In this document: positions 1 through 39,732 of the stretch, piece by piece | How the letters are laid out: each line of letters begins with the position of its first letter | How positions within the stretch are numbered: the first letter of the stretch is position 1 | Source: Halorubrum sp. DM2 | GTDB lineage: Archaea; Halobacteriota; Halobacteria; Halobacteriales; Haloferacaceae | Length of the DNA stretch: 39,732 nucleotides | Direction of reading: 5' to 3' | NCBI RefSeq assembly: GCF_901686465.1 | Contig: NZ_LR594487.1 | Coordinates: 1,073,848-1,113,579 of the forward strand | Position numbers and translations under genes: made by a program | The notes under the pieces: model-generated | Database searches by the model: none | What the model was told of the DNA's origin: nothing | What the model saw: only the letters and a program-made list of their open reading frames with translations

Positions 1-83
1 CTATCTCAATACGTAGTCTCAGTGGACGTGATCGACTGAAACCGTGGTTAATGCTAAGTCAGTAGAGAAATTCCAACGAAGTA

Positions 84-638
84 ATGGATTTGAGCCGGCG
101 TGTACTCGAACAAAAAGAGACGCTGTACGCGGAGGCCGAAGACTTGTATGAAGATGAGATCACACAGCTCGAAGCGTTGCCCACTGCGTTCGAAGAAGGG
201 ACATGGACACAGGAAGACGTAGAGTGGATAATCGAGTGGAAAGTTGGTAAAGCGTTTGAGAAACCGGTTCTCAGGTATTTTCACAACAATGACAACGCAG
301 ATATTCGAGACAACATCGAACGAGCAGTTCAGGAGTCGAATATTCGAGCGAAGGTTGAGTCACTAACGTCGTTGAGTGGGGTCGGTGTCCCTGTCGCGTC
401 AGCCATTCTCTTGTTCATTAACCCCGAGCGGTTCACAGTAATCGACGATCGCGCATGGCGTGTGCTACATGAGACGGGCTATCTCCCGCAGGAACTTTCA
501 GACGATCCTTCCGTTGAAGAGTATCTGATGTACCTCGGTACGTGTTGGGCACTCGCTAACGAGTACGACGTGAGTCTCCGCACCCTTGATATGGCGCTGT
601 GGGCGCTCGATACAGAGGAAAGCATCGCCGATCATTAA
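84..638 (+). CDS. Helix-hairpin-helix DNA glycosylase-like protein
   Basis: 184 aa. The middle of the protein (about residues 93-130) reads like the HhH-GPD core of base-excision DNA glycosylases: a hairpin LSGVGVPVASAIL followed by NPERFTVIDDRAWR, where the aspartates after the hairpin occupy the position of the catalytic Asp. No iron-sulfur cysteine cluster is seen, and the N-terminus is a charged helical region. The protein is shorter than typical full glycosylases (about 210-300 aa). It is followed 25 bases later by an acidic unknown gene on the same strand, so the two may be co-transcribed. A role in DNA base repair or nucleic-acid binding is inferred from the fold motif only. Confidence 0.6.
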   Translation: MDLSRRVLEQKETLYAEAEDLYEDEITQLEALPTAFEEGTWTQEDVEWIIEWKVGKAFEKPVLRYFHNNDNADIRDNIERAVQESNIRAKVESLTSLSGVGVPVASAILLFINPERFTVIDDRAWRVLHETGYLPQELSDDPSVEEYLMYLGTCWALANEYDVSLRTLDMALWALDTEESIADH

Positions 639-663
639 ATCCAATTAAGAGTAATTCACTATC

Positions 664-1113
664 ATGGACGACTCAAACCGACCGGAACGCCCCCCGCCTG
701 ATGCTGACTCTGCCGAGATTGCGCGGTGGATGGAGGAAGATTTCGGACGGGCGATCGCAGAGGCGGCAGAAGAGCACGCGAAGGGTGACGACCATGAGGT
801 CGTAGAAGTCGAGATACTCAATCACGAGCAAGGTGAAGTCGTCGGGACGGTTGATACGGATGGGAACCTCAACACGGAGAGCAACGCATTGCGCGAGGTC
901 TCGAAGGAGTATCTTAACGAGGGCGTCCCTGTCCTCGTCCCCACAACCTACGAGAACGAGGACGGTGAGACGGTACACGCTGATGATGAGGTTATTATCG
1001 AATCGGGAACAACAGGATTTGTGAGAGCGTTCGTTGATGAACTACCGAGTCCGTTTGACTGTGATCCTGATGTGCTGATCGACCTGCCAACTCACAACTT
1101 AGAACAGGATTGA
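664..1113 (+). CDS. Acidic hypothetical protein
   Basis: 149 aa, rich in Asp and Glu as is usual for haloarchaeal cytoplasmic proteins. It has no membrane segment, no cysteine pair forming a metal site and no motif I recognise. The central part alternates short strands and turns (VVEVEILNHEQGEVVGTVD, then an EVIIESG strand), suggesting a small beta-rich domain. It starts 25 bases after the glycosylase-like gene on the same strand and is probably in the same transcription unit. Function unknown. Confidence 0.6.
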   Translation: MDDSNRPERPPPDADSAEIARWMEEDFGRAIAEAAEEHAKGDDHEVVEVEILNHEQGEVVGTVDTDGNLNTESNALREVSKEYLNEGVPVLVPTTYENEDGETVHADDEVIIESGTTGFVRAFVDELPSPFDCDPDVLIDLPTHNLEQD

Positions 1114-1219
1114 GGATACGCCGAACGTCTCTCCCTATTATTCCGGGATTTTGATTAGAGCATTCCGGAGTTTCGCGTTTACAGAGCGAAACCGATTCTC
1201 TGACTAGGTCATCTTCTCG

Positions 1220-1534
1220 TCAAGAGATACGCAGCTCTACGCGTTGAGATACAATCCGATGTATCCCTCGGGCTTCCGCCATAGAATTGCTCTTTGTCGA
1301 AGTCTCTTGGCCTGTCTGGTAGTCCATGGCGACAGGGGAGGTGCTATTGTTTACACTCTTGTGAAGCAGATTGTTGGTGACGGGTTCGTAGATTGAGTCG
1401 GACCTACAGTTCCCCTTGTTTAGCGGGTCTCGCTGTTGTTCTGTAAGACCAGATTGTTGATTCCGGCCACAGATAAATCGCCAGAAGGCGTACCACCAAC
1501 AATGTTCTACACAAGAGCGATCTGAATTAATCAG
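1220..1534 (-). other. Gene-free stretch with an open frame continuing past the 1535-2488 stop
   Basis: No supported gene lies between 1114 and 1534. On the minus strand the frame of the upstream gene stays open for 104 codons after its TAA stop (1535-1537), down to a TGA at 1220-1222. It contains an aromatic run WWYAFWRFICG near its beginning. Its composition is not acidic, unlike neighbouring genes, and it has no start codon near its beginning. It may be chance, or a remnant of a longer C-terminus cut by a stop. Low confidence that it is translated. Confidence 0.25.
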
Positions 1535-2488
1535 TTATCCGAGAGAGGGGATGTTAGGTTCGACGCTGTTGTAGACGTCTTCTCGGCTTGTGACTTCTTT
1601 ATCCTGGAATTTCAGGACGCCAACATCGTGTAGTGAGTCCAGTTTTCGTCCGAGTTTCCAGGTGTCCGTGGTGTCGTCCTGGTACTCGGCCTGTAGGTTC
1701 TCAGCGATATCTTCGACACTTAGGTGCAGCTCTGGGTCGCTGCGGCGGAGGGCGCTGAGGTAGTAGGCGTTGGCGAACTTTGGGAAGTGGTTCAGCATCG
1801 CCAGGCCCAGTTTCTGCCGGAGCAGGTAGTAGCCTTCGTCGATGATGTCCCCGATGATATCCTCTTCTTGGAGGCCCTGCATATCTGCGGATTCCATTTT
1901 CGGACCTTGGTACATCGTCCCGTCCTCGATACGGACATAGCCCAGTTCCTCGAAGACGTCGAGGTAGTCTCTCGTGTTGGAGGTGGTCTGGGCGTTTTCC
2001 AGTCTTCGGACGGAGTCAGGTGCTTCGTGGCGGATGAAGTCGACTATCTCGATGACCGAGTTCAACTGGTTCCGGACAGGCGTGAGTTCGTAGACCTTGC
2101 TGTAGATCGCGCGGGCCATCGACCAGTCTAACCGGGTGAGGATGTCTTTGTGGCGTTCTTTGAAAGCGGCGTAGAGGTCACTTCGTTCTGGAAGCTTCAT
2201 CCGGTAGTAGCCTTCATCCATAGGGGAGGCGTACAGTGTTTTGACATCCCCGATGTTCACCATTTTCATGACGTTGTCTTTTTTGCGGCAGTCTGAAACG
2301 TCGCGTGGGTACGCGATGCCGACTTTCACATAGTATCCGTCATCGGATTCCTCAACGTCTTGAACGAACAGCCTTCTACTGTAGTGGTAGCGAAGGTGAC
2401 CTTCGATGCGGTTCTTTACACTCACTTCTCCCGTACCTTCTGGGAATGTCAGGGCTTCATCACTGATTCTGGTTTCTTGGATACTCAT
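1535..2488 (-). CDS. Hypothetical protein, second gene of a two-gene operon
   Basis: 317 aa from the ATG at 2488, which overlaps the stop of the preceding gene by four bases (ATGA). That translational coupling decides the start over an in-frame start further upstream. The C-terminal third has helical segments resembling winged-helix repeats (around LSVEDIAENLQAEY and LDSLHDVGVLKFQD), and another such segment lies near YLDVFEELGYVRIEDG, so DNA or protein binding is possible. I do not recognise the family. With its partner it probably forms a complex encoded by an accessory module next to the divergent DUF2971-like gene. Confidence 0.65.
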   Translation of the reverse strand: MSIQETRISDEALTFPEGTGEVSVKNRIEGHLRYHYSRRLFVQDVEESDDGYYVKVGIAYPRDVSDCRKKDNVMKMVNIGDVKTLYASPMDEGYYRMKLPERSDLYAAFKERHKDILTRLDWSMARAIYSKVYELTPVRNQLNSVIEIVDFIRHEAPDSVRRLENAQTTSNTRDYLDVFEELGYVRIEDGTMYQGPKMESADMQGLQEEDIIGDIIDEGYYLLRQKLGLAMLNHFPKFANAYYLSALRRSDPELHLSVEDIAENLQAEYQDDTTDTWKLGRKLDSLHDVGVLKFQDKEVTSREDVYNSVEPNIPSLG

Positions 2489-3153
2489 TGATCTGTGTCC
2501 GTGAACTCGGCCATCTTCTTCTGCTCCTGTCCGTCGATCCAAAGGGTCCAGCGGGCACGTTCGGCGCGGCTCCAAAGGCGGAGGAACGTGGTTTCGCTAA
2601 GGGTCATTTCCACTGGATCGGCGGTGCCGTTGTCGTAGTAATCGGCTAGGGGATCCCAATAAATGACGATGTCGTCTTCGACTTGGATCGGGATCAGAAT
2701 CGGTGTTTCGCTGGCTCCGAATTGCCCGGATTGGACATCGTATTCGTCGATTTTGCCGAAGTATTTGGGGTCGAGTTCGACCAGTGGCAGCGAAGCGGTT
2801 TCTGTATTTAAAATATCGTCCAAGCCGTCGAGATCCATCTGGGTTGCAGTGTGTGCTTCAAAAGAGGTCTCGTCGAGTCTCCCGTTCAGTCGGGCCTCCA
2901 GTTGCGAGAAGTTTCCGCCGAAGCGGGATCGGTGGCCAGCCAGTGTTTTTAGTTCGTCTTTGGCAGCTTTTTTTTGGTCTTCGTCGTCGTCAGCGTCTTC
3001 TCCGGGGTTGATAGGGAATTCGGGGTGGAACTCGCGGTAGTCCGCGAGCATATTCTTCACAGCTAGGAGCAGACAGTCCAGTTCTGACTCAAGACGGGTG
3101 AACCTCGAAAATACAGTCTGTGTGTGTTGCTGGTTTTGACCGTCTTTGCTCAC
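2485..3153 (-). CDS. Hypothetical protein, first gene of a two-gene operon
   Basis: 222 aa. Residues 1-100 are helical and highly charged (coiled-coil-like, with an acidic DADDDEDQKK stretch). The second half is beta-rich and contains PILIPIQVEDDIVIYWDPL followed by a helical LSETTFLRLWSRAERARW segment. No catalytic motif is recognised. It is translationally coupled to the 317-aa gene by a 4-base overlap. Its start is 93 bases from the divergently transcribed DUF2971-like gene, across a shared AT-rich box. Function unknown. Confidence 0.65.
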   Translation of the reverse strand: MSKDGQNQQHTQTVFSRFTRLESELDCLLLAVKNMLADYREFHPEFPINPGEDADDDEDQKKAAKDELKTLAGHRSRFGGNFSQLEARLNGRLDETSFEAHTATQMDLDGLDDILNTETASLPLVELDPKYFGKIDEYDVQSGQFGASETPILIPIQVEDDIVIYWDPLADYYDNGTADPVEMTLSETTFLRLWSRAERARWTLWIDGQEQKKMAEFTDTDQ

Positions 3154-3187
3154 GGTAGGCCTCTACTCAATGGTACGGGTCGAATAT

Positions 3188-3199
3188 GTTATAATTTAT
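3188..3199. promoter_or_regulatory. Shared AT-rich TATA-like box between divergent genes
   Basis: An AT-only run (TTATAATTTAT) sits about 55 bases upstream of the plus-strand start at 3247 and about 40 bases upstream of the minus-strand start at 3153. It reads as a TATA-like box in both directions, so the two divergent units may share a promoter core. No experimental evidence. Confidence 0.4.
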
Positions 3200-3246
3200 G
3201 GATGATCCGGTTAACAGGTGCGACAAGAGCTGGTGAGTCCGCTTTA

Positions 3247-4011
3247 ATGAACAATATCTTCCCCGATGAGGAGTGGGAGCCTGCTCAACCGGCGTCAGAT
3301 ACTGAGTTGTGGAGGTACATCGATTTCACACAGTTCGTCTCTATCTTGGAGAATGAGGCTCTCTGGTTTTGCCGTGCTGCAGGTTTCTTTGATTCCTATG
3401 AGGGTGCTTTGCCGCCTGCCAAGTTGAGAGAGATTGCTGATGGAGTTTCTGACCGGGTTTCTGACCCGGAAGATTTTGTCCGGGCGTTCTACGATGCCTT
3501 GCGATATTCGACTTATGTCAGTTGTTGGCATGAGGCCTCTGAGGAGACTGCTGCGATGTGGCAGGTGTATCAGCCGAAGGGGAAGGAGGTGGCGTTGAAG
3601 ACGACTGCGTCCCGTTTTGAACAGGCCTTAGATAGCGGTGTGGACGCAGTGAGTGGGCAAGTGGAGTATATTAATTACTCGAATACTGCGGAGATCACGG
3701 TGAACAGGGTTTCCCCGTTTTTCTTTAAGCGGGAGAGCTTTGAGCCGGAGTCGGAGTTCCGTGGAGTAATCTCTGATTTTGAGTCGCCCGACGGTGTCCG
3801 TATTGATGAAGACTTCGCGGATAGTGTTGCTAAGGAGTCCTCGACAGGGAAACCTGTTACTGTGGATGCCTCAGAGTTGATTGAGGAAGTGTATATTTCG
3901 CCGGTGGAAGGGGATTGGCTGGTATCTCTGGTTGATGATGTTCTGGATACTTACGGGTTAGAGGATGTCCTCGTTCATCCCTCGACGCTGAATGAGGATC
4001 CTTTCGAATAA
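3247..4011 (+). CDS. DUF2971-like protein
   Basis: 254 aa from the ATG at 3247. In-frame starts further upstream lie close to or before the TATA-like box at 3188, so this start is preferred. The N-terminal half matches the DUF2971 pattern: LWRYIDFTQFVSILENEALWFCR, then FFDSYEG, then YVSCWHEASEETAAMWQVY, with the conserved aromatic, Cys-Trp-His and Met-Trp positions. DUF2971 proteins often occur near phage-defence and mobile genes and their biochemical role is unsettled. Divergent from the 222-aa/317-aa operon. A defence-associated role is an inference from context. Confidence 0.65.
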   Translation: MNNIFPDEEWEPAQPASDTELWRYIDFTQFVSILENEALWFCRAAGFFDSYEGALPPAKLREIADGVSDRVSDPEDFVRAFYDALRYSTYVSCWHEASEETAAMWQVYQPKGKEVALKTTASRFEQALDSGVDAVSGQVEYINYSNTAEITVNRVSPFFFKRESFEPESEFRGVISDFESPDGVRIDEDFADSVAKESSTGKPVTVDASELIEEVYISPVEGDWLVSLVDDVLDTYGLEDVLVHPSTLNEDPFE

Positions 4012-4049
4012 CTATGTTCCAGAGGCCTACAAGCAATTATTATGTGCGA

Positions 4050-4589
4050 TTAGAGCAGTTTTGCTATGCGCTGTGAGATTTGCTGGAAGGTGTCTTCGGC
4101 TGTTTTGAGTGAAGGGCTTCCTGTGATGACGACTCTTCCGGAGGCGAATAGCAGTGCGACGCAAGGTGCTTCTGTAGGTCTGTAGATGAGGCCGGGGAAT
4201 TGTTCGGGTTCGTATTCTGTGTTCTCAAGGCCTAATCCGATGGCTAAGGCGTTCAGGTTGAGTTGCCGATCCAGTTCTCCGGTGCAGACATAGTTCTGTA
4301 TTTGATAGTTGTCATCGATGTCTGTACTGACTACTCCCATATCAGAGAGAAGGTTCAGGAATCGTTCTCTTATCTCGTGGACTTCTTCCTTACTCGTTGA
4401 TCCGGTGGTGATGTATTTCCCTGTGCGGTAAACTGTCACTAGCGGATCCTCTTCCCCGAATCGAAGATACAGGCCTGGGTAGTTGTCGGGGTCGTATTCT
4501 GCCTTAGATTCTATATCGCTGGCTAACTGTGAGAGATCGATTTCCGTGTTTAGAGTCCCTGAAGCGATGATATTAACGATTTTGACCAT
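4050..4589 (-). CDS. tbp: Divergent TATA-binding protein paralogue
   Basis: 179 aa from the ATG at 4589, the usual length for archaeal TBP; a 32-aa upstream extension of the frame is not TBP-like. Two saddle repeats are visible: an N-terminal one (YDPDNYPGLYLRF, then VYRTGKYITTG) and a C-terminal one (LNLNALAIGLGLENTEYEPE, then FPGLIYR and LLFASGRVVITG). The C-terminal repeat is close to haloarchaeal housekeeping TBP, including the two DNA-intercalating Phe (131 and 148). In the N-terminal repeat both equivalent Phe are Tyr (37 and 54), so promoter preference may differ. It is transcribed divergently from the restriction-modification gene at 4725. Likely an accessory general transcription factor that pairs with TFB. 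Confidence 0.9.
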   Translation of the reverse strand: MVKIVNIIASGTLNTEIDLSQLASDIESKAEYDPDNYPGLYLRFGEEDPLVTVYRTGKYITTGSTSKEEVHEIRERFLNLLSDMGVVSTDIDDNYQIQNYVCTGELDRQLNLNALAIGLGLENTEYEPEQFPGLIYRPTEAPCVALLFASGRVVITGSPSLKTAEDTFQQISQRIAKLL

Positions 4590-4724
4590 TATATGTAGAG
4601 GCCCCAGACTTCCCTGTTGTTCGTTGTTTCGCTCTTCTATGTAATAATGTGGGCGATTACAGGATAACCGTGAGTTGAGGCACAAGTTTCAGTAGGCCCT
4701 CCGACACAGAAGACAGTAGTTCAA

Positions 4725-7700
4725 ATGAGCGAGCTTACTGAGGAGATTAAGGAGCAGCTCCCAGATGATCTTCCTTCTAAAGTCCGTGACGCCGAGTACA
4801 ACGAAGAGACTGCGGCGAAGAATTACGGAGTTCAGGTTCTCCAAATTTTGGGGTTAGAGAACGCGAATTACGAGGAGTGGATCAATGAGGATGATAGACC
4901 GGACTTTATCTGGGATGATCACAGCGGAATCACCCGGATTGTAGGAGAGTTCAAAGCACCTTGGGACGATGATCACAGCTCGGACGATGAGCGTTACAAA
5001 CTGAAAGAAGGAATCGATCAGTGTATTGGGTACAACGAGAGTCTCAGGCTGAAGTATATCCTGGTGACTGATGGGCGCTGGATCCACCTCCGTGACGTTT
5101 ACAGCAAGTCTGAGACGGAGTTTGAAGTTGATCTACTGGAGGTTTTTGAAGATCCAAACGATTCGGGTGTGGAGTCTGATGTTGCTGATCTACAGAACCA
5201 GTTGACCAATATTTACGGCGGTGTTTGGAATGAGGAGCCAAGCCAGCGGGATATCTCTGAAGATCACATCTTTGCCGAGTTTATTGAGGCCTCTAATTTG
5301 GCGTTGAATGAGGACTTACTTCCCTCTATTGAGGAAAAGTTCGAAACGTACAGGAGCCGGTTTGAGGAGTACGAGGAAGAGCGGAGTGACCTTATCGAGG
5401 AGCGTAAAGAGACGTTTGAAACGTATCTTGGGTATCGTGACTACGATATTTACAGGGAGGCGATTAGAAAGGCCTCTGAGGATCCGTATTTTGACTACGT
5501 TGAACACTTTGATGATTCCCCGAAAGACGTTACCCCAGAGCCGTTAATCGAGCTTGTTGGAGACTTTATTGACGAAATTCGCGGGATTAAAAAGGATCTC
5601 AACTCGTTGGAGCACGAGTATCGGTTGGCAAGAAACTGGAATAAGAAGTGGCAGCACTGGCTTGAGCTTCGAGGTGTGAATTACGAGGAGGCCTCTCAGT
5701 CAGATCAGGATGATCTGGAGGAAACATTCCAGCTACAGACCTTGAACTTGCTGTATAATCGTTTGCTGATTATCCGTATCTTTGAGGATTTAGGGATTAT
5801 CGGCCAGCTCATCAGTGACGGATTTATCAAGATGTTCGATGAGAAAGTGAAGTTGAAACGCGGAAATAGGTATACTGAGCCTTTGGAATCTGCTTCTAAA
5901 CAGGCCCGTGAAGTCTATAATCCGCTGTTTAAGCGGGATACGCCTCACGATTGGTACCATTATGATGAGAATGTTTTGAAGACGGTTCTACGGCGATTTG
6001 ACAACTATAACTTCCGGAATATTGACCGGGATATCTTCGGAGATATGTATCAGAAGTGCTTGGACAACGAGAAGCGTGAGCGTCTTGGCAGTTTCTATAC
6101 TCCTCCCGAGGTAGTGAACTTCCTGCTAGATTTTACAGGTTATACGAAGCAGAATCGAAAGCTTAGGCAGCGGAATAAACCGGTTATTGATCCGGCTTGT
6201 GGCAGCGGGACGTTTCTGCTGGAGTTCTTCAAGCGGTATATTCAGGCGGAGAAGGAGGCTGGGCGGGATCTTGGAAGTGCGGATACGGTCAAAAGAGTTG
6301 TAAGCAATATAAACGAAAAGCTGCGAGGATTCGATATTGACCCGTTCGCTGTACAGCTTGCTCAGTCCAACTTACTGATTCATTTAATCAGAGAGAAGCG
6401 AGATAGTGCGGATGATAGCGCTGTTACTACCGGTACTGAAGATCACTTGGAGCTTCCCGAGTTCCCGGTTTATGAGACTGATTCGTTGCTGACGACTAAT
6501 GATGAGTCGCTGAATCCTGATCGGTTCTACAGAGCGCGGGAGAAGGATCCTGAACACCTGGACCAGATTATCCGTTCGAAGCAGGATGATTACTCGCTGG
6601 TAATGGGTAATCCGCCGTATATCCGGTATCACAATCAGAGCGGTATTACCGGTAGCTACCAGGAGCTTCACGAAACGTTCGGTGAGAACGGGCCTGATAT
6701 CTACGTAGGATTTGTGGAGCAGGCTCTTGACTGGGCTGAGGAGGGTGGAAAAGTGGCTTTTGTCATTTCCGACCGTATCTTGGTGAATCGTCCTTCTCAG
6801 AAGATTAGACAGTATATGCTGGATAATGCGAAGATTGATCTTGTTGTTGATCTCACGCGTTCCAAGATCTTCGGTTTCGATGTCGACGTCTTCCCGCTGC
6901 TCATCGTGATGACAAAAACGGAGGATGAAGAGGAGCGATTAGACAACGAAATCGACGTAGCTAAGGTGTTTATGAAGGGAAGTTGGGAGCAGCGTACGTG
7001 GTCTCCTGCTCTTGACTTTGTGGCGTCCGAGTTGATGGATGCCGATGAGCCTGACTATGATTTCTCAGAGGACTTTGAGGCCAAGAAGGAGGAGTACAAG
7101 CATATTGAGAACGAGGATGCTTATTCAACGTACACTATTTCGCAGTCGCGGTTTGTGGAGAAGCGCAGTGACTGGAGTAATGAGCAGGTCCTGAATACAC
7201 AGATCCAAGATGAGTTGTGGGATGTCGTCTTGGATATAGAGAATCCTGATGACTGTGTCCGTCTTGAGGATATCACCCAGTTGAATGACGACGGCAGGAT
7301 TGTTACTCGTGGAGGCGGTTCCAGTGATATTAGGCCGTACGAGGCGGATAAGTCGGATCCAGGTTCTGCCCCGGTATTGACCGGCGGTGATATTGACGAG
7401 TTTATTCTTGAATATGAGGGTGAGCACAGCGATTACGTGGATTATGACCGTTTGAAAAGCGAGTTCGAGAGTGATCCGGATAGCGTAGAGATGTCTACGA
7501 ACAAGGCAGATGTAATTCTGAACGAGAAGGTGGTGGCTTGGCGGTACACGGCTCCGAGTCTGTCATTTGTTGTTGACGGCCCAGATAAGGGAAAGAGATT
7601 CTTGAAGCGGAGGATATATTTCCTGCTGCTTAAGGAAAGTAACGGGTTTGATGAGTTCAGTGATCGCTCGAATCTGTTCAATCATCAGTATGTGTGTGGG

Positions 7701-8366
7701 GTATTGAATAGTGATCTTCTGGACTTCTACTACAAGGCCTATTATGAGCACAAGGCTTTCCGACACGCTCCGGAGATTGATGCTCCAGCCGAGTATCTTC
7801 AGCACTTACCGATCTATATTCCGAGTGATAAGGAGCAGGAGGAGATAGTTGGGTGCTCGGAGGAGTTACACAGTCTTCATACGGAGAAGCACCGGAAAGC
7901 GGTTCGGAAAGAGAATTTGTTCAGTCATTATCAGGAGTCGGATAAGCTAATTCCTTTCCGAGATCATATTCGGAAGACGGTGAAGGAGCACAGCAGGTAT
8001 TCTCTTAGTTCGTTGAATACTGAGGTCGATGGTTCAACTCTCCAGTTGAATCAGAGTTTCATCGTGGAGATGTACAGTAATACAGATGCTGAGAATCTTA
8101 AGTCGTTCTTGGAGATGTTTGAGGATGTGTTTGATGAGGGCAGGTTTATCGGTGATGACTTGGATGATTTGAGGCTTCCACGGGATCTGGATGAGTTTGT
8201 AGATGAGTATGATCGGCTGGCATCCGAGGTTGATTCCTTAGATGCTGAAATTGAGGAGCAGAAGGAGAAGTTGAATACTGCGGTGTTCGATATGTATGAT
8301 ATTGACGAGGAGAACAGAGAGAAGATACAGGGTTATTTAGACGACTTCCTGACTGTGATCGAGTAA
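4725..8366 (+). CDS. Type IIG/IIL-like restriction-modification enzyme (fused nuclease, methylase, specificity)
   Basis: 1213 aa single polypeptide. The N-terminus carries a PD-(D/E)XK nuclease: D60 in RPDFIW and E75-F-K77 in GEFKAPW. After a long helical region comes the class I adenine methyltransferase: motif I DPACGSGTF at 489 and motif IV NPPY at 629. The C-terminal third fits a target-recognition region, with a coiled-coil tail near 1165-1190. In this family one protein both methylates and cuts DNA at its recognition site, so no separate hsdS or hsdR is needed. All key residues are intact and there is no frameshift, so it is probably functional. Codon use is rather AT-rich, consistent with transfer. 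Confidence 0.9.
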   Translation: MSELTEEIKEQLPDDLPSKVRDAEYNEETAAKNYGVQVLQILGLENANYEEWINEDDRPDFIWDDHSGITRIVGEFKAPWDDDHSSDDERYKLKEGIDQCIGYNESLRLKYILVTDGRWIHLRDVYSKSETEFEVDLLEVFEDPNDSGVESDVADLQNQLTNIYGGVWNEEPSQRDISEDHIFAEFIEASNLALNEDLLPSIEEKFETYRSRFEEYEEERSDLIEERKETFETYLGYRDYDIYREAIRKASEDPYFDYVEHFDDSPKDVTPEPLIELVGDFIDEIRGIKKDLNSLEHEYRLARNWNKKWQHWLELRGVNYEEASQSDQDDLEETFQLQTLNLLYNRLLIIRIFEDLGIIGQLISDGFIKMFDEKVKLKRGNRYTEPLESASKQAREVYNPLFKRDTPHDWYHYDENVLKTVLRRFDNYNFRNIDRDIFGDMYQKCLDNEKRERLGSFYTPPEVVNFLLDFTGYTKQNRKLRQRNKPVIDPACGSGTFLLEFFKRYIQAEKEAGRDLGSADTVKRVVSNINEKLRGFDIDPFAVQLAQSNLLIHLIREKRDSADDSAVTTGTEDHLELPEFPVYETDSLLTTNDESLNPDRFYRAREKDPEHLDQIIRSKQDDYSLVMGNPPYIRYHNQSGITGSYQELHETFGENGPDIYVGFVEQALDWAEEGGKVAFVISDRILVNRPSQKIRQYMLDNAKIDLVVDLTRSKIFGFDVDVFPLLIVMTKTEDEEERLDNEIDVAKVFMKGSWEQRTWSPALDFVASELMDADEPDYDFSEDFEAKKEEYKHIENEDAYSTYTISQSRFVEKRSDWSNEQVLNTQIQDELWDVVLDIENPDDCVRLEDITQLNDDGRIVTRGGGSSDIRPYEADKSDPGSAPVLTGGDIDEFILEYEGEHSDYVDYDRLKSEFESDPDSVEMSTNKADVILNEKVVAWRYTAPSLSFVVDGPDKGKRFLKRRIYFLLLKESNGFDEFSDRSNLFNHQYVCGVLNSDLLDFYYKAYYEHKAFRHAPEIDAPAEYLQHLPIYIPSDKEQEEIVGCSEELHSLHTEKHRKAVRKENLFSHYQESDKLIPFRDHIRKTVKEHSRYSLSSLNTEVDGSTLQLNQSFIVEMYSNTDAENLKSFLEMFEDVFDEGRFIGDDLDDLRLPRDLDEFVDEYDRLASEVDSLDAEIEEQKEKLNTAVFDMYDIDEENREKIQGYLDDFLTVIE

Positions 8367-8542
8367 TCGGGTTCGGTGTTCAAGCTGTATTTGCCGTATT
8401 CCCTGTGATGGAGTGGGGGATTTCGAGGCCTGCCAAAATTATAAAACGATTTTTGTGACCTTGTTGAAACCCTTGCGGGCAAATTGGAGATTCGTCTGAA
8501 CCAACAAACAGATACATCAACGATACGTCCGACACGAATCAT

Positions 8543-9289
8543 ATGGCTGACGACGCCGACTTACATCCTACCCTCCACCCAGATTACCAGATTGCTGAGC
8601 GAGTTCGTCTTCAAATGGAGATGTTTGCGCAAAAGTTCCGGGAACTCAACGAAGGAGGTCAATTAGCAGATATCCTCCGAAATCCAGGGACACTTCCTGG
8701 AGCTCGGGTTGAACAGCAACCCGAAGTATTTACTGAACAGTACTTGATCGAGCCGGTTCTTCACGGGCTCGGATTCCGGAGTCCGACATCCGAGGAGTAC
8801 AGCGCGGGTGGCGCACACTTCATTCGCCGACCAATAACGTATCGTAAGGTGGAACCTCGACAACCGGATTATCTGCTGAAGAATGTCGATGACTCGTTGG
8901 TATGTCTCGTGGAAGCGAAAGCAGCAAACCGTGAATTAGTACGGGGGTCGAAACAAGACGCTACAGCCGATATTCGCCAGTACCTCGAGGAGGATACATT
9001 CTGTAAATACCTCCGCGATATCGATCAAAAGTATCTCGTAGGGATTGGCACTGATGGACTCCGGTGGACCCTTTGGATGAAACACCTTGCTACTGGAGAA
9101 ATCAAAGAAGCCACCCCAAAAGTGGATCTCTCCAGTATTGTCGAACGCGAAGCGATTAGAGCAGAAACAATTGATGGAGATGTTGAACTGGGAAGAGCTG
9201 CTGATCGAAAAACACTCTCAGAGGAGTTCATTCCTGCATTTGGAGAGAGGAATCTCGTGGATCATGTCCGTAATTCATTTGCTGAATAA
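8543..9289 (+). CDS. Stand-alone PD-(D/E)XK protein resembling a restriction enzyme N-terminus
   Basis: 248 aa. The central part shows a restriction-type nuclease core: QPDYLLKNVDDSLVCLVEAKA gives the Asp and Glu-x-Lys triad, followed by a Gln-rich helix (DIRQYLEED) and the LVGIGTDGLRWTLW strand typical of the N-terminal domain of type I HsdR or type IIG enzymes. It stops just where a methyltransferase or helicase domain would normally begin. Either it is a short nuclease, or it is the surviving 5-prime part of a lost restriction-modification gene. A 47-bp repeat begins six bases after the stop, which favours an end produced by a mobile element or rearrangement. Confidence 0.7.
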   Translation: MADDADLHPTLHPDYQIAERVRLQMEMFAQKFRELNEGGQLADILRNPGTLPGARVEQQPEVFTEQYLIEPVLHGLGFRSPTSEEYSAGGAHFIRRPITYRKVEPRQPDYLLKNVDDSLVCLVEAKAANRELVRGSKQDATADIRQYLEEDTFCKYLRDIDQKYLVGIGTDGLRWTLWMKHLATGEIKEATPKVDLSSIVEREAIRAETIDGDVELGRAADRKTLSEEFIPAFGERNLVDHVRNSFAE

Positions 9290-9294
9290 GTAGT

Positions 9295-9341
9295 TTTGTT
9301 GGAATCCTTAAGAGCTGATAGGATCGGCGTGCGAGATACAG
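9295..9341 (+). repeat. 47-bp direct repeat, left copy (flanks the OLD nuclease)
   Basis: This segment and 11621-11667 align without gaps over 47 bases with 40 identical positions and the same orientation. Shared core: TGATAGGAYCGGC. Both begin with a TGTTGRAATCCTTA-type sequence resembling ends of haloarchaeal insertion sequences (from memory, unverified). The pair brackets the OLD nuclease gene and one small open frame. Confidence 0.8.
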
Positions 9342-9353
9342 ACCGTGAGTCTA

Positions 9354-9470
9354 TCAGTCGGACCCTGATTCGTTCTCGAACAAAAGTACAGGTACAGCAA
9401 CGAGTGCGGCCAACAGCACGGCCACCCTGGTGATGTCAAGAAAAATACCGACATCCTCTGTCACCGCCAC
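9354..9470 (-). CDS. Possible small single-pass membrane protein
   Basis: 38 aa from a GTG at 9470 (a second GTG lies at 9464), 12 bases beyond the stop of the OLD nuclease gene and on the same strand. It has one hydrophobic segment (VAVLLAALVAVPVLLF) between an acidic N-terminus and an acidic tail, which fits a small membrane protein. No upstream ATG and no known family. It lies inside the interval bounded by the 47-bp direct repeats. It could be chance. Confidence 0.3.
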   Translation of the reverse strand: MAVTEDVGIFLDITRVAVLLAALVAVPVLLFENESGSD

Positions 9471-9481
9471 GTGATCGTGTT

Positions 9482-11488
9482 TTAGGTGAGCTTCCGAATT
9501 TTTTCAAAGATAGGAAGGAACGCTGTGATGTCTGACTCGTCAACATCTCCGCTGTTCAACCGGTCTTGTACTTCATTAGCAACAAGTACTTTATCAAAAT
9601 TACCCATTCCCTGATTACTGAGTACTTCTTCCAATTTGGACGTGATTTTTCTGCCCTTGTACTCCACCTCATTGAGATGGTATATATTCTCACTCTCGTC
9701 GTGTTCGAGCGATATCTCGGAAAATTCGCCCGTAAACTTCTCTGAATAGGACCTGTTGACCGATTCTACATAGAATTCCGTGGAAAACAGATCCTCCAAC
9801 TCAATCCGGAACTCAGGCCTCTCGTCATCGAGTTCAAGTAGGACGATTCTCTCAGGATCGATCTCTTGATGCTGTTCAATGATTTCCTCTTTGGCATCTT
9901 TCCCGGCTTGGTCATTATCTAGTAAGATAACATATGAAAAATCCTCAGATGCCACCCACTTCGCCGCATTCGGCATATTTGGCGCGCCGTTGGTCGGCAT
10001 AATCGACACTTCGTCAGAGTCTATGAAATTCATTCCGACCGATTTGAGATAGTTATTCAGCGCAGTGAAAATATAATAATCCGTCACGCCCTCAACCAAG
10101 ATCTGCCTCTTTGAGGCGAACGGCGAGTCTCCCAGTCCAATTCCCAAGGCGTTTCGAAGTGGTTTCAGTGCCATCGAATCCCCCTCTGCCCAATCGCGTG
10201 TGATCTTCGTCCCCTGTTCGGGTAAGTCTTCGACGAGTCTGATTCTTTCGGGGTGTTCCTTCCGGATTAAGAACGGGGAGTGGGAAGAATAGACGAATTG
10301 AGCATTGTCAGCCATCTGTTCGATCGCATCGAGCCAATTTTTCTTGCCCTCTGGGTGAAGCACGACAGCTGGATCGTCCAGTAAGATCAGTTTATCTCCA
10401 TCTTCACCATTAGTCTCCGCGCTGAGGTTCGTATAGAACGAGAAGAACCATTGGAAGCCCTCGCTCCTACTCGACGGAGGAACAAGATCTCGCTGGACAT
10501 CCTCCCCAGATTTCCCTCCTTTCAGGGAGCTATCTGCGATTTGGACCAAGAACTTGTTCTTGCGGTTGGTGATCGATACGTCAACGGATTTTTGATCCCA
10601 AATAGAATTGACTTCGCCCGACACATCAGTCCCTGCCGTCCGAAGTTCACGCATCTGTGCTAAGTCCTCCTTATCATCAAAATCCTCGTAGTCAATTTCC
10701 GCGAGCTCCAGCAGGTTCCGGAAGGTTCGGTTCTCGGCCTGGTCTAAGGCGTTAATATTTGTTGTGTCCGTAATTCGGTCAAATTCGTCGTGGTAGACTA
10801 TGGAAGGTAGTATCGACGACACATCGAAATCGGAAACAGCCTCAGCTTCTGAATAAGCCTCTTTCAGACCTGTCTTTATCTCTTCAATCGACTGAGTGCT
10901 TTCTCCGGTATCGATTTCTGGGAGAGTATCCAGACCGGAGATCGCATTCTCACACTGATTCAAATTCCACTGGAGAGAATTGTCCTCTCCATTGTTTCTG
11001 ATATTCTTTATGTTCTGCTGAACGTTCTGGTCGTAGCGTTTCCGGAAGTTCCCGGTGTTCTGGTTTCTTAGGTTATTCAGAACTTGCCATGCCTCTTCTA
11101 CATTCTTTCTCAGGACTCTTTTTTGAGCACTACGAGATATCATCGCCTCCCCAGAACCTGACTCAACTCGTCGATCGCCGTTTGATAGCTTCACAACGTG
11201 GATCGGCTCGTCGAACTCCAATGGACCCACTTCTATCGAATCAGTATCTCTCTCCGAGATGAGTTCAACACGGACCATTTCGAAAGGAGTCTCGTCGGGA
11301 CTTTGGTTGTAATTCTGGTCGCGCTCCTTGAATGGCTCATCATGCGAAACGGCCTCTAATGCTTTAAGAAACGAACTTTTTCCACTCTCGTTTTTTCCCA
11401 GCAGCGTAGTAATGTCTGACTGTAATTCAACCCAGTCTGTATCCACGATGGAGCGGAAATACTGTACTCGGGCACGAGAAACAATCAT
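9482..11488 (-). CDS. OLD-family nuclease: ATPase with TOPRIM domain
   Basis: 668 aa. N-terminal ABC/SMC-like ATPase: Walker A GKNESGKSS at 31-39, Walker B LILLDDP with D371-D372, then a switch histidine motif YSSHSPFLI. The C-terminal TOPRIM nuclease has E466 in LVEGVTDYY and the DxD pair D524/D526 in LLDNDQAG. Domain order and size match OLD (overcoming lysogenization defect) proteins, metal-dependent DNases coupled to ATP binding and linked to anti-phage defence. A GajB-type UvrD partner is not adjacent; the UvrD-like gene at 18.6 kb belongs to a different operon. A TATA-like box 27 bases upstream of the ATG supports leaderless expression. The gene sits between 47-bp direct repeats, suggesting mobilisation as a cassette. 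Confidence 0.88.
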   Translation of the reverse strand: MIVSRARVQYFRSIVDTDWVELQSDITTLLGKNESGKSSFLKALEAVSHDEPFKERDQNYNQSPDETPFEMVRVELISERDTDSIEVGPLEFDEPIHVVKLSNGDRRVESGSGEAMISRSAQKRVLRKNVEEAWQVLNNLRNQNTGNFRKRYDQNVQQNIKNIRNNGEDNSLQWNLNQCENAISGLDTLPEIDTGESTQSIEEIKTGLKEAYSEAEAVSDFDVSSILPSIVYHDEFDRITDTTNINALDQAENRTFRNLLELAEIDYEDFDDKEDLAQMRELRTAGTDVSGEVNSIWDQKSVDVSITNRKNKFLVQIADSSLKGGKSGEDVQRDLVPPSSRSEGFQWFFSFYTNLSAETNGEDGDKLILLDDPAVVLHPEGKKNWLDAIEQMADNAQFVYSSHSPFLIRKEHPERIRLVEDLPEQGTKITRDWAEGDSMALKPLRNALGIGLGDSPFASKRQILVEGVTDYYIFTALNNYLKSVGMNFIDSDEVSIMPTNGAPNMPNAAKWVASEDFSYVILLDNDQAGKDAKEEIIEQHQEIDPERIVLLELDDERPEFRIELEDLFSTEFYVESVNRSYSEKFTGEFSEISLEHDESENIYHLNEVEYKGRKITSKLEEVLSNQGMGNFDKVLVANEVQDRLNSGDVDESDITAFLPIFEKIRKLT

Positions 11489-11510
11489 AGGCTAACAAGA
11501 TAGCAAGATA

Positions 11511-11520
11511 TCATAAATGT
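11511..11520 (-). promoter_or_regulatory. TATA-like box of the OLD nuclease gene
   Basis: Minus-strand ACATTTATGA is centred about 27 bases from the ATG at 11488. This is the expected distance when the archaeal transcript begins at the start codon (leaderless). Confidence 0.5.
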
Positions 11521-11620
11521 AGGGAACCTAGAGTAAGTCAAATGTAGCTCCTTAATCCGAATTCAGAGAGGTATCGGAGCCTCTTACCCGACATTCAGAG
11601 ATCTCATAAATATATTCGGC

Positions 11621-11667
11621 TCTGTTGAAATCCTTAGGATCTGATAGGACCGGCACGCGAGATACAG
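11621..11667 (+). repeat. 47-bp direct repeat, right copy
   Basis: Partner of 9295-9341 (40 of 47 positions identical, no gaps). It lies about 130 bases upstream of the OLD nuclease start, so the two copies bracket a 2.3-kb interval. Seven of the differences are single substitutions, suggesting an old duplication. Confidence 0.8.
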
Positions 11668-11753
11668 AGGATATATTCAGTACCTCCCTCACGTTCTGAG
11701 GCGATGTATTCGCCTCAACAAGTGTTAATTACCATTCATACCAACAAGCAGGT

Positions 11754-12083
11754 ATGGATTACGTAAGTGGAGATGATGTTACAGATAATACGCACCTTGC
11801 AGAGGCGATAGATATGACACGTGAAGGGAGCGCTCAACCCGGATCGACCGGCTACGATGAGCCGGATAGTGCAGGTCAAGGAGTGACGCTCCGCGATTCG
11901 TGTTTTTACGTTGCGATTGAGGAACTGGAAAAGATTCAGTCCGCACCAGAAGAGAGTCAACAAGAGATTGACCGTGTGTTGCAAATGCTTCGAGAAGCAC
12001 AGCATGCTGATAATGAACGCCGCGCCCAGGTTATGGCAGAGGCGCACAAAATCCTACAGGATGTATGGGTACCTCCGGCGTAG
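11754..12083 (+). CDS. Small acidic hypothetical protein
   Basis: 109 aa. The N-terminal 45 residues are polar and probably disordered. The C-terminal half is predicted to be helical with heptad character (VAIEELEKIQ through REAQHADNERRAQVMAEAHK), fitting a small helical or coiled-coil protein. No family recognised. It lies just outside the right copy of the 47-bp repeat. Function unknown; it could be a regulator or toxin-antitoxin-like component, but nothing in the sequence shows this. Confidence 0.5.
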   Translation: MDYVSGDDVTDNTHLAEAIDMTREGSAQPGSTGYDEPDSAGQGVTLRDSCFYVAIEELEKIQSAPEESQQEIDRVLQMLREAQHADNERRAQVMAEAHKILQDVWVPPA

Positions 12084-12648
12084 AGGTATACGCCACTGAT
12101 GTGCGACTGATTCGCGCTCTGTATTCAGCACGTCTCCAAGAAAATGTCATCTACTGAGTGTTTCAACAGAGTCGGTGATCCTCCCCGCTGGTCGCGACGA
12201 CGCGTTTGAGGAGTACAAACAGTTCGTCCGAGATGGTTACCCAATTGAGGATATTGAGTCCTATCTCAATGTGTGTTAACCATTTTGGCCGACTCTGAGT
12301 TTAGCAGGAATTTGCTCGTGATTATTGCGCTAATTCCTCCCACTCGGTAGCACAACAGACCCGCAACGGGCGTTTTCGATTTTGTCCACACAGCGCTCGT
12401 AGTCAATTCCTCATGTATCATACCATCCAGGTCAGAATATGCTATGTTACATAAGGTAATATTACAAGCAGGTCACGCTCGGTCCGGGCCTCCACACCTT
12501 CGCGTTTCTCGGTGGGTACTTCCTCATACTGAGGAAGAGTGGAAAGTATAGTTGTACAAGATAGGTCGTCAGAGAGCAGGCGGTGCCACAGAGAGAGTAA
12601 CACCCGCCGCGCGCCACCTTGATTACCCCAGTCCGTGTGGATCTTTCC
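12084..12648. other. Gene-poor stretch containing a gene fragment
   Basis: About 560 bases upstream of the MCM-like gene. The only recognisable content is a 35-codon gene fragment (12175-12279) preceded by TTTCAACAGAGTC, which is the reverse complement of the TGTTGAAA element beginning the 47-bp repeats. The rest (12280-12648) shows no gene. Confidence 0.5.
12175..12279 (+). pseudogene. C-terminal fragment of an unidentified gene
   Basis: A protein-like tail of 34 codons ending in TAA: it begins VILPAGRDDAFEEYKQFV and ends with DIESYLNVC. It has the acidic composition of genuine haloarchaeal proteins. The frame has no plausible start and begins directly after an IS-end-like TTTCAACAGAGTC, so it looks like the surviving end of a gene cut by an element. 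Confidence 0.4.
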
Positions 12649-14691
12649 ATGCCTTCTCAGGATCTAACGGACCAGTTCATAGATTTCTACCAGAACTTTT
12701 ACCGCGAGGAGGTTGGAGCCCTCGCACAGAACTACCCTGACGATCAGCGATCGCTGTATCTCTCTTACGACGATCTCTATCGATTTGACCCGGACTTGGC
12801 AGAAGACTTCCGTGCGAAACCGGATGCGATGCGGGAGTACGCAGAGGAAGCCCTCCGGCTCTACGATCTCCCGGCCGATGTGAGCCTCTATGGGGCACAC
12901 GTTCGAGTTACGGACCTCCCAGAGAACATCGGTATTAGCGATATTCGAGTCCATGACGACCATGTTGGTGAACTCATCTCATTCCGAGGTGTTGTCCGAA
13001 AGGCAACCGACGTCCGACCGAAAATCACGGAGGCTGCCTTCGAGTGCCAGCGATGTGGCACACTGACGTACATCCCTCAAAGCGATCGCGACTATCAAGA
13101 GCCCGAAGTGTGTCAAGGGTGCGAACAGCGGGGACCGTTCAGGCTTAACGTGGACCAGTCCGAGATGATCGATTCTCAGAAGCTACGCGTCCAAGAGCCA
13201 CCGAAGGGCGATGGGACGGGTGAAACGCCGCAGTCGATCGAGATTGATCTCATCGACGATCTGTGTGGCGACGTTACGGCTGGAGACCACGTTACGGTGG
13301 TCGGAATGCTCCGTGCAGAGCAGATGGACGGTGGCAACAAGAATCTCGTTGATCTCTACGTCGACGGCCTCTCGATAACGCCGAGTGACGAATTCGACCT
13401 TCAGCTACGAGGCGATGAGGAACAGCAGATCCGGGAGCTGATCGACAATGGAGAGATATTCACGGCACTTCAGGATTCTCTCGCTCCGTCGATCTACGGT
13501 CTGGAGACCGAGAAACTCGCAATCCTGCTTCAGTTGTTCAGCGGTGTCCAGAAGGAGACCGAGGAGGGTGAGACGATCCGGGGGAATCCCCATATTCTAT
13601 TAGTAAGTGATCCGGGTATCGGGTTGAGTCGGATCCTCCGTTCTGCAGCACGAGTCTCTCCACGGTCAACGTATAGCAACGGGGCCGAAACGTCGAGAGC
13701 TGGAGTAACAGCGGCTGCGGCTCGGACGGGTGGACAAGATGGTCCGTGGGAGTTGAAGGCGGGGGCACTCCCGATCGCTGACCGCGGCCTTGCGGTAATT
13801 GACAATCTCGATGATCTCGACGACGACGTAATGGGTGCGCTCACCGAGCCGATGGAACAGCAGCAAATCACGATTTCGAAGGCATCTATCCACGAATCCG
13901 TCGATACCCGAGTGGGTGTACTCGCTGCCGGCTCCCCCAAGTACGGTAGATTCGACCAATATGAGCCGATCGGGGACCAACTGGACGTGGATAACCACTC
14001 ACTTACGCTCTTTGACCTCGTATTCACAGTCACCGACAATCCCAACCCGGAGATAGATGAGCACACCGCGGACCACGTACTGGACATCAACCAGGTGGGA
14101 GAATTACGAGAGGCTGGTGAAGATCCTGACCCAGCTGAGTCCGTTGATGCCCCGGTAGATTCTCAGACTATCCAGAAACATATCGCAACCGCTCGTCGGC
14201 TCCATCCGGTGCTGACAGACGAAGCAAAAGACCACATCACGGAGTTCTACGTTGATCTTCGCTCGAAGGGAGCTGACGAGGATGCCCCAGTACCAGTTAC
14301 AGCCCGAAAATTGGAAGCACTGGTGCGTCTCTCAGAAGCGAGCGCCCGAATACGACTCTCAGAGACGGTCGAGGGCGAGGATGCGGAGCGCGCGACGAGG
14401 ATTGTCGAGTCGTGTCTCAAAGACATCGGTGTCGATCCCGACACAGGACAGTTCGACGCAGACGTAGTTGAAACGGACACCTCGGAGGTACAGGAGCACA
14501 GTCCCCAGAACCTCAAGGAGCTCATCGCGGAGATAGAGAACGACCACAGGCAAGGTGCACCTATTGACGAGATATACGCTCACGCGACTCACATCGGTCT
14601 GGATCAAGGTCAAGTAGACAGTGAGCTTCAGAAACTCCGGACGAAGGGTGAGGTGTATGAACCAGTTGAAGATCATCTCAGAACGACCTGA
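12649..14691 (+). CDS. MCM helicase paralogue with inactivated ATPase
   Basis: 680 aa from the ATG at 12649; MPSQDLTDQFIDFYQNFYRE matches the usual N-terminus of haloarchaeal MCM. The N-terminal OB-fold domain is intact, including two Cys pairs (CQRCGTL and CQGCEQRG) that form the zinc site. The AAA+ core is collinear with MCM, but each key residue is changed. Walker A reads SDPGIGLS (Lys to L326). Walker B reads VIDNLDDL (Glu to N386). The Arg-finger motif LSRFD reads LTLFD (Arg to L454). The C-terminal TARKLEALVRLSEASARIRL segment is conserved. The frame is open throughout, so selection seems to keep the protein while ATP hydrolysis is lost. It may bind DNA, or join or interfere with host MCM hexamers. 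Confidence 0.9.
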   Translation: MPSQDLTDQFIDFYQNFYREEVGALAQNYPDDQRSLYLSYDDLYRFDPDLAEDFRAKPDAMREYAEEALRLYDLPADVSLYGAHVRVTDLPENIGISDIRVHDDHVGELISFRGVVRKATDVRPKITEAAFECQRCGTLTYIPQSDRDYQEPEVCQGCEQRGPFRLNVDQSEMIDSQKLRVQEPPKGDGTGETPQSIEIDLIDDLCGDVTAGDHVTVVGMLRAEQMDGGNKNLVDLYVDGLSITPSDEFDLQLRGDEEQQIRELIDNGEIFTALQDSLAPSIYGLETEKLAILLQLFSGVQKETEEGETIRGNPHILLVSDPGIGLSRILRSAARVSPRSTYSNGAETSRAGVTAAAARTGGQDGPWELKAGALPIADRGLAVIDNLDDLDDDVMGALTEPMEQQQITISKASIHESVDTRVGVLAAGSPKYGRFDQYEPIGDQLDVDNHSLTLFDLVFTVTDNPNPEIDEHTADHVLDINQVGELREAGEDPDPAESVDAPVDSQTIQKHIATARRLHPVLTDEAKDHITEFYVDLRSKGADEDAPVPVTARKLEALVRLSEASARIRLSETVEGEDAERATRIVESCLKDIGVDPDTGQFDADVVETDTSEVQEHSPQNLKELIAEIENDHRQGAPIDEIYAHATHIGLDQGQVDSELQKLRTKGEVYEPVEDHLRTT

Positions 14692-14785
14692 CTGTCGGAA
14701 CCAAGCGACAATTGATGGTACCCCCTGTCTTCCTAGACGAGAAGATAGTATACATTTTTCACCCAATATGGGTATCACAAACTCT

Positions 14786-15673
14786 CTACCTGTTGCCTAC
14801 AGCGACTTCCATCTCGGCGTCTCCAAACGCAGATCCGAAGATGGTGTTTAGAATTCGCATTCCGATTTCGACCGTTCGATGGGGATCTATCGGCCCATTA
14901 CCCTTGTCGTAGATTTTCCATTCATGATCTCTATTGCCCCCTAAGAACCGCATCCCGAGATCGTCTGCGATGTACTTTAGCTGGTCAAGTTGCTCTCCAT
15001 CGACATCGAGATAATGAATGTTCCGTCGTTCCTCAAGGTTGTTCTGGTGGGACCGCCCGTGGAACAGGGTGTACGCCACAGTGTCGTCAACCGTGACGGT
15101 CAGCTTCATATCCTCAGGAGATGTCTCCGCCATCTGGTTGAAGTCTTTGACCATATTCCAATTGCGTGAGCCTTCATACGCCTCAACGGATCTATCGATA
15201 TCATCGTGAAACGACGGGTCAGACTCGGTGTCGGGCTCGATATAGTCGGAAATGGTCTCCGATAGGTCCCAGTCTACGATCATCTGCGTCAGCGTTTCGC
15301 CATCGACAATGCGGAGATTGTATTCGGCTGCCTTCTTGCGTGCGGGACGGGTCAAACTGCTTGTCGTCACCAGGGCGACAACATCGGCGTCGACGTCACG
15401 ATCTGGGCTCTTGTCCAGATACAGGCTGCTGTACTGCTGGACATCCGGAACACCGATCTTGTTGCCCTTAGCGTACCGTTTCGTTTGGATGAGTTGCTTT
15501 TGAGCGAACGGGAGATTCTTTCTGGCAATCACGTCGATACCACCGTCTCTGGATCGGTCTGTGATGGTTGTGTCCCACCCCATGTACTCCCAGATATCCG
15601 CAATCAGCTTCTCGAATTCATGTGATTCGAGCATCCGCAATTGCGTTAAGAGTTCATCCCGTGGGACGTTCAC
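14786..15673 (-). CDS. Mrr-family restriction endonuclease
   Basis: 295 aa. Residues 8-125 form a restriction-endonuclease-type Mrr_cat domain: LESHEFEKLIADIWEYMGW, then RDGGIDVIA with D47, then QTKRYAKG with Q63-x-K65. These are the catalytic Asp and Gln-x-Lys positions of Mrr-like enzymes. Mrr proteins cut DNA carrying foreign, usually modified, bases. The C-terminal 150 residues, which begin after DLSETISDYIEPD, form an extra domain I do not recognise and may set specificity. The gene is convergent with the MCM-like gene. Nearby restriction and OLD genes make a genome-defence role likely. Confidence 0.85.
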   Translation of the reverse strand: MNVPRDELLTQLRMLESHEFEKLIADIWEYMGWDTTITDRSRDGGIDVIARKNLPFAQKQLIQTKRYAKGNKIGVPDVQQYSSLYLDKSPDRDVDADVVALVTTSSLTRPARKKAAEYNLRIVDGETLTQMIVDWDLSETISDYIEPDTESDPSFHDDIDRSVEAYEGSRNWNMVKDFNQMAETSPEDMKLTVTVDDTVAYTLFHGRSHQNNLEERRNIHYLDVDGEQLDQLKYIADDLGMRFLGGNRDHEWKIYDKGNGPIDPHRTVEIGMRILNTIFGSAFGDAEMEVAVGNR

Positions 15674-16049
15674 TGTATGTGAGGATACGGCAGACGTGTT
15701 TTAGACCTTTCTTGTGGCAAGAACCTGGGACAACTGCCGAATAATTAAAATCGGGTCGTCTAGCCTTAACCAACAGACCAAGCAGTCCATCTTGCTGTTG
15801 GTTAATACTAGCTAGTACGTGCGGGGTGAATACCAGAGTGGATCTACTGATCTGTATTGGGGCCTTTATCAGTGGCTCTGGAGCATAATTGCCACAATCA
15901 GTACAAGCGTAGATTGTCTCTCGCACTCGTCATTTCATCGACCTGACCGCGGATAGGCATAGCTATGGCCGAGATATCAGGGTATGTTGGTTATCAGAAT
16001 TTATGATATTCTAACAAAGATTTAACCGACACCGCCGACTTCTTCTGTT
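15674..16049. other. Intergenic region with a large inverted repeat
   Basis: About 375 bases between the divergent Mrr and AddB-like genes. It holds the inverted repeat at 15766-15805 and AT-rich stretches. A TTTAACC box at 16021-16027 is centred about 26 bases before the GTG at 16050, suitable for a leaderless transcript of the AddB-like operon. No gene is supported. Confidence 0.5.
15766..15805. repeat. Inverted repeat with 11-bp perfect arms
   Basis: Arms TTAACCAACAG (15766-15776) and CTGTTGGTTAA (15795-15805) are perfect reverse complements across an 18-base spacer. The spacer itself has a CAAG/CTTG pair that extends the symmetry. It lies between divergent genes, so it may be an operator for a dimeric regulator. 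A structured RNA is the alternative. Confidence 0.75.
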
Positions 16050-18635
16050 GTGCCATTTCCCCGCGCGAAATCATCTCGTCAACTCTACGAAGAAGTGAAA
16101 TCGTACGATCGGGTGATTGTCCCGGACGGGCCACTCGCGAGCGCGCTTAACCGCCAACTCGATCGGCCACACCTCGGTCCATTCGCGATCCCGCCACGTC
16201 GGCTTGCGGTCGGTCGCCGGCAAGAATCCGAGGACCGGCTTGCGTTCCTCGGTATGATAGCCAACGAGGACATCTCGTGGAAACGGTGTGCTTACGCGGT
16301 CGGTAATATCCTCCAGTGTTGGGAACACCAGGGGACACACGATGCGATTTTCGAGTACGATGCCTATCTCGACGACGCCACCGAACGAGCAGTTGAGCGC
16401 ATCGCAGAACTCGAAACTGCCTCAATGAAGCTCACAAACGAGACTATCGATCCGGATCTCGACGTGGTGGTTGTCGAACCGGAGATGCTTACCCAGCTCG
16501 AACAAGCGTATCTGCCTGCTGCGTACGACACTGTTAGCCTCTTCACTGATCGCGAATTCGAGTTACCAGCGTTCCGTATTCATAACTCACCAACAGCGAT
16601 CGTCGAAACGGTCGTCAATTCAATCACTGAAGCGAACGCGGAGAATGTCGGGATCGTACTCGATCAAGGAAGTGAGTACTCGCCGCTCATCGAGTCTGCG
16701 CTCGAAGCAGCTGACATTCCGTTCTTCGGTGGTCCAGGCTTTATCGATCGTGGTGAACATCGGTTGTTCCTCCACTTCCTCCGAACTGCCCACCGAGGGA
16801 CCGATACTCGAATAAGCGAGATTCGATCGCTGTTGACAGCATTCGACTGTGCTGTTGCCGACCGTGATTCAGAGAAGCGTCTCCATGAACTGGACGATGG
16901 CGAATTGTCGTGGCTAATTGAGTTCAGCCACGATATTCAGCAGTACACGTTTTCGGACGCGCTCTCCACGTTTGAAAACCGCGCCGATGAGACGCTTGCT
17001 GGCTTTCAAGAGGAGTTGGAGACGCTTGGCATCGCCGACGAGTCCGTCACAGAAGCCCGGCTCGATGAATTATCGTTCTATCTCCAGACGTATGAGGTGC
17101 CTGTCGACCGAGACAATGAAGGTGTACTGCTCGCCGATGCGAAGTCGGCATCATACGTCGGTCGAGAGGTTGTCTTCTACTTAGGTCTCGACGAGCGGTG
17201 GACACACTCGGCACCACGTCGCCCGTGGGTTGATCAGGATGCTCAGTTTACGCGGAATATCAAGAGCTTCCAGTTGCTGTTACAGAGCGGCAGCCAGCAA
17301 CACTATCTTGTTCAAGATTCGACTGGTGGGGCCGCTGTCACTCCGTGTCTGTACTTCGAAGAGCTCCTCGAAGAAGAGTACGAATCCTTCTCCGACTTGT
17401 CATCGACTACTCACCACACACATTCCGAACCACACGACGGGGCTGTATTCGACACAGAGCCCGTTGATGTGGACTCCAAGCCCGTCGAGACGATCAGTAA
17501 GTCGAGTCTCAACACCTACGTGAACTCTCCGCGGGACTACTACTTTAGCCGGATCGTCGACGGCCCAGAGAAGGATTATCTCACAGAGGGCAACTTACTC
17601 CATAATTTTGCGGAATTCTATGTCAACCACCCAGCTGTCATCGATGATGCGGCACTCACGAAGGTTGTCGATCTCATGCTAGATGAGGTCCGCCCGCTCG
17701 TCCGTTCTGTCGACGAACAGACGCGCCGTACCGAGTACCGTGCAAGCCTCGAAACAATTGTCTCGTATCTCGAGGAAAACCCCCCGCCGGATGGGGCATT
17801 CCTTACACCCGCCAGCAAAGGTGAGAACACCGTTGCCGCTCACTTCGGTCACGACATTGACTCTCCTGTGACTGAGCGCCGGTTCACTGACGACAGTTTG
17901 GGCATCAACGGGATGATTGACCTCGTCCAGTCGGAAACCGAACTGCTTGATTACAAAAGCGGCAGTGAAAACAGCGCTAATTCGATAGTCAAAGACGCTG
18001 CGATCGACGAGCCGACAGACGAACCTGACTTTCAGGCATTGTTGTATCTAACCTATTGGCGGTCACAAACGCCTGCTGAGCAGCTCTCATTCACGTTCTT
18101 CTATGTTACCGAGCTCGTCGACGACATGATCGCTGGCGATGGTACTCTCGATGACGCACTGACCACGATAACATACTATCCTGAATCGCTTACTGAACAC
18201 GTCCAAACTGAATCGTTCTTCGAGTACCTTCGTGAGGAGGGAGCAAACAAGTGCCAGAAGATCCTCTCGAAGATTGACTATCAGACGTACGCTGCCGTCT
18301 TTGATGCCGCACCGCTCGTTGAGACGACAGATAGCGACGAACTCATCGAATCAGCGTTCGGCCAGACAATGATTAAGCGGCTTGAATCAGAAATTGGCGA
18401 GTACAAGTACGTTAAGACGGGGAGTAAACAGGTCATGCGAGAGATTGCTCGGCAGCAGAAGGGCGCGTTCTTCGAACCTGATTTTGATGCATTCGAGTCG
18501 TTCGTCGAGGAGCGATTGACAGAGCTCAACCGGCGTCGGACTGGCGATGAGTCCTTCCCTATCGAGGGTCTTGCCGGCGAGCCGAATTACCGACGGGTGG
18601 ATAATCGTGATTTGCTCTTGGAGGGTGACCAATGA
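16050..18635 (+). CDS. AddB-like PD-(D/E)XK nuclease subunit
   Basis: 861 aa starting at GTG. The N-terminal two thirds resemble an inactivated UvrD-like scaffold as in AddB (no Walker A is seen). The C-terminus holds a RecB-family nuclease: SKSSLNTYVNSPRDYYFSR, then a GNLLHNF helix, then GINGMIDLV followed by LLDYKSGS (the Asp and Asp-Tyr-Lys motif). The AddB iron-sulfur cysteine pattern is not seen. Its last bases overlap the next gene (ATGA), which encodes the helicase partner, so the two are translationally coupled. The pair probably processes double-strand DNA ends for recombination or degrades foreign linear DNA. Confidence 0.8.
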   Translation: MPFPRAKSSRQLYEEVKSYDRVIVPDGPLASALNRQLDRPHLGPFAIPPRRLAVGRRQESEDRLAFLGMIANEDISWKRCAYAVGNILQCWEHQGTHDAIFEYDAYLDDATERAVERIAELETASMKLTNETIDPDLDVVVVEPEMLTQLEQAYLPAAYDTVSLFTDREFELPAFRIHNSPTAIVETVVNSITEANAENVGIVLDQGSEYSPLIESALEAADIPFFGGPGFIDRGEHRLFLHFLRTAHRGTDTRISEIRSLLTAFDCAVADRDSEKRLHELDDGELSWLIEFSHDIQQYTFSDALSTFENRADETLAGFQEELETLGIADESVTEARLDELSFYLQTYEVPVDRDNEGVLLADAKSASYVGREVVFYLGLDERWTHSAPRRPWVDQDAQFTRNIKSFQLLLQSGSQQHYLVQDSTGGAAVTPCLYFEELLEEEYESFSDLSSTTHHTHSEPHDGAVFDTEPVDVDSKPVETISKSSLNTYVNSPRDYYFSRIVDGPEKDYLTEGNLLHNFAEFYVNHPAVIDDAALTKVVDLMLDEVRPLVRSVDEQTRRTEYRASLETIVSYLEENPPPDGAFLTPASKGENTVAAHFGHDIDSPVTERRFTDDSLGINGMIDLVQSETELLDYKSGSENSANSIVKDAAIDEPTDEPDFQALLYLTYWRSQTPAEQLSFTFFYVTELVDDMIAGDGTLDDALTTITYYPESLTEHVQTESFFEYLREEGANKCQKILSKIDYQTYAAVFDAAPLVETTDSDELIESAFGQTMIKRLESEIGEYKYVKTGSKQVMREIARQQKGAFFEPDFDAFESFVEERLTELNRRRTGDESFPIEGLAGEPNYRRVDNRDLLLEGDQ

Positions 18636-21481
18636 GCGACGTTACGCCAAACCCGGAGCAACGCGACCTTATTGAGTCAACCGACGGCCTGTATCTCGTC
18701 GACGCTGGTGCTGGCACCGGGAAGACCTTCACCGTCACCCGACGATATGCGAACATCGTCGATAAGGACGGGATCGATCCGTCTGATGTCCTGTTGGTGA
18801 CGTTCACGAACAACGCAGCTGCGGAAATGCGAGAACGGATCGTGCGGAACAGCGAGTATGGAATGCGGGAACTTTCGAATGCCCCGATCCAGACGTTCCA
18901 CTCGTTGGCACACGATATTCTCGACGAACACGGCCATGATGCTCCGACACACCTCGGGGTTGAGGAGACGATCACCGGCTCAACCCGAATTATCGAAGAC
19001 GACATCATCGAACAGGCACTGTTTCGTGAATTTATCGGCCAGTTCATTGATTCACACCCGGAGTACGATGAGTTCTTCACCGCGATCTCGGAGACGACAG
19101 AACTGCTCGATCTCATCAAAGAACTGTCTGCGAAGGGTGTGTTTCCGACCGCAAACGGGTGGTACCGCGACGGCGAGTCACACCTTGACGGTGACTTTGA
19201 GGCATTCGAGACGCTGTTTACCGATCTGAATGCGCCTCGAAACGGTGGAAGCAAGCAGTCGAAGCTCCGCGAGAAGCTCAACGACTACGGGACAGAGAAA
19301 ACCTACCTTCCGGAGGCCCCAGAGCAGTGGGAGCTTCGCGGGAACGGCAAACAGATTCCAGCGGATGTCGCCGGACGCGTTTTTGAGGACGATCGAACAG
19401 CACTCAAGCAGTTCGTCCACGATGTGTATCACGCCTACCTTGAGTTTGCGCTTCGACGGAACTACCTGAACTTCGGGTTCCTTCAGCTGTTTGCGTTCGT
19501 CCTTCTGTGTGAAGACCACGATCTTCGAGAGCGACTGGGGTACGAGTATGTGATGGTCGACGAGTTCCAGGACTCCAGTGAGATCCAGTTCAAACTCATG
19601 CTTCTTCTGGCCGGCACAGAGAATATCTGTGTGGTCGGTGACTGGAAGCAAAGCATCTACAGCTTCCAATACGCCGACGTCGATAACATCCGTGAGTTCG
19701 ACGATCGACTCCAGCGGTTCGCCGAAGAGCTGAACCGGGACGCAGATCGCGTCACGTTCCCGACGACGGCGGCTACCAGCAAACAACTGACACGGAACTA
19801 CCGGTCAACCCAATCTATCCTGCGGTTCTCGACACAGGCGCTGACGGCTCGTGCGACGAACAGTGAGTTACTCGATGTTGAGGCCATCTCCGAGGCGGTC
19901 ACACGGTTGAAGGCGGACACAGACCATGACGAGAGCCGTATCGAGGCGCTCACAAGTGAGGATGAACACGAGGCGATTCTCGCGAAAATCGACGACATCG
20001 TCGACAACGATGACTACGCCGTTGAGGGTGACGATGGTGAGTACCGCGCGCCGAAGTACGGTGATATCGCCGTATTGACCCGAACCCGCGATTTCGGACG
20101 GGACATACTCGACACGGCAAGCGAATACAACCTGCCGATGGCCTACGAGGGAGGGATCGAGGTCTTCAGAACCGATGCTGCGAAGTTGCTGTTAGCGTGG
20201 CTCCGCATCCTCGAACGTGACGCCGACCGTGGTTGGGCACTCGTCTTAGAAGAGGCCGGATACACGATCGACGAGGTGAAAGCGATCACCGATCGCGGGA
20301 CGTACCCTGAAGAGATGGTTGCCTTCCGTGAAACCCTTCGAGAGATGGAGACATTCGGGGGTGTCGCCCGTCGCGTGTTCGATCGGTACGACCAGAGTGG
20401 TCCAACCGCGGACGTTGTACTTGACACGATTCAGTCGGTTCACGGGACGACAACGTTCACTCGTGGAGAGCTCATCCAGTTTATCGAAGCCGCGATTGAA
20501 GACGGCAGCACCGATGAGGTTGACGCTGGTGCGGGGATGAATGCGGTGACTGTTCAGACCATCCACGCAACGAAAGGGCTCGAATATCCGATTGTCATCC
20601 TCGCGAATATGAACACGAACAAGTTCCCATCAACTGGTGGCAGCGGGAGCGATATCGCGTACACAGATCCAATCGGACTCCGACAGCGGAAGGTGTACTC
20701 TGAAGAGGCTCACGATGTCCCACACGTCTACCACAACTGGCAGTCAGACGTTCTCAATAAGTGTCTCCCTCAGAACTACGATGAGGAACGCCGACTGCTC
20801 TACGTGGCTATTACGCGTGCTGAGAGCCACGTCATTCTAACCGGCGGTGAGAATCCAAATGTGTTCCTTGATGAACTCCCCGTTAATATCGAAACAGTCG
20901 ACCCGGATCTGTCGTCCTTCAGCGCAGTAGATAACGAGTCATCACCGTTTACCGTTGACATTCCGGATCCTGATGGGCCAGCAAGCTACTCTCCGCATAC
21001 GTTCATCGATGATGCCGTTTTCGAAGGGGATACCGGTGGTCGAGGGATGGAATTCGGATCGGAGGTCCACGAGTTCGCAGAGCGGTATGTGCTTGGTGAG
21101 ACTGTCGACACCGGTGACAACTCCGATAAGGAGAACGTACGGGACTTCTTGGAGTCACTCGACGGCGAGAAGATCGCCGAAATCGATGCGTTCCTCCCGC
21201 TGACCGTCGACGACGAGGAAGTGACGATCGGTGGGATCATCGACCTGCTCCACGTTACTCCTGACCACGTTGACATCGTCGACTACAAGACCGATCTCTC
21301 GACTCACGCCGAAGAGGAGTATACGAAGCAACTCAGTATCTACTACCACGTTGTCGTCGACCAATATCCAGATCGGTCGGTCTCTGCTTCGATCTTCTAC
21401 ACCGATAATGGTGACCGTGGTGAGATTGAACCTCTCAGTAGATCGGAGCTCAAAGAGTTAGTCCGAACTCACAGAGCGTAA
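18632..21481 (+). CDS. AddA-like UvrD/Rep helicase with C-terminal nuclease
   Basis: 949 aa. Superfamily 1A helicase motifs are in order: Walker A AGAGTGKT (25-32), Walker B VDEFQDSS with D310-E311, motif III GDWKQSIYSFQYAD, motif IV RNYRSTQSIL, motif V IHATKGLEYPIV and motif VI LLYVAITRAESH. The last 150 residues carry a RecB-type nuclease: GSEVHEFAERY, then GGIIDLL and VDIVDYKTDLS. This is the AddA arrangement (helicase plus nuclease). The start overlaps the stop of the AddB-like gene by four bases. With it, it likely forms a two-nuclease end-resection complex. Confidence 0.88.
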   Translation: MSDVTPNPEQRDLIESTDGLYLVDAGAGTGKTFTVTRRYANIVDKDGIDPSDVLLVTFTNNAAAEMRERIVRNSEYGMRELSNAPIQTFHSLAHDILDEHGHDAPTHLGVEETITGSTRIIEDDIIEQALFREFIGQFIDSHPEYDEFFTAISETTELLDLIKELSAKGVFPTANGWYRDGESHLDGDFEAFETLFTDLNAPRNGGSKQSKLREKLNDYGTEKTYLPEAPEQWELRGNGKQIPADVAGRVFEDDRTALKQFVHDVYHAYLEFALRRNYLNFGFLQLFAFVLLCEDHDLRERLGYEYVMVDEFQDSSEIQFKLMLLLAGTENICVVGDWKQSIYSFQYADVDNIREFDDRLQRFAEELNRDADRVTFPTTAATSKQLTRNYRSTQSILRFSTQALTARATNSELLDVEAISEAVTRLKADTDHDESRIEALTSEDEHEAILAKIDDIVDNDDYAVEGDDGEYRAPKYGDIAVLTRTRDFGRDILDTASEYNLPMAYEGGIEVFRTDAAKLLLAWLRILERDADRGWALVLEEAGYTIDEVKAITDRGTYPEEMVAFRETLREMETFGGVARRVFDRYDQSGPTADVVLDTIQSVHGTTTFTRGELIQFIEAAIEDGSTDEVDAGAGMNAVTVQTIHATKGLEYPIVILANMNTNKFPSTGGSGSDIAYTDPIGLRQRKVYSEEAHDVPHVYHNWQSDVLNKCLPQNYDEERRLLYVAITRAESHVILTGGENPNVFLDELPVNIETVDPDLSSFSAVDNESSPFTVDIPDPDGPASYSPHTFIDDAVFEGDTGGRGMEFGSEVHEFAERYVLGETVDTGDNSDKENVRDFLESLDGEKIAEIDAFLPLTVDDEEVTIGGIIDLLHVTPDHVDIVDYKTDLSTHAEEEYTKQLSIYYHVVVDQYPDRSVSASIFYTDNGDRGEIEPLSRSELKELVRTHRA

Positions 21482-21515
21482 TCCCTTCTTGTCTTAACAT
21501 GCGATAACGCGGGAG

Positions 21516-21671
21516 CTACTCAAGATTGTAGGCCGAAATCTCGTGAGAGCCACACTGTGGACATTCTTCGACATCCTTCTCCACGCTGTATCCATAGTGA
21601 CGGCACTCGTGGTGCGTTATCGATGACGGCTCGAGGCTGACGATCTGCTGGATGAACTGTTTACTGAGCAT
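21516..21671 (-). CDS. Small CPxCG-type zinc-finger protein
   Basis: 51 aa from the ATG at 21671, which overlaps the 3-prime end of the upstream mini-gene by 11 bases. It carries CRHYGYSVEKDVEECPQCGS: a CPQCG half-site with a second half-site reading CRHYG, where the second Cys has become Tyr. Such small zinc-ribbon proteins are common and poorly characterised in haloarchaea. The loss of one Cys from a pair would weaken zinc binding. Confidence 0.55.
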   Translation of the reverse strand: MLSKQFIQQIVSLEPSSITHHECRHYGYSVEKDVEECPQCGSHEISAYNLE

Positions 21672-21828
21672 TGATGGGATCGACGATCTCGCCACAGTCG
21701 GGGTATTCGGCCCATATACCCGGTTCACCGCCGGCTGTTTCATAGTGGATGATCGCGTGTCGGTCGGTAACTCTCTCACCGCAGAACGAGCAGGTGCCAC
21801 GGACTGCCTCTGGATTATTAGAGGTCAT
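21661..21828 (-). CDS. Small zinc-finger-like protein
   Basis: 55 aa, starting at the ATG at 21828. It contains CSFCGERV (intact CxxC), then a 20-residue loop with HYET, then EYPDCGEIVDP, where the first Cys of the expected CPDCG is Tyr. Its stop lies inside the next mini-gene, so the two are translationally coupled. Both proteins have one Cys of a zinc half-site replaced by Tyr, which is unusual. Function unknown. Confidence 0.55.
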   Translation of the reverse strand: MTSNNPEAVRGTCSFCGERVTDRHAIIHYETAGGEPGIWAEYPDCGEIVDPINAQ

Positions 21829-21966
21829 TCGCTCTTTTTGGGGGAGAGGGAGCGTGTGACACTGTTTTGGAGCTGATCCGGTCGTCGCAGTCGAGCCAGC
21901 TCTGCTCCCTCACCTCGGATTACGCGCTCTGTGACTTATAGTTCGGGCGAGCGGAGTGAAAGTATT

Positions 21967-22072
21967 GCTTTGGGGGGCTTGACCGTGATTCGCGAGTACC
22001 CCTCGTAGCACAAGCTCTTGGAAGAACTTGAGAACCTCCCAGCGGAGGCAATGAAGCGAGTCAACTACAGCC
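21967..22072 (+). pseudogene. Possible gene remnant with an in-frame stop
   Basis: The plus-strand frame reads LTVIREYPS, a TAG stop at 22006-22008, then HKLLEELENLPAEAMKRVNY, running into the antisense of the cetZ 3-prime end. The helical, acidic character after the stop looks protein-like. No family recognised. The rest of 21829-21966 shows no gene. Confidence 0.25.
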
Positions 22073-23245
22073 TCAAAACAGCGACTCTAGTTCCCCGTCG
22101 CTATCCATCAGCTCCGAGAACTTGTCCTCGCTTTCGCCGGTGATCTCACCGATATTCTGTTGTGCTTCGATCGCGACTTGCTGAAGCTCTTTCACCCGTG
22201 GAACGTTCGTCACACCGCCGAGCAACACGAGCGCTGCGACCGTTCCTCCCCTACGTCGTGGATAGTCCCCACCGCGGACTTCCATTGACCCGGTCTGTTC
22301 TTCGAGCCACTTGCGACCGTGCTCGATTCCCTTTCGATTGAGATAGGCCGGTGGGCCGGCGATAACGAGCAGTGCCCGCTCGGTGCCGTTCACCTCACAC
22401 GGGAGCGTAAGTCGACCAAGGGTCGCCTTCCGAACGAGACTCGTAATCCGATTAGTAGCCTCTGTACTGTCGATCCCGTCATCGGAATCACCGCGGAGCC
22501 GCGAGAGCAACCCCTTCCGCTCTGGCTCGTCCACCGCGACGTCGGCGTAGCCGAGCGAGGAAATCCCGCCACCTTTGAGCGTGTTGATGATCTCCGAGGA
22601 GTCAACCACACTCTCGGCGACGTCGCTTCCCTTGACCACTTCACCCGCACTGAAGAGCACGCCGAACCGCTGGACGAGCTCCTCGTTGATCGCGTCGAAC
22701 CCTTCCTCAACGGACTCGCCAGAGCTGCGCCACGCATCGTTGTCGAACAGCATGAGGTTATCCACCTCGTCGACGAACGTTTTGAGCGATCGGGCGGCGT
22801 TCAGCGTGTAGATCCCACCCTCATCGCTGCCGGGGAGAATTCCGAGCCCGTACACGGGTTCGGTGTAGATCTGTTTGAGGTTCTTGGCGATCACGGGCGC
22901 CCCACCTGATCCGGTCCCGCCACCGAGCCCTGCGACAACGAGGAACGCGTCGATCTCGTGGATTGGTACCGAGTCAAGCGCTCCGAGGATCTCGCCGATA
23001 TCTTCTTCGGCAACCTCCGCGCCCAGTTCGTTATCGGCGCCCACACCGTGGCCCTTCACTCGCGACTGTCCGATCAGGATTCGGCGGTCTGTCGAGAGGT
23101 GGTCTATGCCTTGAAGATCTGCTTTTGCCGTGTTGACGGCGATCGCTCCACGAACAATATCCGCACCCGTCCGTGCGTCGTAGGCCAAGAACTCGCCGAC
23201 CACCTTCCCGCCCGCCTGTCCAACCCCGATCAATGCGAGTTTCAT
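22073..23245 (-). CDS. cetZ: CetZ tubulin-superfamily GTPase
   Basis: 390 aa from the ATG at 23245 (MKLALIGVGQAGGKVV); an upstream extension of the frame is not CetZ-like and would cross the repeat region. The glycine-rich nucleotide loop GVGQAGG is followed by the tubulin signature GGGTGSGGAPV near residue 105 and the N-x-D region LMLFDNDAWR. CetZ proteins are haloarchaeal tubulin/FtsZ relatives that control cell shape and motility rather than division. Length and motifs fit a functional paralogue. A TATA-like box and three palindromic repeats lie just upstream. Confidence 0.93.
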   Translation of the reverse strand: MKLALIGVGQAGGKVVGEFLAYDARTGADIVRGAIAVNTAKADLQGIDHLSTDRRILIGQSRVKGHGVGADNELGAEVAEEDIGEILGALDSVPIHEIDAFLVVAGLGGGTGSGGAPVIAKNLKQIYTEPVYGLGILPGSDEGGIYTLNAARSLKTFVDEVDNLMLFDNDAWRSSGESVEEGFDAINEELVQRFGVLFSAGEVVKGSDVAESVVDSSEIINTLKGGGISSLGYADVAVDEPERKGLLSRLRGDSDDGIDSTEATNRITSLVRKATLGRLTLPCEVNGTERALLVIAGPPAYLNRKGIEHGRKWLEEQTGSMEVRGGDYPRRRGGTVAALVLLGGVTNVPRVKELQQVAIEAQQNIGEITGESEDKFSELMDSDGELESLF

Positions 23246-23278
23246 GTGAATAGTCCACATGTCACTACGCGAGGAAGA

Positions 23279-23288
23279 CAGATAAAGG
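23279..23288 (-). promoter_or_regulatory. TATA-like box of cetZ
   Basis: Minus-strand CCTTTATCTG is centred about 38 bases upstream of the cetZ ATG and implies a short leader. The first palindromic repeat begins seven bases further upstream, where BRE or regulator contacts would fall. Confidence 0.4.
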
Positions 23289-23294
23289 TTCGAA

Positions 23295-23415
23295 GAACAC
23301 TGGAAAACCGGTGTGGGGGGTCCATGAATAGTGAAATCTGGTGAGAACACTGGAAAATCGGTGTGGTGTCTCTGCGAATCGTTAGCACGATAAACACTGG
23401 AAAAACGGTGTGGGG
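23295..23415. repeat. Three spaced palindromic repeats (ORB-like or operator sites)
   Basis: Three near-identical copies of ACACTGGAAAANCGGTGTGG occur at 23297, 23347 and 23394, in the same orientation and spaced 50 and 47 bases apart. Each is an imperfect palindrome (ACACTGG / CCGGTGT) and copies one and three are followed by a G-run. The TGGAAA core with a following G-run recalls archaeal origin recognition boxes, but no orc1/cdc6 gene is in the window. The sites lie between cetZ and the winged-helix gene and could regulate either. Confidence 0.75.
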
Positions 23416-23472
23416 ATGGGGGTCTGGCGATGACCCCAATATCCTACCGTCTGCGTTTCATAGGTACTGGCA

Positions 23473-23706
23473 ATGGCGAATTCGCGGCGGCCCATCGTAC
23501 CAGCTGAAGAAGATGTCCTCGATCATCTTGAGGCGTATCTCGAGGAGCTGGGCGATACCGATCAGCTTACCCGTGAGATGGCGATCACATACTTGGCAGA
23601 ACAGGCAATCAGGCCTGCTGATGCGCGCGATATTATCGAACAGTTACTCCTGAAGGGCTATCTGTATGAGGTTGGTGACGAAATTCGGATTCCACCACGC
23701 TCGTGA
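23473..23706 (+). CDS. Winged-helix-like small protein, copy 1
   Basis: 77 aa. It reads as a compact helical DNA-binding-like domain: EEDVLDHLEAYLEELG, LTREMAITYLAEQ, ADARDIIEQLLLKGYLYEV and a short basic C-terminus. The last part resembles a winged-helix recognition helix and wing. A second copy lies at 36769-37002 (71 of 77 residues identical) with a conserved stretch of about 45 bases upstream of both (TGACCCCAATAnCCTAC). It follows the three palindromic repeats and is itself followed by a PadR gene. Probably a regulator, but no family is assigned. Confidence 0.75.
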   Translation: MANSRRPIVPAEEDVLDHLEAYLEELGDTDQLTREMAITYLAEQAIRPADARDIIEQLLLKGYLYEVGDEIRIPPRS

Positions 23707-23860
23707 CGAGTTGATACGTCTGTTGTCTATCGAACTCTTCTGTCTCCAATCGCGTAGTTCACGCCTGTACCAAATACAACAGTCTCCCACCAGATGGTTC
23801 GATGCTGCTGATATACCAGAAATCGATAGTATTTCATGAATATAACTCGAAACGAGAACG

Positions 23861-24142
23861 ATGTACGATCTCACTGGCTTTCAGCGCGATCTCCTGTATG
23901 TTATTGCAGGGCTTGAGGACCCACACGGGCTCGCGATCAAAGACGAGCTCGAAGATTACTACGAAAAAGAGATCCATCATGGTCGGCTCTATCCAAATCT
24001 CGATACACTCGTTGAGAAGGGACTCATTGAAAAAAGTCAGCGCGATCGACGAACCAACGAATACACTACCACTCGCCGAGGCACCAGAGAAATCAAAGCG
24101 CGGGCTGAATGGGAAGCTAAGTATATTGACCACGGCGAGTGA
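23861..24142 (+). CDS. PadR-family transcriptional regulator, copy 1
   Basis: 93 aa. The PadR winged helix is clear: FQRDLLYVIAGLEDPHG, then a DELEDYYEKEIHHGRLYPNL recognition region, then LVEKGLIEKSQRDRRTNEYT and RRGTREIKARAEW. PadR regulators bind DNA as dimers and often repress their own genes. A second copy at 38595-38876 differs at only six residues. Both copies follow the same 77-aa gene, directly here and beyond an inserted ATPase gene there. Confidence 0.9.
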   Translation: MYDLTGFQRDLLYVIAGLEDPHGLAIKDELEDYYEKEIHHGRLYPNLDTLVEKGLIEKSQRDRRTNEYTTTRRGTREIKARAEWEAKYIDHGE

Positions 24143-24246
24143 CTGAACTGCTGTACCCGAGAACAGTTCACCCTCGGTAGTTCACAGCGTACTGCGGGAA
24201 TCTCTATACGCCAGCTTGAATGTGTCGTGAGGGCTTCACCTGCTGT

Positions 24247-24861
24247 TCAGAAGCCAAGGGCACCAGCAACAACACTGCCGGTAAGGAACGCGATCACCGA
24301 GGTGACGGCCCCGAGAGCGAGGAGCGCATAATTCGCGAGAGGATTCGCTGCCTTCGCGATATCAAGCGTGTACGTGTCGTCTCGGAGCGGTTCGAACGGA
24401 CGAATACCCATCGGCGTGAGGACATCCGCGAGAAGGTGTCCAATAACGATTATGGCGCCGACCACGAATCCGAAACCGCCGAGCGCGATGGCACCGCCGA
24501 CACCCACACTACTCCCGACGAGAGCCCCAGCGACGCCGAGAATGGTACCGACAAGAAGTGCGAACCACACGGTATGCGTTGGCCCACGGTGGCGGACAAA
24601 CGGTACACGTTGGTCCCAGTCGGGGATCATTGCTCCGGCGACTGCGACGGCGCCGCCAGCGATCGCTAGCTCCACGGCACCGGCCGCGACTACGAGAAAG
24701 CCGACTGGTGCGTACGCAAGCAGCGAGCCCCCGTAGTGTCCTGGCCGATGTATCTCGTCTATGGTGACAAACGCTATCGGTAACAGCCCTTCGACATTCC
24801 CGGTGACAGTCACCCTCGCGACTAGTTTGTAAGGCATCCAGTACAGTTGGTGTTTAGCCAA
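24247..24861 (-). CDS. YdjM-type membrane-bound metal-dependent hydrolase
   Basis: 204 aa, with several hydrophobic segments (about four to five membrane spans). It carries the family residues HRPGHYGG near residue 38, PDWDQRVPFVRHRGPTHT in the middle and GHLLADVLTPMG towards the end, giving conserved His and Asp that could bind a metal. The start is uncertain: the ATG at 24861 overlaps the upstream MazF-like remnant by 40 bases, and a later ATG (24837) or GTG is possible. The biochemical role of the YdjM/DUF457 family is poorly known. Confidence 0.8.
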   Translation of the reverse strand: MAKHQLYWMPYKLVARVTVTGNVEGLLPIAFVTIDEIHRPGHYGGSLLAYAPVGFLVVAAGAVELAIAGGAVAVAGAMIPDWDQRVPFVRHRGPTHTVWFALLVGTILGVAGALVGSSVGVGGAIALGGFGFVVGAIIVIGHLLADVLTPMGIRPFEPLRDDTYTLDIAKAANPLANYALLALGAVTSVIAFLTGSVVAGALGF

Positions 24862-25127
24862 TGTAAGATTACGAGGTCGCTCACGGGGAGGGCGTACGTG
24901 GTCTCCTTGAGGTGAGCATTGTCGATGACGTCGTTCGTGAGAACTAACGTCAAGTGGCTGTACCGCTCGTCGACCTTCGTGCTGAGACTAACGATGGTCG
25001 CTTCCTCTGCTAGGTAGGGCCGGTCAGCATCCGAGGTGGCGACGACAGGACGTAGTTCGTATGCGCTCCCGTCTGGGTCGACTCTGAAGACGAGATCTCC
25101 CTGAAAATACCCGGATATAGCGGGTCG
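24822..25127 (-). pseudogene. MazF/PemK-like toxin remnant without a start codon
   Basis: Directly after the stop of the winged-helix gene the same frame stays open for 101 codons. It reads YFQGDLVFRVDPDG, then RPVVATSDADRPYLAEEATI, then THE-region strands and LVLTNDVIDNAHLKETTYAL. The GDLV start, RPYL turn and final LKET-Y-A-L segment follow the pattern of haloarchaeal PemK/MazF-like endoribonuclease toxins. No ATG, GTG or TTG precedes the conserved part, so it is probably broken or needs an unusual start. It overlaps the 5-prime end of the YdjM gene. Confidence 0.45.
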
Positions 25128-25580
25128 CTACGCCTGTTCGGAATCGTCGGTACTCGCGATCCAGTCTTCGGGTGCCGGTTCGTCGTTGACACAACTGTAC
25201 TGTCTGATCTCGGACTGTGCGCCGCTCGGGCATCCTTCATCCATTTGCTCGATGTCGGCAGGAGAAAAGTCATCGTCGTAGCGGGCAGTGAGATCCCGGA
25301 CTTGAACGAGGTCACGGGCGAATCGCCGGAGATCGTCACGGTTCTCGAGGGCGTGGTAGTAGCCGTCAGCGGTCTTGCCGATGTCGCCGTCGTTGAACAG
25401 ACGGGTGAGCGTACCAGTGATACTTCCTTTTGGGATGTTATCGAGTCGGTCGTGGATTTCGGAGGGCGTGAACCCGTAGTTTGGGTTCGTATAGAGAAGT
25501 TGGATAATCGCAGCCTTGTTTGTACTCGGATCGATATGGATGTCGTCGGAAGAGTCGTGTGTTCGGAGGTCGATAGGCAT
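25128..25580 (-). CDS. Winged-helix (MarR-like) regulator, probable antitoxin partner
   Basis: 150 aa from the ATG at 25580 (MPIDLRTHDSSDDIHIDPST); the longer upstream frame is non-acidic and unlikely. The N-terminal half is a winged helix: NKAAIIQLLYTNPNYGFTPS, EIHDRLDNIPKGSITGTLTR, LFNDGDIGKTADGYYHAL. The C-terminus is acidic and extended. In haloarchaea such proteins often precede a MazF/PemK-like toxin gene, and here the following frame is a toxin-like remnant, so it may be an orphan antitoxin. DNA-binding autoregulation is inferred from the fold. Confidence 0.7.
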   Translation of the reverse strand: MPIDLRTHDSSDDIHIDPSTNKAAIIQLLYTNPNYGFTPSEIHDRLDNIPKGSITGTLTRLFNDGDIGKTADGYYHALENRDDLRRFARDLVQVRDLTARYDDDFSPADIEQMDEGCPSGAQSEIRQYSCVNDEPAPEDWIASTDDSEQA

Positions 25581-25761
25581 GAGAATATCTGTTTGTAGTC
25601 GACTGTAAGAGATTGTAGGTAATAAATATACAGAGAGTCCCTGAACGTCTATCCTCCTCGACGAGTACCACAGTGTGTCTGACAGCGCCGCTGACGTCCC
25701 TTCCTGAATCAGGGCTCCCATTCCGCCTATCGTCAACATCGGCTCAGGCGGCCGGGAGCGC

Positions 25762-26351
25762 CTACTGCCACGCTGATCTGAGGGCGACGACGCCGAACGG
25801 GCCGCCGACAATCACGAACATGAGTACCACCACGGCCAGCCCAGCCTCGGTCGTCGCGCTCGCAACCACGTCTCGGGGAGTGCTCGTCTCATGGCGTCGC
25901 TTCCGGAAGTACTCGCGGTTGACGACGCCGACGTGGGAGATGACTAAGAAGACGACACTCGCCGGCACGTCGACGAACCGGCCCAACACGAAGAGGAACA
26001 TCCCGACGAGCGCCACGGCAGCCCCGAACGCCCGCACGACGAACGGGACGTTCAGGGGTAGATCGGCGGGAGAGGGTCAACGACCGCGACGCTCCCGCGA
26101 CGGCGGGTGAGGTTGCTTGGTCCGACGGTGACCCCGTCCCGCTCGTCGGACTTGAGCGGGTCGTCCTCGCTAGAGCGCTTCAGCTCGTCGTAGTTTGGCG
26201 GGCGGCGTGCGAACAGCGCTTTCACCCCGGCGAACGGGACGGAGACGACCTGTTCGATCGCGTAGACGACCGCAAACGTTTGTGCGCTCCGTCCGAGGTA
26301 GAACACACTGACGAGCGGGACGACGTTCGCTGCGACTGTCACCAGAAACAC
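25762..26351 (-). pseudogene. Frameshifted DUF6498-like membrane protein
   Basis: The N-terminal part (26052-26351) encodes membrane segments FLVTVAANVVPLVSVFYLG and VVYAIEQVVSVPFAGVKAL and ends LPPIYP before a stop. The second part (25762-26037) continues in another frame with NVPFVVRAFGAAVALVGMFL and more membrane segments. Joining them with one extra base at the G-run 26055-26058 (plus strand) restores a continuous protein through LPPIYPLNVPFVV. The family call is from memory of haloarchaeal multi-pass proteins. A sequencing error in the homopolymer is possible. Confidence 0.55.
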
Positions 26352-26425
26352 GGCAGACGAACCGTTCGATGGAGGGCGTCCAACTCCTCGAGTGAGGACG
26401 AACTCGCGGACTCCTTTGTTCCAGA

Positions 26426-26824
26426 TCAGAGGACGTTCTCATATTCATCCTCAGTCAGCAAAAAGAGGTGACTTAGAACGACGAAAACAAACCCAACCGT
26501 CCCAAAGAATAGCACCTCGTGGAGTATCCACTGTTGAGAAAAGGCGTCTTTGAGTCTGAGAAGGCTGAATCCTAACGTCACAAGCCAGGCGATACCACCA
26601 GATACAAACATTGCTGTCGTCGAGAGACCGACTTTGTCGGCCTGACCAACGGGAATCCCGTCCAGTATATTATAAACAACAGCTGATGAAGCGACGGCCA
26701 CCAGACAGAGAACAAACTCATAGCTCCGGGTTGTCGTGGCTACTAGCAGTGTGTGGTTGACTGCTGGTAGGAAAAGAAACAGCTTCGGGGTATTGAGAAG
26801 GTCGTTGAGATCGCTTGCAGACAT
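26426..26824 (-). CDS. Small multi-pass membrane protein
   Basis: 132 aa with four hydrophobic stretches: about residues 14-30, 36-53, 68-88 and 102-122. No enzymatic motif. It starts three bases after the stop of the 331-aa gene, so it is the last gene of a tight three-gene operon (80 aa, 331 aa, this). It could be a membrane anchor or effector for that operon; nothing in the sequence decides this. Confidence 0.65.
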   Translation of the reverse strand: MSASDLNDLLNTPKLFLFLPAVNHTLLVATTTRSYEFVLCLVAVASSAVVYNILDGIPVGQADKVGLSTTAMFVSGGIAWLVTLGFSLLRLKDAFSQQWILHEVLFFGTVGFVFVVLSHLFLLTEDEYENVL

Positions 26825-26827
26825 ATC

Positions 26828-27823
26828 TCAAAGGGGTTCTGTACTTTCCGGATCGATGCGATAGACTAACTCTCGATCGTCTTCAATTGTTTCGACCGGA
26901 AGGGTTGAAAATTCCCCCTCAAGCCGTTCTAGTGCCTGCTCCGCAGTCTGCCTATTATCGCGTCCTTGAGCGCGTATATCGATGTATGGAATCATGTATA
27001 CGTGTGAATCGTACTCTGATATGCGTGTTCGGGCCTGTTCTTTCACTCTTTCTGGAGTATCATATCTTCCAACATAGACAACGAAGGGATGCTCTAGTAC
27101 GATTTCTTCGTATTCTTCTTGTATCTGTTCGGGGTCCTCGTATTCGGAGGAGAGATCGTCCATAATATGCCGAAGAACTCCCCCTTCGTCGTAGTACCCA
27201 GAGCTACAGAAGTTTGAGACAATATTGGCGGAGTCGCCAAATTGTTGCTTCAGATCGTTCTTCCATTTTTGTATCGTTCGCCGGGGAGTATATCGATCTT
27301 CTCTTTCCCAGGCAATACGGATACTTTGGCTTCTACGTAGTAGCTTCAGCTGGCGAGAAGAGAGATACGATGAGAAGTAGTCTAAAATCTCGTTGGTCTT
27401 CTCATCTTTTCGGGCCTGTTCGGCGACCTCAAACTCTTGCTCCTGTTCGTGTTTGAGAAACCGCCCTTGGTCAGATTCCGTTGGTATGATCTCGTCCAGA
27501 ATTTCTCGCTTACCTTCCTCACTAAAGGCGTCGAGGTTGAGCTCGATGACTGTTTCCCCATCGACTTCAATTTCTTGGAAGGGTTCAACGCTCTCACCCT
27601 TCTCGACGATCTTTATCTCTTGCTCAGGGTGTTCTAGAATATCCTGATTGTAGATCGTCTTCGGCCCTTCGTCAGCAGAGATCGTATGGGAAAATACTGC
27701 CCTGAATCCCCTCGTAGCAACCTCAAAAATTCGGTCCTTGACTGCGATAACTTGCTCAGATCGGACTAGCCGGATAGCTGTCTCAACAAGGTTCGCGTTT
27801 TCTTCTTCTCCGCTATCCGCCAT
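26828..27823 (-). CDS. Hypothetical protein, middle gene of a three-gene operon
   Basis: 331 aa from the ATG at 27823, one base after the upstream stop. An earlier in-frame start would overlap the upstream gene. The first 120 residues are beta-rich and acidic. Residues 135-230 are helical with a basic patch (SSRQLKLLRRSQSIRIAWER, then TPRRTIQKWKNDLKQQFGD) that could contact nucleic acid, followed by VLRHIMDDLSSEY. The C-terminal part (FVVYVGRYDTPERVKEQART) resembles a small alpha/beta domain. No family recognised. Confidence 0.65.
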   Translation of the reverse strand: MADSGEEENANLVETAIRLVRSEQVIAVKDRIFEVATRGFRAVFSHTISADEGPKTIYNQDILEHPEQEIKIVEKGESVEPFQEIEVDGETVIELNLDAFSEEGKREILDEIIPTESDQGRFLKHEQEQEFEVAEQARKDEKTNEILDYFSSYLSSRQLKLLRRSQSIRIAWEREDRYTPRRTIQKWKNDLKQQFGDSANIVSNFCSSGYYDEGGVLRHIMDDLSSEYEDPEQIQEEYEEIVLEHPFVVYVGRYDTPERVKEQARTRISEYDSHVYMIPYIDIRAQGRDNRQTAEQALERLEGEFSTLPVETIEDDRELVYRIDPESTEPL

Positions 27824-27824
27824 C

Positions 27825-28067
27825 TCAGATGTCGGAACGGTGCTCTTCAACGTATTCTGAGACGGAGTTGAAATCGTCCTTTATGAAAACCCGAGAACCA
27901 ACACCTGTCCCGGAAAACTCCTCGAGAGTCATCGGCTCATCGCTCCCACTAGGAATGACGGGATCTCCTTCTTCGTCGACGAGATAGCCATCTTCTCTGA
28001 CCTCAAGCCCGAATTCACTGGCCACTGTTTCAGCCGCACTGTGGCCAAATGTGATAGTGGGGGACAT
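27825..28067 (-). CDS. Small acidic hypothetical protein, first gene of a three-gene operon
   Basis: 80 aa from the ATG at 28067 (MSPTITFGHSAAETVASEFG); upstream extension is non-acidic. It reads as a short helix, then beta strands REDGYLVDEEGDPVI, then LEEFSGTGVGSRVFIKDD and a C-terminal helix. It is a compact single domain with no known function. One base separates it from the next gene. The unit lies downstream of, and on the same strand as, the ubiquitin-like operon, about 200 bases away. Confidence 0.6.
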   Translation of the reverse strand: MSPTITFGHSAAETVASEFGLEVREDGYLVDEEGDPVIPSGSDEPMTLEEFSGTGVGSRVFIKDDFNSVSEYVEEHRSDI

Positions 28068-28269
28068 AGTGTGGTCTCTGCTCCTGTTACTACAAGATAA
28101 TTTGGCACGGGTAATATTCTTATTGGTCTGTGAAATTGATACAGCGAAGAATCCGTCTACTATTCTGACCCCCACTTTCCCGTTCCAACAGTAGTTGACA
28201 TTGTGTTAATGAGGGCTTCTCGGCCATACAATTTTAAGATTCGATTAACGGCCTAAAGTAGCCGACGCT

Positions 28270-29928
28270 CTAGCGAACGTCGGGGTTCTCCACGCGGAGG
28301 TCGTAGTCTTCGCCAGTGTCTAGGTCGACGTAGTCGCCGAGACCGACTGTCCGGCCCTTCTCGCAGTCGTCCTTACAGCGGGTGCGGCGGTCGCCGTCCG
28401 CCGTCTGCCACTGTATCTCCCCCGTGCTCGGTCGGTAGACCTGGCGCCCCGCGAACGTCGATGTCGACGTCCCGACGACGAGCGCCTGGAACCGCTCCAT
28501 CATTAGCGACGCCACCAGTCCGTTTGTCGTCACAACGCTTGGGTCACGCAGCTCGTCGCTGCCGTCGTCAGCCTCGCCGGGTTCCCGTTGTACGTACAGC
28601 CCACCGTTGTCCGCGCGGTCCTGAGGTGGCTGTCGGTCCCGGACGACCCCAGATCGTCGGTCGCCCTGCTTCCACGCTCCGAGGCAGTGGAGGCATGCCA
28701 TACCTGGGCCAGCGGTCTCGACTGTCGACCGCGCACCCGCCGCGAGCTTGTCAGTCTCCTCGTCGACCTGGAGGTGCGTCCCACCGGAGACAACGGGTAT
28801 GAGGTGGGCGTAGGCCACCCGGTCGACGACCTTCTGGACCCAGTGCGGGTCCGCGGCGTTCAGGATGATGTCACAGTCCAGCACTGCGCCGAGCGCGCTG
28901 TGGTCTTTGTTGGCGTCCTCGATGATGCTGCCGTGGACTGCTCGTGCTTGGAATCCGGGTGCTGTCGCGGCCTCTTCGGCGATGTTACGGGCGAGATCGG
29001 CCTTCCGGACGTTCGACCGGGCGTCCTCTCGGGACGCGCCGTAGGCGCGGTTCAGGTTTGCCCCCTTCAGGTGATCGAAGTCAACGAATATGGCGCCACC
29101 AACGCCTAGGCGCGCGATCTGCTCAGCGAGTAGTGACCCGACACCGCCACACCCGACGACGGCCACGCGGATACCACTGAGACGGGCCTGCCCACGTTCA
29201 CCCCACAGTTCGAGCGTGCTGTCGTGGGCGACCGTCCCCGACCCAAGGCCGGGACCGGCGGGCCCTTGTGCGCTGAAGGTGGTTTCGAACTTCTCGAGGA
29301 ATGGCCCGTTCCGAAGCTTCTCGACGGGAGACGTACCGAGCACGCGCACGGCGGTTGCCTCCGTCTTCTCCGGAGGGCTGCCAGTAGTGAAGTCGTAGGC
29401 GCGGAAGCTCCACTCTGGCTGGTCGGTTTCCCGCCGAGGTTTGCTTGCGATGATGCCGGCGCCGAATGGGCGGTCAGCCCCGAGACGTTCGGCGTTGGAT
29501 TCAAGCCGCATCGGGTCTGCCTCTAGGTCCGGCTTGGAGGGATACGCGCTCCATCCCGGATGGGAGTGGAAGTATGCGATACCCTTCCGCGGGTCGTGCT
29601 CGATGGTAGTCGCTGCTCGCGCTCGGTATGCCGGACTGAGCTTCAGGCTCCCGTCCCGGACATGGACATCGTTCTCTGTCTGGGGCGGGACGACGTCGTC
29701 GACGATGTATGTGACTCGGGAGTCACCAGTGCTGCGCGTGAGGGTCGTAATCACGCCCTGTTCGTAGCGGTCGGGCTGGTACTTGGACCCCTCTGGCTGC
29801 CGATCAGCGTACTCAGGTCGGAGGTGGCCGTACAGCGTCTGCTGGATGTCCTGGGTCATGGCAACATGGAACTCCGCAGCATCCCCGACAGGATAGGGAT
29901 CTGGGAGCGCGTCGTCGCGGCCGCTCAT
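28270..29928 (-). CDS. JAB/JAMM protease fused to E1-like ThiF adenylation domain
   Basis: 552 aa. Residues about 20-185 form a JAB/JAMM isopeptidase: H121-S-H123-P followed by S131-K-P-D134, the complete zinc motif. Residues about 240-420 form an E1/ThiF Rossmann domain: VVGCGGVGS (257-265), FVDFDHLKGANLNR (281-294) and ILNAADP near 356. CxxC (412, 415) and CxxxC (518, 522) can bind structural zinc. One protein could thus trim or remove a ubiquitin-like modifier (JAB) and also activate its C-terminus with ATP (E1). The first four bases overlap the stop of the E2-like gene. This is the last gene of the Ubl operon. Confidence 0.9.
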   Translation of the reverse strand: MSGRDDALPDPYPVGDAAEFHVAMTQDIQQTLYGHLRPEYADRQPEGSKYQPDRYEQGVITTLTRSTGDSRVTYIVDDVVPPQTENDVHVRDGSLKLSPAYRARAATTIEHDPRKGIAYFHSHPGWSAYPSKPDLEADPMRLESNAERLGADRPFGAGIIASKPRRETDQPEWSFRAYDFTTGSPPEKTEATAVRVLGTSPVEKLRNGPFLEKFETTFSAQGPAGPGLGSGTVAHDSTLELWGERGQARLSGIRVAVVGCGGVGSLLAEQIARLGVGGAIFVDFDHLKGANLNRAYGASREDARSNVRKADLARNIAEEAATAPGFQARAVHGSIIEDANKDHSALGAVLDCDIILNAADPHWVQKVVDRVAYAHLIPVVSGGTHLQVDEETDKLAAGARSTVETAGPGMACLHCLGAWKQGDRRSGVVRDRQPPQDRADNGGLYVQREPGEADDGSDELRDPSVVTTNGLVASLMMERFQALVVGTSTSTFAGRQVYRPSTGEIQWQTADGDRRTRCKDDCEKGRTVGLGDYVDLDTGEDYDLRVENPDVR

Positions 29929-30509
29929 GCTGTTCCCTCCGTTTCGTCCAGCCGCAGGAGAAACTGCACGAGAGTGTGGGCATCGGCGAGGTCACGCATC
30001 CGCGTCGGCTGGCGGTTCATTTTTGCCCACCGCCAACTGAACGCTATTCCACTGTCTTCGTCAGCGACCTCCAGAACTTTCTCGACCTTGTCGTAGTGGC
30101 TGCCATTTGGGTCTGCGAACGTACTACGGCATTGGATGTCGCCGACATCCTGGCCGTCGACGGTAACGGCGGGCGCCATGATGACCCAGTGTGGGTCGCT
30201 CCCATCAAACGACTGGTCGACGAGTATGTAGAGCTCTGCGCTAGAGTCGTCCCATCGCTCGCAGTATGTGTGGAGGTCGTACTCGCCAAGCCAGATCAGC
30301 GCCTGGTTACCGTCGGTGTCGACGACGGTCGGCTGGCCATGTGTGCTGTCGCGCTCGCGCCTGAGCGCGTGTACAGCGCCTTTGAAGTCGTCATCCAGAC
30401 GCTCGTCTGGAACGGTGGCCGGCGGGATCGGGCACGTCTCATTGTAGTTACCCCCGTACCCGTCGCTGTCGCCCGCCTCCGTGGCAGTCTGGTCTTCGTC
30501 GACGGCCAT
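29925..30509 (-). CDS. E2-like (ubiquitin-conjugating-fold) protein
   Basis: 194 aa from the ATG at 30509, one base after the Ubl gene stop; the in-frame start at 30566 would overlap it by 56 bases. After a polar N-terminus the pattern follows prokaryotic E2-like proteins: a strand with LYILVDQSFDGSDPHWVIMA, PAVTVDGQ, then AFSWRWAKMN and DLADAHTLVQFLLR near the end. The possible catalytic Cys are C127 in DIQCRST and C83 in HTYCERW; neither is certain. The call rests on the layout of this fold and on its position between Ubl and E1 genes. If correct it transfers the activated Ubl to target proteins or lipids. Confidence 0.6.
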   Translation of the reverse strand: MAVDEDQTATEAGDSDGYGGNYNETCPIPPATVPDERLDDDFKGAVHALRRERDSTHGQPTVVDTDGNQALIWLGEYDLHTYCERWDDSSAELYILVDQSFDGSDPHWVIMAPAVTVDGQDVGDIQCRSTFADPNGSHYDKVEKVLEVADEDSGIAFSWRWAKMNRQPTRMRDLADAHTLVQFLLRLDETEGTA

Positions 30510-30510
30510 G

Positions 30511-31083
30511 TCAGGCGTTGCCCGGAGTGCGGGGCTGGCTTGTGAACCGTTCGACGCCAGGGTCACTAAGGTCCACCTCGTCCGTGCCGCTGTAGGTGTT
30601 CTCAGTGCCGACCTCGACGAGTGCGTCGTCGGTGTTCTTGCCGAACCGCGAGAGGATTGACTCGGCGGTCGGGGTGGCCTCGTCGAAGAACTCGACGGGG
30701 GCGTTGTCGACTTTCACACCGTACTGGTCGCGTGCGTCGACGGCGCGGTCCTCGATGGTTTCGATGGTGTCCTCAAGATCCTCTACCTTGCGGAAGAGGT
30801 CGGGGTCGACGCCGGCAGTCGTGAGCGTCTCCTGCAGGTCGTTGACGTCGTCCTGCGTGGCTTGGACATCCGCTTCGAAGTCGCTGGGGAGAGTCCCGTC
30901 GACGTGCTCCACGGTGTCCTCTAGGCCTTCCACATCGTCCTCGACAGTCTCGAGGGCGACGAGTGCGTTCGCGGGAATATCGTCTTCGACAGACTCGATG
31001 ATGTCCTGGCCGCTCTGGATGGACTCAGCGAGGTCGTCGAGCTCTACAACTTCGGTCGTACCGTTGGCGGGATCGTCACTCAT
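30511..31083 (-). CDS. Ubiquitin-like protein with N-terminal coiled coil (multiubiquitin-domain family)
   Basis: 190 aa from the ATG at 31083, preceded by a GGGAG ribosome-binding-like stretch. Residues 12-115 are acidic heptads, a coiled coil. Residues 121-183 form a beta-grasp domain matching the multiubiquitin family: YGVKVDNAPVEFF, TPTAESILSRFGK, DALVEVGTEN and VDLSDPGVERFTS. The C-terminus ends TPGNA, so removal of the last two residues by the JAB domain would expose a Gly, as ubiquitin-like modifiers need. It is a single domain rather than the tandem copies of many family members. First gene of the Ubl, E2-like, JAB-E1 operon. Confidence 0.8.
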   Translation of the reverse strand: MSDDPANGTTEVVELDDLAESIQSGQDIIESVEDDIPANALVALETVEDDVEGLEDTVEHVDGTLPSDFEADVQATQDDVNDLQETLTTAGVDPDLFRKVEDLEDTIETIEDRAVDARDQYGVKVDNAPVEFFDEATPTAESILSRFGKNTDDALVEVGTENTYSGTDEVDLSDPGVERFTSQPRTPGNA

Positions 31084-31954
31084 GTTAATCTCCCGTCGCC
31101 TTTGACCCGGCGACGTTGGGCCGACCGTAAGGCCGCAGCCGCCGCTGTGACGGACTCGAGTACGGGATGAGCGACACAGACGTGTCACTCGCGGCCCGAG
31201 CGTTCGGTCCGTCTGCGGGCGAGCATGCCGGAGAGATCATCGCCGGTCGCCCCGACTCTCTCAGCGGTCGTGGTAATTCCCGCCGTCCTCCTGCCGCGCT
31301 CGGCGCGCGGTGGGCAGGGGATGCCTACGTAGCGGTGGGATACCAACCCGTCCAAGCGTAGCTGACCCCCATTAAAAAAGCTTTTGCCGTATGGTGATTC
31401 TGTTCGACAGTAAGTATAAGTAACGGGGGTGGGTGGTTGCGTTTTCACTTTCACCCCGCTACCGTAACCTTTTATATAGGAATGTACGGCAGGATTCGCT
31501 GCTGATGCTCTGTGTAAGAATGACAGCTACAGCTACTGAGCGTGGCGGTTTGGTGGGTAGCAATTGACTACCCACCGCTACGTAGGCAAACGTCTCTAAT
31601 TCCCCGATGTTAATAAGATTACCGGGGACCCTCCGCCTTCCTGTGATTTCGACTGGAAACGAAAGGGGGTTCAGCTGATATAAAAGGACATCGCAACCCC
31701 CAGTGAAACTGAATCGACACCTAACAGTTAAGTTACGAACGACACGAAACGTTCACGACTTCTTTTTCTCACAACGGATGTCTAACAAAACATGAGGAAA
31801 TATGCCAAATTCCAGTCGGTTACATAAAAATCCGCTCTTGTATTCGATTCGATATTGGTCCCATTACGAGAAATAAGTCATAACCTATCCAATACCGGAT
31901 CGACTACAAATCATTATGAGCAAGCAGGACCACCACCACTGTAGTTGATACGAT
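31084..31954. other. 870-base gene-poor region upstream of the Ubl operon
   Basis: No gene is supported here. A 64-codon plus-strand frame (31167-31361) lies antisense to the Ubl leader and has no family resemblance. The region also holds TATA-like AT stretches (TTTTATATAGG near 31470) and the hairpin at 31552-31576. It probably carries promoters for the divergent Ubl operon and RHH gene. Confidence 0.45.
31552..31576. repeat. Inverted repeat, 9-bp arms
   Basis: GGTGGGTAG (31552-31560) and CTACCCACC (31568-31576) are perfect reverse complements around a 7-base loop. It lies in the long gene-free stretch between the Ubl operon and the RHH gene. It could be an operator or a stem-loop of an untranslated RNA. 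Confidence 0.7.
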
Positions 31955-32641
31955 ATGGAACCGATTACACTTCGACTACCAACCGACCTCCTCGAAGAGT
32001 TGGATGCTGAATCGGACGAAGCAGGATTTAGTACCCGCTCAGAATACATCCGCCACCTCCTGTTTCATCGCCCCGACATCAGTCAGATCGCGACGGCAGA
32101 GGACACATCCGCGACAACCGATAGCGCACAAGTTGACGAGATAGAGCAGACCATCGACGAACTGGCCGACTACCATGATGAGCTCACACAACGAGTTAGC
32201 GATCTCGAGGAAGAAGTCGAACAATTCCATCTCAATGATGACCAACCAACAGGCACCTCTCTCTCCGTGAGTTCAACCTCGGATAAGGCTCCTTCGGATC
32301 ACCACCCATCGACGACAGAACAGCCATCAGCTGACGAACCGCGATCTCTCACCAAGTTCAAACAGTGGCTTGACGAGAACGGACCACAAAGTGACGGTGC
32401 TCGCACTGTATTGCTGGATGCTGCTCAGATCCTAGACGATCAGGAACCACTCAAAGCAAGCGAATTACGGGAGCAGTTGTACGAACGGAATCCTGACACG
32501 TACGGCTCTGCCGGGGCGCTCTGGGCATCCACAGTTGAACGCCTGTACGATGACCTTCTAGGCTTTGAACGCCCTGAGTACGGAACGTATACGTTTGATC
32601 GGGAGGCTGCGATGGAGTCGCTTCCTGATCCGTCCGATTGA
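31955..32641 (+). CDS. Ribbon-helix-helix protein with coiled coil and C-terminal domain
   Basis: 228 aa. Residues 1-35 are a CopG-type ribbon-helix-helix (MEPITLRLPTDLLEELDAES, then GFSTRSEYIRHLLF). Residues 65-95 form a coiled coil, followed by a polar linker, then a C-terminal helical domain (KFKQWLDENGPQSDGARTVLLD through SASTVERLYDDLLGFERPEY-type segments near 165-215). It is longer than simple antitoxin-type CopG proteins. It probably binds DNA as a dimer. A role in partition or transcription regulation is possible. Confidence 0.8.
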   Translation: MEPITLRLPTDLLEELDAESDEAGFSTRSEYIRHLLFHRPDISQIATAEDTSATTDSAQVDEIEQTIDELADYHDELTQRVSDLEEEVEQFHLNDDQPTGTSLSVSSTSDKAPSDHHPSTTEQPSADEPRSLTKFKQWLDENGPQSDGARTVLLDAAQILDDQEPLKASELREQLYERNPDTYGSAGALWASTVERLYDDLLGFERPEYGTYTFDREAAMESLPDPSD

Positions 32642-32701
32642 TAACGTGAAAATGGGTCGTAACCCGAGTTTGTTAGCAGGCTTTTGATGCTGCCAAGGTA
32701 G

Positions 32702-33037
32702 TCACAGCCAGTTGCCTGGGACGTAGAGAACGGTTCCAACGAGCTCGTCAGTATACATCTCTATTCGTCGAATGGCCGCAGCGATTTCGCCCGCCGAAGC
32801 AGCTGTATCGCAAGCGATGATGCCGGGATGATCTTCAACGTTCAGTTCTGGGTCGGCCCCGCGAAAATCAGTATCCTCGCTCAGAATGAGCCGATCAGTT
32901 TCACGTGCATACTCTAAGAGAACCGTGTCTTCAGAGCCTAACTCAACGTCATTTCCAACGACAGCAACATCGTGCCCTTCTCCACGGAGCGCAGAAACAA
33001 TAGCTGGTGGCACGTGCTCGTCCGCCAGCAGCCTCAT
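32702..33037 (-). CDS. DUF5615 PIN-like toxin
   Basis: 111 aa. DUF5615 pattern: MRLLADEHVPPAIVSALRGE, DVAVVGND, LLEYARETDRLILSEDTDFR, with the conserved acidic residues D6, E7 and the DTDF motif of PIN-like ribonucleases. It overlaps the DUF433 gene by four bases. Such pairs are regarded as type II toxin-antitoxin modules, with DUF5615 as the presumed RNase toxin. Acidic positions are intact, so it may be active. Confidence 0.85.
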   Translation of the reverse strand: MRLLADEHVPPAIVSALRGEGHDVAVVGNDVELGSEDTVLLEYARETDRLILSEDTDFRGADPELNVEDHPGIIACDTAASAGEIAAAIRRIEMYTDELVGTVLYVPGNWL

Positions 33038-33333
33038 GCTTCGGGCTCTGACTGGGTTGTCGTGTCTAGGTCCTCAGGACCACGAACAATAGATAATTCA
33101 TTAGGGACTGACTGGCGCTTAGCTTGGACCTTCCGCATCTCGTCGGCATGGTCATAATAGTATACTAAGGCGCGGTAGATGTCGGCAATGTCGAGATCAT
33201 AGTCGGCGGCGACCTGTTCGGGGGATTCTCCAGCGTCAAGCACTCGCTTTGCGATGTGGTGGACGCCGATACGCCTCCCTTCGATTCGGGGCGCACCACC
33301 TAGGGTATCGTTCGTCGAGACGATTTCAGCCAT
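33034..33333 (-). CDS. DUF433 antitoxin
   Basis: 99 aa from the ATG at 33333 (MAEIVSTNDTLGGAPRIEG); upstream extension is unlike the family. The DUF433 motif is visible: GGAPRIEGRRIGVHHIAKRV, then GESPEQVAADYDLDIADIYR and LVYYYDHADEM. Its stop overlaps the DUF5615 start by four bases. It is the presumed antitoxin, a helix-turn-helix DNA-binding protein that also neutralises the toxin. Confidence 0.85.
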   Translation of the reverse strand: MAEIVSTNDTLGGAPRIEGRRIGVHHIAKRVLDAGESPEQVAADYDLDIADIYRALVYYYDHADEMRKVQAKRQSVPNELSIVRGPEDLDTTTQSEPEA

Positions 33334-33437
33334 TAGAGGTCGATACGCTCCATCCAATAATAAAGGCTGGCCGGAGAGCGCAACATTGCTAAACTCCCTA
33401 AGCAGACCAGTGAGCAGTGTCTCATCTACTGGTGAAA

Positions 33438-33668
33438 TCATTCGAATCGACTTAACCGGTCGTGTGAAATCACGTTCCCGACGGATTTCGTGATCCGAAC
33501 GTGGTGTGTATAGGTGTCAGAGAGTGTGTGCGTCTCGAACTCGACAAGCCATTCAGTGTCACGTTCTTCAATATCAGTGACATCTCCAAGTTGACCGATA
33601 CACTCGCTGTCAGCATACGTGTTTGCGAGTTCTCTCGCTGTTTGTTCATCTGGTACGTCGTTACTCAT
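33438..33668 (-). CDS. Small acidic hypothetical protein
   Basis: 76 aa from the ATG at 33668 (MSNDVPDEQTARELANTYAD); upstream extension is non-acidic. One helix is followed by beta strands (IEERDTEWLVEFETHT, then THHVRITKSVGNVISHDR). It lies upstream of the DUF433/DUF5615 pair on the same strand, about 105 bases away. The pattern may be a small PepSY-like or cystatin-like strand-rich domain, but no family is assigned. Confidence 0.55.
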   Translation of the reverse strand: MSNDVPDEQTARELANTYADSECIGQLGDVTDIEERDTEWLVEFETHTLSDTYTHHVRITKSVGNVISHDRLSRFE

Positions 33669-33888
33669 ACGAACAGCTTTGTTCCGGCTACGGAAGTGAG
33701 TATGCCAGAGCCCATGAAAAGCCAACACATCCCTGGATGACTGTCTCCGCCGTCGATCACGCGGAAACAGGAAATTTGTGCCTGTTGTCGCAGATATTAT
33801 CGAATATCTAAAACGAAACCGGTTCTGAGAAATCCTCGAAAACGACGTGAACAACGATTCTCGACACGGGGATTAGTTAGCAACAACG

Positions 33889-33898
33889 ATTATATCTA
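33889..33898 (+). promoter_or_regulatory. TATA-like box of the GH13 gene
   Basis: ATTATATCTA lies about 60 bases upstream of the start at 33954 in otherwise mixed sequence. Its distance implies a leader of about 30 bases. Confidence 0.4.
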
Positions 33899-33953
33899 TT
33901 TACCATCAATTCCGAACACCTAAGCCCGAAGTTCCCGAGTTGACACGTACCGA

Positions 33954-35942
33954 ATGGATCATCCAGGCCCGCCGCAGTTCGCCGCCGTCGGCGACGTGGT
34001 ACAGCTAGCCCCTCGCGACCCGGTCCTCGAGGCCACGTATCGGTGGGCGGTCACTGAGGCCCCGAGCGCGAGTGAGGCGACCGTCGGCGGTGAGGCCGTC
34101 GAAGAGTTCGTCCCGGACGTCCCCGGACGCTACACGGTGACGCTCGACACGCCGGTCGAGAGCCACGACCTGACGATCCGGGTCTTCCCAGGCGATCACA
34201 GGCCTACCGGCGAAGGAGCCGGGACTGCCGGCGTCGCCGGCAAGAGCGGGTACAGCGGGAGAAGCGGAAAGAGCGGCTATAGCGGCAAGAGTGGCTCGGC
34301 CCGAAAGAGTGGTGGCGAGAGCGGCTTCGCTTCTGGATCCGGATCCGGAACACGCGCCGAACCCACCGAAGATGAGGATGGGCGTCCCCGTGTCAGGCTC
34401 GACGCCGAAATCGAAGGTGACGAGGCCGTCATTCGGGCGACCCCGACGCCACATCCGGACTCGTCACGTGACGCCGCCGATCTCGACGTGGAGTTCCTCC
34501 TTGACGACCGGGACGACGTGACTCGCGAGGACGCGACAGTCGACGACCGCGAACTCCGAGTCCCGCTCGCAGCGATCGATGAGCGGATCCGCGTCCACGG
34601 AGTCGCCGTCGGCGCGAGCTATAGCGTCGCCGACGCGGTTAGCGTCGATCGGCTCGGTGACGGCGCGGACTTCGGCGTCACTCGGCTCAACGAGCCGCCC
34701 GAGTGGGCCACGAACAGCACGCTCTACGAGATCTACGTCCGCGGGTACGCGGACGACGACGAGGAGGCCGAGACAACCTTCGGGGCGCTCGAAAACCGGC
34801 TCGACTACCTCGAGGAGCTCGGCGTCGACTGCCTGTGGCTCACGCCCGTGCTACAACACGATGGGAAGCCCCACGGGTACAACATCACGGACTTCTTCGC
34901 CATCGCCGACGATCTCGGCGACCGCGACGATTACGAGGCGTTCGTCGACGCGGCCCACGACCGCGGGATGGTGGTGCTCTTCGATCTCGTGTTGAACCAT
35001 TCTGCGCGCGATCACGAGTGGTTCCAAGACGCCTACCGGAACCCTGACGCACAGTACCGCGACCGCTACGAGTGGCAGGACTCCGGCGAGCCGGGGACGT
35101 ATTTCGACTGGGAGCTTATCACCAACTTCGATTTCACCAGCCTCGAGGTCCGGCGACACCTCCTCGATGCGGCCGACACGTGGGCCGAGGTCGCCGACGG
35201 CTTCCGCTGTGATATGGCCTGGGCGGTCCCGGAGTCGTTCTGGAAGGAACTCAGAGACCGGCTCAAAGCCGAGGATCCGGAGTTCCTGTTGCTGGACGAG
35301 ACGATCCCGTACATCGCCGATTTCCACGAGGGGATGTTCGACGTCCATTTCGACACGACGCTGTACTTCACGCTCCGGCAGGTCGGGTCCGGCCACCAGC
35401 CTGCGGAGTCGCTCCTTGACGCGGTAGAGGGGCGGGCGCGCTCCGGCTTCCCCGACCACGCCGCGTTCATGCTCTACTTAGAGAATCACGACGAGACGCG
35501 GTACGTGGTCGACTGCGGTGACGACGCCGTAAAGGCCGCCGCCGGTGCGCTGTTCACCCTCCCTGGGATCCCGATGCTGTACGGCGGTCAAGAGCTGGGA
35601 CAGCGGGGTAACCGCGATCCGCTCGCGTGGGACGATGCCCGCGAGGAGATCCGGTCGCACTACGACGACATGCTTGCGCTCCACGACGACCACCCGGCGC
35701 TCGGGGTTGAGGGCGATCTCGTCCGCGTCGAATACGAGACGAGTGAGCCCGACGACGTCGTCGCCTTCGGCCGCGAGAACGGGGACGCGAGCTACGTCGT
35801 CCTCCTCAACTTTGGCTCTGAAACGGCTACGGTCGGGATCGATGGGACGGTCGATGCGACGGATCTTGTCTCCGGGGAGTCGAGGGCGGCAGAAGACGGG
35901 CTAACCGTTGAGGACGTCGCGGTCTTTGAGACGGCGAGCTGA
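33954..35942 (+). CDS. GH13 alpha-amylase-family glycosyl hydrolase
   Basis: 662 aa, GC-rich. N-terminal beta-rich accessory region (residues 1-85), a low-complexity Gly/Ser/Lys/Tyr linker (96 to about 122), another accessory domain, then the GH13 barrel from about 255. The four GH13 regions are intact: D344-LVLNH, GFRCDMAWA with nucleophile D420, LLLDE with acid/base E449, and ENHD with D513. It ends with a C-terminal beta domain. There is no signal peptide or Tat motif, so it is probably cytoplasmic, acting on malto-oligosaccharides or storage glucan. Base composition differs from the AT-richer neighbours. Confidence 0.92.
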   Translation: MDHPGPPQFAAVGDVVQLAPRDPVLEATYRWAVTEAPSASEATVGGEAVEEFVPDVPGRYTVTLDTPVESHDLTIRVFPGDHRPTGEGAGTAGVAGKSGYSGRSGKSGYSGKSGSARKSGGESGFASGSGSGTRAEPTEDEDGRPRVRLDAEIEGDEAVIRATPTPHPDSSRDAADLDVEFLLDDRDDVTREDATVDDRELRVPLAAIDERIRVHGVAVGASYSVADAVSVDRLGDGADFGVTRLNEPPEWATNSTLYEIYVRGYADDDEEAETTFGALENRLDYLEELGVDCLWLTPVLQHDGKPHGYNITDFFAIADDLGDRDDYEAFVDAAHDRGMVVLFDLVLNHSARDHEWFQDAYRNPDAQYRDRYEWQDSGEPGTYFDWELITNFDFTSLEVRRHLLDAADTWAEVADGFRCDMAWAVPESFWKELRDRLKAEDPEFLLLDETIPYIADFHEGMFDVHFDTTLYFTLRQVGSGHQPAESLLDAVEGRARSGFPDHAAFMLYLENHDETRYVVDCGDDAVKAAAGALFTLPGIPMLYGGQELGQRGNRDPLAWDDAREEIRSHYDDMLALHDDHPALGVEGDLVRVEYETSEPDDVVAFGRENGDASYVVLLNFGSETATVGIDGTVDATDLVSGESRAAEDGLTVEDVAVFETAS

Positions 35943-36160
35943 TTTCCGATGAAGCGGCTCTGGCCGATGCTGCAGCGATCGGATACGCTATTATGTAGTT
36001 GGGATAACATTAATACGACCGGTCAAAGAGTCATACGCATGGGTCTCGTCGAGATCGACGGCATGGCGGCCGATGTGTCGCGCAGGAGCGTGTCACGGGT
36101 GGCCCTCGAACGTGTGCCCCCGGAGTCGCGTCGAGACATCTCCCAACTGCGATCCAACCA

Positions 36161-36625
36161 ATGACCGAAACGCCGCTGCACGCCACGGTCACCCAACGCG
36201 GTGTCGTCGTCACACCCGACGACCACGTGATGGTTGTTAAGCGGGCCTCCGACGGCGGATGGGAGCTCCCCGGCGGGCGACTCGACCGTGGAGAGAACGC
36301 TGTCGACGGACTTGAGCGCGAGCTCCGTGAAGAGACATCGCTCGAGCCGGAGGTGGTCGCCCCAGTACACACGCTTGCGTGGGTGAACGATGACGGAAAC
36401 GGGCGGTTCGCCGCGTACTACTACTGTCGCGCCCCCCGACGGCAGGTGTCGCTGTCGGCCGAACACGACGACGCCGATTGGCGGCCGATCCCCGCCGTTG
36501 GGTCCCAACTTAGCGATCCCCAGACGGCGGCCGTTGATGCTGCGGTGACGCGTCACCGACGCTCGCTCGAAACCGATGCCGTCGGCCGCATAACGGGACA
36601 GCGAGAGCGAAGCGACGGATCATAA
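36161..36625 (+). CDS. Nudix hydrolase
   Basis: 154 aa. Nudix box is present: GGRLDRGENAVDGLERELREE followed by TSL, with the glutamates intact and Ser where Gly is usual (REETSL). Flanking strands (GVVVTPDDHVMVVKRAS before, VHTLAWVNDDG after) fit the alpha/beta/alpha sandwich. Nudix enzymes cleave nucleoside diphosphates linked to another moiety; substrate cannot be told. It follows the GH13 gene in the same GC-rich block. Confidence 0.9.
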   Translation: MTETPLHATVTQRGVVVTPDDHVMVVKRASDGGWELPGGRLDRGENAVDGLERELREETSLEPEVVAPVHTLAWVNDDGNGRFAAYYYCRAPRRQVSLSAEHDDADWRPIPAVGSQLSDPQTAAVDAAVTRHRRSLETDAVGRITGQRERSDGS

Positions 36626-36768
36626 CTATAGCCGGAACGTCGATCGATCGTTTCGTCGACAAGTACTCGGTCGGGGGTGGGATAGACGTGGTTCCCGGTT
36701 CCGATCGATGCTTGATCGGTCGACGGTGACCCCAATACCCTACTACCTGGGTTTCACAGTTGCTGGTA

Positions 36769-37002
36769 ATGGCGAATTCGCGGCGGCCTATCGCGCCAGC
36801 CGAAGAAGATGTCCTCGATCATCTTGAGGTGTATCTTGAGGAGCTGGGCGATACCGATCCGGTTACCCGTGAGATGGCGATCACATACTTGGCAGAACAG
36901 GAAATCAGGCCTGCTGATGCGCGCGATATTATCGAACAGTTACTCCTGAAGGGCTATTTGTACGAGGTTGGTGACGACATTCGGATCCCGCCACGCTCGT
37001 GA
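36769..37002 (+). CDS. Winged-helix-like small protein, copy 2
   Basis: 77 aa, with 71 residues identical to copy 1 at 23473-23706. Substitutions are V to A, A to V, QL to PV, A to E and E to D. The conserved upstream segment begins near 36727 (TGACCCCAATA). Homology between the two loci ends at the stop codon, where the converging ATPase gene begins 17 bases later. There are no palindromic repeats upstream here, unlike copy 1. Confidence 0.75.
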   Translation: MANSRRPIAPAEEDVLDHLEVYLEELGDTDPVTREMAITYLAEQEIRPADARDIIEQLLLKGYLYEVGDDIRIPPRS

Positions 37003-37018
37003 TGGGTCGAACTTTCTG

Positions 37019-38419
37019 TCACTCGAGAATTTTGACGACATCGTCAAGAGAGTACAATTGGAGCGCTTCATCTTCGGTAGCAGCCTCCTGCACTGACCGC
37101 TTGAACCCACTCCGGCTGAAAAGCGCGAACTCATACTCAGGATCCCCTCCTTCAGGGGGCGTCCAGTCGATTAGTGTGGCCTCCTCTCGGAGTCGAGAGA
37201 GGACATCGTACCCGATTGGCTGGGTAGTGAACTTGACTTCTCCTGTAAGGAGCGTTCCCCCTGAGGTGAGTCCGACAACATCAACCTCATGTTCTTGGTG
37301 CCACCAGCTCCCGGGACGTTCGAGAAAACGGAGGTTCGGATAGAGCTTTGGGACAGCCTGTTGGCAAAGCTGTTCGAACGTCTCGCTCACGAAGTCTGGA
37401 AGCTCAGGTTCAACTAAGTCGCTGTAGGCCGTTTCATCATAGAGTTCGTATCGGCCACTCCGACCGTGAACAAACCGAAACCAGAAGCGAAACAGATTAT
37501 CGCTGATTCGATACCGACGCTTTCGACTTCGTGTCGGATCTGCGGTCACCGGATAATCCGGTTCGATGAGTTTCAGGTCTTCTAGCCGATCGAGATAGTA
37601 GCTCGAACTGTTGGTATCGATCCCAGCATCACCGGCGATATCGTTTCGTGTGCGGTTGCCTTTGGCAATCGCCTCAAGGATCGCGAAGAATCGGTTGACC
37701 TCGTCGATCTCCATTCGGAGAATGTGTTCGGGTTCCTCGTGGAGGCTCCCTTGCTGTTGGAGGAGCGTTCGAGTGATGTTTTCTCCGAGTGACTGTGTAT
37801 CATCAACTGCTTGGAGATAGTGGGGGACGCCACCAAAAACGCCGTACGCGAACACCTGCTCTGTCGGTTCGTAGTCTGGGAAAAACTCCATTGCAGCGCC
37901 AAAATCGAGTGTCGAGATGGGAAATTTTCCACTCGGGTTCTGTGAGATACGGCCATAGAGTGGGGCACTTCCATCGAGCGTGAGATCGTACATCATCCCG
38001 ATCGCTGAGCCCGTAAGCACGAGTGTGACCGCGGAATCCTCGATGTCGTGATCCCACAATCGCTGAATGAGCGAGGGAAGTTCGGAATCCGCATCAGCAA
38101 GATACGGGAATTCGTCACACACAATGATGGCATCGTGAGCGATGAGATACTCGAGTAGCGTTTCCCAATCCCGCTGGAGGCGTTCGATGTCGGGATATGT
38201 CTCTCGGGCGTCAGTGACGAATGCATCTAGCTGGCTCTTTGCAGTTGTTTCTGTTGCTTGGTGATATACCGTATCGTCTCGTCCACGAATCGATTCGGCG
38301 ATGAGCCTGGTTTTACCGATTCGACGCCGCCCCCATACCACGGCAAGTTCCGCGGTGTCACTCGCATACAAACTTTGGAGCCGCGTGAGTTCCTCATCTC
38401 GGTTGATGAACTCTCCCAT
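37019..38419 (-). CDS. AAA ATPase with C-terminal DUF234 PD-(D/E)XK domain
   Basis: 466 aa. Archaeal ATPase (PF01637-type) with Walker A GRRRIGKT (30-37), Walker B AIIVCDEFPYL near 96, and sensor LVLTGSAIGMM. A winged helix follows (NRTRNDIAGDAGIDTNSSSY). The C-terminal DUF234 nuclease-like domain has EVDVVGLTSGGTLLTGEVKF with Asp and Glu-x-Lys. Such proteins are common in archaeal genomes and mobile regions and their partners are unknown. It is inserted between the winged-helix and PadR genes that are adjacent at the other locus. Confidence 0.88.
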   Translation of the reverse strand: MGEFINRDEELTRLQSLYASDTAELAVVWGRRRIGKTRLIAESIRGRDDTVYHQATETTAKSQLDAFVTDARETYPDIERLQRDWETLLEYLIAHDAIIVCDEFPYLADADSELPSLIQRLWDHDIEDSAVTLVLTGSAIGMMYDLTLDGSAPLYGRISQNPSGKFPISTLDFGAAMEFFPDYEPTEQVFAYGVFGGVPHYLQAVDDTQSLGENITRTLLQQQGSLHEEPEHILRMEIDEVNRFFAILEAIAKGNRTRNDIAGDAGIDTNSSSYYLDRLEDLKLIEPDYPVTADPTRSRKRRYRISDNLFRFWFRFVHGRSGRYELYDETAYSDLVEPELPDFVSETFEQLCQQAVPKLYPNLRFLERPGSWWHQEHEVDVVGLTSGGTLLTGEVKFTTQPIGYDVLSRLREEATLIDWTPPEGGDPEYEFALFSRSGFKRSVQEAATEDEALQLYSLDDVVKILE

Positions 38420-38440
38420 AGTCGCGTGTGATTCGTCGCA

Positions 38441-38494
38441 AACATATAGCTGTCGATAGTGTAGTTTAACCTATTGTAGCCTAAACTATTGTAG
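38441..38494 (-). promoter_or_regulatory. Promoter and operator-like repeats of the ATPase gene
   Basis: Minus-strand GCTATATGTT (38441-38450) is a TATA-like box about 27 bases from the ATG at 38419, suggesting a leaderless transcript. Just upstream lie two 11-base direct repeats (ACCTATTGTAG at 38469-38479 and AACTATTGTAG at 38484-38494) and the inverted repeat TAGTTTA/TAAACTA (38462-38468 and 38482-38488). They overlap the BRE position and look like a regulator site. Confidence 0.5.
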
Positions 38495-38594
38495 ATCAAA
38501 TATTTGTTTTTGGGCTCAGTGGGCACCTCTCATGAATGTAATTGAGATTTCAACAACCGACAGTATTTCAAAAACATGAACCGAAACGGGAACG

Positions 38595-38876
38595 ATGTAC
38601 GATCTCACTGGCTTTCAGCGCGACCTCCTGTATGTTATTGCCGGGCTTGAGGATCCACACGGGCTCGCGATCAAGGAGGAACTCGAAGACTACTACGAAA
38701 AAGAGATCCATCATGGTCGGCTCTATCCGAATCTCGACACACTTGTCGAGAAGGGACTCGTTGAAAAAAGTCAACGTGATCGACGGACCAACGAGTACAC
38801 CACCACTCGTCGAGGGACCAGAGAGATCAAAGCGCGGGCTGAATGGGAATCTGAGTACATCGATCACGCTGCCTAA
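38595..38876 (+). CDS. PadR-family transcriptional regulator, copy 2
   Basis: 93 aa, 87 identical to the copy at 23861-24142. Differences are conservative: D to E, I to V and four changes near the C-terminus. Upstream similarity to the other locus begins about 30 bases before the ATG. Divergent from the ATPase gene, it could bind the operator-like repeats between them, although that is inference. Confidence 0.9.
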   Translation: MYDLTGFQRDLLYVIAGLEDPHGLAIKEELEDYYEKEIHHGRLYPNLDTLVEKGLVEKSQRDRRTNEYTTTRRGTREIKARAEWESEYIDHAA

Positions 38877-38967
38877 CTAAAACCGCATTATCGAAACCAG
38901 GACAGATTTCGTCTCAATATGGTGGACGTGCGTTATATTATAAACCTACAAAACATGGGTGAATGAT

Positions 38968-39426
38968 ATGACGTATGAAAATCTTGATGGCGAACTGGTG
39001 AACGCTCTGCTCGGAGACGGTCGCGACAGCCTCCGAAGCCTGGGGGAGGAACTCGACGTTTCTGTAACGACTGTCTCTAATCATCTTCGTGATCTTGAGG
39101 ACGAAGGCGCAGTGCGAGGATACACACCAATCGTCGATTACAACAAGCTGGGTTATGACGTAACGGCCATCCTTCAGCTCAAGGTTGAGGGGCACGCACT
39201 CCCGGAGATTACTGATAAACTTCGACAGGAAGAGCAGATGGTAAGCGTCTATGAAGTCACGGGCGACGCGGACATCATCGCAGTCGGGAAATTCACCGAC
39301 ACCGATGAAATGAACGATCAGATCAAATCTCTCCTCACCGATGCGGATATCCGGGAGTCGAACACGAATGTCGTACTAAACGCGGTCACTGAGAACGAAC
39401 AGTTCGAACTTGACGTCGAAGAGTAA
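38968..39426 (+). CDS. lrp: Lrp/AsnC-family transcriptional regulator
   Basis: 152 aa from the ATG at 38968 (a GTG three codons earlier is possible). N-terminal helix-turn-helix [20 protein letters not shown] with [20 protein letters not shown], then the RAM ligand/oligomer domain: [40 protein letters not shown] and [14 protein letters not shown]. The sequence is close to the conserved haloarchaeal Lrp family. It is probably a gene-specific regulator responsive to amino acids. Confidence 0.93.
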
Positions 39427-39732
39427 CGGGTCATCCGTCTTTAGCTAAAAATGAATGATCTCCCTGTGCGTCCAACTGGTCACCACGTTGATTTTGGGGG
39501 GTTCCGTCCGAGGCAACTCAGCCTGTAGTGGTGGCCGTCGCTGTGTCGGTGCCGGAACTGATGCGGGATGGACATTGGGCTTCTGCGGGGACACGACACG
39601 CTGTGCAGAGGCGGTTACAGTCCTAGTCCACGTTATCAGGTGCGTCTCAAAAGACCCAATCTCTCTATTGATGCTGGCGTACTTGCCCCAGCCGCCACAT
39701 ATCTTGGACAGCCGAGCCACATATGAGGATAT
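39427..39732. other. Terminal region, no supported gene
   Basis: From the Lrp stop to the window end I see no gene. A 91-codon minus-strand frame here lacks acidic composition and family resemblance. A coding sequence continuing outside the window cannot be excluded. Confidence 0.4.

Follow-up and report, generated by a model that had tools for sequence, protein, structure and literature searches.

We found that the 39,732-nucleotide stretch of Halorubrum sp. DM2 DNA analyzed here (the window) encodes a full-length MCM paralogue (12649..14691, plus strand; 680 amino acids plus stop by ORF translation, Pfam matches and residue read-out) that has lost the active-site residues of its motor, and we infer from its sequence that it cannot power unwinding. 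An earlier note on this DNA had described a Walker A Lys replaced by Leu, a Walker B Glu replaced by Asn and an arginine finger replaced by Leu, in a frame without stops over 2 kb that kept the zinc site. The residue read-out agreed at all three positions, the 680 codons contained zero internal stops, and the zinc cysteines were present. The Walker A remnant GIGLS (13615..13629; this and the following motifs are on the plus strand) corresponds to GTGKS in the host MCM, with Lys changed to Leu; the Walker B remnant IDNLDD (13798..13815; host VDELDK) carries the Glu to Asn change; and in the arginine finger motif LTLFD (14002..14016; host ISRFD) the Arg is Leu. A fourth motor change, which that note had missed, is the replacement of the sensor-1 Asn by Ser in AAGSPK (13924..13941; host AANPK), and the residues of an active helicase are thus absent, the protein reading L, D-N, S and L at Walker A, Walker B, sensor 1 and the finger. 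The PS1-hairpin TISKAS (13870..13887) retains its Lys, with the host-invariant Gly changed to Ser, and sensor 2 (PVTARK, 14293..14310) retains its Arg. We consider it about an even chance that this is an element-derived, functional, non-hydrolysing MCM, an inert subunit that works through the host MCM/Orc1 pathway.

Membership of the MCM family was clear from Pfam, which identified MCM_N, MCM_OB, the MCM P-loop domain, MCM_lid and the HVO_B0008_C C-terminal domain, with PF14551, PF17207, PF00493 and PF17855 in order and above cut-off. The top Foldseek matches of an AlphaFold model of the protein (pLDDT 70.5) were MCM structures (TM 0.57). The motor and lid of this model were confident and its N-terminal tier, built from a 10-row alignment, was weak, so that the model would speak for an intact MCM fold and not for interfaces. 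In MCM proteins the Walker motifs and sensor 1 are described as acting in cis, and the arginine finger and sensor 2 in trans (PMC13049513), and according to a review, mutation of nearly any active-site residue abolishes the ATPase (PMC4619765).

The same genome contains another MCM (G000:C1:1579861-1581945), which is 58% identical to the window protein and has intact K/D/E/N/R (here and below, Walker A, Walker B Asp and Glu, sensor 1 and finger, in that order). Core haloarchaeal MCMs are described as occurring once per genome and carrying GDPGTGKS, DELD and SRF (PMC3972481). As this core copy sits elsewhere in the genome, the window protein is not the core replicative MCM, and as the window lies inside the single 3.45-Mb contig of its genome, its gene is chromosomal. 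The window protein shares with core haloarchaeal MCM (HVO_0220 type) the domain order, zinc site, PS1 Lys, sensor-2 Arg, lid and winged helix (WH), but differs in being an extra copy with the Walker A Lys, Walker B Glu, sensor-1 Asn, finger and PS1 Gly replaced. A host core MCM was found in 9/9 searched genomes that have a dead or degenerate MCM, in addition to the window genome, and 35 of the 36 host MCMs of the panel were K/D/E/N/R; the odd residue of the one exception (G261) falls where intein pieces overlap in the alignment.

The same type of protein was present in two others among 52 genomes of the genus, those of Halorubrum halodurans (682 amino acids, full length, 68% identical to the window protein, Ile/Asn/Ala/Leu) and H. 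tebenquichense (85% identical, Leu/Asn/Ser/Leu, the same four residues as in the window). The earlier note had proposed asking whether the substitutions recur in relatives, and their recurrence as L/N/S/L and I/N/A/L argues that they are neither chance nor sequencing error. With a motor-domain profile run against 170 genomes of the family, the three Halorubrum proteins scored 370-391 bits and everything else at most about 200 bits. Several blocks of the window are collinear with the H. tebenquichense contig, which puts the gene at one and the same site in the two. The H. tebenquichense copy consists of about the C-terminal 370 residues; its N-terminal half is gone and a DDE transposase gene adjoins it, which indicates that the gene is dispensable there.

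The protein of the earlier note proved to belong to a broader family on plasmids of other haloarchaeal families, which we reached through plasmid searches and a wider profile. In eight further haloarchaeal MCMs, on plasmids or smaller contigs, the arginine finger Arg is changed to Gln, and in 7 of the 8 the Walker B Glu is lost as well. The plasmid MCMs of Halorussus vallis and Salinibaculum KK48 and the MCM of G327 contig 21 all read K/D/N/N/Q; the others are those of the Halorussus pelagicus plasmid (K/D/D/N/Q), G198 contig 8 (E/E/S/H/Q), Haloarcula sinaiiensis pHsi139 (T/S/R/Q/Q), H. taiwanensis pNYT2 (V/H/E/T/Q) and G419 contig 5 (V/T/R/R/Q). Two more, on Halobacterium hubeiense pSTJ003 and G234 contig 2, differ only by a Walker B Glu to Asp change. 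Among 392 genomes of the order, 10 contained a DNA pattern for the absent arginine finger. In 8 of these the match lay in an MCM, and the other two (G084 and G440) were set aside by eye as non-MCM; this pattern misses two Haloarcula plasmid copies, and the count is therefore a lower bound. Applied to 146 genomes of one family (54 of them new to the survey), it added one MCM, in G520, whose coordinates coincide with those of the Salinibaculum copy; the 28 genomes searched in another family yielded known copies only. The dead family is thus sparse yet spread, occurring in families f1, f4, f7 and f17, with the Glu-to-Asp pair in f12. No relative turned up in viruses with the three Halorubrum motor domains as queries; with the wider profile there were 13 viral loci, and those whose motor motifs were read out have K/D/E/N/R. 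Searches of plasmid and phage proteins gave no match at 60% identity or above, though they led to the other dead MCMs.

To place these losses among other conserved positions, we used 80 columns that are invariant in 14 hosts and retained by 16 or more of the 17 active element MCMs. In the 10 dead MCMs the five ATPase columns were retained at a mean of 0.30 and the remaining 75 columns at 0.88; as the dead group was defined by its catalytic residues, only the retention of the other columns counts as independent, and the p value of this contrast is illustrative. The most altered columns were the arginine finger (kept in 0/10), the PS1-hairpin Gly (0/10), the Walker B Glu (1/10) and Gly 201 (3/10), a residue in what we take to be the loop joining the N-terminal tier to the motor; neither the PS1-hairpin Gly nor Gly 201 played a part in defining the group. 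The Walker A Lys, the sensor-1 Asn and the second Walker B Asp were each kept in 4/10 dead MCMs, the four zinc Cys and the PS1 Lys in 10/10, and the sensor-2 Arg in 9/10. In the PS1 hairpin, KAG is changed to KA[ST] in all 10 dead proteins, and the Gly is Asp in the Glu-to-Asp pair. Host-invariant residues of the lid and winged helix were retained at 0.76 in dead MCMs, versus 0.53 in active element MCMs. The window protein has the marks that define the dead clade: no arginine finger, the PS1 KAG to KA[ST] change, and a motor that falls inside that clade.

Between the window and H. tebenquichense motors, dN was 0.024 and dS 0.23 (ratio 0.105, by our own NG86 script), and the lid ratio was 0.20; pieces of the host MCM from the same pair of genomes gave 0.04 and 0.12. 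Purifying selection acts on the motor domain, and loss is concentrated on motor residues. The earlier note had held that a neutral ratio, with no homologues sharing the substitutions, would count against a retained protein, and we found a low ratio and relatives with the same changes, which together favor a protein that is retained and predicted to be non-hydrolysing. The uninterrupted frame and the motor ratio also set the gene apart from a pseudogene. That inactive copies are simply spread by plasmids and decaying, with no present function, appears very improbable to us: the H. tebenquichense copy is cut beside a transposase, a second copy on the H. vallis plasmid is split between frames, and truncated MCM pieces lie beside several copies, as would be expected from decay, but the ratio of 0.105 lies within the dead motor itself, the ten dead MCMs are full-length and stop-free in at least four haloarchaeal families, and motor residues were lost while the 75 other near-universal columns were kept at 0.88.

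Trees pointed to different histories for different parts of the protein. The whole-protein tree, built with the catalytic columns removed, left out a protein of Natrinema pallidum pNPA70, the half-length H. tebenquichense protein and the viral row L077. In it the 10 dead and the 2 Glu-to-Asp proteins formed one group (89/90), separate from the hosts as well as from active element and viral MCMs. Two further trees, one of the motor and one of the N-terminal domain (NTD) with lid and winged helix, additionally excluded HATV-3, pNG300, Halosegnis, the outgroup and one duplicate. The motor tree, again without catalytic columns, united the 12 degenerate proteins in one clade (98/95) and rejected a grouping of dead Halorubrum with host Halorubrum proteins (p = 0.007); with 181 AAA-only columns and long branches, it rejected placement of the Halorubrum pair with all hosts at p = 0.037 only. 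The NTD and lid/winged-helix tree placed the Halorubrum pair inside the Halorubrum-family hosts (99/91) and the Glu-to-Asp pair inside the f12 hosts (100/97), and it rejected a single clade (AU p = 1.2e-5 for the 10 dead proteins, 0.0004 for all 12).

Family-diagnostic sites, counted in the nine proteins with a known own host, gave own-family states at 51/67 in NTD-A, 39/81 in OB/Zn, 40/68 in the lid, 27/34 in the winged helix and 5/33 in the motor. Six active element MCMs, from f1 genomes or their virus, had Halorubrum-family states at 43/64 (NTD-A), 20/38 (lid) and 6/17 (winged helix), and since these also lean host-like in NTD-A, host matching there is not special to dead MCMs. The Salinibaculum protein departs from its own host (NTD-A rank 11/37, lid rank 37/37). 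In its winged helix the H. tebenquichense protein shares 84% identity with the window's host MCM and 51% with the window's dead MCM, and the dS of this segment against the window is 1.9, versus about 0.2 in the motor, which indicates a module swap. A shared motor clade together with ends that follow the host gives the protein the look of a mosaic, with an old dead motor flanked by host-like ends, although the ends could also have arisen by passive gene conversion with host mcm. A recent independent duplication of the entire host gene is unsupported for the motor (5/33 own-family sites). It remains as a rival, in which each host's mcm was duplicated independently and the motors were lost in parallel; this ancestry, which would fit any function, is possible, and the nesting of the Halorubrum and f12 proteins within their own hosts, with rejection of one clade, is what it predicts, but we doubt it in view of the 5/33 motor sites, the 98/95 motor clade, the rejected Halorubrum grouping (p = 0.007) and the H. 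tebenquichense winged helix, which is direct evidence of module exchange.

Alteration of both Walker motifs raised the question of inteins, as inteins A and C are reported at Walker A and just past Walker B (PMC3972481). We rejected intein escape as the chief explanation, since the losses extend to the arginine finger and to sensor 1, neither of which is an intein site.

The genes near these MCMs bear on what the protein may do. Orc1/Cdc6 genes were near the MCM in 5 of 12 distinct loci (H. tebenquichense, where it is adjacent, pNYT2, pHsi139, G327 and Salinibaculum), and none was found in the 39,732-nucleotide window. A ParA gene adjoins the MCM on pHsi139 and lies about 6 kb off on pNYT2. 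This proximity, together with the retained N-terminal DNA-binding tier and PS1 Lys, would suit an independent non-motor DNA-binding ring or clamp, for example in origin marking or element partition; we regard such a role as unlikely, as it would not need a host-like lid and winged helix, which the dead family nevertheless retains better than active element MCMs do. Whole-record searches of the H. pelagicus, H. hubeiense and Salinibaculum plasmids found no other full-length MCM, the H. vallis plasmid has only fragments and the split copy besides its dead MCM, and on pHsi139 and on pNYT2 there is one further long MCM match each.

Host-like ends, shared motor ancestry and the proximity of Orc1/Cdc6 in some relatives favor a role with the host MCM and its loader over that of a self-sufficient helicase; they do not separate a helper from a poison. 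A dominant-negative poison would block MCM rings of the host, of competing elements or of viruses, in incompatibility, exclusion or defence. With both the cis elements (Walker A and B, sensor 1) and the trans element (arginine finger) lost, a single subunit would spoil both ATP sites that it touches, and the window gene lies amid restriction, OLD/GajA-like and Mrr genes. We nonetheless judge a poison improbable: the window protein is 58% like the host MCM and at most about 40% like viral MCMs, so the host would be hit first, the carrier plasmids must themselves replicate, and the MCM itself had no match in the defence-model library that we searched.

For the inert subunit acting in the host pathway, we infer that the protein joins or docks on host MCM and Orc1. 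In this model the N-terminal tier would serve ring formation and DNA contact and the C-terminal lid and winged helix would serve loader contact, and through these parts the dead MCM would enter the host MCM loading pathway. It might do so as an inert subunit within mixed rings with host MCM, or by forming a ring on DNA that docks on Orc1/Cdc6 and the host MCM, and the element would thereby recruit or throttle the host helicase at its own origin. The chromosomal Halorubrum copy is probably a remnant of, or recruited from, an element replication module. More speculatively, and with considerable doubt, we propose that a dead motor module travels among haloarchaeal plasmids and time and again acquires its N-terminal tier and winged helix from the MCM of the host in which it resides. 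The resulting inert subunits in mixed host rings would be an archaeal, mobile-element counterpart of hetero-hexameric Mcm2-7, by which the host helicase is captured or controlled. Moreau in 2007 is said to have dealt with mixed Sulfolobus MCM rings, and Krupovic in 2010 reportedly with MCM and mobile elements.

A known archaeal precedent for an inactive MCM is Methanopyrus kandleri MCM2 (PDB 3F8T), likewise a paralogue without a working ATPase (PMC2933578, PMC3972481). As compared by its description, that protein has natural internal deletions and no EXT hairpin (PMC2933578), whereas the haloarchaeal dead MCMs are full length with all domains, occur in several families and are often on plasmids. 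The "outlier" haloarchaeal MCMs of Kristensen et al. (2014) are, like these, extra element copies beside the core MCM. Among the 39 haloarchaeal MCMs of that survey, the motifs are reported intact in 26/26 core proteins and in 9/9 full-length outliers, which keep the Walker A Lys, DEL/ID and SRF, and four outliers are N-terminal domain only (PMC3972481); in contrast, the ATPase residues are lost here in full-length proteins. The eukaryotic Mcm2-7 heterohexamer resembles our proposed working form in being a ring of non-identical MCM subunits, but a mixed ring is here only proposed, and archaeal MCM is described as a homohexamer (PMC13049513). We recognized no paper on motor-dead full-length haloarchaeal MCMs in the open-access literature, a scope that mostly leaves aside subscription papers, and this form is apparently new.

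Plasmid MCM genes are often taken for the carrier plasmid's own helicase, and in a 2023 survey MCM is given as the candidate replication gene on 20/41 vesicle plasmids (PMC10818511). Judged by their active-site residues, some plasmid MCMs are unlikely to be motors, in which case the annotation "MCM helicase" would mislead and such plasmids would have to borrow the host helicase. The recurrence of such dead motors on plasmids of other haloarchaea suggests that mobile elements steer the host replication machine with a motorless ring subunit. The family also offers natural tests, in genetically tractable haloarchaea, of the route from homohexameric rings to rings of specialized subunits, and of how many dead subunits an MCM ring tolerates.

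Several other genes of the window are of note. Near the MCM are an Eco57I/IIG-like methyltransferase-restriction protein (4725-8366), an OLD/GajA-like AAA-TOPRIM protein (9482-11488) and an Mrr-type nuclease (14786-15673), which form a defence-like island. An 861-amino-acid PDDEXK protein and an adjacent 949-amino-acid UvrD-like helicase with a C-terminal PDDEXK (16050-21481) resemble AddB/AddA or GajB; this pair had no match in the H. tebenquichense stretch from MCM to CetZ, which has Orc1/Cdc6 and other genes instead. The CetZ tubulin-like gene itself (22073-23350) encodes a protein with a 97% identical counterpart in the same relative place in H. tebenquichense. A ThiF/E1-like protein (28270-29928) with a weak JAB match is near the E1-E2 models of the defence library.

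Outside the window, the split second copy on the H. vallis plasmid is L121 (G261 contig 5, 127009-129071). Truncated MCM pieces beside plasmid dead MCMs cover the lid and winged helix only (L044, 5689-6483), the N-terminal domain only (L045, 1289-2263) or the winged helix only (L124, 12512-12694), and could be debris or regulators. The MCM-like protein of Natrinema pallidum pNPA70 (L092, 1300-2619) is 27% identical, reads F/E/Q/T/A and has no matched zinc site; it is possibly a separate dead lineage.

What the first reader, a model, noticed from the sequence alone, without database searches (positions are those of the whole stretch)
28270..31083. Complete ubiquitin-like conjugation operon in a haloarchaeon: coiled-coil Ubl, E2-like, JAB-E1 fusion
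Three genes are translationally packed (1-base gap, 4-base overlap): a coiled-coil protein ending in a beta-grasp domain matching the multiubiquitin family, an E2-like protein, and a single protein carrying both a complete JAMM motif (HSHP...S..D) and an E1 Rossmann/ThiF domain. Haloarchaea are known for SAMP modifiers with one E1 (UbaA) and no E2. Bacterial Bil and CBASS Cap2/Cap3 systems have E1 and JAB on separate proteins or fuse E2 to E1. Here JAB and E1 are fused, the Ubl has a long coiled coil, and no CD-NTase is present. This would be a distinct modification pathway. It is surrounded by defence genes, so an anti-virus or mobile-element role is plausible but unproven.
Basis: partly seen in the sequence, partly recalled or inferred. 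Interest (0 to 1): 0.87.

Follow-up and report, generated by a model that had tools for sequence, protein, structure and literature searches.

The report
Archaeal ubiquitin-like operon with paired RNAs
A salt-loving archaeon carries a three-gene ubiquitin-like tagging operon of a kind so far described from bacteria (Bub), with an E2-like partner that keeps a serine where ordinary E2 enzymes have a cysteine; in front of it lies an undescribed structured RNA leader with a matching short segment, probably a small RNA that pairs with it.

Summary
The three overlapping genes are real and the domain calls are broadly right, but the "distinct pathway" claim is not. JAB fused N-terminally to E1, an E2/RWD-like protein without the catalytic Cys, and a multiubiquitin-type Ubl is operon type 6e of Iyer et al. 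2006, now studied as the bacterial Bub pathway (PDB: Citrobacter BubB, BubCD). The window's operon belongs to a haloarchaeal clade (16 of 391 genomes, mostly on plasmids), sister to actinobacterial plasmid loci. All 10 aligned haloarchaeal E2-like proteins lack a conserved Cys and share one invariant Ser (S158), aligned with the BubB WSRH serine. The E1 keeps its adenylation and Zn residues but has no conserved catalytic Cys. The likely mechanism is JAMM trimming of the Ubl, adenylation, serine-dependent transfer, and JAMM reversal. New here: a ~270-nt structured, covarying leader upstream of the Ubl gene, and further upstream an 18-23-nt segment exactly complementary to it. Eight guide sequences differ between lineages, yet complementarity, position and an upstream TATA box are kept. 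This suggests a cognate sRNA-leader pair controlling the operon. It is absent from several other haloarchaeal operons and from the bacterial loci tested. No expression or function was tested.

The parts
30511..31083 (-). Ubl (BubA-like), 190 aa: N-terminal helical bundle/coiled coil (residues ~15-121) plus C-terminal multiubiquitin-type beta-grasp region (~122-182), tail ...RTPG-NA
   Evidence: homologous tails often GG plus 1-5 residues (GGG-NS, GG-YI, GG-VV, GG-PVWQ)
29925..30509 (-). E2/RWD-like protein (BubB-like), 194 aa; no conserved Cys; invariant Ser158 in AFSWRW
28270..29928 (-). JAB (JAMM)-E1 fusion (BubCD-like), 552 aa; JAMM E56/H121/H123/S131/D134; adenylation G259-G264, D283, D285, N291, R294, K309, D360; Zn C412/C415/C518/C522
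31084..31353 (-). structured RNA leader of the operon (approximate 5' end from TATA spacing; covariance model matches 31081-31363)
31322..31339 (-). leader segment CCCACCGCTACGTAGGCA, exact complement of the upstream guide
31372..31380 (-). TATA-like CTTTTTTAA of the leader (predicted promoter)
31552..31592 (-). 5' part of the proposed small RNA: guide TGCCTACGTAGCGGTGGG (31588-31571) running into hairpin GGTGGG...CCCACC
31610..31617 (-). TATA-like CTTATTAA upstream of the guide; a TATA-like box lies at similar spacing in all lineages that have the guide

Best explanation
A haloarchaeal branch of the Bub (operon type 6e) ubiquitin-like conjugation pathway, spread on plasmids and islands. Proposed working: (1) the JAMM half of JAB-E1 trims the 2-5-residue tail of the Ubl precursor to expose its glycine [inferred from tails and motif]; (2) the E1 half adenylates that glycine [inferred from conserved adenylation residues]; (3) with no conserved catalytic Cys in E1 or E2, the Ubl passes to the invariant Ser of the E2-like protein or, with its help, straight to a target, by ester rather than thioester chemistry [inferred from the invariant Ser aligned with BubB]; (4) the JAMM domain can remove the modifier [inferred]; (5) the N-terminal coiled coil gathers Ubls into oligomers [inferred]. 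In about half of the distinct haloarchaeal loci, expression is probably set by an RNA pair: a small RNA starting about 500 nt upstream with an 18-23-nt guide at its 5' end pairs with the structured 5' leader of the operon [complementarity and leader structure shown; transcription and effect inferred]. The role is most likely stress- or virus-triggered defence, as suspected but not demonstrated for bacterial Bub.
For: Row 6e architecture in print. BubCD best PDB match E=1e-14; profile of the Ubl set (which includes 2 bacterial members) hits a multi-ubiquitin structure (9cd2, 1.8e-5). Ser158 invariant in 10/10 haloarchaeal E2-likes and aligned with BubB's serine, profile match 95.5% with 0/200 shuffles as good. 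E1 tree: haloarchaeal clade 100/100, sister to actinobacterial plasmid loci 99/98. No conserved Cys other than the Zn ligands and strand Cys352. Leader: 17 pairs with double changes, 32 double-change cells vs 14.9 shuffled (0/500); slid controls collapse from 91% to 35-47% paired. Full-length leader found only upstream of this operon in 391 genomes. Guide-leader complementarity in 8 distinct sequences, TATA at similar spacing, cognate duplex strongest in every row, guide occurs nowhere else in the genome. Negatives: no such repeat (11 nt or more) in 6 other haloarchaeal loci; 7 bacterial loci gave one 11-nt chance match.
Against: No activity, transcript or phenotype was tested. The Bub papers themselves (Ye 2026, Gong 2025) were not held, so the oxyester mechanism is recalled, not read. 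The haloarchaeal E2 set alone does not find BubB by hmmsearch. BubB's His two residues after the Ser, and the DUF6527/metal-binding gene of many bacterial operons, are missing here. AF2 did not resolve the beta-grasp or E2 parts. One sub-clade has HTQP in place of HxHP, so JAMM activity may be lost there. Five haloarchaeal groups lack the RNA pair.
Confidence: 0.8

Rival explanations
1. The E2-like protein is a catalytically dead adaptor (RWD/UEV-like), and the E1 adenylate is transferred directly to target, as in MccB- or SAMP-like chemistry.
For: Iyer 2006 called the 6e E2 domain inactive; no Cys; no BubB-type His in the haloarchaeal set.
Against: One Ser is the only invariant position besides Met1 in 10 diverged sequences; it aligns with an invariant Ser of BubB, and relatives of the same E2 family carry Cys at the matching column (C89 of A12 against the BubB Ser).
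Confidence: 0.35
2. The inverted complementary segments are DNA recombination sites of an invertible promoter (inverton), kept identical by recombination.
For: 18-23-nt near-perfect inverted repeats flanking ~150-410 bp with a promoter upstream of an operon fit an inverton; integrase genes lie near two loci (L039, L052).
Against: All 8 lineages have the same orientation; the flanking hairpin and TATA keep their place on each side; the right arm lies inside a covarying RNA structure; no recombinase is conserved with it.
Confidence: 0.12
3. The two arms are oppositely oriented operators for a co-evolving DNA-binding regulator.
For: Repeated protein sites also change together between lineages.
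Against: Complementarity runs over 18-23 nt with almost complete sequence change and no shared regulator gene; each arm sits just downstream of a predicted transcription start.
Confidence: 0.1
4. A CreTA-like crRNA-resembling RNA guides Cascade to repress the operon.
For: Known haloarchaeal precedent of a guide RNA repressing a neighbouring gene (PMC9458426, PMC8501985).
Against: No CRISPR repeat recognised around the guide and no consistent PAM next to the matched site (GGA, AGG, GGG, GAC, CGA; read).
Confidence: 0.05
5. The operon is a sulphur-carrier system of MoaD/ThiS type rather than protein tagging.
For: ThiF-family E1 with Zn cysteines.
Against: No rhodanese domain or biosynthetic neighbours; the host has other ThiF proteins over the Pfam cut-off; Ubl tails need processing.
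Confidence: 0.04

Closest known systems
Bub (bacterial ubiquitination-like) pathway; operon type 6e of Iyer et al. 2006; PDB 9ea4/9ea5/9eae/9eav (Citrobacter BubB, BubCD)
   Same: Ubl of multiubiquitin type, E2/RWD-like protein without Cys but with a conserved Ser, N-terminal JAB fused to E1, mobile-element setting
   Different: Archaeal; single Ubl domain often behind a coiled coil; E2 His motif lost; no DUF6527 partner; no CapH/CapP, CapW or CapK/CapS regulator seen; RNA leader and guide segment instead in part of the clade
Actinobacterial plasmid loci (Mycobacteroides, Rhodococcus, Nocardioides; L033, L034, L047)
   Same: Closest E1 clade (99/98); three-gene order Ubl - E2-like - JAB-E1, no DUF6527
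   Different: 1-2 Ubl domains, no coiled coil, ImmA/IrrE-type protease neighbours, no guide/leader pair found
Bil (BilABCD) and CBASS Cap2/Cap3
   Same: Ubl/E1/E2/JAB conjugation logic in prokaryotes
   Different: Thioester Cys in E1/E2 (literature, PMC11354881); JAB on a separate protein; CBASS also has a CD-NTase
SAMP/UbaA/HvJAMM1 of haloarchaea
   Same: Ubl tagging with JAMM reversal in haloarchaea
   Different: No E2; separate E1 and JAMM; different E1 lineage
CreTA (crRNA-like antitoxin of haloarchaea)
   Same: Guide RNA encoded next to the gene whose 5' region it matches
   Different: No CRISPR repeat or PAM recognised; pairing region lies in a structured leader

Membership tests
Bub / operon type 6e | JAB domain fused N-terminally to E1 | tested here: met
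   Pfam, motif and BubCD match
Bub / operon type 6e | Ubl of multiubiquitin family (1-3 repeats) | tested here: met
   8/15 members hit Multi_ubiq; window protein itself only below cut-off; profile-profile 92.5%
Bub / operon type 6e | E2/RWD-like protein without catalytic Cys, between Ubl and JAB-E1 | tested here: met
   Position and no conserved Cys; profile match to BubB/Prok-E2_E
Bub / operon type 6e | BubB motif W-S-x-H ... W-x-P | tested here: inconclusive
   Ser and a Trp kept, His and Pro not
Bub / operon type 6e | DUF6527 / metal-binding partner gene | tested here: not met
   No such gene in annotated haloarchaeal loci; also absent in actinobacterial relatives. Iyer 2006 gives two or three extra genes as usual, so I treat it as optional
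Bub / operon type 6e | Ester-linked Ubl transfer, protein conjugation | not testable with these tools
   needs biochemistry
Bil | E2 with catalytic Cys (CEHH) and separate JAB | tested here: not met
CBASS type II (Cap2/Cap3) | CD-NTase, E2-E1 fusion | tested here: not met
   E1 fused to JAB not E2; no CD-NTase among the window's larger genes examined
SAMP/UbaA | UbaA-type E1 with catalytic Cys | tested here: not met
   no conserved Cys outside Zn ligands and Cys352; SAMP E1 model only 29.9 bits vs 450 cut-off
Any Rfam family (leader or sRNA) | match to a covariance model | tested here: not met
   no match

The most novel reading that the evidence does not exclude
A ubiquitin-like conjugation operon controlled by a cognate RNA pair: a small RNA with a lineage-specific 18-23-nt 5' guide, encoded just upstream, pairs with a structured ~270-nt leader of the operon. 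The two co-vary completely between lineages, a mode of control not described for any prokaryotic ubiquitin-like pathway known to me.
Probability: 0.6. Interest if true: 0.83.

Novelty: new variant of a known kind. Interest (0 to 1): 0.7.

Why it matters
It extends the Bub ubiquitination-like pathway to haloarchaea, with an E2 that rests on one invariant serine, so that ester-based Ubl transfer can be tested in genetically tractable archaea whose other known modifier system (SAMP) uses no E2. If the guide/leader pair is an RNA switch, it would be the first RNA control of such a pathway that I know of and could show what triggers it, which is open for bacterial Bub (not shown to protect against phage, PMC13373217).

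Tried and rejected
Structure prediction of P0001 and P0002: only two-sequence alignments were permitted, so the E2 model (pLDDT 33) and the Ubl tail (about 42) are useless; no fold search was run on them. Viral contigs: two scans found no relative; phage records gave only remote ThiF matches. I first thought the short upstream ORFs might be conserved peptides; indels of 1, 2 and 4 bases in the alignment and the covariation argue for RNA. The A1 profile hit to BubB is not independent because A1 contained bacterial members; I rely on the separate-set comparison A6 versus A7 with shuffle controls. Short DNA matches of the leader elsewhere and weak model matches of 16-23 bits were judged chance GC-rich matches and not followed. 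The pair count on the extracted guide arms is partly circular, since the arms were picked for being complementary; the unbiased evidence is the repeat search with shuffles, fixed position and negative loci. My attempt to extract the host's other E1 proteins by longest frame failed and was not used.

Full report
1. What is there. The window lies in a complete single-contig 3.45-Mb haloarchaeal genome. P0003 carries ThiF (5.7e-28) and a weak Prok-JAB match (7e-4, under its cut-off) with a complete JAMM motif E56, H121, H123, S131, D134.

2. It is a family. P0003 homologues over most of their length occur in 16 of 391 evenly drawn halobacterial genomes; in the plasmid collection all 12 records covering at least 80% of the query are haloarchaeal plasmids. 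In every intact haloarchaeal locus read, a Ubl gene and an E2-like gene lie directly upstream in the same order. In the window's family it occurs in 4 of 170 genomes, and no other genome of its genus searched has a match, which fits horizontal spread. The E1 tree gives one haloarchaeal clade (100/100), sister to actinobacterial plasmid loci (99/98).

3. Which known system. Iyer, Burroughs and Aravind 2006 (PMC1779556) list operon type 6e: one to three Ub-like domains, a Cys-less E2/RWD-like protein, JAB fused N-terminally to E1, often a metal-binding protein. This is the architecture here. P0003's best solved relative is Citrobacter BubCD (1e-14), ahead of UBA5 and MoeB. PMC13373217 states that 544 bacterial Bub operons are known, many beside DNA-damage-responsive regulators, and that protection against phage has not been shown. 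The primary Bub papers (PMID 41184514, 40250427) were not held; that Bub uses ester intermediates is my recollection. Makarova and Koonin 2010 (PMC2948915) had already noted a Jab-E1 fusion in one methanogen.

4. Ubl. The window's Ubl alone matches Multi_ubiq only at 0.045, but 8 of 15 aligned members match it (best 1e-7), and its C-terminal part aligns to short haloarchaeal and bacterial Ubls at 92.5% (0 of 200 column shuffles as good). Tails such as GGG-NS, GG-YI, GG-VV and here PG-NA imply trimming, which a fused JAMM domain could perform (inference). The N-terminal half is a confidently predicted helical bundle; about half of the family lacks it.

5. E2-like protein. No member has a conserved Cys. 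In ten diverged haloarchaeal sequences the only invariant column besides Met1 is Ser158. A separate alignment of six BubB/Prok-E2_E proteins has invariant Ser and His (W-S-x-H); the two profiles match at 95.5%, E=1.5e-8, with the serines aligned, and no column-shuffled or reversed control comes close. Related archaeal systems (halo2 and methanogen-like loci) carry Cys in the column that matches the BubB Ser, which supports this position as the nucleophile. The haloarchaeal set does not align there directly with the Cys set, so this last step is transitive.

6. E1. Adenylation residues and Zn cysteines are kept; apart from the Zn ligands and the strand residue Cys352, no Cys is conserved in the clade.

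7. RNA leader. Upstream of the Ubl start the DNA of distant operons is 67-72% identical over about 250-300 nt, although the E1 proteins are about 35% identical. Indels are not in threes. The consensus fold has 75 pairs, 17 with changes on both sides; 32 double-change cells against 14.9 in shuffles (0 of 500), and slid structures fall to 35-47% paired. Rfam has no match. A DNA search and a covariance model over 391 genomes find the full element only in front of this operon; the model also finds the Halanaeroarchaeum leader, not in its training set, over its full length at the Ubl start, though weakly (12.1 bits, E=0.031).

8. Guide. In the window TGCCTACGTAGCGGTGGG (31588-31571) is the exact complement of leader segment 31339-31322 and occurs nowhere else in the genome with up to 2 mismatches. 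The same arrangement with other sequences is present in seven further lineages: 16-23 nt perfect, or with a single mismatch or wobble. In all of them a TATA-like box lies about 20-27 nt upstream of the guide and a GG-rich hairpin follows; the cognate duplex is the strongest in each row of a six-by-six matrix. Six other haloarchaeal loci have no such repeat of 11 nt or more, and seven bacterial loci gave one 11-nt chance match. I read this as a small RNA whose 5' end pairs with the 5' region of the operon leader. Transcription is inferred from TATA spacing only. Invertible promoter, paired operators and a CreTA-like guide are less likely but not excluded.

9. Surroundings. Pfam shows Type IIG Eco57I-like, OLD-like and Mrr-like genes, a PD-(D/E)XK/UvrD helicase-nuclease pair and an MCM in the window. 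Several plasmid relatives lie near Piwi, RNase H-like and helicase genes. This suggests but does not show defence.

10. Verdict. The operon is an archaeal variant of a known kind; the RNA pair in front of part of the clade is the new element.

Noticed in passing
L021, L022, L024, L026, L027, L030, L057 (halo2 loci): A second, separate haloarchaeal operon type: Ubl ending in ..FG, E2 with a conserved Cys (e.g. KYCIH, KWCIE) and a JAB-E1 fusion; E1 clade separate (100/100). One lies in the window's own genus (L024). I know of no description of a Cys-type E2 in haloarchaea.
   Followed up: partly
L058, L059, L061: Non-halobacterial archaea of the same phylum (probably methanogens) with Ubl fused to a Cys-type E2 (WFCTGH) followed by JAB-E1; the JAMM motif there reads HTHV/HTHP/HSHV.
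   Followed up: partly
L014, L016, L028, L029: Sub-clade of the haloarchaeal JAB-E1 has HTQP in place of HxHP, so the JAMM site has lost a metal ligand.
   Followed up: no
L017/L031 (G023:C5:20966-21630): A truncated, frameshifted JAB-E1 copy, about 66-82% identical to the window's, lies ~1.5 kb from an intact distant copy: operon turnover within one replicon.
   Followed up: no
L048:633-3176: A Piwi-domain (pAgo-like) gene shares the plasmid stretch with the operon in Salinirubellus.
   Followed up: no
window 16050-21481: PD-(D/E)XK nuclease and UvrD helicase pair (AddAB-like); a similar nuclease/helicase pair lies near the operon in L036 and L051.
   Followed up: no
window 31440-31480: A further TATA-like stretch (CTATATAAAAGG) with conserved GGGTGAAAGTGAAA downstream lies between the guide and leader promoters.
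   Followed up: no
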